From Strix aluco (Eukaryota > Chordata > Aves > Strigiformes > Strigidae): a stretch of DNA of 64,000 bases. The notes below the pieces were generated by a model, which did no database searches, was not told the origin of the DNA, and saw only the letters and a program-made list of their open reading frames with translations. Positions 1 through 64,000 of the stretch are shown here, one piece after another. The stretch lies in contig NC_133955.1 in the NCBI RefSeq assembly GCF_031877795.1, forward strand, positions 3,410,001 through 3,474,000. The letters are read 5' to 3'. The number at the start of each line of letters is the position of its first letter. Position 1 is the stretch's first letter. The translations under genes were made by a program, and so were the position numbers.

Positions 1-875
1 GGGGGGAACTGCTGCCGATATTCCTGTCCCCCCACATCAGCTCCCTGTTTGGTTCCCAGCCCAGATCCTGCCACCCAGAGCAGGACAATGGTGTCCCTGG
101 CTGGGGGACAAGGAGGTACTGGGTAGGTCAGGAGAGGTCAAAACTCTGTCCCCTCTCTGGGGACAGAGCTGGGGAGGGGTTAAGTGGTTCTGGAGTGGGG
201 GGTGGCTGGTGCTGAAGGCAGAAGGGAGCTTTGCAGGAGGGTGCCCACCCTGTGACGGTGGTGCTGAGGGACCCCGTAGGGCTGGAGCTGGGATGCTCCA
301 TCCCAGAGCATCGGACTGCTGCCGGTGCTGTGAGCAGGGGCTGGATCTGCCCTTCACCTTGGTGCAGAGCAGAGGGGATGGCTGGAGCCAGCTGTACTCT
401 GCTGATTTGCACCTTCCCTGGGTGTCCCTTGGTATGTTCCCCTCACTCTCTCCAAACCAGCCCCTGCTTCACCTCCTGGCCCCCACCCAGACCCTGGCAG
501 GTCACGTTAAACCCCAGCACCTCCCTGGAGCAACTCCCACTGCCTTCCTCCTGTCCCCCATCCTTCCCGAGCCTGGGTCACACTGGCAGGAGCGGGGAGC
601 AGAGCTGGGTGGCCTTGGTGGCGGGGGGGGGACACGGCACAGCCTGGGCAGAGCCATGGCAGCACACAGGATGCGGCCGCTTCCCCTGCGGGCAAGCACA
701 ACGCTGGCGGAACCCTCCTGTACAGGTAAAAGCACAGATCTTGTAGTAACTCGTCCCATGTATCCTCGTAGCCGGTGTATTTACCACGCGTGCTGTGCCG
801 GCCGGACTCCTCGGCAGTCGAGAGAAACCCTGTAACAGCTGTAACGGAGTCTGATTAAAAGTTTCTTCTTACCAA
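1..875 (+). other. Probable 3' UTR end of an upstream gene
   Basis: No coding exon is recognisable here. The stretch ends in an ATTAAA polyadenylation signal (854-859), followed after a short gap by a U- and GU-rich segment (about 905-950), the usual layout of a cleavage site on the + strand. In mammals, as I remember it, SLC6A17 lies directly upstream of KCNC4 in the same orientation, so this could be the tail of that transcript. The assignment rests on position only. Several overlapping open frames exist on both strands, but none resembles a known protein. Confidence 0.3.
854..859 (+). terminator. Candidate polyadenylation signal ATTAAA
   Basis: ATTAAA is the commonest variant of AATAAA. 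It is followed about 45-90 bases later by a run rich in T and GT, as expected downstream of a cleavage site. It fits a + strand transcript ending near 875-880. Confidence 0.35.
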
Positions 876-3420
876 ATCTTTTCTCACCAAGTCTCTTCTC
901 TGCCTCTGTTTCTTTTCTTGGGGTGGGCTTTGGCGTCTCTCTGAGGTTTGGGGTTGCAGAGAGCTAAAGCAGCGGGCACCAGGGCTGTGAGCACCCGTGG
1001 GCGTCGATGGCTCTGTCCTTCCCTGTCCTGTCCTGTCACCGCTATCGTCCTTCTGTTTCTCCTCATCCTCTGACTTCCCTCCTCCATCCAGCATCAGCCC
1101 CTGCAAGGGGCTCGCTCAGGATGCGGCTGCCCATGGAGCTGATCTTCCACCCTGGACCAGTTCAACCAGTATACACTGGGGCACGTGGGCTGGTATGACA
1201 CAGCATCTGCTCTTCTGCACGATGCCCTGCTAACGTCGCTGGTGGCTTATCCTGAGCCCTGGGGGTACTGGGGGTCTGGAGTTTCGCCCTGGAGAAGGAC
1301 CAGAGATTTCCAGCAGCCCCAGATGACTTTAACTGCTGGGTCTGAGCTTGGTCACAGGCTCGGTGGGGAGTGGGGCTGCCTCTTCCCTTCCCTCCCATCT
1401 TCTGTAACTTGTTTGGCTTCTCCAGGGCTGGTTCAGCCCCAGGGAGAATGAGGAAGGAGGGGAAGAAAACAGGGTGGATGAGACCAGAGGAGATCCACCA
1501 GCACTGGGGATGCCACCAGGGTGAACATGTCCCCGCTCTGGTGGCAGCCACGCAGGAGCCGGGTGGGTTTTCTGAGCACCTCTGCATCATCTGGAGGTGT
1601 CGGTGTAGGGCTGGGGGAGTGTCTGCGCTGGGGGCAGGAGGTGGCACACGGGTTTTCTTTGCCCAGAATCCCTCCAGGACCTGGCTCTGGGGAGGCGGGG
1701 GGGGAAACATCCCCCATGGGCAATGGCCAGGAGATGTGCGGCAGCTCTGACCCCAGCGATGGAGATGCTGCCAGCTCCTCCTCATCCCCAGTGAGGTGGC
1801 ACAGAGGAACATGCAGGATCCCAGGCGCAGCACCCGTCAAGCCCCGCTCAGGGTGATGCCTACAGCTCTGCGGTACCCACATGTGGTGCTCACTGCTGTG
1901 CTGAGCTGGCCGGCCTCAGCCTGCCCCTGTGCTCCGGGTGCTGGGTGGCTCTGGGCTTGGGAAGAGGCTCAGAGCCAGGGCGGGGACACGTGTCCCCACC
2001 CCTGGACTGTGTCTGAGGACAAGACACTGGCAGGCTGCTGCCATGCCAGCTTGTCCCCAGCCCACCCCCAGCACAGAGGGGTCTCATTTTGTTTTATTCC
2101 TCTTTGCCTGCAAAAGCAAATCCTGCAAAAACTCCAAGCAGCAGCTCTGCTGCATCTTTGGGATTGCAGCTATCACAGGGGTCTGGGTGAGCTGCTGCTG
2201 TGGAAAAGCCTGGGGCCAGGAGGGTGAGTGGGGCAGGATTTGGCTTCATCCTTCCCCCAGAGTGCTGGGGGCTGAGAGTGGGTCTGGGGGGGGCCAAAAA
2301 CACGCAGGTCCCGATGTCAGGGGCTCCCTGCGAAACAGATGAAGGAAATAAACTGAAAATGGTGCTTCTGGCCCTTGTGGGGCTAGAAAAAAGATGCAAA
2401 GAAGTGGGCCAAAATGTAAAATTTAAGCCGAGTATCTATTTTTTTAAAAAAAGATTTAATTTTCTGTGAAAGGAAACAGAGAGCCTTCAGAGCCTGGGGG
2501 GAGGTGAAGGCTGGTGCCGTTGGCTCGGGGGGTGGGTTTTGGGTGTCCCAACTCAAACCGGCTCTGGACCAGGGTACAGGCACACGGTGGGTACAGACAC
2601 GTGGTGGAGCCGCTAACAGCAACATCCTGCTGTGGTTCCCTGAGCACCTTGGAAAGAAAACCAGAGACAGTATCTCGACTTTTAACAACGGGGAAACTGA
2701 GGCACAGCACCAGCTCATGAACCGCTCCTGGTCATTCCAGAGGCAGACGATCTCCACCAGCACCATCACCGCTCCAGCCCAGCCTCCTCCCGTTCCCAAA
2801 TTGCTTTTACGGAGCGAAATGGCATCAGCGAGGCCGTGGATGGAGGCAGATTCGCTGCTGGACCGAGACACCCTCCACTGCCTGTTTTTTTTTTTTTTTT
2901 TCCTCGCCTTGGCTCCAGCCTATGTTCAGGACCCACAAGATGGCACTGTGTGACAGCAGCACGGGGGGACTGCCACCCGCCGCCTCGGGAGAAATTGGGG
3001 TGCAGGCCCTTCGCGGGGGCCGGGGGATGAGCTCGCTCCCCTTCTAGGCAGAGGTCGTGGAGGGACAGGGCTGCAAACTCCGTCCGTGCCACCCGCGCAG
3101 CCCGACTCCCCGTGCTCAGCTGGTGATGAGCAATTTTAGCTGAAAAATTCACCCGGCAGAGGCGGACGGCAGAGCTGAACCTTGCCCACGGCTTCCACCG
3201 GCTTCTTTGGGGAAGACCCACCTCCAAGGGAACGTCCCCAAGGGTTGCTTGGGGCTTCTGCCCTGGGGAGCTGCTCTGCGGCGTCAGCACCCTGAGGTGC
3301 CACGGGTGCCACCACCCACAGACCGGAGACAGGTCTGTCCCACCAAAGCATGAAGGGGAGAGGACAGAGACCTTGTTTGGAGCATCTAGGGGTTGCTGAG
3401 GTCAATGTATCTTTTTATTA

Positions 3421-3500
3421 ACAGAATCCTGGGCTGGAAGGACCTGGAGAGGTTGGTTTGTCTATCTCTACCCCAAAGCAGGATTGTTGCTCCCTAAAGT
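3421..3500 (-). repeat. Old CR1-like LINE fragment
   Basis: The stretch begins with an 'agaatcctgggctggaagg' type string followed by 'acctggagaggt' and 'ccccaaagcaggat'. This is the familiar reverse-complement form of CR1 3' regions. It is short and diverged, and I cannot follow it beyond about 3500. Confidence 0.5.
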
Positions 3501-3942
3501 GAGCTGCAGCCCACCTTCCTCCTCCGTCCCTCCACGGATGGAGACACTGTGTGATCCCAGCATGTCCCCAACCTCTCCCTTAGGCCACACACCCCTCTGA
3601 GCATCCTGTAGCCTGTTGTACTGGTCTCACTGTGCCAAGCTGGGGACGTGTCTGATGTGCTGGGCCACAGGCAGGGGTCAGGGTGCTGCACCAGGTCAGG
3701 GGGAGAGACAGTGCAGAGCCCAGTGGAGGGGACCCAGAGACCCCTTATCACGTCCTCAGCACCCACCCAAGGGCTGTGGCTTTCCAGGTTGGAGCTGATC
3801 CTTCTTGAGATCTTCCAGGTCTGGCTCTTCATTCCATCCTTCACCTGGATGTTATCTGAGATGCCTTCAGCCTTGCAGGAGGTCCCTGCAGAAGTGACTC
3901 CTTCTTGCTCCAAAAAGGCCCTTATTCATCAAGCTCTTTCTA

Positions 3943-3983
3943 TTTTCTCTCTTTCTCTCTCTCTCTTTTTCTTTTTTTTTTTC
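3943..3983. repeat. Polypyrimidine simple repeat
   Basis: An uninterrupted 41-base run of C and T, mostly CT and TTTC units ending in a T run. It is simple sequence. Confidence 0.8.
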
Positions 3984-4751
3984 ATGGACATTAAAAATCT
4001 GAAGGCATATTTAGAGAGCAGACAGCTTTGGGCGGGTGTTGCTGGCTAAAAGATCTCTTCCTTCCCCAGATACAACCCATTTGTCTGCCTGGCCACCTCC
4101 TCCCACCCCAGGAACGGCCGCGCTTGGGTGCATGAAGATCTCCCCGGGATGAAAGTCGCCGGATAAAATATTAGCATCAGGTCGCAGCATTCCTTCCTCC
4201 TGGCCAAACTCGCATTACCGATGATGAGGAGCTGAGCTGCGATGCCTGGCCGGTGATGCAAGGCTCGATTTTTCCAGCACGGTTTTCCCTCGGGCTCCAC
4301 GCTCTCCCGCTGGTGCAGCCCCGGGTGGTTTGGGTGTGGAGCTACGCCAGCCTCCACCCGCTCAGGATCCGGCCCTGGAAGCTGTGGAGTTGCAGTTACA
4401 GTTGGAGCAGGGCTTTCTTGGTGGTAAGATTTTAAGCGCGGCTCTCATGCCTCGTGGCTTTTTGGGTGGAGCGTTTGCCCCAGCCACCCCCAGTGCCCCC
4501 TGGTAAGGGGGTGAGGATGTCACCGAGGGGACAAAACTGGGCGGGGGGGGGGGAGGAGGGGACCTGGGGCCCTGGGAGGGACACTCCACAGAGCCCAGGG
4601 AGGGATGCTGGAGTGGGGCAGCATCCCCTGCTCGCTGTCCCCTCACCCTGCACCAAGGACACCCTTATCCAAGCGCTGACCCCCCAGCTCAGCCCCTCAC
4701 CCCAATAACAGGCCTGGATCCCACCTATGACCCCAAAGCACCCGCCTGCAT

Positions 4752-4767
4752 CCCCCCCCCCCCCCCC
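4752..4767. repeat. C16 homopolymer
   Basis: Sixteen consecutive C in a GC-rich setting. This is the kind of run where sequencing length errors are common. Confidence 0.85.
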
Positions 4768-5627
4768 TCCGCACCGCCCCAGCACCAGCAGTGCCAGTGC
4801 AGGAGTAAACAGCGCTGGCAGGACAGGGACCCTCGGGTCTTCGCCTTGGTGACAGGCTTGTCCCCTGGGCCACCACCGCTCTTCGCCTCCTCCCCAGCCC
4901 CAGGAGACAGGGCTGAGCATCACTAGCACCCCGGAGGGTGTAAGAGCCCCCCCAAGGAGGGGGGATTAGGGGAAGGGGCCCTTTGCGGTGGTTGGTACCC
5001 TGAGTCCCAGCCTCGGCGTCCGTGGGTGCAGCTCTGGGGAAGGGGCATCTTTCACGCAGGAGCCGAAAGAGAGGAGAGAGATGCTCGGGGAGGGGGGGTG
5101 AGAGGGAAGGAGGGCCAGCTCTGCCTCCAGCCACCCCGCTCCCCACCGGCCACGACCCCACGCTCGGGGTCGGTCTCTCCTGACCTCTCGGTGAGCGAGG
5201 GATTGCGAGCCAGGGAGGGATGGGATCTGCTCGAGCCTCTGCCAAGAGCTGGCTCCAGATCCGCAGGCAGCTCTGGGCTGCATTTCCCCTCCGGCGCGAA
5301 GCGGAGCTGGGGTGTCCGGGGTTCACTCCTCGCTGACACCGAACCCCCGAGAGCCCCCACCTACACGTCGGGCCCCGCGGGGAGGTGAGACGGTGCCTGG
5401 GGGTGCGGGGGGGCATTGGGGGGGGGGGTGCGGGCTGGGCTGGGGGTGGAGGGGATGGATGGGGGGAGGGATGCGGGGATGGAGGAGCGTGGTTGGGAGG
5501 GAGGGAGGGAAGCGGCGGGGGGCGTCGGCGGGGGGCTGTGGGGCTGGGCGCTGGGGGGGGGGGGGGTCCCCGGCCCCCCGGCGGGGCGGCGCCGGCTCCC
5601 GTAACCCCGCCGCTCAGCTCCCAGCCC

Positions 5628-5634
5628 TATAAAA
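5628..5634 (+). promoter_or_regulatory. KCNC4: TATA box (TATAAAA) of KCNC4
   Basis: A perfect TATAAAA sits in an otherwise GC-rich promoter, flanked by CCC and GCCCC. Transcription would start about 25-30 bases downstream, near 5658-5665. The reading is supported by the absence of any ATG between there and the KCNC4 start codon. Confidence 0.6.
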
Positions 5635-6487
5635 GCCCCGGGCGGCGGCGCTTCCCCCGCCGAGCCCCGGAGCAGCCCTCGCCGCCTCCCCCGCGCCGAG
5701 CCAAGCCGGGGCGCAACAGGCCCCCCCCCGGCCACGCGTGAGCGGGGCCCCCCCCGGCGCCGCAGCCCCCCCCCAGGGAGGGCAGGGCCCGGCTGGGGGG
5801 GGCGGGGGGGGGAAGCGGGAGGTGGAGGGGGGCGCATCCATCCCCTTCCCCCCCCTACCCGCTCCCCGCCGGGAACCTGGGAGGCGCCCCCCGGCCGCCA
5901 CCCCCCCTCCCCGAGACCGGCCCGGGGGGGGCGGAGGGAGCGCGGAGCCGCCGGAGCGGGAGGGGCGGGCGGCGGGGCCCCCCCGCGCCTGGCGCTGCAG
6001 GTACCGGGGACGGGGGGGACACGCAGCCCGGCGGGGCTCAGGGTTCGCCCCCCACCCTCCCCCCCGGGCCTTGGCGGCGGCAGCATCCTCCCCAACCGGG
6101 CCCGCATCCCCCTGCGGCGGGGCCGGGACTGCCGGACACCCCCCCCCGCCCGCCCCCCCGCGCCCTGCGAGCCCTGCCCGCGGCCCCCTCCTGCCTGCAC
6201 TTGTTGCTGCCCGGCAGGGCTGGGCTGGCTCCTCGTTTAGGGCGGTTTTATTTAGGGGGGGTGGTTTTGGAGGGGGTGGAGGTTGCAGCCTCCCCTGCTG
6301 TCCCCCAGCAGCCAGCGGTGTCCGGCTCGGCTCCAGCCTGCTCCCCCTGAGGCCAGAGCCAAGCCTGAGCCCCCCCTTTTCCCCTCCCCAGTCCCATCTC
6401 TGCCCCCCTCTCCCGCCTCCACCGACCCCCAGCTCCTCGCCCGGAGGAAGGGTGCGCGTAGTGTGCATCTCCCATCCACCGAAATCT

Positions 6488-7138
6488 ATGATCAGCTCGG
6501 TGTGTGTCTCCTCCTACCGTGGACGCAAGTCTGGGAACAAACCACCCTCCAAAACATGCCTGAAGGAAGAGATGGGCAAAGGGGAAGAGTCGGACAAGAT
6601 CACCATCAATGTAGGTGGTACCCGGCATGAGACCTACAAAAGCACCCTACGGACTTTGCCGGGCACCCGCCTGGCCTGGCTCGCCGACCCCGATGCCCAG
6701 AGCAACTTTGACTTTGATGGGAAAAGCAATGAGTTCTTCTTCGACCGGCACCCTGGGATCTTCTCCTACGTGCTCAACTACTACCGTACCGGCAAGCTGC
6801 ACTGCCCCGCGGACATCTGCGGGCCCCTCTTCGAGGAGGAGCTGACCTACTGGGGCATCGATGAGACGGACGTGGAGCCCTGTTGCTGGATGACCTACCG
6901 CCAGCATCGCGATGCCGAAGAGGCCCTGGACATCTTTGAGAGTCCTGAGCCCGGTGGAGGGGCCAGCGGAGAGGAACCTGAAGAGGAAGGGGGTAGGGAG
7001 ATGGCCCTTCAACGCCTCGGCATGGATGACAGGCCGCCGGGGGCAGCAGGGGCTGCCGGAGGGGGTGGCTGCTGTCGGAATTGGCAGCCCAGGATGTGGG
7101 CGCTCTTTGAGGATCCCTACTCGTCCAAGGCGGCAAGG
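6488..7138 (+). CDS. KCNC4: KCNC4 coding exon 1: inactivation ball and T1 domain
   Basis: Encodes residues 1-217 and ends in phase 0 before GTAAGC (7139). It begins [16 protein letters not shown], the Kv3.4 ball peptide. The first AUG has T at -3 and A at +4, a weak context, while the next in-frame AUG (6572, Met29) lies in strong context GAGATGG just after the ball. The T1 loop between 'LADPD' and 'EFFFDRHPG' is short and lacks the glycine-rich insertion I remember from mammalian Kv3.4. The end '[19 protein letters not shown]' leads into S1. Confidence 0.95.
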
Positions 7139-10100
7139 GTAAGCTCCCGAAACGCGCCAGTGGGGAGGTAGGATGGGGCCGGGCTGGAGTTGTGTCTCCA
7201 TCTCCCCATTCCTGTGGGCGAGATGGACTCTCCTAGTGGGTTACGTGGGCCCCCCCCGTAGCCATCTCTCTCCTACCATGGGGCACGTTGGCCATCTCCC
7301 ATCCTACGGGAAGTCTCTGCCATCATCTCCCCATCCTCTCCCAACACATTGCATCAAGGAGAGCTGGGCTGAAAGTGGGGGCAAGCCCATTCCTTGCCCC
7401 CTCTGCACCCTCGGGTGCTGCCTGGACACCTCCCAGGCACATAGAGACAAGGGATTGTCAGGGAGGGTCCTTGGCAGGGCCGAGTCCTGGCAATTTCAGG
7501 ATGCTCTAGGACAGGCAGGATTGCTTGAGTTCCTCTTGCGGGTTGTGTGCGTGCCCGTGCCAAAACCCACATTCAGTGGCCCAGGTGTGGAGTGGGGGGA
7601 CAGGGCTGGTGCCTGCTGGCGCCCGAATCAGGTCCTGAAGTAAATGGGATCCTTATGGTTGTCCCCAAGGAGCTCGTGCTCCTCTTCTACAGTAGCAGCA
7701 GCAGCCGCCCCAAAGGCCACCCCGTGCCTCTGCACAAGGACCCCTCCCTGCGCCCCACAAGCGGCCTCGTCCCCGCACCCCTGTCCGCCACCGTCGCCGC
7801 GTCGATGCTGCCCACGCGCAGCATACGGTCCCCATCAGCACGTGCGAGCGCAGGCTCTCAGCCGCGGTTCACACACACACACACATCCCAACCCCCCTCA
7901 TCCACACACATCCCTGGGGCCCGGTACACCGTGTACACACACACACACGAGCACGTACACGCACAAACATCCCCCCCACAACCCTCCTTGGGCATGCAGA
8001 CAATCCCTACCCACAGACACCGACATGCCCAGGATGGATCCCCCATAACCAGGTGCATCCTTGGGCTCCCAGCCCTGTTCTGCGCATGTGTCTCGTCTCC
8101 CAGCTACTCTTAGATCATCCCCAAAGCGCTGCCCACCGACCCCCAGACACCCACCCGTACCCATCCAGTCCCATCCCTGTGTGTGGCCCCCATCACACCC
8201 AGCTTATAAATCTGCCGCACACACACATCTAGGCATTTGGGATCTAAATGAATTCTGGATGCATTTAAAGGTGTAAAAAAACCCATCAATGGTAAGAAAT
8301 CCTGCAGGCATTTCACACCCACCCGCAGCGCACGGGGCAGGGGTCAGTTTGTCAAGGTGATGTTTTCACAGCTAACGTAAAAGCAACACACACACACACG
8401 CAGAGGATGCTTGGGCAGCAAGAGCTTTACTCATTTTAAAAGGGGTACCCGATCCTTTGCCCATTTCTGAGGGCTTGTTGCCTCTGAGAGATGCTCTGGG
8501 TGATGCACAGCTCCAAATAAGAAAATTAAAAAAACCCCCAACAAACCCAAGCACAATAATTCAACTCAAATTTTTCACGTTATTATTTGGTTCTGCTTTT
8601 CCTGTGTGCTGAGCTGCTCTCGGGAAGGCATTCGCTTTAGCAGGAGGAGTGTGTCGAAGGGAGCAGAGGTGGATGTGATGTGAGCTCTGACTGGGGTTGG
8701 AGTGGAGTGGGACCAGTCTGCACTGGGAGCTCCCGGCTTCCTTCTTATTTCTCTGAGATACAGACTCAGCTGGGCGCTGCCACAGGGACGGTCACCTGCC
8801 AGTGGTGACGCTCACAGGCTCTTCTGGGTCATATTTTCCACTCTAAAATATCAGTATAGCTTTGCAATGGCTTAGGAGCGCTGCTTTGGCAGAAGGGGAA
8901 ACTGAGGCACGGAGCAGTGCAACCTGCCCAAAACACCCAGTTAATGCAGGGAACGGTTACTGGTTTGGAGTCACCGTCCAGCACTAGGATGCTCCGGGAC
9001 CCATGAGCATCTCTGCAGGTGCAGCTTTCATGGTGTTGCCTTGGCGTTTTGGGGTGGCTGAAGCGAGATTTCTTTAATATTGCCCCGTTTTGGAGTCTCC
9101 CCCTTCCTTTCCAGAGCAAAAGGGGTGCTGCTGGCTCTGGCGTTTGGCCTGGGGACGTGCCAGAGCAGCCGGTCCGGCGCGTCTTGCCAAACCTTGGCAG
9201 CGGCAGGAAGGAGAGCGCTCCCAGGTTGTGTGCGTAAATCCTCTCCCTCGATTGTGCGACAGCAGTGACTAAGAGTCTCGGGGGCTGAATTTCTCCAGTC
9301 CTTGCTCCTCCTCGCCCTCAGAGCAGCCCCTCGGGCCCTGACTCAGTTGGCTCCTGGCTATTTCCATCTTTCCCTCCTTCCAGCACTTCTCTCTCTTGGC
9401 ACCTTCTGAGCTGGCAACTGCGTTAGTGTGCAGTTAGAATTTCCCCCCTCCAAGTTTTTAGTATTTTTTCCTTGCAGCATTGATGCCCACTGGATCTTGA
9501 CTCCTGCATCTAGTCCAGTCTCAGTAAAAATTTGGTCCCTAGTGTAGCTGCTGTCCCAGCTGGAGTGTAAAATTCTTTTTCTCCCCATGGGAAACTGCCC
9601 TGGTTGTGATTTCCTCTACTTCCAAACTCTGCTTACTTGTAGCTCTTCATTATTTTTCCCTTTGCAGCCCAACTTGTGGGGTCCTGACCTCACTTCCACT
9701 GGGGCTTCCAGGCTAGTGATCCCCTGGGAGTGTCATGGGGTTTTTTTGGGGAACGTCCATCCCAAGCTGTTGAGCGCATGTTGAGATCGTGTAGATCATC
9801 GGCAGGTTCTGGAGGACTTGTTTGGTGGGACTTTTGGTGCTGTATTGGTGGCTACTGGGTATGTACATAGATTTTATTTTATTTTTAAGACAGTTTCGGA
9901 AAAAAAAATTGAGCTTGGAGCAGAGGCCAAAGCTGAGATAAGACATCTCAGATCAGATCTTCAGCTGACACAAAACTGGAGCAGCACTATTGACTTTGAG
10001 GGGGGACGATGGTTGGCACCGACTGTGAACCTGACTCTACTATTTTTAGAAGTTGCTTTTGCTCCTGGGGCTAAATCAGATCTCACCTACATGGCTCATA

Positions 10101-13100
10101 CAGCAGGGTTGCTTCATTGCCTGAGTGTTTGCAGGGTCTCACTCTCTTCCTTGGTAATTTTTTTCTTCCTACTTTGCTTTGAGTCTGTTTTAACTCAAGT
10201 TTTCCATACGGGGAAACTCAGGAATGTTACTCAGCCCTCAGCTGAAAAGCAGATTATTTTGGCCATGCCACCGCTGCGTAGACACACTTGTCTGGTTAAA
10301 CCGGCCTTGCTTTAAGATCCCACTTTTTTGTTGGGTTTGCTTCAGGAATTGTGCGTGGCTGATCGGCAAGAGCTGCCTTCGGAGCTGCTGCTGGTGGGGC
10401 CACGTCACGGTGCGTGGGCCAGAGTGGTCTGATCTGAGGGGTATGGAGCATCTCAGCCCATCCCCAAGCAGGTGTCTATTGCTGTGGGGGGAGATTCATC
10501 TTCTAGAGGTTTCTCCATCAATTAGAGCCCGGCTAAAACTTCACACCTAACTTTTGGAGGGCTGACACTCTCTGTGCAGGACCCACACGGGTTTGTCCTT
10601 GGGGACACCCCTCAAGGATGCTCTCAGGAGGCTCAGAGCTGCCGGCACGTTACCGCCGGTGTCCAGGGCTGAGTTTTTCTCAAGCGTGACTCAGGCTGTC
10701 TCTGCTGCTGATTCACTCCAGCCGAGGACCCAGGCTGTTGTCTCCAACAGGCTCGTGGTGCAGCTGCCTGCTGAACGCAGCCCATCGGGTGGGTTTGATA
10801 GCAAAAGGTCGCATCCTGTTCGGTGCAGGCAGGCTGTGTAGCAGCAATGGGTGCTGTAGCAGGATCTGCTCCCAGGAAGCCAAACCCGCTGTGCTTTTGT
10901 GCTGGTGGAAGGTAGAAGAGCTTTTCTGCTTGGAGGCTTTTTTTTTCGGGGGCTCTTGGAAACAGATGCTCTGGGTAATGGACTCATCATGAGCTCATTC
11001 TGTCGGGGAGGAGGGCTGAGCAGGATTGATGGGGGGGGACGACAAAGTGTTTTCTTTCTGACACAGCCTGTGATTCCCACCGCGTGCTGCCAGCCCCTCC
11101 TCGCTCCCATCCGAGGCGAAGCGGCAGCGTGTCGCGGGGAGGAGGCAGCACGGAGGGGCCAAAGGTCTCACTGGTCAGGCAGAGGGGAGAAATGGGAGCA
11201 TCTGGTGTGTCACCAGGTCTGGGCATCCGCGGGACACTGAGCTCTGCCTGCTCCTCTCCTTCTTGTCCTGCCTTCTCAGTCCTGGGACTGTTCGTGGGCA
11301 CATTGTCCACCACTGACCCTTAGGGAGCAGGGACGGGGCAAAAGGACATCTCTGATACATCCAGACCCCAAACCTCACAGTCGTGAAGAGTGCGAACAGC
11401 TCATTGCAGGGGTGGGAGGGGTTGGGATGAATGTGGAGGAAAACTCTTTGACTTAGTCCTCTCAAAGTTCCCTTTTCATGTGTGTTCCCAGTGGGGGCTT
11501 GCTCCAAACCCAGGCTGTTGCAGGTCTCCCTTCATCCCCGTCACTGTCATTTCTGGCACATCTTCAGCCACAGCTGAAGCCCAGCACACCTTCCTAGTAC
11601 TTGGAGAAAGGTTCTGGAGTGGTGGGCCCAGACACTGAGGTTTGCTGTCAACTGATGGGGCAGGTCCAGGGAACCCTCTCTGTTCTCCATCCTTGGTCTT
11701 GGGGAAGTGGGTGGCAGCAGTGTAGCTCCTGGGGTGTTTTGAGCCTGTTGTACTCATTTTCATCAAGTGAGGGCTTCCCCCATCCCTGCTGTTGCTATTC
11801 ACTGGCAGGGGTTAGAAGAGATGCACCAAAGGCAGGTGACATCAGAAGTGTGTTTCAGGCTGCCCCAAAGTTGTTTTCATGGGGGTTCATAAAATTGTTG
11901 CTCTCCTCCAAAGAGGGGAGGTTGACCCAAATCAACGAATCAGGAGCAGTTGACCCAGATCAGCTAATGGTGTGTGCGATTTCTACTTTTGCAGGTAGTT
12001 GCTTTCGCCTCGCTTTTCTTCATCCTGGTCTCCATCACAACCTTCTGCCTGGAAACGCACGAGGCCTTCAACATCGACGTCAACGTGACGGAGACCCTTG
12101 TGGTTGGCAACACCACGACGATTCTGCTGACACATAAAGTGGAGACGGAGCCCATCCTTACCTACATTGAAGGGGTCTGTGTCCTGTGGTTCACCCTCGA
12201 GTTCCTGGTTCGCATCATCTGCTGTCCAGATAAGCTTCTCTTCGTTAAAAACCTGCTCAACATCATTGACTTTGTGGCCATCTTGCCCTTCTACCTGGAG
12301 GTAGGTCTCAGCGGCCTGTCCTCCAAAGCTGCTCGGGACGTACTGGGCTTCCTACGGGTGGTCCGTTTCGTCCGGATCCTCCGGATCTTCAAGCTGACAC
12401 GGCACTTTGTGGGTCTCCGGGTGCTGGGCCACACGCTCCGGGCCAGCACCAATGAATTCCTGCTCCTCATCATCTTCCTCGCCTTGGGGGTCTTGATTTT
12501 CGCCACTATGATCTACTACGCTGAGCGGATCGGAGCCAAGACGTCTGACCCTCGCGGGAGCGACCACACTCACTTTAAGAACATCCCCATCGGGTTCTGG
12601 TGGGCTGTGGTCACGATGACAACCCTGGGCTACGGCGACATGTACCCCAAGACCTGGTCGGGCATGGTGGTAGGGGCTCTCTGCGCGTTGGCTGGGGTGC
12701 TAACCATCGCCATGCCCGTGCCCGTCATTGTCAATAACTTTGGGATGTACTATTCGTTGGCCATGGCCAAGCAGAAGCTGCCAAAGAAGAAGAAAAAGCA
12801 TATACCCCGTCCGGCCCCGCTGGACTCCCCTACCTACTGCAAATCTGAGGAAAACTCCCCCCGTAACAGCACCCAGAGCGACACTTGCCCCTTGGCAGTA
12901 GAGGAGGGGGCAGCTGAGCGGAAACGGTCAGGTGAGACCCAAAAGATGGGGCAGAGGGAGGGGGAGAACTCCAGGAGCTCCCAAGGCAGCGTTTTTGGTC
13001 CCCTGGGTCGCAGAGTCCCTGAGGACTGCCCTGCTGCAGGACACAGCCCCCAGCTCTTGGGGTGGTGAGAACTTGGTGCAGAAAGGGCTGGGGCCCTTGG

Positions 13101-16100
13101 GTGTCTGGGTATTGGGTGCTGTTTTGGTGGACCAGGGTGCTGCAGATCAGGATCCCCCCTCCAGGCAGGTGAGGAAAGGCCATCTCCTGCTCTCCTAATG
13201 GCATAGATCGAGTCACCGTGGTGTGATTCAAGGTGTCCCTACCTAGCCCATCTCTTCCTCACACTGACAGAGTAAGACCGTTTGCTCGATTCTCATCTTA
13301 GCCTGGTAATGCCCTCGTGGTAGATTTTCTTTTGCTTGTCCCCATCATAAATCAGGGCAAGCTTCACCAAAATGGATAAATCCATGGATATTTCCTGGGG
13401 CTTGATCCCACCTCCCCCTTCATCTTCTAGTAGATGTAGCATCCCTGCATGGCAAGGTCAACGCTGCTCCAAATCCTGCGCTCAGGCAGGAGAAAAATCA
13501 GCCCCTGTACGTTTATTATTTGGTCTCACGCACTGAGCTGGGGTTTGGCCAGGTCGGGAGAGGTCATGGCCCCAGCTGTGGTCCGTCGGTGGTGGGCAGC
13601 ATCGCTTGGGCTAAGCTTGGGGGACTGCAAGAGCCCTGCCACGGTATCATTGCTGGCCATGGAGGCTACTTTGCCCTTTTTATCTTAGTTTGCTGCCAGC
13701 GGCACCTCCGGAGCAGCTGGCTGAGCAGTGTGGAAACAGGAGGGACCACGGTGGGGTTGCATCCTGCACCAACGTGGCATTCACCGAGGTCAGCCCTGAG
13801 CAGCCACACATCTGGCCATATGTGTTTAACAGTGATAGTCCTTCACTCGTGGGGACACAGAGAGCTCCACATGCCCCACATAGGTGTTTTCCTTTATAAA
13901 TCTGCATTTCCCATGTGCCTACACATGCTGTCTGCCCCAGGAGCCCTGGCAGTGGGGCGCAGTGAGAGCAGCTGCCCTGCTCTGGAGGAGCAGGTCAGCC
14001 CCATCCCTTCACCCCAACACCGACCCAGGAGCTCTGGCCAGACCCTCACCTGGCATAGCATCCTCTCAGCTAACGAACCAGGGAGTCAGATGATATAATT
14101 TAGCACTTCACCCCTAACCTGAGCAGCCTGTATCTCAGCGGTGTGAATTTTGGAGAGCTAATTTACACCAGTTAGGTGGGTGGATCTCAAAGACCAGGGG
14201 TGTTTCTTCCCTGGCAAACCCTGCTTGGCTTCACGCAGGGTATAAAACCCTCAGCAGGAGTAAGAGCTGCTGTTTGCTGCTTGGGATTAAAATCTGGCAT
14301 GGTCCTGCTCCCCGGTCACTCTAAATTAGCGTGTCCAGGCTGGGATCGGTACCTGAATTTGTGGGTGTTGCTCTGGGCCATCTGCAATCTGGTCTTCTGG
14401 TTCCTTGCATGGTCTAAGCAAACCCTTCTGGCCACCCCAAGCACCTCGTCCTGTGGATTTAATGACTGCTGATGGATCTCTGCCACCTTCTTGCAGACTC
14501 TAAGCAGAACGGTGAGGCCAATGTGGTGCTGTCAGACGAGGAGCAGCCGCTGTCGCCGACCGATGAGGAGAAGCGGCCCATGCGGCGCTCCAGCACCCGG
14601 GATAAGAACAAGAAATCCTCCACGTGCTTCCTGCTGGCCACGGGTGACTTCTCCTGTGCAGCGGATGGAGGCATCCAGAAAGGTATGGCTGATGCTGGAG
14701 GTGTGAGCTGGCCCGTGGGCTGCGGAGGAGTGAGGTGGAGGTTTGTTGCATCAATCCAAGACAGTGGTTCATCTCCATCTGCCTGCCTGGCTGTTGTTCT
14801 CTGCTCCCCAAATCCACTTGTCTTCCTGCCTCTCCATCTGCTTCATCTCCGTCCACCACGTCTCTCCGTGCTAGCTCTATCCTTTTTGTTTTCTCATCCC
14901 TCAAGTTCTCTTCCCCCTGATTGCCACCATTTGGGGTCTGTGACCCCATGCTGGCTGCACCGCCCTCCTTGGAGACAGGTCTGTCCCTTTGCTCCCCAGT
15001 GGTCCCGCTTCTCCTGTCCCTCCAGCTCTTCCCCTTGGGCTTCAATCACCCGTCCCAGGGCGGTGTGAGGGGGACATCTCTCCTGGGGATGTGGTGAGGT
15101 TGTGACTGAAGGTGGTCGAAACGTTTTCGATAGGGAAAAAAATCCACCGGCTTTTCCTTTCCTCGCCCCCTCTGATGTCTTTTGGTGGGTTCGAGCGTGG
15201 GGAGCCGCGATGTGTCAAGTGCTGCCTTGCCAAAAGCACCGGGCTGCCAGAAAGGCTGTCTCCTCTGGGCTTGGAAAGTGAGCTTTGCTGAGTGTTGAGG
15301 TTTTCTATGGGAAACTGTGGGGGAGATGAGTCAGGAAAACACAAAACTCTTCTTCCCATGACAAAACAACACTCCTCTTCAGCCTGGTCCCTTTGCCCCG
15401 TCCTCCAGCGCTCTCTGCTCCACCGGTGAGTGTGCCCTGTGCCCGTCTCCCAGCACCCTGGCCCCTGGGAGGGTAAATCCAGTGCCTACCATGAGCCACA
15501 AAACCCAGCTGCACCCTCAGTCGCTGGGATAATTCTTAGGACGTGGCTCAGTTTTTCAGTTCTGCAGTTTTTCTTGTGTGTCCAGGGTGCTGTGGGATGA
15601 TGTAGCTGCAGAGCTGACCTACCTCTCCCTCCTTGGTACCATCTAATGCCAGTTACACACAGGGAACAGTGCATGTGAGCTGGGACCAGGCAGGAGAAAA
15701 GATGAGATGCTACATCTCTGAGCTGCACGCCAAGACCTTCTGGCTCCTGCTGTTGGTGCTTTGGAGGCCCTCAAGGGTTTGTTGCTGCAGCACTGCTTGG
15801 GGTGGTAAAGACTGGATGGGCTTGGGACATAAGGAGGTGTTTGGGGGCAATCACATTTATTGCATTAGCAGAAGCAAATTGGTTGCTTCCTCTTGGGAAA
15901 TCAAGGATTCCCGCTCAACCTCATCCCTTCGAAAGAGAGAAAAAAGTGAAAAGCTTTGCTCATCTTTGGGCAGAAGGGTACTATACAAATATTTGCTTGA
16001 AACGCCTCATGTTTTTTTCCTGGAAGTGCCTTTTTCTGTGAGGTTGGTCTATTTTCTTAATGTCCGCTAATGCAGAGGTAAGGGGGGTCTAGTCCTGCTC

Positions 16101-19100
16101 CACACTGGGGGGATGCTGAGCTGGAAGGGATGAAGGAGAGTGATGAAAGCCAGTGCTGATCTTCATCCTTACAAGATGCTCCAGTCAGGCATCTCTTCAA
16201 CTGAAGTACCTGAGCTTGGTCCCACTGAAGCCAAGAAAAGTAGAGTAGATCTAAGAGCTGAGGATCCAGTGTTGCTTTCACTGGGCTCCCAAGTCACGTT
16301 ACTTGGTTGCAGGAGACCCAGAAGTTTTTCTCCTTGCGTGGTGGCAGCAACAGCTACTCGAAAGGGCACTTTGGTGATCTTTCTTGGTTTGTTCTGGTGT
16401 CTTTCCTGCAAAAGTCAGAGTGCTTTTTACAATTAGAAATAGATGTGTGTGTGAGTCACTTACCCCCACCTTGCTGGAATGATCTTACACCTGGAGAAAG
16501 GTGGATCTGGTGTCCGGAGGGGCTTGAGTGATGCGCGAGACCTTTTGGGAAGAGGAAACCTCAATAGCTGCGTCCTGCTTGGGCTGTTGGGGAGGGAGTG
16601 GTGGGATGCTGCCCTGGGAGGACAGGGCTGATATCTTCCCTGGTGAAATGCTCCAGCGTGGTCAGGGTCAGTGGTGACCAGAGACGATCAGAGGGGCAAA
16701 GCAGCCTCCTGCACTCCAGCCGAAAGCCGTTGGGAGCCGCAGAGGCGCCTCTTCCCTTGGTCCTGATTTATCTCCTGCTGAGGCTGTTTGTTCTGGTACT
16801 GGGATGTTGGCAGCTCTGCAAATTGAGATGAGCTTGGTTCTGAGCCCGACTTGCTGATGGCCATCTGTCAGATCCTGGGACAGGTACTGATGTCTGTACA
16901 AGCTGTGGAAATCAGGAGATGGAACTGGTTCAGGAATATGCTGCAGATCTCAGCATCCATCATGGTTCAAGCCTGATTCCAGCGGTTGGCCTTGTTGGGA
17001 CAAGTCAAAGAGAAGAGCTACCCCTGCCCACCATCCCTTGGACCTGGGCCCTGGAGGAGACCGGGCTGGACTGCAGTGGATTGCCACATGGCATCTGTTT
17101 CTTGTCCCTATTGCTGCTTCCACTGGTGTCACCTTCCTCCCTTGCTTCTGGGGACGGCTTCAGACCCCTCATCTCCCTTCAGCACTCGGGTCCTGCTCAG
17201 CAGTTCCCCAAAATATGTCCCGCTGAGGCCCAGACGTGTTGGCATGGCTCTGTCTTGGCATGTAAGCCCCTGTCCTCTGCTTGGATGGGGGGATATGGAG
17301 GCAGGGTGAGTCCACCATCCCCCATGCCAGCGAGATGGGTTATGATGGTCTAGGAAAAGGTAGTGATTGAAACCAGAGTGGGATTTCAAGAGAAGCCACA
17401 GGCAACGGGGTTAAATGGAGGGAAGGGGGTTTACCCTCCTGGCAGGTCAGCTCTTCCAGCACCTCCCTTTGCTGGCAAGCTGGCATGGCAAAGTGGCAAT
17501 TTTTGGCTTGGTTGCCAGAACCCAGAGCAGCATGCAGCTGATTTTTACTCTGTTGCTTGCTATTAGTGCAGGGCCATGACCGGCACGTGGCTTGAGCAGC
17601 GTGGGATTGAGCGCGGGGATGCTCACGTGAGCATCCACCGATGATGCTTGGCTGGTGGGGGGGGAGCAAGGACAAGCCTACGTTTGCATGGGGACACGCG
17701 TGCGAGTGCCTGCAACACGCAGACGAGCGCCAGGCCGCCGTTATAAACAAGCACAGGCGTTCCTGGGCAATGCTGTCTGCTTGCATTACCCCGTCCCCAT
17801 CTGCTGCCGGCTCAAAGCATGTGCGAGCGTGCACGTGCGCTCGGGAGCCGCGAGCGTTTGCACGCGGGGAGCGCGGCATCGCCGAGTCCCGGGGAGGAGC
17901 CCCCGGGGGTTACGCGCTGCCCCACCACTCTGTTTATAAGATGCCTCTATACAGCTCCTTGGCAACAAACCCATTTATAAAGCGATCCCGGTGACCTCAG
18001 TTAGCACCTATGTGAGTTGCTGGGATACCAGCTCCGTTAACGAACAGCACCGGTGGCAATTAGCAGAGCACAATCCTCCGTCGCTTTGCAGCTTGACTCC
18101 GTGGTGGCACCTGGCCCTGAGCTTGGTGGAAAACCATGATGGCCTTGAGGGATGGAGTCCTGAGCTCCTTCCCAGGTGCTGCCATGAGCGTGGCAATAAA
18201 TTGGTGGAAAAAACAAAGTGTTGGGCTTGGGGCAGGTTTTCCCTTGGAGTCCTGTTGCAGAGGGGCCTTGGGGCAATCAAGCACCTTTATGAAGTGCTGC
18301 CCCAAACTGTGACGCTTGAGACTTAATCAAAACTGGCAGCGTGATTTTGGCCCTGTTCCTACGCCCATTTCCGTCCTTTTCTATTCAGTGATCTGAGCAA
18401 GAGGGCAAAGAGCATCCCTGTAAAGTGCTCAACCGCAGCAGCGGGTCCTTGCATTGCCAAGGCAAGCAGCTTCCAGCAAGCCCATAACACCCCTCTGCCA
18501 AACTGATGTTGTTTGGGTGCTGGATCCACCAGTAACCCCAAGCTTTCAGGGACCGGTTGCATCTCGGCACGATTGCTTCCCACACGTGTAGCTCAGGGTG
18601 GCAGGGAAATGCATGAGCTCTTCAAAGAGCCTCAGCGCTCCCAGGAAAAGAGCAAGGTTTGTTGAAGGATGAGCCCGATGCAGTTTTTTTTGGGAGCAGG
18701 GGGTCTTTGCATCAGCTGTTGTAGGTGGGAAACATCCCCAGCTCGGGATGGGGCTCCCCTCCTCGCTCGCTGTGTGGATTCATGCCAAAAAGTAAATAAG
18801 GAAATTGCTCTTCTCTTTGGGGCCTGATTCTGCTCTCACTTCCACTGTGAGAACTGGAAAAGCTTTGCTGAAGTCAGCAACGGGTTTAGGCAGATGGTCC
18901 TCTGTCCCCTGGACCTTTCTCTGCTTTGAAGCTGGAGGAGCCGTCTGCTGTGGGGCTGAGTTATGGGAAGCAGTTGAAGACTCCTGTGCCTCCCTGCCAG
19001 CTGCTGTGGTTGGGAAATAATCAGGAGAAAAGTATAAAAAGGGGATAAAAATCAGATTTGAAGAGGTAGTGCTCGAGAGCCTTTTCCAGACGATGCTTGT

Positions 19101-20442
19101 GTCTCGGCATCCTCCTCGGGGGTGTGCATGGGGCTGATGCCACGGTCACTCCAGTGTGAGCATTAATCCCTGATCCAAGCCCAGAACAGCTCGGCTGGGC
19201 CAGCACCCGCTGTCGGTGCCTTCGCATCAAAGCAGAACCCGAAGATGCGCCATTAACTCCCCAGGGGGGATGCGGGGACAGTTCCCAGCTTGGCGCTGCC
19301 GAAGGGGCCATCCATCACCTTGTTTTTCTGCTGTCAGGGAGCCTCCTCCCTCCGCTCCCCCGCTGCGTACGCACGCTCGCGCGCGCTTGCTTTCTCCAGA
19401 GCTCGCTGGTGCTTGCAGGGAAGGCAAACGCGAGGCTGGATTTGCTCGCCTGGGCACTCTCGGGGAAGATGCAGCCAGCGCAGCACGGCACAGGGTGGTT
19501 GGGCTCATCACAGCCAGGCGCATCCTTAATTTTCCATATTTTGGCAGCAGAGCTGTCCCTGCAAGGTGCAGCAATCCAGAGAGCAAATCTTGGGGCTCAT
19601 CTTTGAACAGGGCTGCTGTTTGGCCCTAAAAATCCAATTTTCAGTGCGAATATTTAGTTTCTTTCCAGAAAGAAAAGTGTCTTTTGACCTGCGAGAGCAG
19701 TTGTTCTGGCTGTTGGTTTTCATTAAAAGCTGGAGCAATTTCTGGCTCTTTGAGGGAGTGTGAAGGATTCCCATGCTTAAAGCAGTAGAAATATTTGCTC
19801 TTTAATGCAGTTTCTTATGGAAAATAATGAGCATGTCTACCTGCTCCTTTTCATACAGAAAGGTGTCAGCAGCAGCTTGCTGCTATAGCCGGCTTAAAAA
19901 CCAGAGCCGGGGGAATAACTCCTTCCAAATCCTCTATTTGTTTGAGTTCTGCTGCTTTTCCCCGTTTGCTTCAGCCCACAAAATCCCCAGACTCATTCCT
20001 CATTCAGAGCAATTTGGGAAACAAAATCCAACACACCCCAGGACCGATTTGGTCTCCCAACATCAATGACTCTTGAGTCCTAGATTTGGCTGGTGCTGCT
20101 CGACTGCACGGGGAGCCAAGGGGAAGGGAGGGAGGTCTGAAGGATCTGCAGAAGCTTGGTTGCCCTCAAAAAGCCCTTCCTGAATTATTTAGGGGGTTGA
20201 ATTGGGGTGTGGGGCTGGGCGATGCTCACCCTGGTGCTCTTTGCTTTCTGAGCCTTGGGAAGGAAAAGGCTGCTCGGCTCTAACCTGTCCATTTTTTTCA
20301 CGAAGGCTATGGAAAATCCCGAAGCCTAAGCAGCATAGACGGTGTGGCAGGATCCACAGTGGGCTTGACTCCCCTCGCGTCCCGCTGCAGCTCTCCCTGT
20401 CCTCTGCGGCGTCCCTGCTCTCCCGTCCCCTCCATCCTCTAA
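6488..20442 (+). CDS. KCNC4: KCNC4, voltage-gated K+ channel Kv3.4 (joined exons)
   Basis: The coding join is 6488-7138, 11995-12931, 14497-14682, 20306-20442, giving 636 residues; using 27055-27116 as last exon gives 611. The product forms tetrameric, high-threshold, fast-inactivating plasma-membrane K+ channels that repolarise neurons and muscle quickly. Visible in order: N-terminal inactivation ball (1-28, Cys6 and Cys24; Ser 8, 9, 15 and 21, known as phosphorylation sites in mammals); T1 tetramerisation domain (about 36-140) with the Zn motif H105, C111, C132, C133; S1 (218-238); two N-glycosylation sequons in the S1-S2 loop; S4 with Arg/Lys every third residue (338-353); selectivity filter GYGD (429-432) with Tyr434, the TEA-sensitivity position; S6 with PVP. 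All junctions keep frame and have GT/AG ends. The ball peptide and neighbouring RBM15 point to KCNC4 rather than KCNC1-3. Confidence 0.96.
7870..7948. repeat. (CA)n microsatellite cluster in KCNC4 intron 1
   Basis: Two CA runs (7870-7885 and 7935-7948) are separated by CA-rich, imperfect sequence. A third run lies at 8386-8399. Length polymorphism is likely. Confidence 0.85.
9949..10001 (-). repeat. Possible ancient amniote interspersed repeat
   Basis: The complement reads like the recurring phrase 'tcaatggagttacacc...ccagctgaagatctg' seen in old reptile and bird repeats. It is short and diverged, and the family name is uncertain. Confidence 0.35.
11995..12931 (+). CDS. KCNC4: KCNC4 coding exon 2: S1 to S6 and start of C-terminus
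   Basis: Contributes 312 full codons and one base of the next (phase 1). It starts [13 protein letters not shown] (S1) after a pyrimidine tract and GCAG, and ends at TCAG before GTGAGA (12932). It carries the whole membrane part: S1, a loop with NVT and NTT glycosylation sequons, S2, S3, the S4 sensor (R338, R341, R344, R347, K350, R353), S5, the pore with TLGYGDMY, and S6. The following LPKKKKKH stretch and a Ser-rich segment begin the cytoplasmic tail. No stops or frame breaks are present. Confidence 0.97.
12932..14496 (+). other. KCNC4 intron 2
   Basis: 1565 bases with GTGAGA donor and TTGCAG acceptor. A segment near 14138-14175 contains 'aatttacaccagtta', a phrase common in old amniote repeats. 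I see nothing else. Confidence 0.85.
14497..14682 (+). CDS. KCNC4: KCNC4 coding exon 3: cytoplasmic C-terminus
   Basis: Enters and leaves in phase 1 (186 bases). The peptide includes [19 protein letters not shown], then an Arg/Ser-rich stretch, and [14 protein letters not shown], matching the shared C-terminal segment of Kv3.4 up to the point where isoforms diverge. The donor is G|GTATGG at 14683. Reading through the donor gives a long low-complexity tail with no resemblance to a Kv3 terminus that I know. Confidence 0.93.
14683..20305 (+). other. KCNC4 intron 3
   Basis: 5623 bases ending in a pyrimidine-rich acceptor (tract near 20285-20300, AG at 20304-20305). It contains a probable old repeat at 18818-18885 and short CpG-rich patches near 17.7-17.9 and 19.3-19.5 kb. 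I see no further coding exon. Confidence 0.8.
18818..18885. repeat. Possible ancient amniote repeat
   Basis: It starts 'ggggcctgattctgctctca' and continues with a 'gctgaagtcagcaacg' part. This resembles the common 'cctgattctgctctcacttacactg...' old repeat of reptiles and birds. The family is not certain. Confidence 0.4.
20306..20442 (+). CDS. KCNC4: KCNC4 alternative last exon A (tail ending PSIL)
   Basis: Joined in phase 1 to exon 3, it encodes a 45-residue tail that starts [16 protein letters not shown], has SSPCPLRRP in the middle and ends VPSIL, with the stop at 20440-20442. This closely follows the tail of Kv3.2a as I recall it (GYEKSRSLNNIAGLAG ... SPCPLRR ... PSIL). It is an orthologous alternative exon shared across the Kv3 family. 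An AATAAA at 20737 would give a 3' UTR of about 320 bases. Confidence 0.88.
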
Positions 20443-20736
20443 ATCGCCGCCTGGATCCCGCTTTGTCGTGTCGTGTCGCTCTGTCCCCCCTTCCCCGTGA
20501 TGCCGTGTCTCCGCGGTGGTGCCTGTGCCCAGAGGAGACCGAGCTGGGACATCTCCATCCCTGAGAAGCGGGTTCTGATCTTCTCCAGCCCAGCGCTGCC
20601 GCCGTGCTCCCCCTGCCCGGTTTGCAGGACATGTAAAACGTCTCCATTGAACTTGTCTCATGTCCATGTGTTTGGGACGGTCCCTGGAGTAGGTGTTGGG
20701 GTTTTTTTTCCCTTCCTTGAAACCTTATTTATCCTA

Positions 20737-20742
20737 AATAAA
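20737..20742 (+). terminator. KCNC4: Polyadenylation signal for KCNC4 last exon A
   Basis: AATAAA lies about 295 bases after the stop of exon A. GT-rich sequence follows near 20770-20825. This would end the first of two KCNC4 transcript classes. Confidence 0.55.
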
Positions 20743-23369
20743 TTGGGCCAACCCATGCGATTCCCTCTGGTGTCGAGCCCTCCTCCCCGTGGGCCGTTTG
20801 CACTTGGGCTAAAGGGTGGTGGAAATGCGAGGAGGACATGTTGACTCATAAAATTATATATCATTGTGCTGGAAATGGCTGAGTTCATATAATTTTAGGT
20901 CTTTTTTTTTTTTTTTTAAAACCAGCCTCAAATTTCTGGAGGCAACAGATGAATAAACCTCTATTCCCTGCCCAGCAGCGGTTCCCCTCTTGTTTTGTGC
21001 CTTTTTCTGACTAAATCCCACTCGTTCCCTTCCCACTTGTGTCTGCTTCTCCATCCAACCTCAGGGAGGGTCCTGAGGCTGAAGGTGGCTTTGGCAGCCT
21101 TGAAAATGAGCCCCAAGGTCCCGTGGAGGTGGGAGGCTGTAGGGCCCCGGCCTGGCTGCAGGAAGCATGCGGAGGCTGAGATAAAAGATTGGCAAAATAA
21201 GTGTATGGATGTTCCCATGAAGAGCTGGGGGGTGGTGGGGTGGGGAATGTGGGTCCCTGGGAGTGGTTGAGAAAGCTGCTGTTCAATAGTGGGGAAATGA
21301 GATTTGAGACAAAATGATGCCTAAATGGGTGGGGGGATGAATCCTCATTTGAGATGGATGCAGGGTGGTGGGGCAGAGCATCCCCATGGGGAGCTGGGTT
21401 TGAACTGGGTCCTCCCGCATCCTTGGGAGGACAAGGTTGGAGTGTCAAACTCCCTGACGCTCTGCTGGTTTTTGCTCGCATGTATTAATTTTGGGGATGA
21501 TTTTGAATGATCTCAGGTGTCTTCCTGAACTGGAACAAAACCTTCGGTCCCATAACTTCTGGCTTGTTTCTAGCCCTGGCTCTGCCTCCCTGGAGGCGTC
21601 TGGGTCTTGGGTGGCTGGAAAGGGCTGGTTTGGTGGGTGCAGTCCAGGTCTCGACTCTCATCCCAGTGCTCTCTCGGCCTCTTTCCTTTGAGCAAGTCCA
21701 GCTCAGTGGGGCTGGAGCCTGGGGACTCTCAGCTGGAGGAGGGGGAGCAGAGCTTAGCCTTGGGTATGTTTAAATAAAAAAAAGCCCCAAGAGCTTTTTG
21801 GGGGTCAGGCCCTTCCCCTCCATCACAGCCAAACCAGACCAGGTGCTCAGGGGATGATGCAGAGTGAGGACCCCCCTTGGTGCAAGGCTGGTTCCTGCAC
21901 CCCGAAGGAACCGGGCTGGATTTTGGCAGATCCCACAGTCAGGACCCTCCTGCTCCTTCCCAGGCTCCCTGTGCCTCAGTTTCCCTCTGTGTAGAGAAGG
22001 GTTAATGCTGAGAGCCTCCTGCAGTAAAACTCCTTTCTGCCCCGGTGGAAGAGATGCTATGCAAGGAAGAAGCATTAAATGCTCCATCCAACTTATTTTT
22101 TTACCTCCCCACTGAGCTGAAGGAGCTGCCAGAAGGAGCCCAGTCACCACATCTCTAAAACAACCCCCCTCCAAGTCCTCCATGGGGCCAACAAGAAGCC
22201 CTTGCCTTTTATTTTGCTTTTCTTCTTTCCTTCCTGCCTTCCCCTGCCCCAGCTGTGTGAGCAGAGCAGTGAGAGTCAAAGGGAAGCAGAAAAGAGGGGA
22301 AAAAACTTGGTGCCATCAGCACCGGGGCTTGATGGCAGGAGCTGAGCACTGCATAGACCTGGTGCTGGAGCTGGAATTTCTCTGAATTTGAGGAGAAATT
22401 AGGATGAGCTGCATCTGTCCTCTGCCCAGGATGTCCTGTAGCGGTTTTCAACCCCCGTGCCACGGCGGTGATTCACTCCTTGCCGGCAGCATGAGTTTGC
22501 CGTGTGTAGCTGCACTCCTTGGATTTCTTTAATTAAAGTGTATTCCCACACCAAACGGTCGGAGTAACTCGGCAGGTTCATGAATCACCCCAAAACCCTG
22601 TGAGCTGGGTGAAGGGGAGCATACGGCGGCACCATACCAGTGCTTCTCTGGCACATCCTTCCCTTTGGAGCGGGCTCCTCTCGAAGCAGGAGGAGCTGGA
22701 ATATCCCCAGCCTGTGCGAGAGGGAAGGTCACCCTCCATGATTTCAGTGGTCTCTGAATCATAAATGATTAAACCAAGGTCATGCGCTGACTTTGGGGAT
22801 GAGCCAGGCATGAAAAACCAGCTCTGCAGCCCTGTCTCTTGCAGAAGAAGCAGATCAAGAGACTCAGACTTTGGGGTTTGAGTCTCTTGAAAGCAGAGGA
22901 TTAACCCCGGAACAGACGCAGCCACAGGTCCCAAGAGATCCCGTCCTCTCCTTTCCCCCCACCAGGCTCCCAGATCAGCTCATCCAAACACTGGAGCCAG
23001 TTGCCTGGTGTGGAAAACCCTTGGTGGACCCCCCAAAAAATCTCATCCCCATCAGAGCAACGAGGGTTGAGTATGAGAGCTGACATGGAGCCGGTAGGAT
23101 GCAATTTTTAGCAGTGGCGTTATGCAACTCGGGAGAAGGGATGACTAATGTGCAAAAAGCTCCTCTAAAACAACCGAGCCCCGAATGGGAGACGGAGGGA
23201 TTTCAGTGGGAGGCACCAAACTGTTGAAAAACCCATCGCATCTTCTCCCTCTTCCTCCCCGCCTTCTTCTGAACAAGTGATTTGGGGGATGCAGGAGGGG
23301 GAAAACAGCATGTTGTTATTTTTAGGTGGGGTCTGGGTTGGTTTGGGGGGCGAGTTAGCAGGGGTTAAT

Positions 23370-23660
23370 CCCCTGGATAAGATTATAAGAGGAGCTGTAG
23401 AGGATCAGAAGAGCAGAGCACTAAATATCTCTCTAGCCCAGGGTTTTATCTCAAACAGTGGCCAAAATTGGCTGCCTAGAGAATAGGATAAGAATAGAGC
23501 AAGAATATACGATACTTCCCCCGAATATCCTCCCAGCCGCTTATCTATGTTTAGGGATCTGGCTCGGAGCGCACGTTCCAGCTAAGGCGAAAAGCAGCGG
23601 GAGAAAGCAAGGTTGTTTGATTTATTCTTGATGAACTGAATAAATCAATAGGAGTCCGGC
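23370..23660. promoter_or_regulatory. Candidate conserved regulatory island
   Basis: An AT-rich block in GC-rich surroundings with several GATA-type motifs (GGATAAG near 23374 and 23487, CTTATCT near 23539) and AT-rich homeodomain-like words. It looks like non-repetitive, constrained sequence, but this is a judgement by composition only. Confidence 0.25.
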
Positions 23661-26589
23661 TGCCTCTGCCCAAGCCCTAAAAAGGCATTTAAAAAAAAAA
23701 AAAAAAATCAACTGGTGTGCAGCGACTGTCAGGGCAGGGAGCTCGCTGCCGGTATCCCAGCCTGGAAAGGAGAGTTTCCTGTGGGATGGGGTGAGCGTGT
23801 TGGGTTCCCAGCAGGATGCTGGGATTGAGCAGGAACATATAGATAAAGGACTGTGTGTATCATATATACGTGCCCCTCGCCTATGTAGAGCGTGATGCCC
23901 GGCAGCGTGGTACCCAGGGGGCTGTAGGGCCCGGTGCCTCTCGCCCCATCGCAGCTGCAGGTGCACGTGATGCTCGACAGCAGGAATGGGCTCAGAGATG
24001 CTGCGCAGCGTCGGGCTGCCCCGATGCTGTTGGGAGTCCTTGCAGCTGCCTGTCGGTGTGTCTGTCTGCTGAGACCGGCAGCACTTTGGGATGGGGATCA
24101 AACCCCTGTAACCACCCGCGCCCAGTGCAGAAAGCAGCCGCGCAAGGGGAAAAGCCGAGCAGCCTCATCCTTTGGATGTCAGGGGGGCGGGTTGGGGGCA
24201 GTTCCCCCCTCCATCATCCAGCAGCAGCTTCTTCCTTCTCTCTTCATCCTGGGAGACTCAGACTTCAGTGCTGCGTGGAGACTGCGCTGCCATCCCGGGT
24301 TGCGTGCAAAGTATTAATTGTTATTGTTGCAACAACTGCTCTGTTTCTCGGGAGATGCCTGAAAGAGCTGAGAAAATAGAAAGGCCTGTCAGGCAGCTGG
24401 GCAGGAGGTTAAGATGTCAAGAGAGTAATTGCTCTACCCAGAAGCAGCCTGTTTCTGGCTTCCCCAGCACTGCCAGGAAAAATCCTCAGTGCTTATTTGA
24501 TGACAATAAAAAAAAAAAAAAATAGCAACCCCATCCCTTGCCCATGCTGACGAGGAACGGGGAGAGCAGAGGCAGATGCAAAATAAGATGCAGTTAAGCT
24601 TATAAATAGGTGCCTCCCAGCTCCCAGTCTGTTACTTCATTACCTCCGCCTGGGCAATCGATCCTTACGCTTTTCCCCCATGAAAAGGTAAATGGAGGCT
24701 CAGAAAGTATTTTGCAAACTGCTGGGGAGCAGGTCACACTCTTCCTCTGGGGCAAGGAATATGTCCTGTGAAAAAAAATAAATCCTTTGGCTTTGGAGAG
24801 GGAGAGGGGAGTCAGCTGGATGGCAGCCCCACGCCGGCACCAGGCTCGGGACCAGCTCTCCGGATTGTGCGGAGGATGCCCAAGGCGAGAGGTGGCTTTG
24901 CAGATGTGCAGCCCCCCCCCGGGCAGCATCTCTGGTCCTCAGCAGCACGGGAGATGCAGGTGGACGCTGGTTTTTGCTCCATCGTCATCAAATCCCCCCG
25001 TCTTTACCTGGTCCATGGAGATGGGCGTTGCGGGAGATGCAGGTGTTGGTTGGGAGGTGTTTTAAGTCCAACATCTGGGGAGCACGGCGGGGTGCTCTGC
25101 CCCGTGGGACACTGCCGGCTCTTCAAACCCCTCCTGCTGCAGTGGTGAAAAGAAAAGGGACCTGCAAAGTGTCCTGGGGTGGCCCGGGGAAGCCTTCGAG
25201 GGGTGGCCGGGGGGTTGCGAGGAGCCGTCTCTGCAGGAGTGTTTTGGCTTTTGGTGATTTCTCTTTCAGCACCTCCTGAGCCTCTTGTCTGCAAATAAAG
25301 CTTTCAGTGGGGGAAAAAATGAAGGAAAAAAACCAAAAGCAAGTGCACGGGCAGCCCAAAGCAGAGTTAGTGTAGGACCTACCAAACATTGTGCTGGAGC
25401 AGCTGGAGGCTGGCAGCCCACGGAGGCAGCGCTTAAGGGTGTTTGGGGAGATGCTTGTAGGGGAAAAGTGGGACTGTGTGAACTCACCATCCCTGGAAAT
25501 TTGGGGGGGGAGGGTAGCCCTGGCAGCACCACAGCAAACCCTGGGGATTTGGGGGGCTGGGTCACTGCCAGGCTGTGCCAAACCTCTTGCCTTGCCCAAG
25601 GAGGGGGTGGCAGAGCATCATCCCACTGTTGTTGGGCAGCAGATCCGCACCCAAGAAGAGGTGGAGGAAGGAGCTACACCTGCAGAGGGGCTGCGAGGGC
25701 GAGAGGGGCTGGGACCCGTCGGTGGTGGGGAATCGAGCCGGTAACGATAAGCCGAGACAGGAGGGCAGTTTTCTCGTGGTGGCTTTGTCTGGGGGACAGT
25801 GATTAAACACACACAAAAATCTCAGCTGTTGTTATTTATTTTTAGTTGTGCTAATTTTTTCCAAGGCTGGGAAGCTGCTTTCCAAGCAGGTCCCTGGAGG
25901 ATGCGGGCAGCAGGTCTTGAGCTAGCACACAAAATGGCTTTGAACGGGGAGGAGGAGATCGGAGTTAAAAGCCGAGTCGTGTCCCTGGTAAATCAATCGA
26001 CCTGACGGGGAATGTTTCTAGCAGGCCACGAGCCCTGCCGAGAGCTTTTAGCTGCTTGCAGGAGTGATTGAACCAGGAGCGGTGATATTTTTCAGCAGCC
26101 ACTTCGTGCATGGCCAGCGCTGGTCCCCAAATTGCTGCTGGGGGATGATGCTGGGTGCCCCAAACCAGTCCGTCGTGCCAGTTTGGGAGGTTGGGACCTC
26201 TCCTGCAAGCCCTGGCATTTAGGGAATTTAATCCCGAGGGCTTTTCTGGGATGCGGGGCTTTGAAAAACCTCCGCGTCTGGGCACTGCTCGCCCAAGCTG
26301 TGCAGTGATGCTCTATGGAGGATGAGACCTTTATTTTGGGGAAAATGAGATGCTTTTGGAGCTGCGTGTGGTCTGCAGGGGGAAAGCTGGGTCAGGAGTT
26401 GGTGGTGGGTTTTGCAGCAAAATCTGTGGGCGGAAAGGGCATCTCCGTGGCTTATCGGGCGGATCAGGCGCTGTCTCCCTGTCTGACAGCCCCTCGCCTG
26501 GAAACCAGGTCCTGGCACATGGGTAGAGGCGGTGGTGTGACTCAGAGCTCCAATCAATGTTCATTAATTCAATGATAATGAATGAGAGG

Positions 26590-26609
26590 GAGAGAGAGAG
26601 AGAGAGAGA
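26590..26609. repeat. (GA)n microsatellite
   Basis: A pure GA dinucleotide run with GA-rich flanks starting near 26584. Confidence 0.85.
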
Positions 26610-27054
26610 CAAGAAAAAACACTGCGGGATATTAATGCACCAGGCTTGGCTTTGGGACATCTGGCTTGGGGTTGGCTTGGGAAGTTTTGGTCAGGAGCAG
26701 CTTTCTGGGAGGAGAGTGCTGCAGCAGGGATGACTTCTTTCCTCTGCTCTTCATTTTTACTCTCAAAATTGCTCCAACTCCATGTCTGGTTTCTCTCAGA
26801 GAATTGTTTCTCAGGTCTCCATCTCTGGGTTCATTCTGAGGCTTTTTAAATTTTTTTTTTCCTGATTTACTGACAGAATAGCAGCGTTTTATCCCTACGG
26901 AGAAGGCCGTTTCACTCTGTAGTTACTCTGTTTTCTGCACCCTGCAAACTTTGGGTCCCCTGGAAGCTTAGTCTCTCCCTCTCCTATCTCTCCACCAACA
27001 GCCGATGAAAGCGGTATCTAACAGCGTGTTTAATACTTGTGTCTTTAATTGCAG

Positions 27055-27116
27055 ACACCTGCCAAGACGTCCTCTCTTCCAGTTACCCCCAGGGTGAGGT
27101 TGTTACCTTCTCCTGA
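27055..27116 (+). CDS. KCNC4: KCNC4 alternative last exon B (tail ending VVTFS)
   Basis: After TTTAATTGCAG at 27054, joining in phase 1 to exon 3 gives DTCQDVLSSSYPQ, then a further seven residues ending VVTFS, and a TGA at 27114-27116. This is very close to the 20-residue Kv3.2 variant tail I remember (DTCQDALSSNYAQ ... VLTLS). The match in sequence, phase and length makes it a real terminal exon although it is tiny. A good donor (CCCCG|GTGAGG, 27145) lies 28 bases after the stop, so the UTR may continue in a further exon near 27760. Confidence 0.8.
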
Positions 27117-27148
27117 GCCCTGGCTGGATGCAGGCAGCGCCCCGGTGA

Positions 27149-27562
27149 GGGATGCCTTCCCCGAGGGATGCTCTCCCCGAGGGATGCCTTCCCCGAGGGA
27201 TGCTCGCCCCAAGGGATGCCTTCTTGGAGGCAGAGGGATGTGTGCCCCGAGGGATGCTTTCCCCAAGGTGGAGGGATGCTGTCCCTGAGGCTAAGGGATG
27301 CTTTCCCCAAGGGATGCGTTCCCCAAGGCTCAGGGATGCTCTCCCTGAGGCCAAGGGATGCTCTTCCTAAGGCTGAGCGATGCATTCCCCCAGGGGTGCT
27401 CTCCCCACAGCGCAGGGGGGCTCTCCCCGAGGCCAAGGGATGCATTTCCCAAGGGAGATGCTCTCTCCGAGGCCGAGGGATGCTCTCCCCAAAGCAGAGG
27501 GATGCTCTCCCCGAGGCTGGGACACGCATTCCCCCCGAGGCCAAGGGATGCTCCCCCAAGGA
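27149..27562 (+). repeat. Minisatellite of 16- and 22-bp units
   Basis: About 21 imperfect tandem units based on GGGATGCTCTCCCCGA (16 bp), many of them with a 6-base extension of the form GGCNNA (22 bp). The array starts four bases after the GT of a candidate donor and ends about 200 bases before a candidate acceptor. It lies in the 3' UTR of exon B or in a 3' UTR intron. Because few units contain stops it creates long spurious open frames on both strands. Confidence 0.9.
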
Positions 27563-28221
27563 GCTTTGCTTGCCCACCGCAGCAGCCCAAAGCTCCAGCT
27601 CCCAGCTCCGCGGCCGGGGGGGGGGAGTTGGCAGCCGGGTCCCCCCAAGAGAGGTGCCACAGAGCAGCGGGGCCGGGAGGGGATGTCGGGGTGCCAGGGG
27701 CGGCCCCGCTCCCCTGCCTGCTGCCAGCCCTGCCGCGTACACGCTGCCTGTCTCCCCAGCGCACCCCTGGGCTGCCCCCCTCCCCTCGCCCATGCTTTCG
27801 GATGCACCTCGCCCCTCCGCCTCCGGAGACTCGCCAGCTGCTCACCGAGACATCGCCGCCCGCGGCTCCATCCGTGCTCTGACCCCCTCCATCGTCAAAC
27901 GGCCGCTGGGAACCCTTCTCCGGGGTTTCGAAGGCTCCATTCGAGGTGCCATGAGCGGGTTGCTGCACCGTCACCCCCCTCTCATGGGCGCTTACCCCGG
28001 GGTGCAGACCCTGAGAGGACGGGGGGGCACGAGCGGGTCGGTTTGGGCGCAGGGACGGGGATGGGAAGCAATAGGTGAAGGAGGTGGGGTGGACCCAGCT
28101 GGCCTGGAAGGGTCAGTGTCTTTCTAACGCTGTTACATATCTCTGTGATCAAGGCAATACTACTCCCATTTCCGTCTGTCCTGTACGCATGCCTCTACCT
28201 GTCCAACCGTACTAGAGTTCG

Positions 28222-28227
28222 AATAAA
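28222..28227 (+). terminator. KCNC4: Polyadenylation signal, probable 3' end of KCNC4
   Basis: AATAAA is preceded by unique, moderately AT-rich sequence and followed by a pyrimidine- and GT-containing stretch. It lies about 1.1 kb after the stop of last exon B and marks the likely end of the long KCNC4 transcripts. Confidence 0.55.
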
Positions 28228-28244
28228 GACATGAGCTGAGTCAG

Positions 28245-30121
28245 CTCCCGTACCCCTCCTGCCTCCGTGTTTCCTTGCTGCCAGCTCCCTGTGTGCCCAC
28301 AAAGCTCTGTCCCCACCCTGGGTGTCCCTGGCAGCGGGGATGGTGATTTCAGCAGCGACGTTGTCTGGATGTTGTGGCCGAGCTCCTTGGTTTCTCGCAC
28401 AGCTTGGAGCAGAGCCCACTGGAAAGCCCACGGCAGACTGGCTTCAACGTCCACGCAATATTCATTTGTTGAAGGAAAGGCACTGCAGAGCTGACAAATG
28501 CATTGGCTGTGCCTGCTCTGACTACCAACGATGAAATAATCAGCATTATGGCCACGCTGGTGCCATCCTTAGGTTTCAGAGTGAACACCACATTGAGGTG
28601 AATGGGTTGGTCCTCCCCGAGCTGTCTGGGCAGCCTGGCCGCAGAGATGAGCAGAAGGCATTGAGCTGATTCATGGGTTTAGGGCTCAATATATCACACC
28701 CTTTTGGGGCTGGAGTGCTCCTGGTGTTGCCTTTTGACCGGCTCTGAAGGAGTTTAAAACCCCCTGCACCCCCCAAGGCGCAGCGTGAGCCCCCAGAGAG
28801 ACGAAGAGACCTGACACGACTCTGATCACTGCTGCAGGGAGTTGGAGGGGCCTCAGCTGACACCTCCAGGATGGAGATTTTGGGGCTCTACCTGTTGTCA
28901 ACCCGCCCTGGGGCCACGAGGTCTTTTATTTGAGGCTGGCAGCACAGGGAGAGGATGGGATGGTTCAAACCCGGGGGGGGGGCAAACCAAAAAAGCTGCC
29001 ACAAAACTGAAAAGAAAGCAGTCACAAATGTGAGCAATCACTGGCTGGGGGCCAAAGAGCAATTAAAGCAAGAGCCATCCTCCGAGGCTGGGAGCGAGCT
29101 GCTCCGCTTCCCGCTGCGGCTGCAGAGAGCCCTTGCGAGAGCGCCGCCGTGCTGCCGAACATGCCGTGGCCCTTCTCCGACATGGCCGTGGTCACGAATT
29201 GCTCATCGGATCGATGCCGAGTGCTTGGGTTGGCTCATCAAGATGCTCCAGTGATGTTGGGCACCTGCGTCCCGCTGGGGTCCTGCTCAGGCAGCGCTTG
29301 GGGACCCACGAGTGCTTGGAGCATCTCGGCGGTGTTCAGGACCTGCCAGGCTGCTTAAGGGTGACCTCAAGGGGACTGGGGGACAGCCTGGCTCTTTGGG
29401 AGGTGGGTTTAGGGACAGGGTGGTCACGTTGTGGGTGGTAGGTACAAAGCTGCTGGAGATGTCCCCTGGAGTGTCCCCCAGCAGCAGGACAAGGTCCCTG
29501 TAGCACATTCTGCACCACATTGGCCATTTACAACCTGTTCCCCACTGATCCCTGTGCAAAAAATCAATCAGGAGGAACAACGTGGTGGCTCAGGGAGCAA
29601 GAGCGTCCCCAGGGATCCCCCGGCTCTCCAGGGTGCCCCTCTCCTTCCTCCTCCCTCTTTGGGGCTCAGGGAGAGAGATGAGTCCCTCTACGCCCGACCC
29701 TGGGGCTCTAGGATGAGAGTATTATGGCCCCGGCCTAGATTCGGGGCAGGAGGGTGGGTGTGAAGCGTTGTCAAGCCTTCCTGAAGCTGCACGAAGGTGG
29801 ACGTGAGCCATCAGCCAGGTAAGGTCCTTCACCCCAGGACACCCGGGGGGGTGTTCAAGTGCAGGAGCGGGGTGAAGCCCCCATCCCAAACCCCCAGCTG
29901 GTGCAGGGCTTCCTTAGCTCTTGCTCTGGATGCTCCCTCACACGGGGCTGGGGCTGTGCATGAGGCTGCTGGGCATGGCCATGGGCACTCCAACTTCCTG
30001 ACGGACCACGGAGATGCAGGAGGATTGGGGGGCGCGGGGGGGAGATGGAGATAGGAGAGGCTGAAGCCCTGGGGGGGCAAAACCCTCTTGGGGGAGCACC
30101 CAGGACCAGGCATGGAGGACC
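28245..30121. other. Intergenic stretch
   Basis: I see no gene or clear repeat. Open frames in this part lack any recognisable domain. Confidence 0.5.
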
Positions 30122-30643
30122 TTGATTACTGTGTTCAGTTTTGGGCCCCTCGCTCCAAAAAGGCCATTGAATGACTTGAGTGTGTCCAGAGAAGGGCAAC
30201 GGAGCTGGTGCAGGGTCTGGAGCACAGGTCTGATGGGGAGCGGCTGAGGGAACTGGGGGGGTTTAGTGTGGAGAAGAGGAGGCTGAGGGGAGACCTCATG
30301 GCCCTCTGCAACTCCCTGAAAGGAGGGTGCAGAGAGGGGGGAGGAGTCTCTTGAGCCAAGGAACCAGCGCCAGGCCAAGAGGGAATGGCCTCAAGCTGCG
30401 CCGGGGAAGGTTTAGACTAGATATTAGGAAGTATTTCTTTACAGAACAGGTTGTTGGGCATTGGAATGGGCTGTCCAGGGAGGTGGTGGAGTCCCCATCC
30501 CTGGAGGTGTTCAAGAGGCGGGTTGACCCAGCGCTGAGGGATCTGGTGGAGTTGGGATCTGTCAGTGCTGGGTTAACGGTTCGACTAGATGATCTTCAAG
30601 GTCCCTTCCAACCTAGACAATTCTGTGATTCTGTGATTCTGTG
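30122..30643 (+). repeat. CR1 LINE, 5'-truncated 3' end
   Basis: About 520 bases of the end of a CR1 element in + orientation. It includes the phrases 'tactgtgttcagttttgggc', 'gtgtccagagaagggcaac', 'gaggctgaggggagacctca' and 'ccatccctggaggtgttcaa', and it ends in three ATTCTGTG octamers (about 30619-30643), the hallmark of a CR1 3' terminus. The part of the ORF2 end that remains is open for about 100 codons but is only a fragment. Confidence 0.95.
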
Positions 30644-33600
30644 AGCAACAGCTCCTGGAGGGAGCAGAAAGCCCAAAGGGGAGCAGGAAGGTCAGTCTAT
30701 TGATGCTTTGGTTGTCCCCACGAGGAAGTCAAAACATTTTTGGACCCAGGTATCCAGCTCCCCAGCAGGCAGTGGGATGCTCCCAGTGTTCCCCATAACC
30801 CCACGGTGGGCGATCCCGGCAGGTGAGTCCGACTCCAGCAGCCCCAGCCCGGGGCTGGTGGGGATTTCGTTAGTGCCACTGCTCATTTGGAGCCGCAAGG
30901 CTTGGATTTGGGTGCTTTTGGCACGACTCCCCTCCTGGCCTGTGCTTCTTGGCTCTGCATCCCTCTGGGTATAAATCCAGCACCAGCCAAGTGAGATAAG
31001 AGGGATAAGGGATGGGGACAGAGTCTGGCACACCCTGACACCAGCCCTTCTTTTCCCATATAAAAATTACCCTTTCCCCCATCTCCAGGAGCATTTTTGA
31101 CTCTTTACCATTATTTTTGAAGCCAAGGAAAGGCCAAGTGAGGAGAGAGGCAGACACAGCACCCAGGGACAGGCAGTAGAAAACGAACATGGGGAGAAAG
31201 ACCCGATATAACGGGGCGGGGGAGGGGGGGGGTAGTGACAGCATCTCTGGCCTCGGGGCTGGGATTAGCCATCGGGTGCACTTAAAGGAATTTTAATCAG
31301 CAAAGATGGTGCTGTCAATAAAAACAAGCGAGAGGCTCCGTGGCGTTGCGCCAAGGAGATGAGCGCATGATTTTTAATCTAGGAAAGTAGCTGTCGGGAG
31401 GGGAACGGCACAGGGCTGGGCAGCATCTCCCAGGGAACTGCGTACATGCCAGGGATAACCAAGGGGCTGGATCTGAGCTGGGAGAGGGGCTTCCCCCCCC
31501 CAGAGCCAGGCCACCCTTTGGGGTGCTGTTGCAGTGGGAGGTGGTGGGGAAAGGGATGGGGGGTCTGGTGATTGCATGGGGATGTTGGGTTCCTCTGCAG
31601 CTGGTTTGCTTGGGGATGGTTCTCCCATGCCTCAGTTTCCCCTTTCCTAAGTGAAGATGCTTAATCACCCCTTTAAGACAGGCAGATTTGCTGGGTGGGG
31701 GTATAAAAAGAGGGACTGCTTGCAGGGTGCTGGGTGAATGCAGCAAGGGGCTGTGGGACAAACCTGGAGCAAAGCCCAGGGGAAGGGTAGCAGGAGCCGA
31801 GCATCCCTGCCGTGAGCAGACACCAGGGCTGAGCCAGCTCCAGGTGAGGATGGGTTTCCAGAGCCTTGTGCTGCATTCCCATCCCGTGGCTGCCGCACTG
31901 AGCATCGGTCTGCCCGTCAGGCCCGTCTGAACCAGGCAATTGCTGTAATCTGTAAGGGATTCTGAGCGGGGAGACAGCTCGATGTGAGCAGATCTGCGTG
32001 TGCTTCTCAGCCGTCTGGAAGTCGCCGGCTAAACTCAGCCTTACTCTGAGCCCAGAGGGGGAAGAGCTCTCCCCACTGCCCCTGCGCTTCTCTTGCAGGG
32101 ACCTGAGCAGGGTGACAGCTCTCTGATGGCCACGTAGGCACTGAGATACAGGAAACCCCAAAACACTGGGCCCAGCTCACATCCCCATCAGGTGCACACA
32201 AGCCCAGCAGTGGTGCTCGCTCTATTGCCTCTCTTAAACCCCCAGAAGCAGCAGGCACCTTCCCTTGCATTGCCCTGGTTGACTTGGCCCCACACCACAC
32301 TCATCTCTGGGGCTGTGGTAGGAGGTTGTGGCATCACCTGGGGGTATTTCGGAAGGGGGAGGCTCCCTGGCAGGCAGGTGTAACTCCTCTTTCCTACTGA
32401 ATACCTGTGGAAAGATGAGGAGGTTGTTTGCCTGCCCTAATCCCAGCTCTTAATAGAGGATACCTGTGCTTGCCACTGCCTGGAGGAGCCTGTGGGCTGC
32501 AGGAAGTGGAGCTGGGAGCACTGGAGAGATTATAATCCCACCTCAGAGCAGCCTGGGGGCTGTCCAAGTCTCTGGCAGTTGGCATCACTGATCATGGCCT
32601 TGGAGCAGGAGTGATGATAGTAAGAAAAGTGAGCACTTTGTTCCATTTGGGACTGGGGGGACCCTACGAAGCCCCCTCCTCCTGCTGAGCCCTGCTGCAG
32701 CACAATGGAGCCCCAACCTCATGGGCTGGGTGAACATCGACATCGGGTGGAAAACCCCCCCCAGAAGCTCTGTGCAATTGCTCTCCAGTTTCCCAGCAGC
32801 TTTATTCCCACCATTCCTACTTCTACCAGAGCATCTCCCCAACTCCAAAGCAACTGGAACCAGTTTGCTGCTGGGAAGAAGCGCTCAGAATTTCTCCCAA
32901 GTGGCATTTCAGTGCCCAATGAGCTCACCGGGGTCTGTCCCAGCACCTCTGGCATGGCTCTGCCTGGCAAACTGCTGCTGTATGCACAGGGTGCTGAGCC
33001 AAAGACGGGGCTGGGGTGGATGAACCCCGCCTCTTCCCACCCACACAGAGATTTACAGCTGCTGAACTCGGCGGTGGTCCACGGCTGCTGCATCTCGGCA
33101 TGTCCCCTCCTCGTTAGTGATGCTTCAGGCTCTTAGTTTAATAGGGCTGGTGCTGAGGATTTTGGCATGGAGGGCTAAGGACGGTGGTGTTGAATGTGTC
33201 CAGTTCCCACTCATTTAATGTGATGAAATCTAATAAATAACTCAAGCCCAGAATGGTGTTTCTTTACCACCGAGGAATGAATGAGACTTGCAGCTCATTT
33301 CTGGCTGGGCCATGTGAGCCTTGTGTGGATTTATTTTACCTTTCTGGTTATTCAGAACCAGTGGCTTTAATCCTACTAGTGCTGGAGGAAGCCTCTAGAA
33401 ACCACAAAAAGTGACATAAAATGTTCTTTTTTTTCCCCATCCCTACTTTGCACTATTGTAACATGTGCTGAGAAAACCAGATAAGCAGGGGAGAGGCTTA
33501 GGAGGGGATGCCAGGGATGGCTGAGCCAGCAGCAAGAAACCCTGGAGCAAGGGCTCCTCTCCCCAAAAGCAGCTGCCTGGAAAAATTCACCTGAAATGGT

Positions 33601-36476
33601 TTTTACTGGGAAACTGACTTTTTCTTCTTTGGGCAGGGGGTGGAATTTTCCACTGCAAAACCTCATTTATCACCCACCCTGAATCCTCTGACTGTGAGCT
33701 GGGGATGCCATTTCTCCTGCTTCTCTGGTTCCCAATGGAAGTAAAGGTTTTTAAAGCAGCTTCCTGGGAATGTCGGCTGTTCCCCTGCAGCCGGGACAAA
33801 AGCAAATGTGTAAATGCAAAGTTTCCCCAGAAAAATCAACCCCAACTCTCCAGCCAGCTGCTGGGTTGGATGAGCATCCATGCAGCAGTTTGGATGTGGG
33901 TTCATCCCCCTGCCCTGTGGTTTTGAAAGCCTTCTAATTAGGAGGCAGTGCTAATTAGGGGTAGGAGGGCTGCAGTGATGGGTGCAGAGGTGTTGCAGGC
34001 TGCAAGGTTTTGGGGGGAGCTGGGGGGAGCTGGGAAACTTGGATTTGCTCCCAGCTTGCAGACAGGTCTGCAGCAAGCAGGTTTGTGCCTCAGTTTCCCC
34101 ATCTGGGTGTTCCTTCCCAGGGAAGGGTGTGCTGCTGAGAGAAAGCCTTTAAAAAAAAAAAAAGGTGTTTGTGTATTCTGCAAAAAGAAGCTCTGGGAGT
34201 CAGCTGAGGACAGTCCTGGCTAATTGGAGAGAGGAGAGCACAATCTTATTTGCCTATTACGGTCCCAGTAACGCTGGGCTGACACATGGCTGTGAGCACA
34301 GCGAGGGGACTGGCAGCGTAGCCGGCCCTGATGTCCCGCATCCGGGAGGTAACCATTTGCTGGACCTCGGCATCTTTTTCTCAAAGAGATGATATGACTG
34401 AGAAAGGAAAGCACTGTGCCAGGTCACGGCTTGTCACTGGGCAGCCAAGTTCACCCCTCCCCAGATTGTCCCCAAACTCCTTGCTGGGGACAGTTGGCTC
34501 CTTCCCCCAGCCTGTGTTAGTGCTACGTGTTGAGCTTGGCATGCCAATGAATACACCGCTCCTCCCGGCTGGCTGGGGACACAGAAAAACCTCATTTTCT
34601 TGCTTTTACACCTGGAGAAGGGCATCTTGGAGAGGTGAAACAAGCCCCCAGGGACCCGTGTGGCGCACATCTCCACTTGCTCCTTCTCCTCCATCCCTGG
34701 AGTGGGGATATGCTCTTCCCCACCGAGCTGGTGCTCCCTATGCCATGACAAGGGCTGAGACCCCACCATTACCTCCCCCACCCCTTTTTTTTTTTTTTTT
34801 AGCTGATTCATGAAATTTCTGCTCTGGCAGCGCTGTGTTGCTTTAAGCTGTTTACGCGAGTTCAGGAGGCGACAGCGCGTGGGGTATTTTTAGCTCGCCG
34901 GGTAGCGGAGCGGGATTAAAATGCAGTCAGTGTTACAGACGCTGGGGCTGAATCAGTATTCCTGCACAAGCCTCTCCGTGCCAGCGTTTTCCATTGAGTG
35001 TCTGAAAAACCCAAGTTTCCATGGAGACCCAGCTCCAGGGCAACCCGTTTTCCTTGCAAAAAAAAAAAAAAAAAAAAAAAAGCAGCAGGTAGGGAGCGGG
35101 CGCAAGAGATGGCCAAGCTCTGGCTCCAGAAGGAGAATGGTGACTATAAATCCTGGTGATTTCTCAGGAATGCAGGTGTGGAAGCAGAGATGTGGGCGTT
35201 AGGCTGTGAAATGCTGTTAAAAGGTTGCTTGGGTGCAAGCTCAGTTGTTCATCCCATCCCAAACCCCTTTGGTGGGTTTTTTGGGTGATGGGTTTGCTAA
35301 GCTGGTGGTGGAGGCTGGCGGGAGGTCTTGGTGTCTTGCTGCAGCGAAAAGGAGTCGATGTGGTGCTGAGGAGAAGGTGGGTTTGGGTTTGCTCTCCTGG
35401 AATGGTGGAAGCAGGAATTTGCCCCCCATCTCCAGGAATTAAATGAGTTAAATCAGCAGATCCTCTTACCCATGTGTTCTCTTCTGCCTTGAGGCACTTC
35501 TGAAGGGGCTTTGCCAGGGGCAGGTTGTCTCCAGTCCACAGTGGGCATGGAAACACTCTAAGAGGACGTGAGGATGAAGACAATTTCTTAGGATCTCACT
35601 GCAGAACCGTCCTGTCTTGGTTTGTCAGTTGGCTAATGTAGACACGTCAGCCACAAGAGTCCTCCATGGAGAAGAAACTGAAACACTGCTGTTCTCTTTC
35701 ATTTCCTAGCTCTGCAGATCTCCTCTTCCTGCTCTATCTATCTTGAAAATTGGAGGAAAAAAAAAAAATTAGTTCTTGCTAGATATTTATATAATTTCTC
35801 CTGCCTGTGCCCAGCACTGTGGTTAGGACTCATCTCAGCTGGTGCAGTGACAATGCTGGGTGGCAAAGCGGGTCAGTGCGCAGAAAACTCAGTGCTCCCG
35901 GTTTGGCACTGGAGAAGATTTGACAAGAGAGACCCAGGGCTGGCTGGTCTGCAGCAATGAGATGATCACTGGCTTGTCCTAATAACCGCAAGATGGTTGG
36001 TCTGTGAACTCAGTCGGTGGCACCCTTGGAGATATTGTTTTGATGGGGATGTGGACACAGGTTGTATGTTGAACCCCAGGAGCTGGTCTCTGCTCGTAGG
36101 GCCCCCAGCAGTGGGGTCCTGCCTTGGCCATGAGTTTTCCAAGCAAGCTCCATCCTTGAACCCACTGAGATCCAAGCTGCAGCCAAGGCATTTCCTCCCA
36201 GTTGCTTTCTCTTTACTATGATGGGATTTTTCCATGTCGTGATCCAGCATGTAGAAACCTAGAAAACCCAGCCTGGGACTGCTTGTGGCTGCCCCAGCGG
36301 AGGCTGAAGCCAAGTAGTAGAGCACGATGACATGAAGCACAAAGCAAAGGCCAGCTCTTGGAGTGGTCAGCCCCATCGCTGCCTCCTTGCATGGTGCTGC
36401 TGGATCTGCAGGGACAGATCCATGGGTGATGTGTAACATGGCACAACTTCTGGGCAGGGTTGGGACAGATCATCTC
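30644..36476. other. Intergenic stretch between two CR1 copies
   Basis: I see no gene. It contains an A24 run (35058-35081), T or A runs at 34150 and 34787, and AT-rich blocks near 33.2-33.4, 34.84-34.99 and 35.7-35.8 kb that may be conserved non-coding sequence. Confidence 0.5.
35058..35081. repeat. A24 homopolymer
   Basis: Twenty-four consecutive A. No SINE or processed transcript is recognisable upstream of it. Confidence 0.85.
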
Positions 36477-36856
36477 GGAATCACAGAATCATCTCGGTTG
36501 GAAAAGCCCTTGAAGCTCCTCCAGTCCAACCATGAACCTCACCCTGACCGTTCCCAACTCCACCAGATCCCTCAGCGCTGGGTCAACCCGACTCTTCAAC
36601 CCCTCCAGGGATGGGGACTCCCCCCCTGCCCTGGGCAGCCCATTCCAACACCCAACAACCCCTTCTGCAAAGAAATCCTTCCTAAGAGCCAGTCTGACCC
36701 TGCCCTGGCGCAGCTTGAGGCCATTCCCTCTTGTCCTGGCGCTGGTTCCTTGGCTCAAGAGACTCCTCCCCCCTCTCTGCACCCTCCTTTCAGGGAGTTG
36801 CAGAGGGCCATGAGGTCTCCCCTCAGCCTCCTCCAGACTAAACAACCCCAGCGGGA
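36477..36856 (-). repeat. CR1 LINE, 5'-truncated 3' end, minus strand
   Basis: The same CR1 3' region as at 30.1 kb but in reverse orientation: it starts with 'ggaatcacagaatcatctcg' and runs to 'ctaaacaaccccag'. It is nearly identical to the 30.1-kb copy over a stretch of about 80 bases (the part complementary to 36755-36835), so both belong to the same, relatively young subfamily. Confidence 0.95.
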
Positions 36857-39800
36857 TGAGCTGCCTCTGGGAGCAGAAGGGCTCCCCAAATCCAGAGATC
36901 CTGGTGAGATCCCGTCCTTCAGCAGGATCTGAGGGTAGGTGGGCTTCACAGGGGGATGGAGCGGAGATTTTGCAAGAAGGGCACTGACAGACAAGAGCCA
37001 CCAAACCTTCAATGCGGTCAAGTACCTCGAGGTCACGTTCTCTGCAATGTGGTTTGGTATTTTGATTTTTCAAACCAGTCAAGAGCAGCCATGGTTGAAC
37101 AAATCTACTCAGTTTTCAAAGCAGAGTTTGTGCTTTCCCGTCCTTTACCTAGGGAAAAAAATGAAATCCCATCTGAAGAAAAACTTCTTCAGTTTCTCAA
37201 AGGTGTTTTCATTAAAAGAGAAATGGATGTTTAAAACCCCAAGTCCTCCAAGCAAAATCCAAGTTGAGAACTTGTACCAAACAAAATTATTTTTACTGCA
37301 GCATTTTTCAGTCTGATTGATTAATATTTTTGCCCAAGCAGAATACTTTCTGTGAAAAGGCTTCTTTTGATCTAAAAACTGTTGTCATTGGCTTTTTTTA
37401 ATTGAAAACCACTTCCACTTTCATTAATAGCTGTTCTCCCATCCCTGGCCTGCACTCAGCATGCCTGAAACAGCTCCTATCCAACGGGTTGTTTTCCAGG
37501 ATTGGAAACAGCAGACACGATGGGCTTTTATCTATGTTCAGAGCAAATTTAGGCAGACTTGTTCCTATTCAGGCTGCATTCAGAAAATGGTCTGTTTTCC
37601 TTGTTCTGGGTAATAAAAGGGGAAAAAAGTAATATTTCAGCCCAGCTCCTTGTTCTTGTGTTGTCTTGGAAACTGTGTCTCCCCATGGAGTCAAGGGGGT
37701 GCTACTAGAGGGACTTTGGTGTCTGAGGTTCATGGTTCAGCTCTTGGATCTTGGCTTTGGCCAACGCTTGGCATGGATTAGTAGAGGACTAACACCCAGC
37801 ACTCGTGATGCTGCTGGGTTTGGGGCCAGGCACTCAGCTGGGATGCAAGATGTGACCCGGCTGGGTACCTGGGTATGGTGTCACACCATGGCTGGAGTGT
37901 CCCAGGGAGTCCCCAGTGTCCCTGGGCTTGGGGACCGTGTGCTGAGGCCATACTCTTAACCCTGCCAGATGCTCAGTGGTAACAGGGGCTTTTTTCACAT
38001 GTGTCCTGGAGGCTGCATGAGGCACATGCAAATGAATTGCCTCTTATCGCTGCCGGCTGCCTGGGCTGCTTCATCATCAGCCTTTTGTTTTTTCCTGAGG
38101 TGAGCTAGTCTTCATCTTTGCTTTCTGCTCACAGAAAATTATATTTGTGGAACAGCCTGCAGCAAAGAAAAAAAAACAAACAACAATAAACAAAAACAAA
38201 ACCCAAACTAAATTGCAGGACTCCAGATATCCATTGACTTTATTTCGGTAACCTGGCTAAATTCTCTGTGGGACCCTGTGGCCCTCCTTTGGGAGAGGAT
38301 GACTTGTGCAGCTTCTTTCCCAGCACCGATGGGAATCAGGGATGGTTGAGCAGGAGTGGGAAGTGCATGGAGTGGGAAACATCGCCCTGTTTGTGCGTGG
38401 AGGTTGCAGGAGGCTTGGCTGGGGGAAGAAGGGAGAAGCCCTAAGAGCAGCTTGCAGTAAGGATGCTCTGGTTGCTTCCAGCTGGAGTAAATACCATCTC
38501 CTTCCAGACTGCAAAAAAAAAAAAAAAGGGAAGGTCAACCGTGTCGGAGCAGCTTTGCCAGGCTGCGGTGGCACCTCGCAGGGTCAGCGCCAGCATCCTC
38601 CACTTTGAACGTGTTCCCCTTCTCGCTGCAAACCCCGTGGTTCCTCCCTGCGGGACCTCCACACTCCAGCCTCTGCTTTGCATTTATAGCTGCCATTTGC
38701 AGCTCTTTTGTTATTTTCTGCTGTTCATTTAAAAAAAGCAGCTGACACCATCTCACTGTTTGTAGAAGGAAACTATTTAGGGACACAACTAGTGGGTTTT
38801 GGAAAACTTACCATAACAAGAGAGCTGTGGTTCCTTCCAGCTTTGCATCTGCCCAGCTCCCTGCCAGCCAGCTCTGTTTAACGGGATGCTTTTAATGGGA
38901 TGTTAACGACTCAAAAAAAAAAAAAAATGAAATACCACAAAGCAATTTCTGAGCAGAATAATTGGGAGTCAGCTGGAGCTGGGGGTTCTTCGTGCTTCCT
39001 GAGTGCTTGTCCCTCTTGCTGAAGGGTGTCACATTCCTGTAACTGGCTTAAACCATGTCCTCGGTGCTGACTGGCACATCAAAAGCCAGTGTGAGCTGAG
39101 GATCCTGGCAGGGCTGGGTTTTGTGGGGAGAAATGGCCTTTGAAGAGGCTGGGGCTGAACTGAAACAACCCCTCCAGGGCAGCGCTTGGGAAGCGATGAG
39201 GGAGAAGCTGGGAGAGGTGCACGTTCTCCTGTCTGGTCTTGGTGGTGGCTGTGATGGTGGGGAAAACGTGTTGGCTCTGCAGCAGAACAAGGGCTCCTGA
39301 ATCCCAGTAAATGATGGGTATAAATTGGGGGTGAATAGTGAGGACCCCCCCTCAGTGTCCCCCATAGTCTGCTAAAACTCATCAGGAGACACCGTGGGCT
39401 AAATGCGCCTGGTCATGGGGCTGCTGCTCTGCTCTCAGGCAGCATCCACTGCCCCTTACTTGCAATTCATGGGGTTTTTTGCTTCTAAATTTAGTCCTTT
39501 TGGGGCAGGAGGGGTATGGAGGAGGGTGGATGGGGGAAACGGAGTAGGGGAAGCATTTATCTCTCTGGGTCCATTGTCTAATCAAAGGGAGCCCGACTTT
39601 AAAGGCTTCCCGTTCGGTGCGGAGCTGACAGGGAACATGCATCATTAAAAATGTTCAAGTGCTTCTGTTCGCCAGCACCTCTTTGAAATCGCTGGCGACT
39701 GCATGGCCTCAGCGTGGCAGGGGGAGCCGTCGGCCACCCCACAGAGCCATGCTGTGCCCTCCCCTCCACGCCAGCCCCTAGGTACAGCAACGGGGACCCG

Positions 39801-42800
39801 GCTTCTATGAAAAGCAATTTAAATGCAGGAGCTCTCTGGGCTGCAGACATCTCCCCATCCTGAAATGTAGCACATGCGCGAGGAATTGTCTTGTTTGCAT
39901 GTTCACCCCCTCTCCCCATTTCCCTCTGGAGTTGCACAGATGTTAACCAGAGCCAGTGAGCCATTTGGGGATAAAACAGCCCCCTTTGGTCCTAGGGATG
40001 ATTTTCTCTCTTATATAAGAAAACAGCTTCGTCCTACAATAGTCATACCCAAAAAACCAAGCTAGCAGGAGGGAGGTGATGCACACATCGGAGCTCAGCT
40101 CTCAAAGCTGAGTGGTATATTTGGGTTAAGACCCACTTTTTTACTCTTTGATGGGCAGCGTTTGGGGCAATGTGGGGCCAAGGCACTGCAGAAAGATCTA
40201 CTGGTGGCTGGGTGGGGAGAAGAGGTGTGGGTATGGTGGATATGGAGGCTGGGAGGGAGCCACGGGGGTGGTGGGTGCTCTCGGCTGCTCAGGGAAGCAC
40301 ACGGAGCCCGTGCTGAGGATGCTGCTCCCAGCAAATCGATGCTAATCCCGTTGTCTCTGCTGCAGAGACGGCACCGCCCCGGCAGGCTGAGGGCGATGGG
40401 CTGGGCAGGAGCGAAGGGGGTGCAGGGGAGAGCTGAAGTGCTGGCGTAAATCACGATGGCTCACGTGTCTCTGAGGCACTTCGGTCCCTCATTGTTGCTG
40501 GGTGATCCTCGAAGAGGTGCAACGGGGGATCCCGAACTTCCACAGTGGGCAAAGAGCTGCCCGTGCTGTTGAGGGAAGGTCTCCTGCCTCTCATGGTCAG
40601 GGTCTGTGCCCAACCTTCTCAAAACCTCACCAGGAGGAAGGAAAAAGAGAGAAGTTTCTTAGTGAGCCCATCACCTTTGCTCCTGGCTCCTCTCCCCATG
40701 TTTCCTTGCTGCTTTTACCCTCTGGGTTTCCAGCCTCCAGAACAAAACCATCCCCTCCGCAGCTGCCTCCCACCCTGCCGCCCCAGCAGGCACCCACACC
40801 CCGTCCCACCTTGACACCCCATTGCTGACTGCGTTTCCATAGGATCAGGATCTTCCCAAGATGTAGGAAGAAGCATCTTCTGGGCTTCTCCTCCCCAAAT
40901 TTCTCCTGTGGAGGATGCAGGTGGATGGATTTTGCTTGGCCTGATTGAAATTCGGATCAGGGTGTCCTGGCTGGCTATCAGCCCTGTTAATCACCACCCT
41001 GAGCCGCTGCAAAGCAGCTGCTTCATGCTGATACAGCACCGAGCAGCTCCCCAAGACCCCCCGGCATCAGTGGAGCCACGCAATCAGGCTGGCAACAAGG
41101 GCAACCCGCTGTGGCTGGGGGGGGTCTAATTAGTCTAATGGGGGAGAAAATTGCTGGGGGGAGATGGGAATGATCGAGCCACATTTGGCATAAGCCCATT
41201 GCACCTGAGGCAGGCTCGTGGACACGGGTGAGAGAGGAGCAAATCGCCAGCCATGGGTTCTGCCACCGGTGCACTTTTTAGCCTCGGGCACATCGCTTAA
41301 CTCCCAGACTCGGCTTTGATATTCCAAATCAAGGCTGCCAGCGTGCTCTGCTGCTTCCAAAAGGTTGCTTTGTCGTTTTTCTTGGATTATGCTTATTTTT
41401 GTGGCTAGAAGAGACCATTGTGTTCAGTAACTTTGACTTCCTGCATTAGACAGGCCATAAAATGCTGCGTGGTACTAAGCCTTATTATTAGCGTTTATTA
41501 CTGCGGAGGGAACAGGCATGGCAAGCGCAGCTCCATGGGTGGGGAGCTTTTTAAAGCAATCACCTACGGCCATGCAACCTGTTATGAAAACTCTCTGCAT
41601 AACCAGGATGGATTTGTTATGTGCATAGGGGATGTGGGTAATTATAGGAAAATCACCGTCTCTTGACAGATAACAGCCTGCCGTGTTTGTTCTGGAAATG
41701 AGGGGGGTCGGCGCAGTTGTTGAAGGTGTTTTCCCCCCCACCTCAGGGTTGTTTTGCTTGTGCAGGCGGGGATGGTGGTGGTTGGCAACCCAAGGTGCTG
41801 GGTTTGCTTCTGCGATGCCTGCCCGGACCAGGGCTGGCTGCCTGGCTCTCCTCGTGAGCGCAGGGAGCCGTGCTGGGTTAATTCCTGGGTAGGAAACTAG
41901 TGCTGAACGCTTGATCGTACCTTTGCCTGATCATCCTCTGTGTTCACCACCGGGCTCTGCTGATGGTTTCAGCTCAGATCTGCCTCCTCTGCCCCTGCTG
42001 ACCGGCATGTCCAAGAGGGTGCTGGTGGTTTTTAGCACTGGAAGCTCCAGCCTGGGCAGGACCTTGCTGTGCAAGGGGCTTGATGGGCATAAAATGGGAC
42101 CTGTGTGGCTAAAGCCTGAGCAGGCTTTGGTTTTGGGTGGAAGACAAGAGCCAGGAGGTGCCCTGAGATGGGGAAACACCTTGAGATATGGAAGAGCTGG
42201 AAGTGTGATGAGGTCTTGTGGGGAGGCACAGTCTGGGAGCACAACTTGGATGGGAGTTTAAGAAGGCACCATGATCGCTGGGATGTCCCCAAGGTACAGA
42301 ATAGGAGGAGGAAGGAATTTAGCTGAGTACAGATTAGGAGCCACAGTCCCTTTGGTCTTTATCCCGCCCTTCTGCTCAGCAGCTTCCCTGCACCCACATT
42401 CCACCCCAGCAGGTTTCCCCTTAACTCTGCCCACCTCAGCCCCTCTCTCTCTGTCACTGGCCTCTGCACCTACAGCCCCTGGGACACAGCACCACTGGGT
42501 GACTGTGCCACCACCTCTAACTGTGCAAATACCTGTCATCAGTCAACCCAACCCCCAGGGCAAAGATCTCAAGAGCTTCTGTAGACCAAACCGAGTGGCA
42601 AAGGAGCTTGGGGGAGTTTCGCATTTTTGCTGCACCTGGATATTTTTTTGCCTCCTTCCAAGTGAAGCTTGGGGAGGAGAAAGGATGACAGGACCTGAGG
42701 AGCCTTTGGGGCTGGATCCAGTCCTGCGTTGGGGTGCTGCCATGCCCTGGGCAGCATGGGGACCTTACCTGCTGCTGGGGAAGGGCAGTGCAGGGATGGG

Positions 42801-45800
42801 GAGAGACGGGAGAACAGGCTGAATTCATCAAGACATTCACAGACTGGCTTCCCTCCCCTCTGATTTTGTTTAAATTAAGCCATCTGCCCACATTAAATGG
42901 TAAATTATCTTAGCTGCTGCCTGTCTCCCTGTGGGGACAGTGGCCAGAGGAGTGGGGGGAGAGGGTGAGTGCTGCAGGGCTGCACCCCTGGCCTTGGACC
43001 TGGGGAAAACGTGGCTCCTGTGGAGGTGGGTGTCACCTCCCCTTCTGTGTACTGGAGATCAGCCCCAGGCAAACTGGAGCCGGTCACTTGGGAAGATCAC
43101 AGCCCTGCTCCACTGCCCATGGAGGAGGGTTAGGAACTGGTCTCTAATCCATCTAATCAAGCTGAGCGTGGTGTGACCTTCCTTGGCTCGTGTCCTTGGG
43201 AGTCCTTTTCTGGGCAGCAGCGCCTGCTCGAGCGGTAAGAGCTCTCTCCATGATGCTGTGGCTTGGAGGAAGGAAGGGGTGCAGTGTACCAGGACAGGGG
43301 GTCTGGAGCCGCCACGGGGAAGGGCAACACGGGGCTGAGGCAGGACCCGGATTAACTCGGGGTGGGCTCTTGCTTGACTTCTGCCTTTGCAAGCAATGCC
43401 TGCAAAGAGGGGAGATGTGTGTTGGTCTGGCGGCAGAGGGAGGACCTTATCCACTTCCTGGTCCCTCAGGGATGTGTTCAGAGGTGAAGCCTCCTCTGGG
43501 TGAGCACCCGCAGTCAAGGTGGGGGGACCCTCTTGCCTTTGGGCACCATGGAGCCAGTCTCAAACCCTGCTGTGGGTCCCAGGCAGGACCCTCACCATGG
43601 GCTGCCAGCCTCTGGCAGTGGATTCTGCTTCACTTGGACCCTTCCACTCCTGCCACGATGGATGTTCTCCTCTGGCAGTGTCACCACTTTAGTAGCACAC
43701 GCAACTGCCACCTCGCCCTCCATGCAGCACCCAATGCTGTGCCAGCACCCCGAAAATAGCCACTCTCCCTATATGGCTCCGGGGAGGACACGGGCTCTTG
43801 GTGCTCATTGCCAGCTCCTCGCTGAGACCTGGCTCTTGTCATTGCTGCAATGAGTTGTGTGGTCTCTATTTGCCTTTGAATGTGTTCCCAGGATTGGGAT
43901 GAAAGTATTGGGTGAGAAAAAAAGACAGCAGGAGGTAGAGGGGGCATTAGGTACTCCAAAGCACCCTGTTGTCTGGTCACTGGCAAAACCCCAGCCCATG
44001 TGCTCGGGCTCCCATGCCGATCTGGGGAAGGGTTGGCATGGGTGCTGGTACTCAAGGGAAGAATCTCCCCGCTCCACAGTGTCCCAGCTGAGTCTGCGTC
44101 TCCGTCTCTCTGAGTCTGCTCTTGGAGAGCGTCTCTGGCCCGCTGTGCAACGCAGCCACCAGCTCTGAGCACTCTGGATCTGAAGTGCAGAGGATGACTG
44201 CGCTCCCTCAATTAAAACTGACTAAATAGTGAACGAGACTGTTTCTCTGGCTGTTTTTCTCCCTCTGCCTTGCCATCGCTTGGCCTCTTGCATCCCTCTT
44301 GCATCTGCACCACTTTAAGTGCAGTGGGAGCCAGGAGCAGGCAGCCTGGGTCTGCTCTGCGCTGCATGCCCGGGTCTGCCTTGCAGCAGCTTGGGGTGTC
44401 CTGGACCTGCACCAAGAGCATCTGTGAGCAATTCGTCTTTGCAGAAGCTGCTGGCAGCCAGCCTGGCTGGTCCAAGGGCACGGTCCGGGGCTGTCCCAGC
44501 CCCAGCAGGAGTGCCGAGGGCTTTGGCCATCCATGTGATGGTGAGGAAGGTGGTTAGATTGGTGTGTGGGTTGCAGCATTTAAGCTTTCTCGCTTAGTAT
44601 AATGTTTTCTGAAGCTCTAGGGTCTCCTCTCCAAGTCTCGGTGGTTTCCTGGGGTCAGGTTCCCCCTGTTAGAGGCATTTCAGAGCATCTCGCTCCCCCT
44701 GTACTTGGTCTCGGTGTGTCAGGCTGTAGCACATGGGTGCTGCTGAGCTCCTAAGAGAGAAGGATCCCGGATCTGTCCTGTGCTGAAACACAGATGCAGG
44801 AGTTGATGGAGCATCTCCAGGACTGATTGTGCAAAAGGACTTTCAAAGGACCTTGGCTGAGAAGTTTTACAGTGAGCCACGCAGTTTCCTCTGTCCTATC
44901 TCCCAGCCAGAATTTGGGGAGATTTTTTTTCCAACAAGCAAATATTCACAGCAGCTCCAGCCTGCATTTGCCTGAGGTGTGAGAAACAACCTCAGTGCCA
45001 AACCCTGAGCGTGAAGCAGGCGCTCAGGGAGGAGCGGGCTGCACCAGCTCATGCAATTTAGTTTGCTGTGAAAGCACAGAGAGTGTTGGTGGTGGTTATT
45101 GCGTCTCAGCGGAGCGATGGTAACCTGATTACCAGCAGCCTCTACCTTGGGGTCATTAAGCACCAAGACAGAGCAACTAGAGTGTCTTAAAGCTTTCTGG
45201 AGAGATTTGTAGCAAAACTGAAGCTCTGAGTGTCCTCAGGCGATGTTTGCTCCTGTATCTGTGCTCCTCCACCTGCCCTGTGGGACAGTTTGGAGGAGTC
45301 TGAGTTGGAAATCCAGGCTGGACCCTGATGGTTAAATCTCACTTGTGAAATGCTGGGACTGCTCACCCAGGATGGTGAAGGCACAGGTTAAAATCCTGCC
45401 CTGGGGCAGAGGGGCTGGAGGAGCTCCATGGGAGGCAGGACCTCTGCAGGGATCCATTCCCTCACTGGGATCCCCATTTTCTGGTTTACTACATGCTCTT
45501 GTCTGTATTTCCTGAGGGATTCTGGAGAGTCAGCACTTCGCAAGTGCTGGAGGTGTCTGAGCAGCCGGGGAAGTACCAAAAAAAGCTAAAGGTGGGTTGC
45601 AGGTGAGGAAATTTGGGAGGGAAGTCAGGGATGGAAAGCCACAGAGAAGCAGCCAGGAGCATTTTCCCCTTTTCTGCTGGAAGCCAACAGGGAATCCTGC
45701 TGCTTCCCACTCAACCCACCCAAAGGAGCCAGACAAAATCCCCACAACCACCAAAGAAATGCCCAAACCAAAGCAGTCAGGATGAGGGGGAGTCTACTTC

Positions 45801-46100
45801 GGGGGGAGATGGACATTGGTGGGCAGGATGGAGCTTAGTGCTGGGAGTTAATCGCCTGTGAAAAGGAGGGATGGTAAGGGTGAGGGGCAGAGCCTGAAGG
45901 GCAAATCACACCTGCAGGGAAGATGAATGAGCCGATGGCCCAAGATGAATGATGGTGGCTTCTCAAGGGCATCAGTGGGAAAAGGATGGGGCAGGAGACT
46001 GGTGGACATGAAAGGGTTAACCTAACGAAGAGGTTTCTCATCAGCAGCAAAGACTTGGGTTTTCCACTCATTTGTATTTCTCTCCTGGCAGTGTTTAGGT
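36857..46100. other. Intergenic stretch
   Basis: I see no gene. It holds an old CR1-like scrap (41406-41470), A runs at 38513 and 38914, and AT-rich blocks near 37.1-37.6 and 41.37-41.67 kb. The many open frames are short and without recognisable domains. Confidence 0.5.
41406..41470 (-). repeat. Old CR1/L3-like fragment
   Basis: The pattern 'agaccattgtgttcag', 'gacttcctgcattagacagg', 'ccataaaatg' follows a phrase typical of old CR1-like repeats in reptiles and birds (accattgtgatcat ... gacctcctg ... acaggccata). It is short and strongly diverged. Confidence 0.45.
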
Positions 46101-46110
46101 GCAATAAACC

Positions 46111-46143
46111 CACATGTGTGTACGCGCGCGCACACACACACAT
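46111..46143. repeat. 33-bp alternating purine-pyrimidine tract
   Basis: Perfect pyrimidine-purine alternation for 33 bases, made of a TG part, a central CG part (four CG steps) and a CA part, nearly self-complementary. Such sequence readily forms left-handed Z-DNA in vitro and is prone to length change. Confidence 0.85.
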
Positions 46144-49100
46144 TGCCCTTCCCCTGAGGGCTGCCTTGGAAAATAACCTCTTCCAGCTGCGGGGTCTGTG
46201 CGTGGCTCGTGGCCAGGAGGCACCGGGGCCTTATTAGCTCCAGGGATGGGTGATTATCCACAGGTGTCAGATGGGAAAATTGAGATGTAAAGCAGCGAAA
46301 GCATTCTATGATTCGATGATGAAATGGCTGGACCCAAGGTGGAAAGTAAATTGGTTTTGGGGCTATGGATGGACCTGCTGTTTTCTTGCAGCAGGCTGAG
46401 TGTAGTGGGGATGTGCCTTTGCTTTTGAGCAGGGACTAAAGGTTGGCCCAAAGCATCAGGACCACGAGCAGATCTTGTCCTGACTGCGTAGGTTTAATCT
46501 AAGGCTACAGAGGGGCTAAAAGCCCTGTTGGGTGCCTGGGTAGGGCTGCAGAGGGGAATATTTCACCCTGGTTGCTCTTGGCTGGGGATTAGCAGCACCC
46601 TGAAGCAGGAGGGGGGATGGACCCCGCCGTGCTCTGCCCGGGGCCAGCCCTGGCTGCTATTCTCGCTCAGCCGTGTCTGCTTTTTTTTTTTGGACTGTTT
46701 TTTGTCTTCAGCCAGCCAGGCACCCCATCTCCCAGACAGGAGAGATGAAAATGAGCTCTCGTCCTCTGTGGAGGAGAAGATGAGGGAGAGACACGGAGGA
46801 AAAGTGAGGGAAATTAAGCAGAAATAGCTTCAGGGGTCATTTAAAAATATCCCCACGACTCCCTTAAATATATATTTAGCAAGAATTCATAGTCCATGGC
46901 TGACAGAGCTCCAGGCACCAAATGTACAGAGTGGTTTTTGATAAAGACCCACGGGATCTAGCACAGCTTAGAGGGGAAGGAGGTCTGTGGGATGGAGATG
47001 GGGAGATCCAAGGGCAGGAGCAGGAGGCTGCAGGGTTGCTCTGAGCCACCCTCCTGTGCCCATGAACTGCCCCCACACTGCATAAAGCCTCATGTTGAGC
47101 CTTTTGGGTCTCTAAAACAAGGTCCTTTTCCATCAGGGTCTACCAGCAGGCCTAATGCAGGGCTTCTGCTGGTGGGGTAGGGCTGGCAACACAACCCTTG
47201 GAGACCCCGTGCGCTCTCACCAGCCTGCGTGTGGCAGGTTCGTGGTGCCACCACCCCGTCCATCGTAGTTTTCCTCCTTTGGGATTAACCTGTGCTGGTT
47301 CCTCTGCCTGAGTGACAGCCTGGCTTGGGTTCTTGTCCCCATGAAGGCTGGGAGCAGATGAGGAGGTGTTGGACTGAGCCCAGCCCTTCTGGAGAAGGGA
47401 GCTGCTGACGGACCAGCCAGAGGGTTGGAAAGGCGTGGGATTGAATCAGTAATGAAACACCCGCGAGGAGACATGAGTGGCAGGTACAGTCCCGTGGGAG
47501 GAAGAGTACGAAGCCACTGTGGGGCTGACGCTCAGCAGGTTTAAAGCACCAGGGTGGCTGGGAGCAGCACTACACCCCTCGCACCAGCTGGCCCATTGGC
47601 ATTGAGATCCCAAAGTGTTTTCCAGCTCCAAGTGCCTTAAAAGTAAGAAGATCCCCTTGTTCCTAGGAGCAGCCCAGGCTAAAGACCCTGTCCCAGAGCA
47701 GCCCTCACTGCCCGGCTCCCAGATCCGCCCCAGGAGCTGCAAGATCAGCCAGAGTCCATGAATTATTCATTGCTCCTTCGTGGTGCACAGGATTCTGTTA
47801 CACCGTGGAGAAGGGTCTCCTTGAGCAACAAAGTCTTGCCCAGGGCTGTCGGCTTGGAAACCCAAGAGCTAGAGGGAATTCAGCTCGCACGTTCCTTCCT
47901 CAGGTCCAGCATTGCTCTGACAGTAAAGTCAGGCGGGTTTTTGACTTTGGGGCCCTGACTGAAGGTTGGTGGGTGTCTCCTTACAGACCTGCGGGCTTTA
48001 TTGATTGTCTCCTGCCTGAATTCCCACCCCGTCCAGATTGTAACTGTTCCCCTCAAGATGACAAATGGAGCTGCCAGCCTCTGATTTATTTTAATTGCCA
48101 TTTTTCCCTCCTGCTAGCAACATAAAGACATGATGAAAGCATGCTGGAGTACCCAAGCTGGGAGATGCTGGGCTGGAGGGTGTTTGGTGCTTGGTGGGGG
48201 CATTGTCCGTCTCCACCTTCCTGGCACAGAAAAACCCCTCTCTGAAAACCCCCAGTGTGGGGAAACTGAGGCAACAGAGCTGGTTAGGAGGAGGTGGGAA
48301 TTTGCGCATGGGTGATGGGGAAGAGAAAACAGCATCAGGCTGCCTGTGCATGGCAGGGGGTGGTAGGATTGGAAGGGGGATAGCTAGTTAAAAAAGGCAT
48401 GTGTATCCGCAGGGCAGAGGGGTTCCAGGTACCTTCTGGGCTCCTTGCCTGCCGATGTGTTTCACCACGACGCCTTTATTGCTTGGGGAGGTGTCGGAAG
48501 GAAGATGTTGTGAAGACTTGGTCTTTTCTCCTCTAGGGCTGCAGGCAAAAATGCCCTGACGGGACAGGAGAGGACGTGCTGTTTGGCATGATGCTCCCCG
48601 CTCCCACCGCGGCTGGAGCATGTCACAGGGAAGAGCTGTGAGACATGACACACACCACCCTGAAGACTAAAGGGAGGTGGGGGACTTCTGCATTTTTGTG
48701 ACAGCGTCTGGCACAGCAGGAACAAGGTGCCGATCCTTAGCGGGGTGGAAGAGAGGCGCGAGGTGCCTGGGAGCTGGCCGGCACATGGCGCCATCTCCTT
48801 GGTCCCCTCGTGTGAGCGCTGGGCTCCCTGCAGGCTTCTGCCCAGCTTCTCCTTTCCCAGCTGCTTGTGCAAATGGTTGAGAAATGTCTTTTGCTGCAGG
48901 CTGTGTCCTTGCTTTCCTCCCCGCTGGGACACGGGGAAAGGGCGCAGGTCTCAGCTGTGGGGAGCAGGGCACTGGTGCCGCCGGCTGGCTTTTCACAGCA
49001 TCCCTTAGCACTGCCTCTCCCCTCCGGAGCCAGTGCCACTCATCCTGCAAACACGTCACACTCGACGGTGACGTTATAGCTAGTGCAGGGATGGGGGGGG

Positions 49101-52100
49101 TCTCCCCCCCATATTCCCCCTCTCTCCATATCCAAGGAGAATCCTCCTCCACCAAAGGCACTCAAGAGCCCTGGCTGAGACCAAGCCACATCGTGGGTGT
49201 TTGGGTCATTTTGGGGCCCCGTGGTTATGTGAGGTCCCCCTCCTCCAGAGCTGCCACCTGTTTGCCGTCTGCCCAGCAAGACCCAGCTCGTGCGAGGCTG
49301 CTGCGGCGCTCGTTCGTCATGTCCCGGCCGTGGCAGCGTGTCACCATGCGGTGACATGGCAATGGCTCGAGCGGAGGCTCCAGTGTTTAAAGGCGCCGGC
49401 CTGCCGGGATCGTGGCGGGTCTCGGCTCTGCTCGGTGTGAGCACAGACGGGCCAAGTCCTTCTGGGCTGTGCTGCTCCTCGCTGAGAGGACAGCTTCGTT
49501 TTCCTCCTGAGGAGGGAGAGGAACCGAGACACAGCGTGATGATGGACCAGATCGCTGCCTCTCGGTGAAAGGGTCTCTGAGCGGAGTGGGATGTAAAACG
49601 GGGCTCCTCTGAGCACAGGCAGCGATTGGAAGGCAAAGGCACCAGCTTGCAGGGGGCAGATGGACCGGAGGCAGACATGAGCCAAACCACCTGAAGCCCA
49701 GTGGCTTCCCAGGGCGCTGCTTGGCTTCCTCGGGCTGCATCCCCACAGGAGGAACCAGGTGGGCACCCAAAATCAGGCGTCTCCATCCCGTACAGACATC
49801 GCTGTCCTGAGCGGGGCCATCCCAGGGAGGGCAGCTGGGGACTGGAAAGGGCAGGAGGCCAAGGGCAAGGAGGGTCCCTGGGTGTACAAATCTTTGTAAT
49901 TACAGATTCACGTCCGTGCACCAGCTATCCTCAGGACACAGGGCTTTGGTGAAGGATGTGACCCCGCAATGTGATCCTGGATCCCCGATCCTGCCTTAAT
50001 TCTCTCTGTACTTTGGGGGTTTATTTTTCCCTCTCCATTAATCTCTGAATATTAGGTGGAAAGCGAACAATTACTGTGCTAATGGCTCCATAAATTCCTT
50101 CATTACTTATTAAACTCGATCACTCCCCATGCAGCAGAGGAAAAGAGATGAAATGGAGAAGAAAAGGGAGCGGAGGGGGGGTTAGGAGGGGCTGCGCCAG
50201 GGCAGAGGGCCCAGCTCCTGCGGCCGGCCCCGGGCAGGGCTGCGGCAGCGGGGCCGGATCAGGCCCCGGTAATTCCTGGGCTGCCGTTGCCCTCTGCCGG
50301 CAGCGGGACAGGCAGGGGCTGCCTGCTCTGCCCGCCGGGCAGGAGGGGACAGAACCCCGGGGCTGGGGGGGTCCCCGGGGGGCAGGAGGCTGGGGAGCAC
50401 CGGGGTGTCTGGGGCTGCTCGTTGTGAGGATGCTCCGAGGAGGTTGACGGGCAGGATGGGGCGCAGGGACCCCCCCCTGCTTGCAAAAGCTGTCCCCAAA
50501 CCCGCAGGGACGGTGCTGAGCAGAGCTGAACCAGGGCAGGTTGAGGAGCCTGGCTTTAGGCTGCGCTTAACCTGAGGAGAGGCCCAGGGCAGGTTGAGGA
50601 GTCTCGAACCACAGCCCATCTTCAGGCCGCCGGCGAGCGCCGGACACCGTTTTCCCGGTTGCAGGAAGAAATCCGCTCTCTCCCGGCTTTCCTCGAGGTG
50701 CTGGGAGCTGCCTTGCGGTTTGCTGCCAAACCTCACCGGCATCCCACAGGGTGGATGTTCTCCAGTTTGGTTTGTTTGTTTTGTTTTTTTTTTTTTTTTC
50801 TGCTGGCGAAGGCGAGGTCTGGGTCGCTGCGGAGATCGTCGCAAGGATTGCAGCGACGGTTCGAGGGAAGCTTTCACCTCCTCTCCGGGTCAGAGTCCAC
50901 GACAGCTCACTTCTGGGCTGGCAGCTCTGCTCCCGGGAGGGCTCTTGTGGCCTCGCCTAAGTGAAGCTAATGTATTTCGACGTCTCTAATGGCCAGCTGG
51001 GATCCAAGCGCATCTCCAGGAAGAAAGGCAGCTCGTCTGAATGCAAAACTGCAAACAAGCAAACGCCTCCCCAGCCGAGATGCTCGCAAGTCTTCTGCCT
51101 GTGTCGATCAGCAGGGCTCAGAGCGGGGGCTTTGGGATCCTGCCAGGGAGCCTTCTTCGCTTCTCCTCCTCCATCAGGCTGACCTGTTCCTCTGCAGTCA
51201 TCTCCAGCCAGGTTTTGAAAGGAAGAGGCGCAGTTAAAGTCCTAGAGAATGGGTTTTGCAGGAAAACGGCAAGTTTCTATGGTTCTGCAACACCCAAATA
51301 TCGTCTGGGATGAGCCCAGCTCCGCAGAGGGACCTGGATGCCCAACTCCCATGGACACCAAATGTAATTAGACATTTCTATCTAGGCCAGGGGCTCAAGG
51401 GCCATCTGGCACCTTAATTATTCATACACATATATAAGCACAGACAGAGCGCTCTTTATCTAGCCTGGGCCTGGGGGGAGATTCCTGCTTACGCCGGGTC
51501 GTTTCTCATGGCCTGACACAGCGTGCTCTGCTCCGGGGCTGGTTTCAGGTGCTGCGTTGCCTTTTCCTGGTGCCAAAACCAGCTCCAAAACGCACCAGCG
51601 CCGCTGAACTGGGCACTGCAGAGATCCACGTCGATGGTGGCTGACGCAGAGATGGAAAAATCCAGGAGGAGAAGAGTTCCCCCTTGGAAGGAGCGGGTCA
51701 GGAGGACTGAAATCAGATTAAATGTCTGTCAGGAGGGCCTGTCCCTGTGGTGATGTGGCCCAGCGCTCCCCCAAGGTGTCTTTTACGCTGTGACTCATCA
51801 GCTGAGGAATTTCAATTTCTGTCTTTCTCTCCCAACCCGAGGCACCACGAGGAAGCGGTTAGGACCTTGGCAGATAGAAGTCTCTATCACTAGCTGTTTA
51901 AAGTGATGCATTTCCTCTCAAGCCAGTGGAGCTGTGCCAGGTTTTACCAGATGTAACCTCAAAGATGAAGCTGAAATATGGTAAAATAGGTTTTTCCCCA
52001 CAGTTTCATCTTACCCAGCTGAGGAGTGATTCCTCAGCTCCTCTGCGATGCTCTGACAGACACCATGGGACAGGCAGGAGGGGAGCTGGCGGGGAGGGGT

Positions 52101-53640
52101 TCTGCATGGGATGTGGGTACATCTGATCCAGACTGAAATGATGGGTTTTTTTAAATTGTAAACTGGGATATTCTGGTCCCCAAAGCATGCCGTGGGCTGG
52201 GCCTCCTTCCTCGGTCATTTCCCTCCCAGCCTCCAGAAACCTTTCTAGCAACCCTGGCCTTGGAAGCAAGGAATTTCTGTAAAATGGTAACACCTTGACA
52301 AAACAGCATTTTTTTCTAGGGGGAAACAATAACGCCTGAGCTTTATCCTTTAGTTGTGTCTCCCCAGGAAAGCGGCTCGACCTGGACAAGAGCAGCGGTT
52401 GCGATAAGCCTGTCTGACAGACTCCATGTCTCGCTCAGCCGAGGCTCCTCTGCGCCGGTGATGCCGCCCCTCCCGCACATACCTTTGTATCACTTCATCT
52501 GGATGATCCACATCCACCTAATTGTATCTGTCTTCCATATACTTTATGATAATTATATCCACATGAGCCAAGCTCCCATATCATTGCAGGTCTGTCTCCG
52601 ATACGCCTGTTGGGTTAACTCAGTGTTGTTGCATAGGAGGATCTCATTTTCAGAAGCTCAACATATATTTCAACCACAATTTCTATCACTCCTAGGTCTA
52701 TATTTAGACATCAGCTATTTACCCACCACTGAAAACCCACCCACAATTTCAGGAGCCTCTGTGTACCATCTCTGTCAGAAGATGATATGACAGGGAGAAA
52801 CGCGGTCTAATGGACCGCTATTAAAAAATCTGATTCAATTCTCCCTCGGTTGGATTAAGACGTTTCTGGGGACCGATCCTATTTCCATGGGGTGACACAG
52901 AGATGCGAGGACATTTCACTCAGAGGCCCAGCGAGGGAACATTGTGCTTTCTGCTCTCCTTATTTTCAAACCACTTAGGCTGTGATTATAAAACATGGCT
53001 CAGGGGGGCCGTAGCATCGCTGGGTTAGAGGAAGTTCTTCCTACTGCAGTGTGGTTGCAGGTTTTTGTTTTTTTTTTTTCTCCTCAGGTACTGCTGGATT
53101 TCAATGTTTTCATGGCAGCCAAGAAGAACGAAGGGATAATTCTCCAGCATAACCCTGAGGGTGTGAAATTACGGTTTGGGGAGGGTGATTTATGGGATAG
53201 TAGGATGCAGGGGCAGCACTTCCATCAGGGACAGCAGCTTTCTCACCCTTTGAACCTTTTTTTTTTTTCCCTTCTACACTACGCACAGGCAGAGTAGGGA
53301 GGAAAGAGGAGCAAAGTAGGACAGGGGCCCATGTGGCAGCGCTCGGGGGAGTGGGATCCTCACAAGATACACAGATTAGAGCTGCTTTTGTTCGATGAGG
53401 ACTGGGTTTCCCTGTTCTGGAGGTCGCTGCAGCTCCAAACCTCAGAGGAAGGCCCAAAATAAAGCTCTTTCCTAACCACCTCAACCTTCAGCTCCCAAAA
53501 GGTAACACTGGCAAAAGTGAAAATGTATCAGCGTAACTAACGTTTTCTATGAAGCTTTAAACAGGGAATACTGCCCGGGGTTTGATTGCCTCGAGCGAGG
53601 CAGTAACAGGGCGAGGTGTGACCGTGACCTGCGGTCAGTC
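46144..53640. other. Intergenic stretch upstream of RBM15
   Basis: I see no confirmed gene. It contains exon-like segments at 46712-46803 and 53088-53160, and AT-rich islands at about 51.36-51.47 and 52.48-52.80 kb. A GC-rich patch lies at 50.16-50.45 kb. A non-coding transcript antisense to or upstream of RBM15 could start in the CpG-rich end of this region, but nothing in the sequence proves it. Confidence 0.45.
52480..52800. promoter_or_regulatory. Candidate conserved AT-rich regulatory island
   Basis: About 320 bases of AT-rich, non-repetitive sequence inside GC-rich surroundings, 1.3 kb before the RBM15 CpG island. It includes several ATTA-type words and no simple repeat. It is chosen by composition only. 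Confidence 0.2.
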
Positions 53641-54051
53641 CCCTCCTCCCTGCCGCTCCTCCTCAGGCTCCAGCACCCAGGAGGGGAGGGCCGGGTCCCG
53701 GGGCTGAGCCCGGTGCTGGCGGCCCAGAGGCCTGCGGGGCTCTGGTGTGTATTTCCCGGGGTGGACACGGAGAGGGCACCAGGCACAGGGCGGAACAGGC
53801 ACTGACTGCAGGCCGAGCTTTCGCTCCCTGCTCGAACGCTCTCTCCTTTCCCCCTCCGGTGAAGTTGAGCCCCAGCCCGCCCCGCTGGCGCTTATCCCCC
53901 GGCCGTTCGCGCGTCCCTGCGGGCTGAGGAGACGGGCGTAGACCACGCACCCGCCCACGCCCCCTCCCCGCCGCAGCCCGGCGCGCTCTGAGCCCTCAGC
54001 CGCGGCCGCACGGCAAACTCCGCCGGGGAACCGCCCTCTTCCCCTTTGCGA

Positions 54052-54736
54052 CCAATCAGAGTCAGAGAAAGCGTGACTGATCGCCACTGTAGCCTATCTG
54101 CAAGCTACCTGACTGCACTCAATCAGATGCCTGGGGAGATTTTTCTCGCCCAATGATAAACGAAGAGTGGAGCTTGGGTAGCAGCCCGCGCTTCTTCGGG
54201 AGCGGCGTAGACTTCAGCCAATCAGAGCAGCGCAGGGAAGGTTACCCCTGACCAATGAGGAAAGGGGGCGGGGAAAGAGGGGCTCGCGAGAATTTGAGAG
54301 GGACGATGGGAACCCGCGTCTAAGCTAGCGGGCCAATGGGAAAGGGCAGGGCGGGGCCGCAGCAGGACCATTATAACTGGCAGGTAAGAGAGCCAATCAG
54401 AAGAAGGAGGTACGTTCGGCCCAATGGTCAATGAGCAGGGGAAGTCCTCCCAGCGTTGAACTGCTACGATTGACAGGGATGCCCCCAATCAGAAGGCCGC
54501 GCCCTTTCTAACCGTCCAATGACCGAGCGAGGCGGGGAGGAGTGTGGCGAGGGGAGGCTCTTCCCGCCCCCTCCTCGCTGGCGCTCGAGGCCGGCCGGTG
54601 GAAGGACAGCCTGCTGAGCCAATTGAAAACGGCAAAGAGGGGGAGTGGGCGGGCCTTCCGCCCGGCGGGGGCGAGGGGGTGGGGGCGCCTCGCTCGGCGG
54701 CCAACGAGGGCGTCGGGCCGGCGCCGAGCGCCCAAT
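54052..54736 (+). promoter_or_regulatory. RBM15: Array of eleven CCAAT boxes in the RBM15 promoter
   Basis: CCAAT occurs at 54052, 54150, 54218, 54252, 54333, 54393, 54421, 54485, 54516, 54619 and 54732, always on the + strand. Four are CCAATCAGA and three CCAATGA, close to the NF-Y consensus. A decayed TCAATCAGA lies at 54119. About one CCAAT per strand would be expected by chance in this length. NF-Y (NF-YA/B/C) is the known main binder of CCAAT boxes in CpG-island promoters. Several gaps are close to 30 or 60-68 bases. Confidence 0.85.
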
Positions 54737-54774
54737 GGGCGCTGAGGGGGCGGGGCTCGCTGCCGCCGCGGCTT

Positions 54775-54787
54775 CCAAGATGGCGGC
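54775..54787 (+). promoter_or_regulatory. RBM15: YY1-type motif near the RBM15 transcription start
   Basis: CCAAGATGGCGGC matches the well-known YY1 motif that typically sits just downstream of transcription starts in housekeeping genes. It lies about 90-100 bases before the start codon, so the 5' UTR is probably about 100 bases. Its own ATG is out of frame with RBM15. Confidence 0.65.
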
Positions 54788-54875
54788 GGGTGCGTGAGCG
54801 CGGCGGTCAGTCAGTCGGTGAGGCCGCCGGCGGGAGCAGGGCCGGGGGCGGGTGGGGGCCCCGCCGCCCGCCGCC

Positions 54876-57755
54876 ATGAAGGGCAAGGAGCGCTCGCCGG
54901 CCAAAGCCAAGCGTTCGCGGGGCGGCGGGGGCGGCGAGGACTCGGCGTCGTCCTCATCGTCGGCGCGGGGCGAGCGGAGCAGCAAGAAGCCGAGCGGCTC
55001 CGGCGGCTCCAACGGCAGCGGCGGGAAAGCGGCGGCAGCGGCGGCCTCCACCGAGAGCAACAGCGGGAGCAGCCGGCGCGGCCCCCACCCGGAGAAGGCC
55101 GGCCGCGCCGGCAGCCGCGAGTACGAGGCCGGGGCGGCGGCGGCGGGCGGCGGGGGCAGCCGGCACGGCTACGGCGGCGGCAGCGGCAAAACCGCGGAGG
55201 CGTCGCGGAGCAGCAGCAGCCGCGGCGGCGGGGGTGAGTCCCGGGCGCCGGCAGCGGCCCCGTCCTCCTCCTCCTCCGAGTCGGGCGGCGGCGGGGAGTA
55301 CAAGACGCTGAAGATCAGCGAGCTGGGCTCGGCGCTGAGCGACGAGGCGGTGGAGGACGGGCTCTTCCACGAGTTCAAGCGCTTCGGCGACGTGAGCGTC
55401 AAAATCAGCCGCCTCCCGCCCGGTACCGGCGCCGCCGACGAGCGCGTGGCCTTTGTCAACTTCCGCCGGCCCGAGGACGCCCGCGCCGCCAAGCACGCCC
55501 GCGGCCGCCTCGTGCTCTACGACCGCCCGCTGAAAATTGAGGCCGTCTACGTCGGAGGCGGTGGAGGGAGCAGCCGGCGACGCAGCAGCCGTTCCCCGGC
55601 GCTGCTGGACAAGGAGTCTCCCTACGGCACGGCAGCCGTCGGGGTGGCGGCCGCGGCGGCAGCGGCTGTGCGGCACCCTCCGGCTGGGGCGACGCAACGG
55701 GCCTTGTCACCCGCTGGGAGCGGCGGGGCCCTGGGTTATCGAGACTACCGGCTGCAGCAGCTCGCCCTGGGCCGCTTGCCGCCTCCGCCCCCTCTGCCCA
55801 GGGAGTTGGAGAGGGAGAGGGACTACGGGGGTTTCTACGAAGCGCGAGTGCGGCCGGCCTACGGGCTGGAGCGGGTGGCTGGTGTGGCAGCTGCCGGGGG
55901 CTTTCGTGGAGGAGGAGGGGGTGCTGGAGCTGCCGGTGAGGAGGAGATCAGCCCGGAGGATGACCAGAGGGCCAACCGCACGTTGTTCCTGGGCAACCTG
56001 GACATCACCGTGAGCGAGTCAGATCTACGCCGAGCTTTTGACCGTTTTGGGGTCATTACTGAGGTGGACATCAAAAGGCCGGGGCGCGGGCAGACCAGCA
56101 CGTATGGTTTTCTTAAATTTGAAAATCTGGACATGGCGCACCGGGCCAAGTTGGCCATGTCAGGAAAGGTGCTTCTGCGCAACCCCATCAAGATTGGGTA
56201 TGGTAAAGCCACTCCAACTACCAGGCTCTGGGTGGGTGGCCTTGGGCCCTGGGTGCCCCTCGCTGCCCTGGCCAGGGAGTTTGATCGGTTTGGCACCATT
56301 CGCACTATCGATTACCGCAAAGGTGATTCGTGGGCCTATATCCAGTATGAGAGCTTGGACGCGGCGCAGGCAGCATGCACCCACATGCGTGGTTTTCCCT
56401 TGGGTGGGCCCGATCGCCGGCTCCGCGTAGACTTTGCTGACACTGAGCATCGGTACCAGCAGCCCTACCTGCAGCCTCTGCCCTTGCCACCCCCTGCTCA
56501 TTATGAGCTCGTGGCGGAGGCGGCTGCTTTTGGGGCTCACCGGGGAGCCCCACCTGATCCTCTTCGGGGGGCCCGGGACAGGACGCCACCGTTACTTTAT
56601 AGAGACCGCGACAGAGACCTTTATCCTGAGACAGAGTGGGTGCCCCCCCCACCCCCTGTTCGGGACAGGAGTAATCGGGCAGCTGCCTATGACCCACTGG
56701 AAAGCCTCGAGCGACGCCGGGACGGCTGGTCCTTGGAGCGGGACCGAGGGGAGAGGGAATTGGGCAGTAGTAGTAGGGATCAGCCTAGGAAACGGAGACT
56801 GGCAGAGGACGGAGGCCGGCACTTGGACCGCTCTCCAGACAGCGAGCGCTCTTCTTCCTCCCGTAAGCGTCACTGTTTAGCCACAACCTCTCCACCGGAC
56901 CGCAGCCCCGAGCTCCTTGGAGGGAGGGAGCGTTACAGCAGTGACCCCGAGCGCTCATCCTCCCGCTTGCTCCTGTTGGAGCGGCCCTCGCCTGTACGGG
57001 AATCGCGCCGGGGCAGCCTGGAGCGGGGTCAGAACGAAAAACGCGACCGCAAGAATTCCGCCGAACGGGAGCGGAAACATCGCGCTTCCACGGCAGCCGC
57101 TGCGCAGGAGTGCAAAAGTCCAGCCAAAAAGGATGAGCGCGCTGTGGAAGGAGGCGGCGGAGGCTCCCGCCTCAAACCTCCTCCTCAGAAACAGCAGCAG
57201 GATGGAGTGTCACAGGCCGGGGGAGCCCCCAAGCTGTGCTTGGCTTGGCAGGGGATGCTTCTGCTGAAGAACAGCAACTTCCCGTCCAATATGCATCTGC
57301 TTCAGGGGGACCTCGGTGTTGCCAGCAGTCTCCTCGTGGAGGGAGCGACTGGTGGGAAAGTAGCTCAGCTCAAGATCACCCAACGTCTTCGTCTGGACCA
57401 GCCCAAGCTAGATGAGGTCAATCGTCGCATCAAAGTGGCGGGTCCCAATGGCTACGCCATCCTTTTGGCTGTGCCTGGCGCATCAGACAACCGCTCCGCA
57501 GCCGGAGCTAGCGAGGCCGCCACCACCTCCACCCAGAGGCCACTCAGGAATCTGGTGTCCTATCTAAAGCAAAAGCAGGCTGCTGGGGTGATCAGCCTCC
57601 CTGTGGGGGGTAACAAAGACAAGGAGAACAGCGGGGTCCTGCACGCCTTTCCACCCTGTGATTTCTCCCAGCAGTTCCTGGACTCCACGGCCAAGGCGCT
57701 GGCCAAATCAGAGGACGACTATCTGGTCATGATCATTGTCCGTGGGGCGTCCTAA
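54876..57755 (+). CDS. RBM15: RBM15, spen-family RNA-binding protein (intronless frame)
   Basis: 959 residues starting MKGKERSPAKAKRSRGG in a good Kozak context (GCCGCCATGA). An in-frame TGA at 54819-54821 rules out a longer unspliced N-terminus. RBM15 is a nuclear adaptor that brings the m6A writer complex to RNAs and acts in RNA export, splicing and blood-cell development. Domains: a Ser/Gly/Ala-rich N-terminus (about 15-140); RRM1 (about 143-226, ERVAFVNF); RRM2 (about 369-447, TLFLGNLDI and TYGFLKFENL); RRM3 (about 451-530, RLWVGGLGPW and WAYIQYES); an Arg/Ser/Asp-rich middle (about 560-770); and a SPOC domain (about 782-957) starting PKLCLAWQGMLLLKNSNFP. It ends VMIIVRGAS, like a short mammalian isoform. 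Its length is close to human RBM15 (about 970). The RBM15B paralogue is less likely, given the N-terminus and synteny. Confidence 0.97.
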   Translation: MKGKERSPAKAKRSRGGGGGEDSASSSSSARGERSSKKPSGSGGSNGSGGKAAAAAASTESNSGSSRRGPHPEKAGRAGSREYEAGAAAAGGGGSRHGYGGGSGKTAEASRSSSSRGGGGESRAPAAAPSSSSSESGGGGEYKTLKISELGSALSDEAVEDGLFHEFKRFGDVSVKISRLPPGTGAADERVAFVNFRRPEDARAAKHARGRLVLYDRPLKIEAVYVGGGGGSSRRRSSRSPALLDKESPYGTAAVGVAAAAAAAVRHPPAGATQRALSPAGSGGALGYRDYRLQQLALGRLPPPPPLPRELERERDYGGFYEARVRPAYGLERVAGVAAAGGFRGGGGGAGAAGEEEISPEDDQRANRTLFLGNLDITVSESDLRRAFDRFGVITEVDIKRPGRGQTSTYGFLKFENLDMAHRAKLAMSGKVLLRNPIKIGYGKATPTTRLWVGGLGPWVPLAALAREFDRFGTIRTIDYRKGDSWAYIQYESLDAAQAACTHMRGFPLGGPDRRLRVDFADTEHRYQQPYLQPLPLPPPAHYELVAEAAAFGAHRGAPPDPLRGARDRTPPLLYRDRDRDLYPETEWVPPPPPVRDRSNRAAAYDPLESLERRRDGWSLERDRGERELGSSSRDQPRKRRLAEDGGRHLDRSPDSERSSSSRKRHCLATTSPPDRSPELLGGRERYSSDPERSSSRLLLLERPSPVRESRRGSLERGQNEKRDRKNSAERERKHRASTAAAAQECKSPAKKDERAVEGGGGGSRLKPPPQKQQQDGVSQAGGAPKLCLAWQGMLLLKNSNFPSNMHLLQGDLGVASSLLVEGATGGKVAQLKITQRLRLDQPKLDEVNRRIKVAGPNGYAILLAVPGASDNRSAAGASEAATTSTQRPLRNLVSYLKQKQAAGVISLPVGGNKDKENSGVLHAFPPCDFSQQFLDSTAKALAKSEDDYLVMIIVRGAS

Positions 57756-60700
57756 GGCCCTCGTGTCCTCTGTACCCACCCCTGCCTACTCCTCCACACA
57801 GCCCCTCCAGCGTGTGCCAGGTGCTATGGGATACAGCCTTAGCCAGCCCTGTTATTATTTTAAATTAGATCTTTGTTTGTAGGTGACTTTCCCTGCCCGT
57901 TTTTCTGTTACTACATTTTTCTATAAAGTTAGAAGCCAGAAAGGTTGGTTAGCCATTAGTGTGAATAGGATATTTTGAGATTTCCCTATCAGTGGGAATA
58001 GCAGGGAGGCTAGGCCTGCTTTGATTTACGAAAAAAAAAAAAAGAGAAAAAAAACTGGGGGGGTGGGGGGGGAGGGAAGAGCAAACTCCCGTCTTCTTAA
58101 TTTCGATTCGTGTCCTTTTTTCATTTCATGTATTTTAAAGCAAGTTTAATAGCTCATCCTCGATAGAGTTACAAACCGAAAAGACCAGATTTAAAGCACT
58201 CAGTAGTTTAAATGGAAAACCACATACCTACTAGCGGACTGGTGTCAGCTCATTTTTTGAGTCCTTGAAATTCTGTGATGGCCTCAGGCCAGCGGCCCTT
58301 TGGCACGCCTGGTCCCTTTCCTCAGGAGCCTGAACGGTTTCCCTTTGAGTTGCATGGCTCAAGGTTGATGTCTTTCAGGTGACCAGCACCTGCTCTCGGG
58401 TACACTGCAGAACATTTAATTCCTTTATTGGGTGTCTGATAATTTCATCCAGCCCCTCAAAATGCATGCACTGAAAGTATGCTTTTTTTAACAGGTGTAT
58501 TTCTCCTATTTCTCTGAGTTCTGTTGTATCCCATATATGCACTTTGGGTTTGTAGCAGTGACAATGTTTGGTATAATAGCTGAGGACTTTGTTACAAACC
58601 ATGAATGTCTTGTGCTTACTCTGGTATGCAAGAAACAAGGAGGTGCTTTAAGAATAACTTCAGTTATATTGTGGTTTTTTGTTTTTACTGCCTTTTTTCA
58701 AAGAGTTGCAGGTACAGTGGGGTCTGGTTCCACAGTGCAAACTCTGAGCAAGTGTGCTTCTCTCCAGAGATGGTTTTAATTCTGTGATAATTTAATTACA
58801 TAAAAGTTCTCATTAACATTTTACCTCTTTGTTAATAGCAAGGAACTGCTGTCTGCTAGGGACTTTTCAGGTACAGTACAGTGGGCATTACATGAGGTTT
58901 ATCATTTTATAGGCATCTGGAGTAAAGTGTTTTTAGCATCTTGGAGAAGTAGTAAAAGTACTCCGAGATGCTGAGGTATGAGCTCTTGTTCCTGTGATTC
59001 TAGGAGGACACAGTTTGCTTTTTTGCAAAGAACTTAGTTCATTTTCTCTCGTGTTTTTTTCCCCACTCATTGGGCACTTTTCTCCAGCTGTCTTGGCCAC
59101 CTTGCTAATACAGGCATTTAGGAGGAAAGAAGGGATCTAAATCCCTGTTGTTTTGTTTAACAACCGAAAGGATGTTGCAGCTAGCTTCTAAACTGAAGTG
59201 TAAATCTGACTGTCTCTATTTACAGGCCCCAAAATTGTAATCTTGCACTTAAACCCAGAATGTAGTCTTGCACTTAGCCATGTTTTCAGAGACTTAGGCA
59301 ATGTAAAAGCGATGCTGCTTCACTCGGTCAGTCCTCCGATGTAATCCTTGGGCAACTGATAGTGGGACAAGTTGATTTCTATTTCAGCTTGCGTGACGCA
59401 AAAATCAAGTTCAAAATGCAGAATAGTAGATGAAGGAGGAAATGTCTTGAATGTATTTTATGGGCGCAACAGTTCTGAAGTGTGACTGTGGTTGCGTGAG
59501 ATTCACTGTCACAAAAATACGAATTTCTGTAATACCACTTTATGGACCCACTCGTCAGAGAGTGCTTTGTTTTAATCAAAATCAAAGTGGGCTTTGATTT
59601 CCTTTATCCGACTGGTATGAACAGACGTAGTATCCCAGGCATCGTGGTGAACTGAGAGCTTGAATGTGGCAGCATATCTTGAAAATGGATTTTGGTTTTG
59701 TAGCTACTTTTCTTTCTAAATGGAAACGTACAAGCCTCATTTAATGCTCTTAAATGTTTGAGGGTACAATCCAGGACTTCTGGGTTGTCGTCCTTCAACG
59801 TGAATGTAATAGATGGCAGAATTCAGCTGTTCATCTTACTATTAACAATGAGAATTTTTCAGAATGACACCGATAACGCAAATAACTATGTTTTAGATGA
59901 TCCAGCATATTTACCACTTATTGCAAAGAATGTCTGTTTTAATTCTAGCAGGTGTCTGTTGTGTGTCAGCAGGTAACCAACACTGCTGCTAACTGACTTG
60001 AAGTGCTGCTTGCATCTAGAGTGAATTTTCTCATTGCACCTGACATGAGTCACTTGCAAGTGCGGAGTTTTAAAGGAAAGAAACTTGAACCGCTGGGAAT
60101 TCAAATCTGCTCAAAACCAAAAAAAAAAAAAAGAGAAGCACTAACATTGTTTGTGTTCAACACTTAAACTTGCTGAGAACAGTGTTTGTTATGCTGATAT
60201 GCAGTAGGCACCTGTTAAAACCCATGAAACTTGGGGTCAACATGGCTTGTCAAAGCAAATTCAGCGTGGAAACCCTTTTGGAAAGAGCATTCTAGGTGCA
60301 ATTCCCTTTTTCCTTGTAAAATAGCAGTGGTGATACCTGCCACAGGCTTGTAGGAGTCAAAATTGTGCTGCGCTGGAGGGTAACAAGGAACAGGCGAGGC
60401 TGCATTTGACTCCAGGTTTTCTGGTTCCTTATTTAATGGAGTACCTGCTTCTTTAAATCTGGTTTATTTGTGGTTGCTGCTCTGTTGTGTAAGCAAGGAT
60501 TTTAACACCCTTTGCGGGTTCTTAATGTCAAAACATAGCTGACTGGCAACATTTTTTTTGCCAGCACTTAAGTTCACGTGCTGCCATCAAGGCTGGTACA
60601 GCTTGGTTGGCTGTGCTGTTCTCTTAGGCTCTGAAGTGTGCACCATTGGAGTAACTGTCCACTAAAAGTTGTCTTGGCCAGGGCTGAACATGAGTCGAAG

Positions 60701-62606
60701 TCCGTGTGTAATACCACTTCTGTATAGAGCAAAACAGATGTAGCAGACTTGAGGGCTCTCGTTGTGTTTGGCATTCCGTTGCTCGAGCGAGAGCTCCGTA
60801 TTTCTTCTAACGTTGTGTGCAGCTCCTACTCCTGTATTTCATTAGTTTGTTGAATTAGCACGGTGAAAGGATGTCCTTTTCCTGAATCATTTCATGGTTG
60901 TGCTTTATGCTTTGGGGAAAGAACCTCAAATGACTCATACTTTTGTTGTAACATTTTAGTTTTTTTTTTTTTTTAATTGGAAACTTTGTGCAACTTCCTT
61001 GGCTGCCGGCCAGTGGCTTTGTTTGCTCCCGTCTAGGGTACGGTCTGCTGTTCACTGGTGCGAACACTGAGGTTACCCTCAACTCCAGAGGTTTCAGGCT
61101 CCTGGTTACAAATACCAACACATCCTTGTAAGCATGGTAGAGAGAGACGGGCGTTACGTTTTTTTCTTTTTTTTTCCCACAAGGATGTTAAAAGATTGAA
61201 ATGTTTCGGTGACAACTTGCTCAGCCCCTGTGGAGGGCGGAGAAGAAAGTTTTAGATTGCTTGCATTGCTTGGGGAACCATCTGGTTGATGGTAACTGAG
61301 GTGAAAGGCCTTAAGTGTTAATGGCGAGGAGGAGTGAATCAAAATTGTGAAGACAGGTTCAAAAACTCTGAGGACTCAGGGAAAAATGGCTTGGAAAATT
61401 GTAGTTCCTGGCTTTACGAAAAACAGTGTTGCGGGCAGTGCTCCTGGGGAGTCTGCTGAATGCCTGTTGAACAGAAACGAGAGTGGAAGAAATTATTGCC
61501 TTGTGACTATAGAGCTTTTGGGTTTCTTTCCCCTTTGTCTCCCCCTTTATTACTTTCTGCAGATAGCACTGAAGGACAGATATTCCAATGATTCGTAAAC
61601 TGAATGATGAGATGATTTTTTTGTGTTAGGCTTAAAGCAGACCGTATGGTTCAGAGAATGGTTAATTGAATATTCAACTTCATGCAGTTTTGATTGTGTG
61701 AAAATGATGAATGAGAAATATTACTTGAATAGAAACAATTATAAATTATATTAGCTGTGTCTTTGATTTGACCTTTTCTTTAATATTGGAGTTGTCTGCT
61801 GTTAGAATTATGCAGCAAAGTGAGAACAAAAGAGAAACATGTAACACTACATTTCATACTTTTGTTGATAAGTTGCCTTCAGGAAATAGTACTTGAGGAA
61901 AGTCAACCGAATTATCAATAATTCGATTGGTTTTTCTCATGGTTAATTATTTTGATGTGTCCCATTAACTGTTACTGAAAGCTGAATACAGTACTGTAAG
62001 CCTAGTTTAACCTTGGTCCAAAAAGAAGCCCTGCACTACTTGTTATGCATCTATACATAGAAGGTGACTTCATTTCAAGGTTTCGTGCCCGTGGGTGATA
62101 TTGGTGCTTTTTGAAGTCCAGGTAGAATATTCAGAAAGGCCTTGTAGCTCTATATGTTCATCTGTATAATATAGGGAGGGGAAAAAAAAAAAAATCTGTT
62201 GTATACATTTGTATTGAAATAACATTTTCTTTCCTCCTGCAAGCAAAGCTGGTGGACTGCAGAAGACAACCGCATGGGATACCAAGCTCTAATGGACCTT
62301 TGGGAAGAGAAGCTGTGGCTTATGTGGAATTTACATGGGCCTCTTGATGGAAGAAAGCTTATCTGTTTAGTATTTGTGCATTTTACTAAAATGGCAGCTT
62401 TAAAAAAAAAAAAAAGTTGTGTATCTGCTATTGTGATGCCAATGCCCGTGTTTTAAGTGGAAAAAAAAAAATGACCTCTTTGCTTTGTGCTGTGTACACA
62501 AGATTGCTGGAAAAGTAAAGGAATACCCTTTTTATGGCTCACACAGCTTAAAAGTAGCTGTCACTCAAACATGCGCTCACAGTTGAGCTGATTTTGTTTC
62601 ATTCTA

Positions 62607-62612
62607 AATAAA
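62607..62612 (+). terminator. RBM15: Candidate polyadenylation signal of RBM15
   Basis: AATAAA is followed by a TTGTTTCTTTT stretch, a good U-rich downstream element. It lies about 4.85 kb after the stop codon. Confidence 0.5.
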
Positions 62613-62669
62613 TTGTTTCTTTTGAGGAAAATGGTTTTTCTGCCTGGAAGTGAATTGACGACAAACGTT

Positions 62670-62990
62670 TGACCCCTTTGTTTGCAGCGGAGGGGTTACT
62701 TGCTGCTGCTGCTCAATGTTTGATCTGATAGTTGTGGGTCTTGAGCAAGAAGCAGGGAGAACCGACACTTTCGCGTTGACCAGCCTGTTGTACCAAATCT
62801 GAAGAAATCTAGTTGATTGTCTTGCTGTGGCACCCCCTTTGTTTGCAGTGAAAAAGGGGGTCACTTGCTGCTTTACTCCTCACCTTGACGAGGAAGCGGT
62901 GCTGATGCTGGCATGCAAGAAGCAGGGAAGCACCACCCTGCGTCTCAGAACGGTGTACAAGTCTGGGGCTTCGCTGGTTTGAAGAGCTGG
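62670..62990 (+). repeat. Diverged tandem duplication (about 160-170 bp)
   Basis: The 15-mer CCCCTTTGTTTGCAG occurs at 62673 and 62834, each followed by a G-rich patch and ACTTGCTGCT. GCAAGAAGCAGGGA occurs at 62745 and 62915. Both pairs are in the same order and nearly the same distance apart (161 and 170 bases), so the segment is an old head-to-tail duplication. Confidence 0.75.
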
Positions 62991-63176
62991 AGTTCCTGAA
63001 TTTTAAGTTTCTGATTTATTTTGTTCACCCAACTCGTTTGGCTTTAGTTTTGATTATTTTTTTTTTTAATTTTGAAGAAAAAGTTTGAAATTGCTTTGAA
63101 TCTTGCACGTAAACCTTTGCACCAAATTGCCAAAAGAAAAAGAGAAATGAGCCCTTAAAGGTGTTTAAATGCTGTT

Positions 63177-63182
63177 AATAAA
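63177..63182 (+). terminator. RBM15: Second candidate polyadenylation signal downstream of RBM15
   Basis: AATAAA in the context GCTGTTAATAAAGCC, 5.4 kb after the RBM15 stop codon. It may be the distal end of a long-3' UTR form. Confidence 0.45.
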
Positions 63183-63199
63183 GCCTTTCCTGACATACG

Positions 63200-64000
63200 T
63201 GAGGCGCTCCTCCATCTCCAGGGGCTTTTCAGCAGTTATGCAGTGATGGGTTTAGTGCTGAATGGATGAAGAGTTCCTGAGAGCTAGAGTCGGTAATTTA
63301 AAACCTTTGCGTTGGTGTCTCAGTGCCTTATTTTGACCGGTTTTGAAGCAAATGGTTCCACACGCCTCGGATGTGCATGCACCCTGATCGCGTCCCAGGT
63401 ACGACTGCATGTTTGCTTGCAGTCGCCTCACTGTGTAGTACAGATGGTGAGAGGAAAAAATGGAGGCGGCCTGAAAATGTTGTGTGCTGTAGTTGCTGCG
63501 TTCTCCTGTATTGGGGGCTCCTGAGCTGTGGAAGGCTGTTCCAGTGCAGGAGTACAACTCCATGTTTGCTGCAGGAGACTTCGGGGCACATTTGACAACC
63601 GCAGACATCAAGAGGAAGCTAACACTGCTGCATCGTTGGCTTCAGAAACCTCTCGTGTTATGCTTGCCGGTCTGTTAGAATTAATGTGACATGCAGATGA
63701 AGACACCTTGAAATGCCAGCTTGCCCTGATTGCCTTGACATACTTTAACCTCCTGTGGATAACGAACCTAGTGCTCTCCTGCAGCCATGCAGGATCATTG
63801 CTAGGCTGCAGGTGCCTTTCAACCAAAGGATGCCATGGTTGTGCTCTGCAAGGTGTCTGTTCCTGGGGCAAAGAGCTGTGTAAATCCCTAAAACAGGTAA
63901 GGGGGTTTAAGAGGTTGAACTGAATTGTAATGTAAAAGAAGATGGTTTTGTTGTTCGCCTTTTTTTTTCTTGATTCTCCAGTCTACTAACTTTTACTAAC
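63200..64000. other. Unassigned sequence at the window end
   Basis: I see no recognisable coding exon or repeat. It may be RBM15 3' flank or part of an intron leading to a downstream exon beyond the window. Confidence 0.4.

Follow-up and report, generated by a model that had tools for sequence, protein, structure and literature searches.

The window, a stretch of 64 kb of Strix aluco DNA, contains a forward coding frame with the domain set of an RNA-binding protein, and we take this gene to be RBM15, a name that the domains fit. When the genome (1.41 Gb, 202 contigs) was searched, one other strong match was obtained, 53% identical and located on contig C11, which was taken as RBM15B, together with one further weak match on contig C30. 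One scan of a prokaryote collection with the RBM15 protein gave no relative, as expected. An ion-channel frame lies upstream at 11974-13068 in the same orientation as RBM15 and fits the gene order KCNC4-RBM15 in human. Directly before the gene we find a CpG island with GC boxes, and in it a long array of CCAAT boxes, the last of which is followed after 140 bp by the ATG at 54876. The individual sites are the following.

54052-54056, forward strand: CCAAT box 1, CCAATCAGA, strong flank (exact match)
54119-54123, forward strand: near site TCAAT(CAGA), 31 bp 5′ of box 2
54150-54154, forward strand: CCAAT box 2, CCAATGATA (exact match)
54218-54222, forward strand: CCAAT box 3, CCAATCAGA, strong flank; opens the sole strong triple found at RBM15
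54252-54256, forward strand: CCAAT box 4, CCAATGAGG, strong flank, 34 bp 3′ of box 3
54333-54337, forward strand: CCAAT box 5, CCAATGGGA, strong flank (exact match)
54393-54397, forward strand: CCAAT box 6, CCAATCAGA, strong flank (exact match)
54421-54425, forward strand: CCAAT box 7, CCAATGGTC, 28 bp 3′ of box 6 (exact match)
54428 (start), forward strand: near site TCAATGAGC, one mismatch, 7 bp 3′ of box 7
54469, reverse strand: one-mismatch TCAAT
54485-54489, forward strand: CCAAT box 8, CCAATCAGA, strong flank (exact match)
54516-54520, forward strand: CCAAT box 9, CCAATGACC, 31 bp 3′ of box 8 (exact match)
54619-54623, forward strand: CCAAT box 10, CCAATTGAA, weak flank (exact match)
54622, reverse strand: one-mismatch TCAAT, overlapping box 10
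54701-54705, forward strand: near site CCAAC(GAGG), CCAACGAGG, 31 bp 5′ of box 11
54732-54736, forward strand: CCAAT box 11, CCAATGGGC, strong flank, 44 bp 5′ of the YY1-type tag (start to start)
54776-54789, forward strand: YY1-type motif CAAGATGGCGGCGG, start-site tag (145 genome copies against 4 of the reversed control)
54876-57755, forward strand: RBM15 coding frame from its ATG, with three RRM stretches and a SPOC domain

Counting exact matches between 54000 and 54800 gave eleven CCAATs on the forward strand and not a single ATTGG, as the initial annotation had claimed. All eleven starts had been placed correctly, the ten gaps between them came out identical on recounting, the common flank CCAATCAGA is indeed present four times in the array, and the decayed copy described at 54119 is there and reads TCAATCAGA. 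The near sites at 54428 and 54701 and the reverse-strand sites at 54469 and 54622 were absent from that annotation. The forward near sites (54119, 54428 and 54701) have good 3′ flanks, while the reverse-strand ones limit the one-way orientation rule to the exact boxes.

Box 11, a GC box and the YY1-type tag form an ordinary core, and the ten upstream boxes are the unusual part. We take the tag CAAGATGGCGGCGG at 54776 to be a YY1 site and its position to be near the start site; only one copy lies within 53900-54900. Besides RBM15, 22 places of the genome have a CCAAT at 35-65 bp before such a tag, and among the 21 tagged CCAAT places with letters shown, seven begin with CCAATGGG, RBM15 included. 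Counted genome-wide at 35-65 bp before the tag AAGATGGCGGC, CCAAT and ATTGG are about equally frequent (23 and 24, both numbers containing apparent repeated copies), which shows that the orientation of a single box is free.

The array of CCAATs upstream of RBM15 is real and strongly non-random. The window as a whole is CCAAT-poor, with 63 copies on both strands against 163 expected from shuffles, and 11 of the 63 are concentrated in the array, hence in about 1% of the window. Under a first-order Markov model of 801 bp we expected 0.54 forward and 0.71 reverse copies, and none of 5000 simulations reached 11. The second-order model, which itself already holds much of the CCAAT signal, gave a mean of 2.05 and a maximum of 10, so that again 0 of 5000 simulations reached 11. 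For the extended motif CCAATSRG the array contains seven copies against 0.08 expected, with a maximum of two in 5000 simulations. The claim that both number and spacing of the sites are non-random was borne out, the spacing being more even than random, as detailed below.

The NF-Y consensus is RRCCAATSRG. The 3′ flank SRG is found at 7 of the 11 array CCAATs but at only 3 of the 52 elsewhere in the window (P = 6e-5), and this preference agrees with the earlier assignment of the boxes as NF-Y-type sites; at the other four boxes the SRG flank is missing. Aligned copies agree after CCAAT in the order S, R, mostly G, mostly A, R, and a purine-rich stretch at +12 to +16 is partly common to them. 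On the 5′ side, a purine stands at -2 in 10 of 11 boxes, with little agreement farther upstream.

Neighbouring exact boxes are 28-113 bp apart, measured start to start, with a mean spacing of 68 bp. When the sites were placed at random 200,000 times between the same end points, a minimum gap of at least 28 bp appeared in 1.0% of the placements (P = 0.010), a maximum gap of at most 113 bp in 0.9% (P = 0.009), and both together in 0.12% (P = 0.0012). A coefficient of variation of the gaps as low as the observed one was reached in 0.6% (P = 0.006). The low variation and the bounded gaps show that the array is more even than random. The eleven exact boxes are all in one orientation, with a binomial P of 0.001 if the sites are independent. 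Both the orientation and the spacing tests were devised post hoc, with the array already seen; the limit of 24 bp that NF-Y needs per copy (Haubrock 2016, PMC4982600) is independent of it. The exact boxes, with their minimum of 28 bp, are thus spaced widely enough for simultaneous occupancy, while the near site 7 bp after box 7, at 54428, falls below the limit. With a footprint of 26 bp per box, 286 of the 707 bases of the array would be covered.

The rhythm of about 30 bp described in the initial annotation is weakly supported. Gaps of 28-34 bp do occur, accounting for 3 of the 10 between exact sites (P = 0.08), and one gap measures exactly 31 bp (P = 0.15). After addition of the three near sites, five gaps fall in the 28-34 bp range (P = 0.019) and three pairs have a distance of exactly 31 bp (P = 0.002), P values that are weakened because the inclusion of near sites is a free choice. 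Overall helical phasing of the 11 exact sites was looked for at five periods from 10.0 to 11.0 and seen at none of them (Rayleigh p 0.32-0.79).

Among the CpG islands and tagged promoters that we sampled, the RBM15 array is a strong outlier. We scored 22 CpG islands in 264 kb of the same contig, and in none of the other 21 does a strand hold more than three CCAATs in 700 bp, with the flanks counted in; in a 23rd island, located at 5.0 Mb, the maximum is one. As a further control we used 18 places that bear CAAGATGGCGGCGG, all on contigs C17-C21, plus RBM15B on C11. The 18 were drawn from 98 of the 145 copies with two near-duplicates dropped; one motif chose all of them, and the promoter status of each is deduced from this tag. 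In the 750 bp upstream, these 18 places and RBM15B contain together 4 forward and 6 reverse CCAATs, with at most two per strand each. At 9 of the 18 the CpG ratio of the scored 750 bp is below 0.65, which makes this a mixed control in which some members are maybe not CpG-island promoters. The RBM15B promoter shows the YY1-type tag, one ATTGG and zero CCAAT in 750 bp (L030:62-811, C11), and the array is consequently not common to both paralogues in the genome. The densest place besides RBM15 in the 360 kb examined has four CCAATs. A density check on other CpG-island promoters had been proposed in the initial annotation; in this small sample a similar density was not seen, and its view of the array was not refuted.

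From these data we suggest that the region 54040-54750 is the RBM15 proximal promoter and that it probably works as a long tiled NF-Y platform, which would keep about 700 bp nucleosome-free and fix the start site. In this reading the sites with their flanks, spacing and orientation are observed, while occupancy by NF-Y, openness of the chromatin and both the control and the position of the start site are inferred. NF-Y trimers resemble histone H2A/H2B. They would occupy many boxes simultaneously, which is possible because the exact neighbours keep the 28 bp or more noted above. A nucleosome core comprises 147 bp. Since the largest gap is 113 bp, there would be no room for a nucleosome between the boxes if all are bound. 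The filled array would hence keep open a length of some four nucleosomes and would block upstream initiation, so that RNA polymerase would start at the CCAAT/GC-box/YY1-type core just before the gene. With the common orientation, every trimer would show the same face, as in known CCAAT direct repeats.

The array is an extreme member of a known promoter type and not a new kind of element. The TOP2A promoter, which carries five inverted CCAAT boxes, resembles it as a multi-box NF-Y promoter but differs from the eleven forward boxes at RBM15. As in the promoters described by Haubrock 2016 (PMC4982600), we see several direct CCAATs in a proximal promoter, spaced by at least 24 bp and with some pairs at about 31 bp. 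In that NF-Y/c-Fos class, the distances within CCAAT pairs peak at 31 bp and have maxima every 10-11 bp (PMC4982600), whereas the RBM15 array has eleven boxes, its mean spacing of 68 bp and no overall phasing. Direct CCAAT repeats are reported as far commoner than inverted ones in NF-Y/c-Fos promoters (Haubrock 2016, PMC4982600), showing that the orientation bias of our array is of a known kind. Oldfield 2019 (PMC6624317) describes that NF-Y maintains a nucleosome-depleted region and suppresses upstream starts, and that promoters whose start shifts upstream on NF-YA loss contain more CCAATs in 1 kb. The putative RBM15 promoter is like these in having many CCAATs within 1 kb upstream.

Sp2 and NF-Y are reported to meet mainly at tandem CCAATs, where they support each other's binding, and two CCAAT/ATTGG motifs at a distance of 30-50 nt occur in about 40% of the Sp2-specific promoters (PMC4368557). 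Tandem CCAATs are also present at RBM15, but just two of the ten neighbouring gaps (34 and 31) are within 30-50 bp. Finally, LTR12 is described as carrying 5-17 copies of a unit of about 41 bp with CCAAT (PMC11853044). LTR12/ERV9 and the RBM15 array share a long same-strand CCAAT run; while the former, as described, is mobile and a tandem of about 41 bp, the latter is aperiodic, sits in a CpG island and gave no second copy in the genome search.

One alternative that we consider less likely, yet would take seriously, is that the boxes serve separate start sites, either of upstream alternative first exons or of an antisense transcript, with two to three CCAATs each and no cooperating platform. 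The usual CCAAT zone is -60 to -100, and the array, which spans 680 bp, reaches far beyond it. Gaps of 81-113 bp could divide it into modules, and the antisense RNA that we take to adjoin human RBM15 also counts for such an arrangement. However, the exact boxes all point in one orientation, a divergent inverted set is absent, and the single YY1-type tag in 53900-54900 argues against several starts.

A second alternative concerns the origin of the boxes. The initial annotation had suggested growth of the array by duplication, and this claim found no support, as Tandem Repeats Finder (score 50) reported no tandem repeat in 54000-54800 and what the copies have in common is mainly the motif. A single exact direct repeat was reported, the 11-nt AGCCAATCAGA, which is again the motif; the other direct repeats in the stretch measure 25-27 nt at 70-75% identity, or are shorter. 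Outside the motif the flank identity is 0.31 versus 0.27 at random positions (P = 0.012), an excess that may reflect the common purine-rich 3′ side. A duplication origin is therefore unsupported, though this excess and the imperfect 25-27-nt repeats lean toward it. Independent gain and retention of the boxes would fit better than duplication, and selection on the array may be argued, solely from the flanks and the spacing.

The same imperfect repeats and excess of flank identity, together with the four boxes without an SRG flank, speak for a pile-up that arose by chance or neutrally, such as local duplication could leave behind, with no box in use but the one nearest the gene. We judge this to be improbable. 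None of 5000 simulations reached 11 boxes, a tandem repeat was not detected, the sole reported exact repeat is the 11-nt motif, and 7 of the 11 boxes do have the SRG flank.

Still more doubtful, and a reading to which we give very little weight, is that another CCAAT-reading protein (NF-I, C/EBP, PBX/MEIS or YB-1) is the real ligand. The motif CCAATCA is part of PBX-type sites, one MEIS-like TGACAG is found at 54471 and GCCAAT occurs at four array sites, all of which would count for such a ligand, but the flank preference at the boxes is of the NF-Y type. Within 54030-54780 neither the NF-I palindrome nor the C/EBP-like pattern gave a match, the ER-stress module CCAAT-N9-CCACG was not found, and the CHR (cell-cycle) pattern in the form we used had no match in the array region. 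Stress and cell-cycle modules as well as NF-I and C/EBP as readers were dropped for this lack of pattern matches. Among the papers listed for RBM15 with NF-Y or NFYA, none is a study of NF-Y at RBM15.

That the stretch is an inserted mobile element, comparable to human LTR12 with its NF-Y repeats, is scarcely credible: other arrays in the genome do show a 41-bp step and the LTR12 unit is about 41 bp, but the 741-bp stretch matched only itself in the genome (in a search that passes over simple repeats and words of very high frequency), a tandem unit was not detected and the stretch sits in a CpG island. This origin was rejected because the genome DNA search gave the self match alone.

Returning to the tiled NF-Y platform, joint binding of the boxes, if it occurs, would point to control of the dosage of the m6A writer RBM15. 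The array would then be a natural, tandem-repeat-free array for asking how many NF-Y trimers hold a promoter open, and it would equally suit the questions of how many are needed for start fixing and what role orientation has. If instead the proximal box works alone, the array would warn that motifs can be densely packed and still be idle. RBM15 is also a cofactor of X-inactivation. Because RBM15 is an m6A writer, its promoter could mark its own RNA. RBM15 is counted among the m6A writers in PMC6540575, and NF-Y sites recruit CEBPZ, whose own sites overlap NF-Y to 46% and 59% in two cell lines according to the NF-Y regulome paper. A review describes that CEBPZ bound at promoters brings in METTL3 and in this way drives co-transcriptional m6A. 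As a hypothesis only, and a very long shot, the array might let an m6A-writer gene mark its own transcript in the order NF-Y, CEBPZ, METTL3, giving a feedback loop that tunes the writer levels.

The RBM15 array is not the richest in the genome, since at least three places have more strong sites. In a genome-wide search for triples of strong sites (CCAATSRG) with gaps of 20-50 and 50-80 bp, we obtained 90 matches in 37 places, against 19 matches for the reversed control. RBM15, with seven strong sites overall, is one of 22 single-match places in this search, and its rank among the arrays of the genome rests on this one spacing class. More strong sites than at RBM15 were found at places on C1 (at least 17), C15 (at least 12) and C28 (at least 10), while one place on C16 and two places on C27 have at least seven each. 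The steps are 41 bp on C1 and C15, 39 bp at one C27 place and near 41 on C16, and these regular 39-41-bp steps look like tandem repeats. The C28 array has steps of 33-41 bp, and the second C27 place is irregular.

Two irregular same-strand arrays of strong CCAATs, C28:1315064-1315405 (reverse strand, at least 10 sites) and C27:7478360-7479024 (reverse strand, at least seven sites), could be candidate promoter platforms comparable to, or denser than, that of RBM15. Six same-strand CCAATSRG arrays on five contigs have steps of 39-43 bp or near multiples, the largest with at least 17 strong sites (C1:169688363-169689161, C15:16878256-16878714, C8:11798588-11798961, C16:2231487-2231780, C16:11335259-11335559 and C27:7318786-7319025). 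A step of this size recalls human LTR12, in which the NF-Y repeats measure 41 bp.

Many of the listed genome-search matches come from an interspersed repeat of about 380 bp, whose copies are 87-93% alike (L002:1303-1677, L003:1373-1750 and L006:1295-1675) and which carries a direct CCAAT pair 43-45 bp apart. One copy has a 28-bp end that, taken in reverse, matches the opposite end of another copy, a pattern expected of terminal inverted repeats. The window itself contains a minisatellite at 27147-27561, whose units measure about 16-22 bp and which also shows higher-order periods of 32-82 bp.
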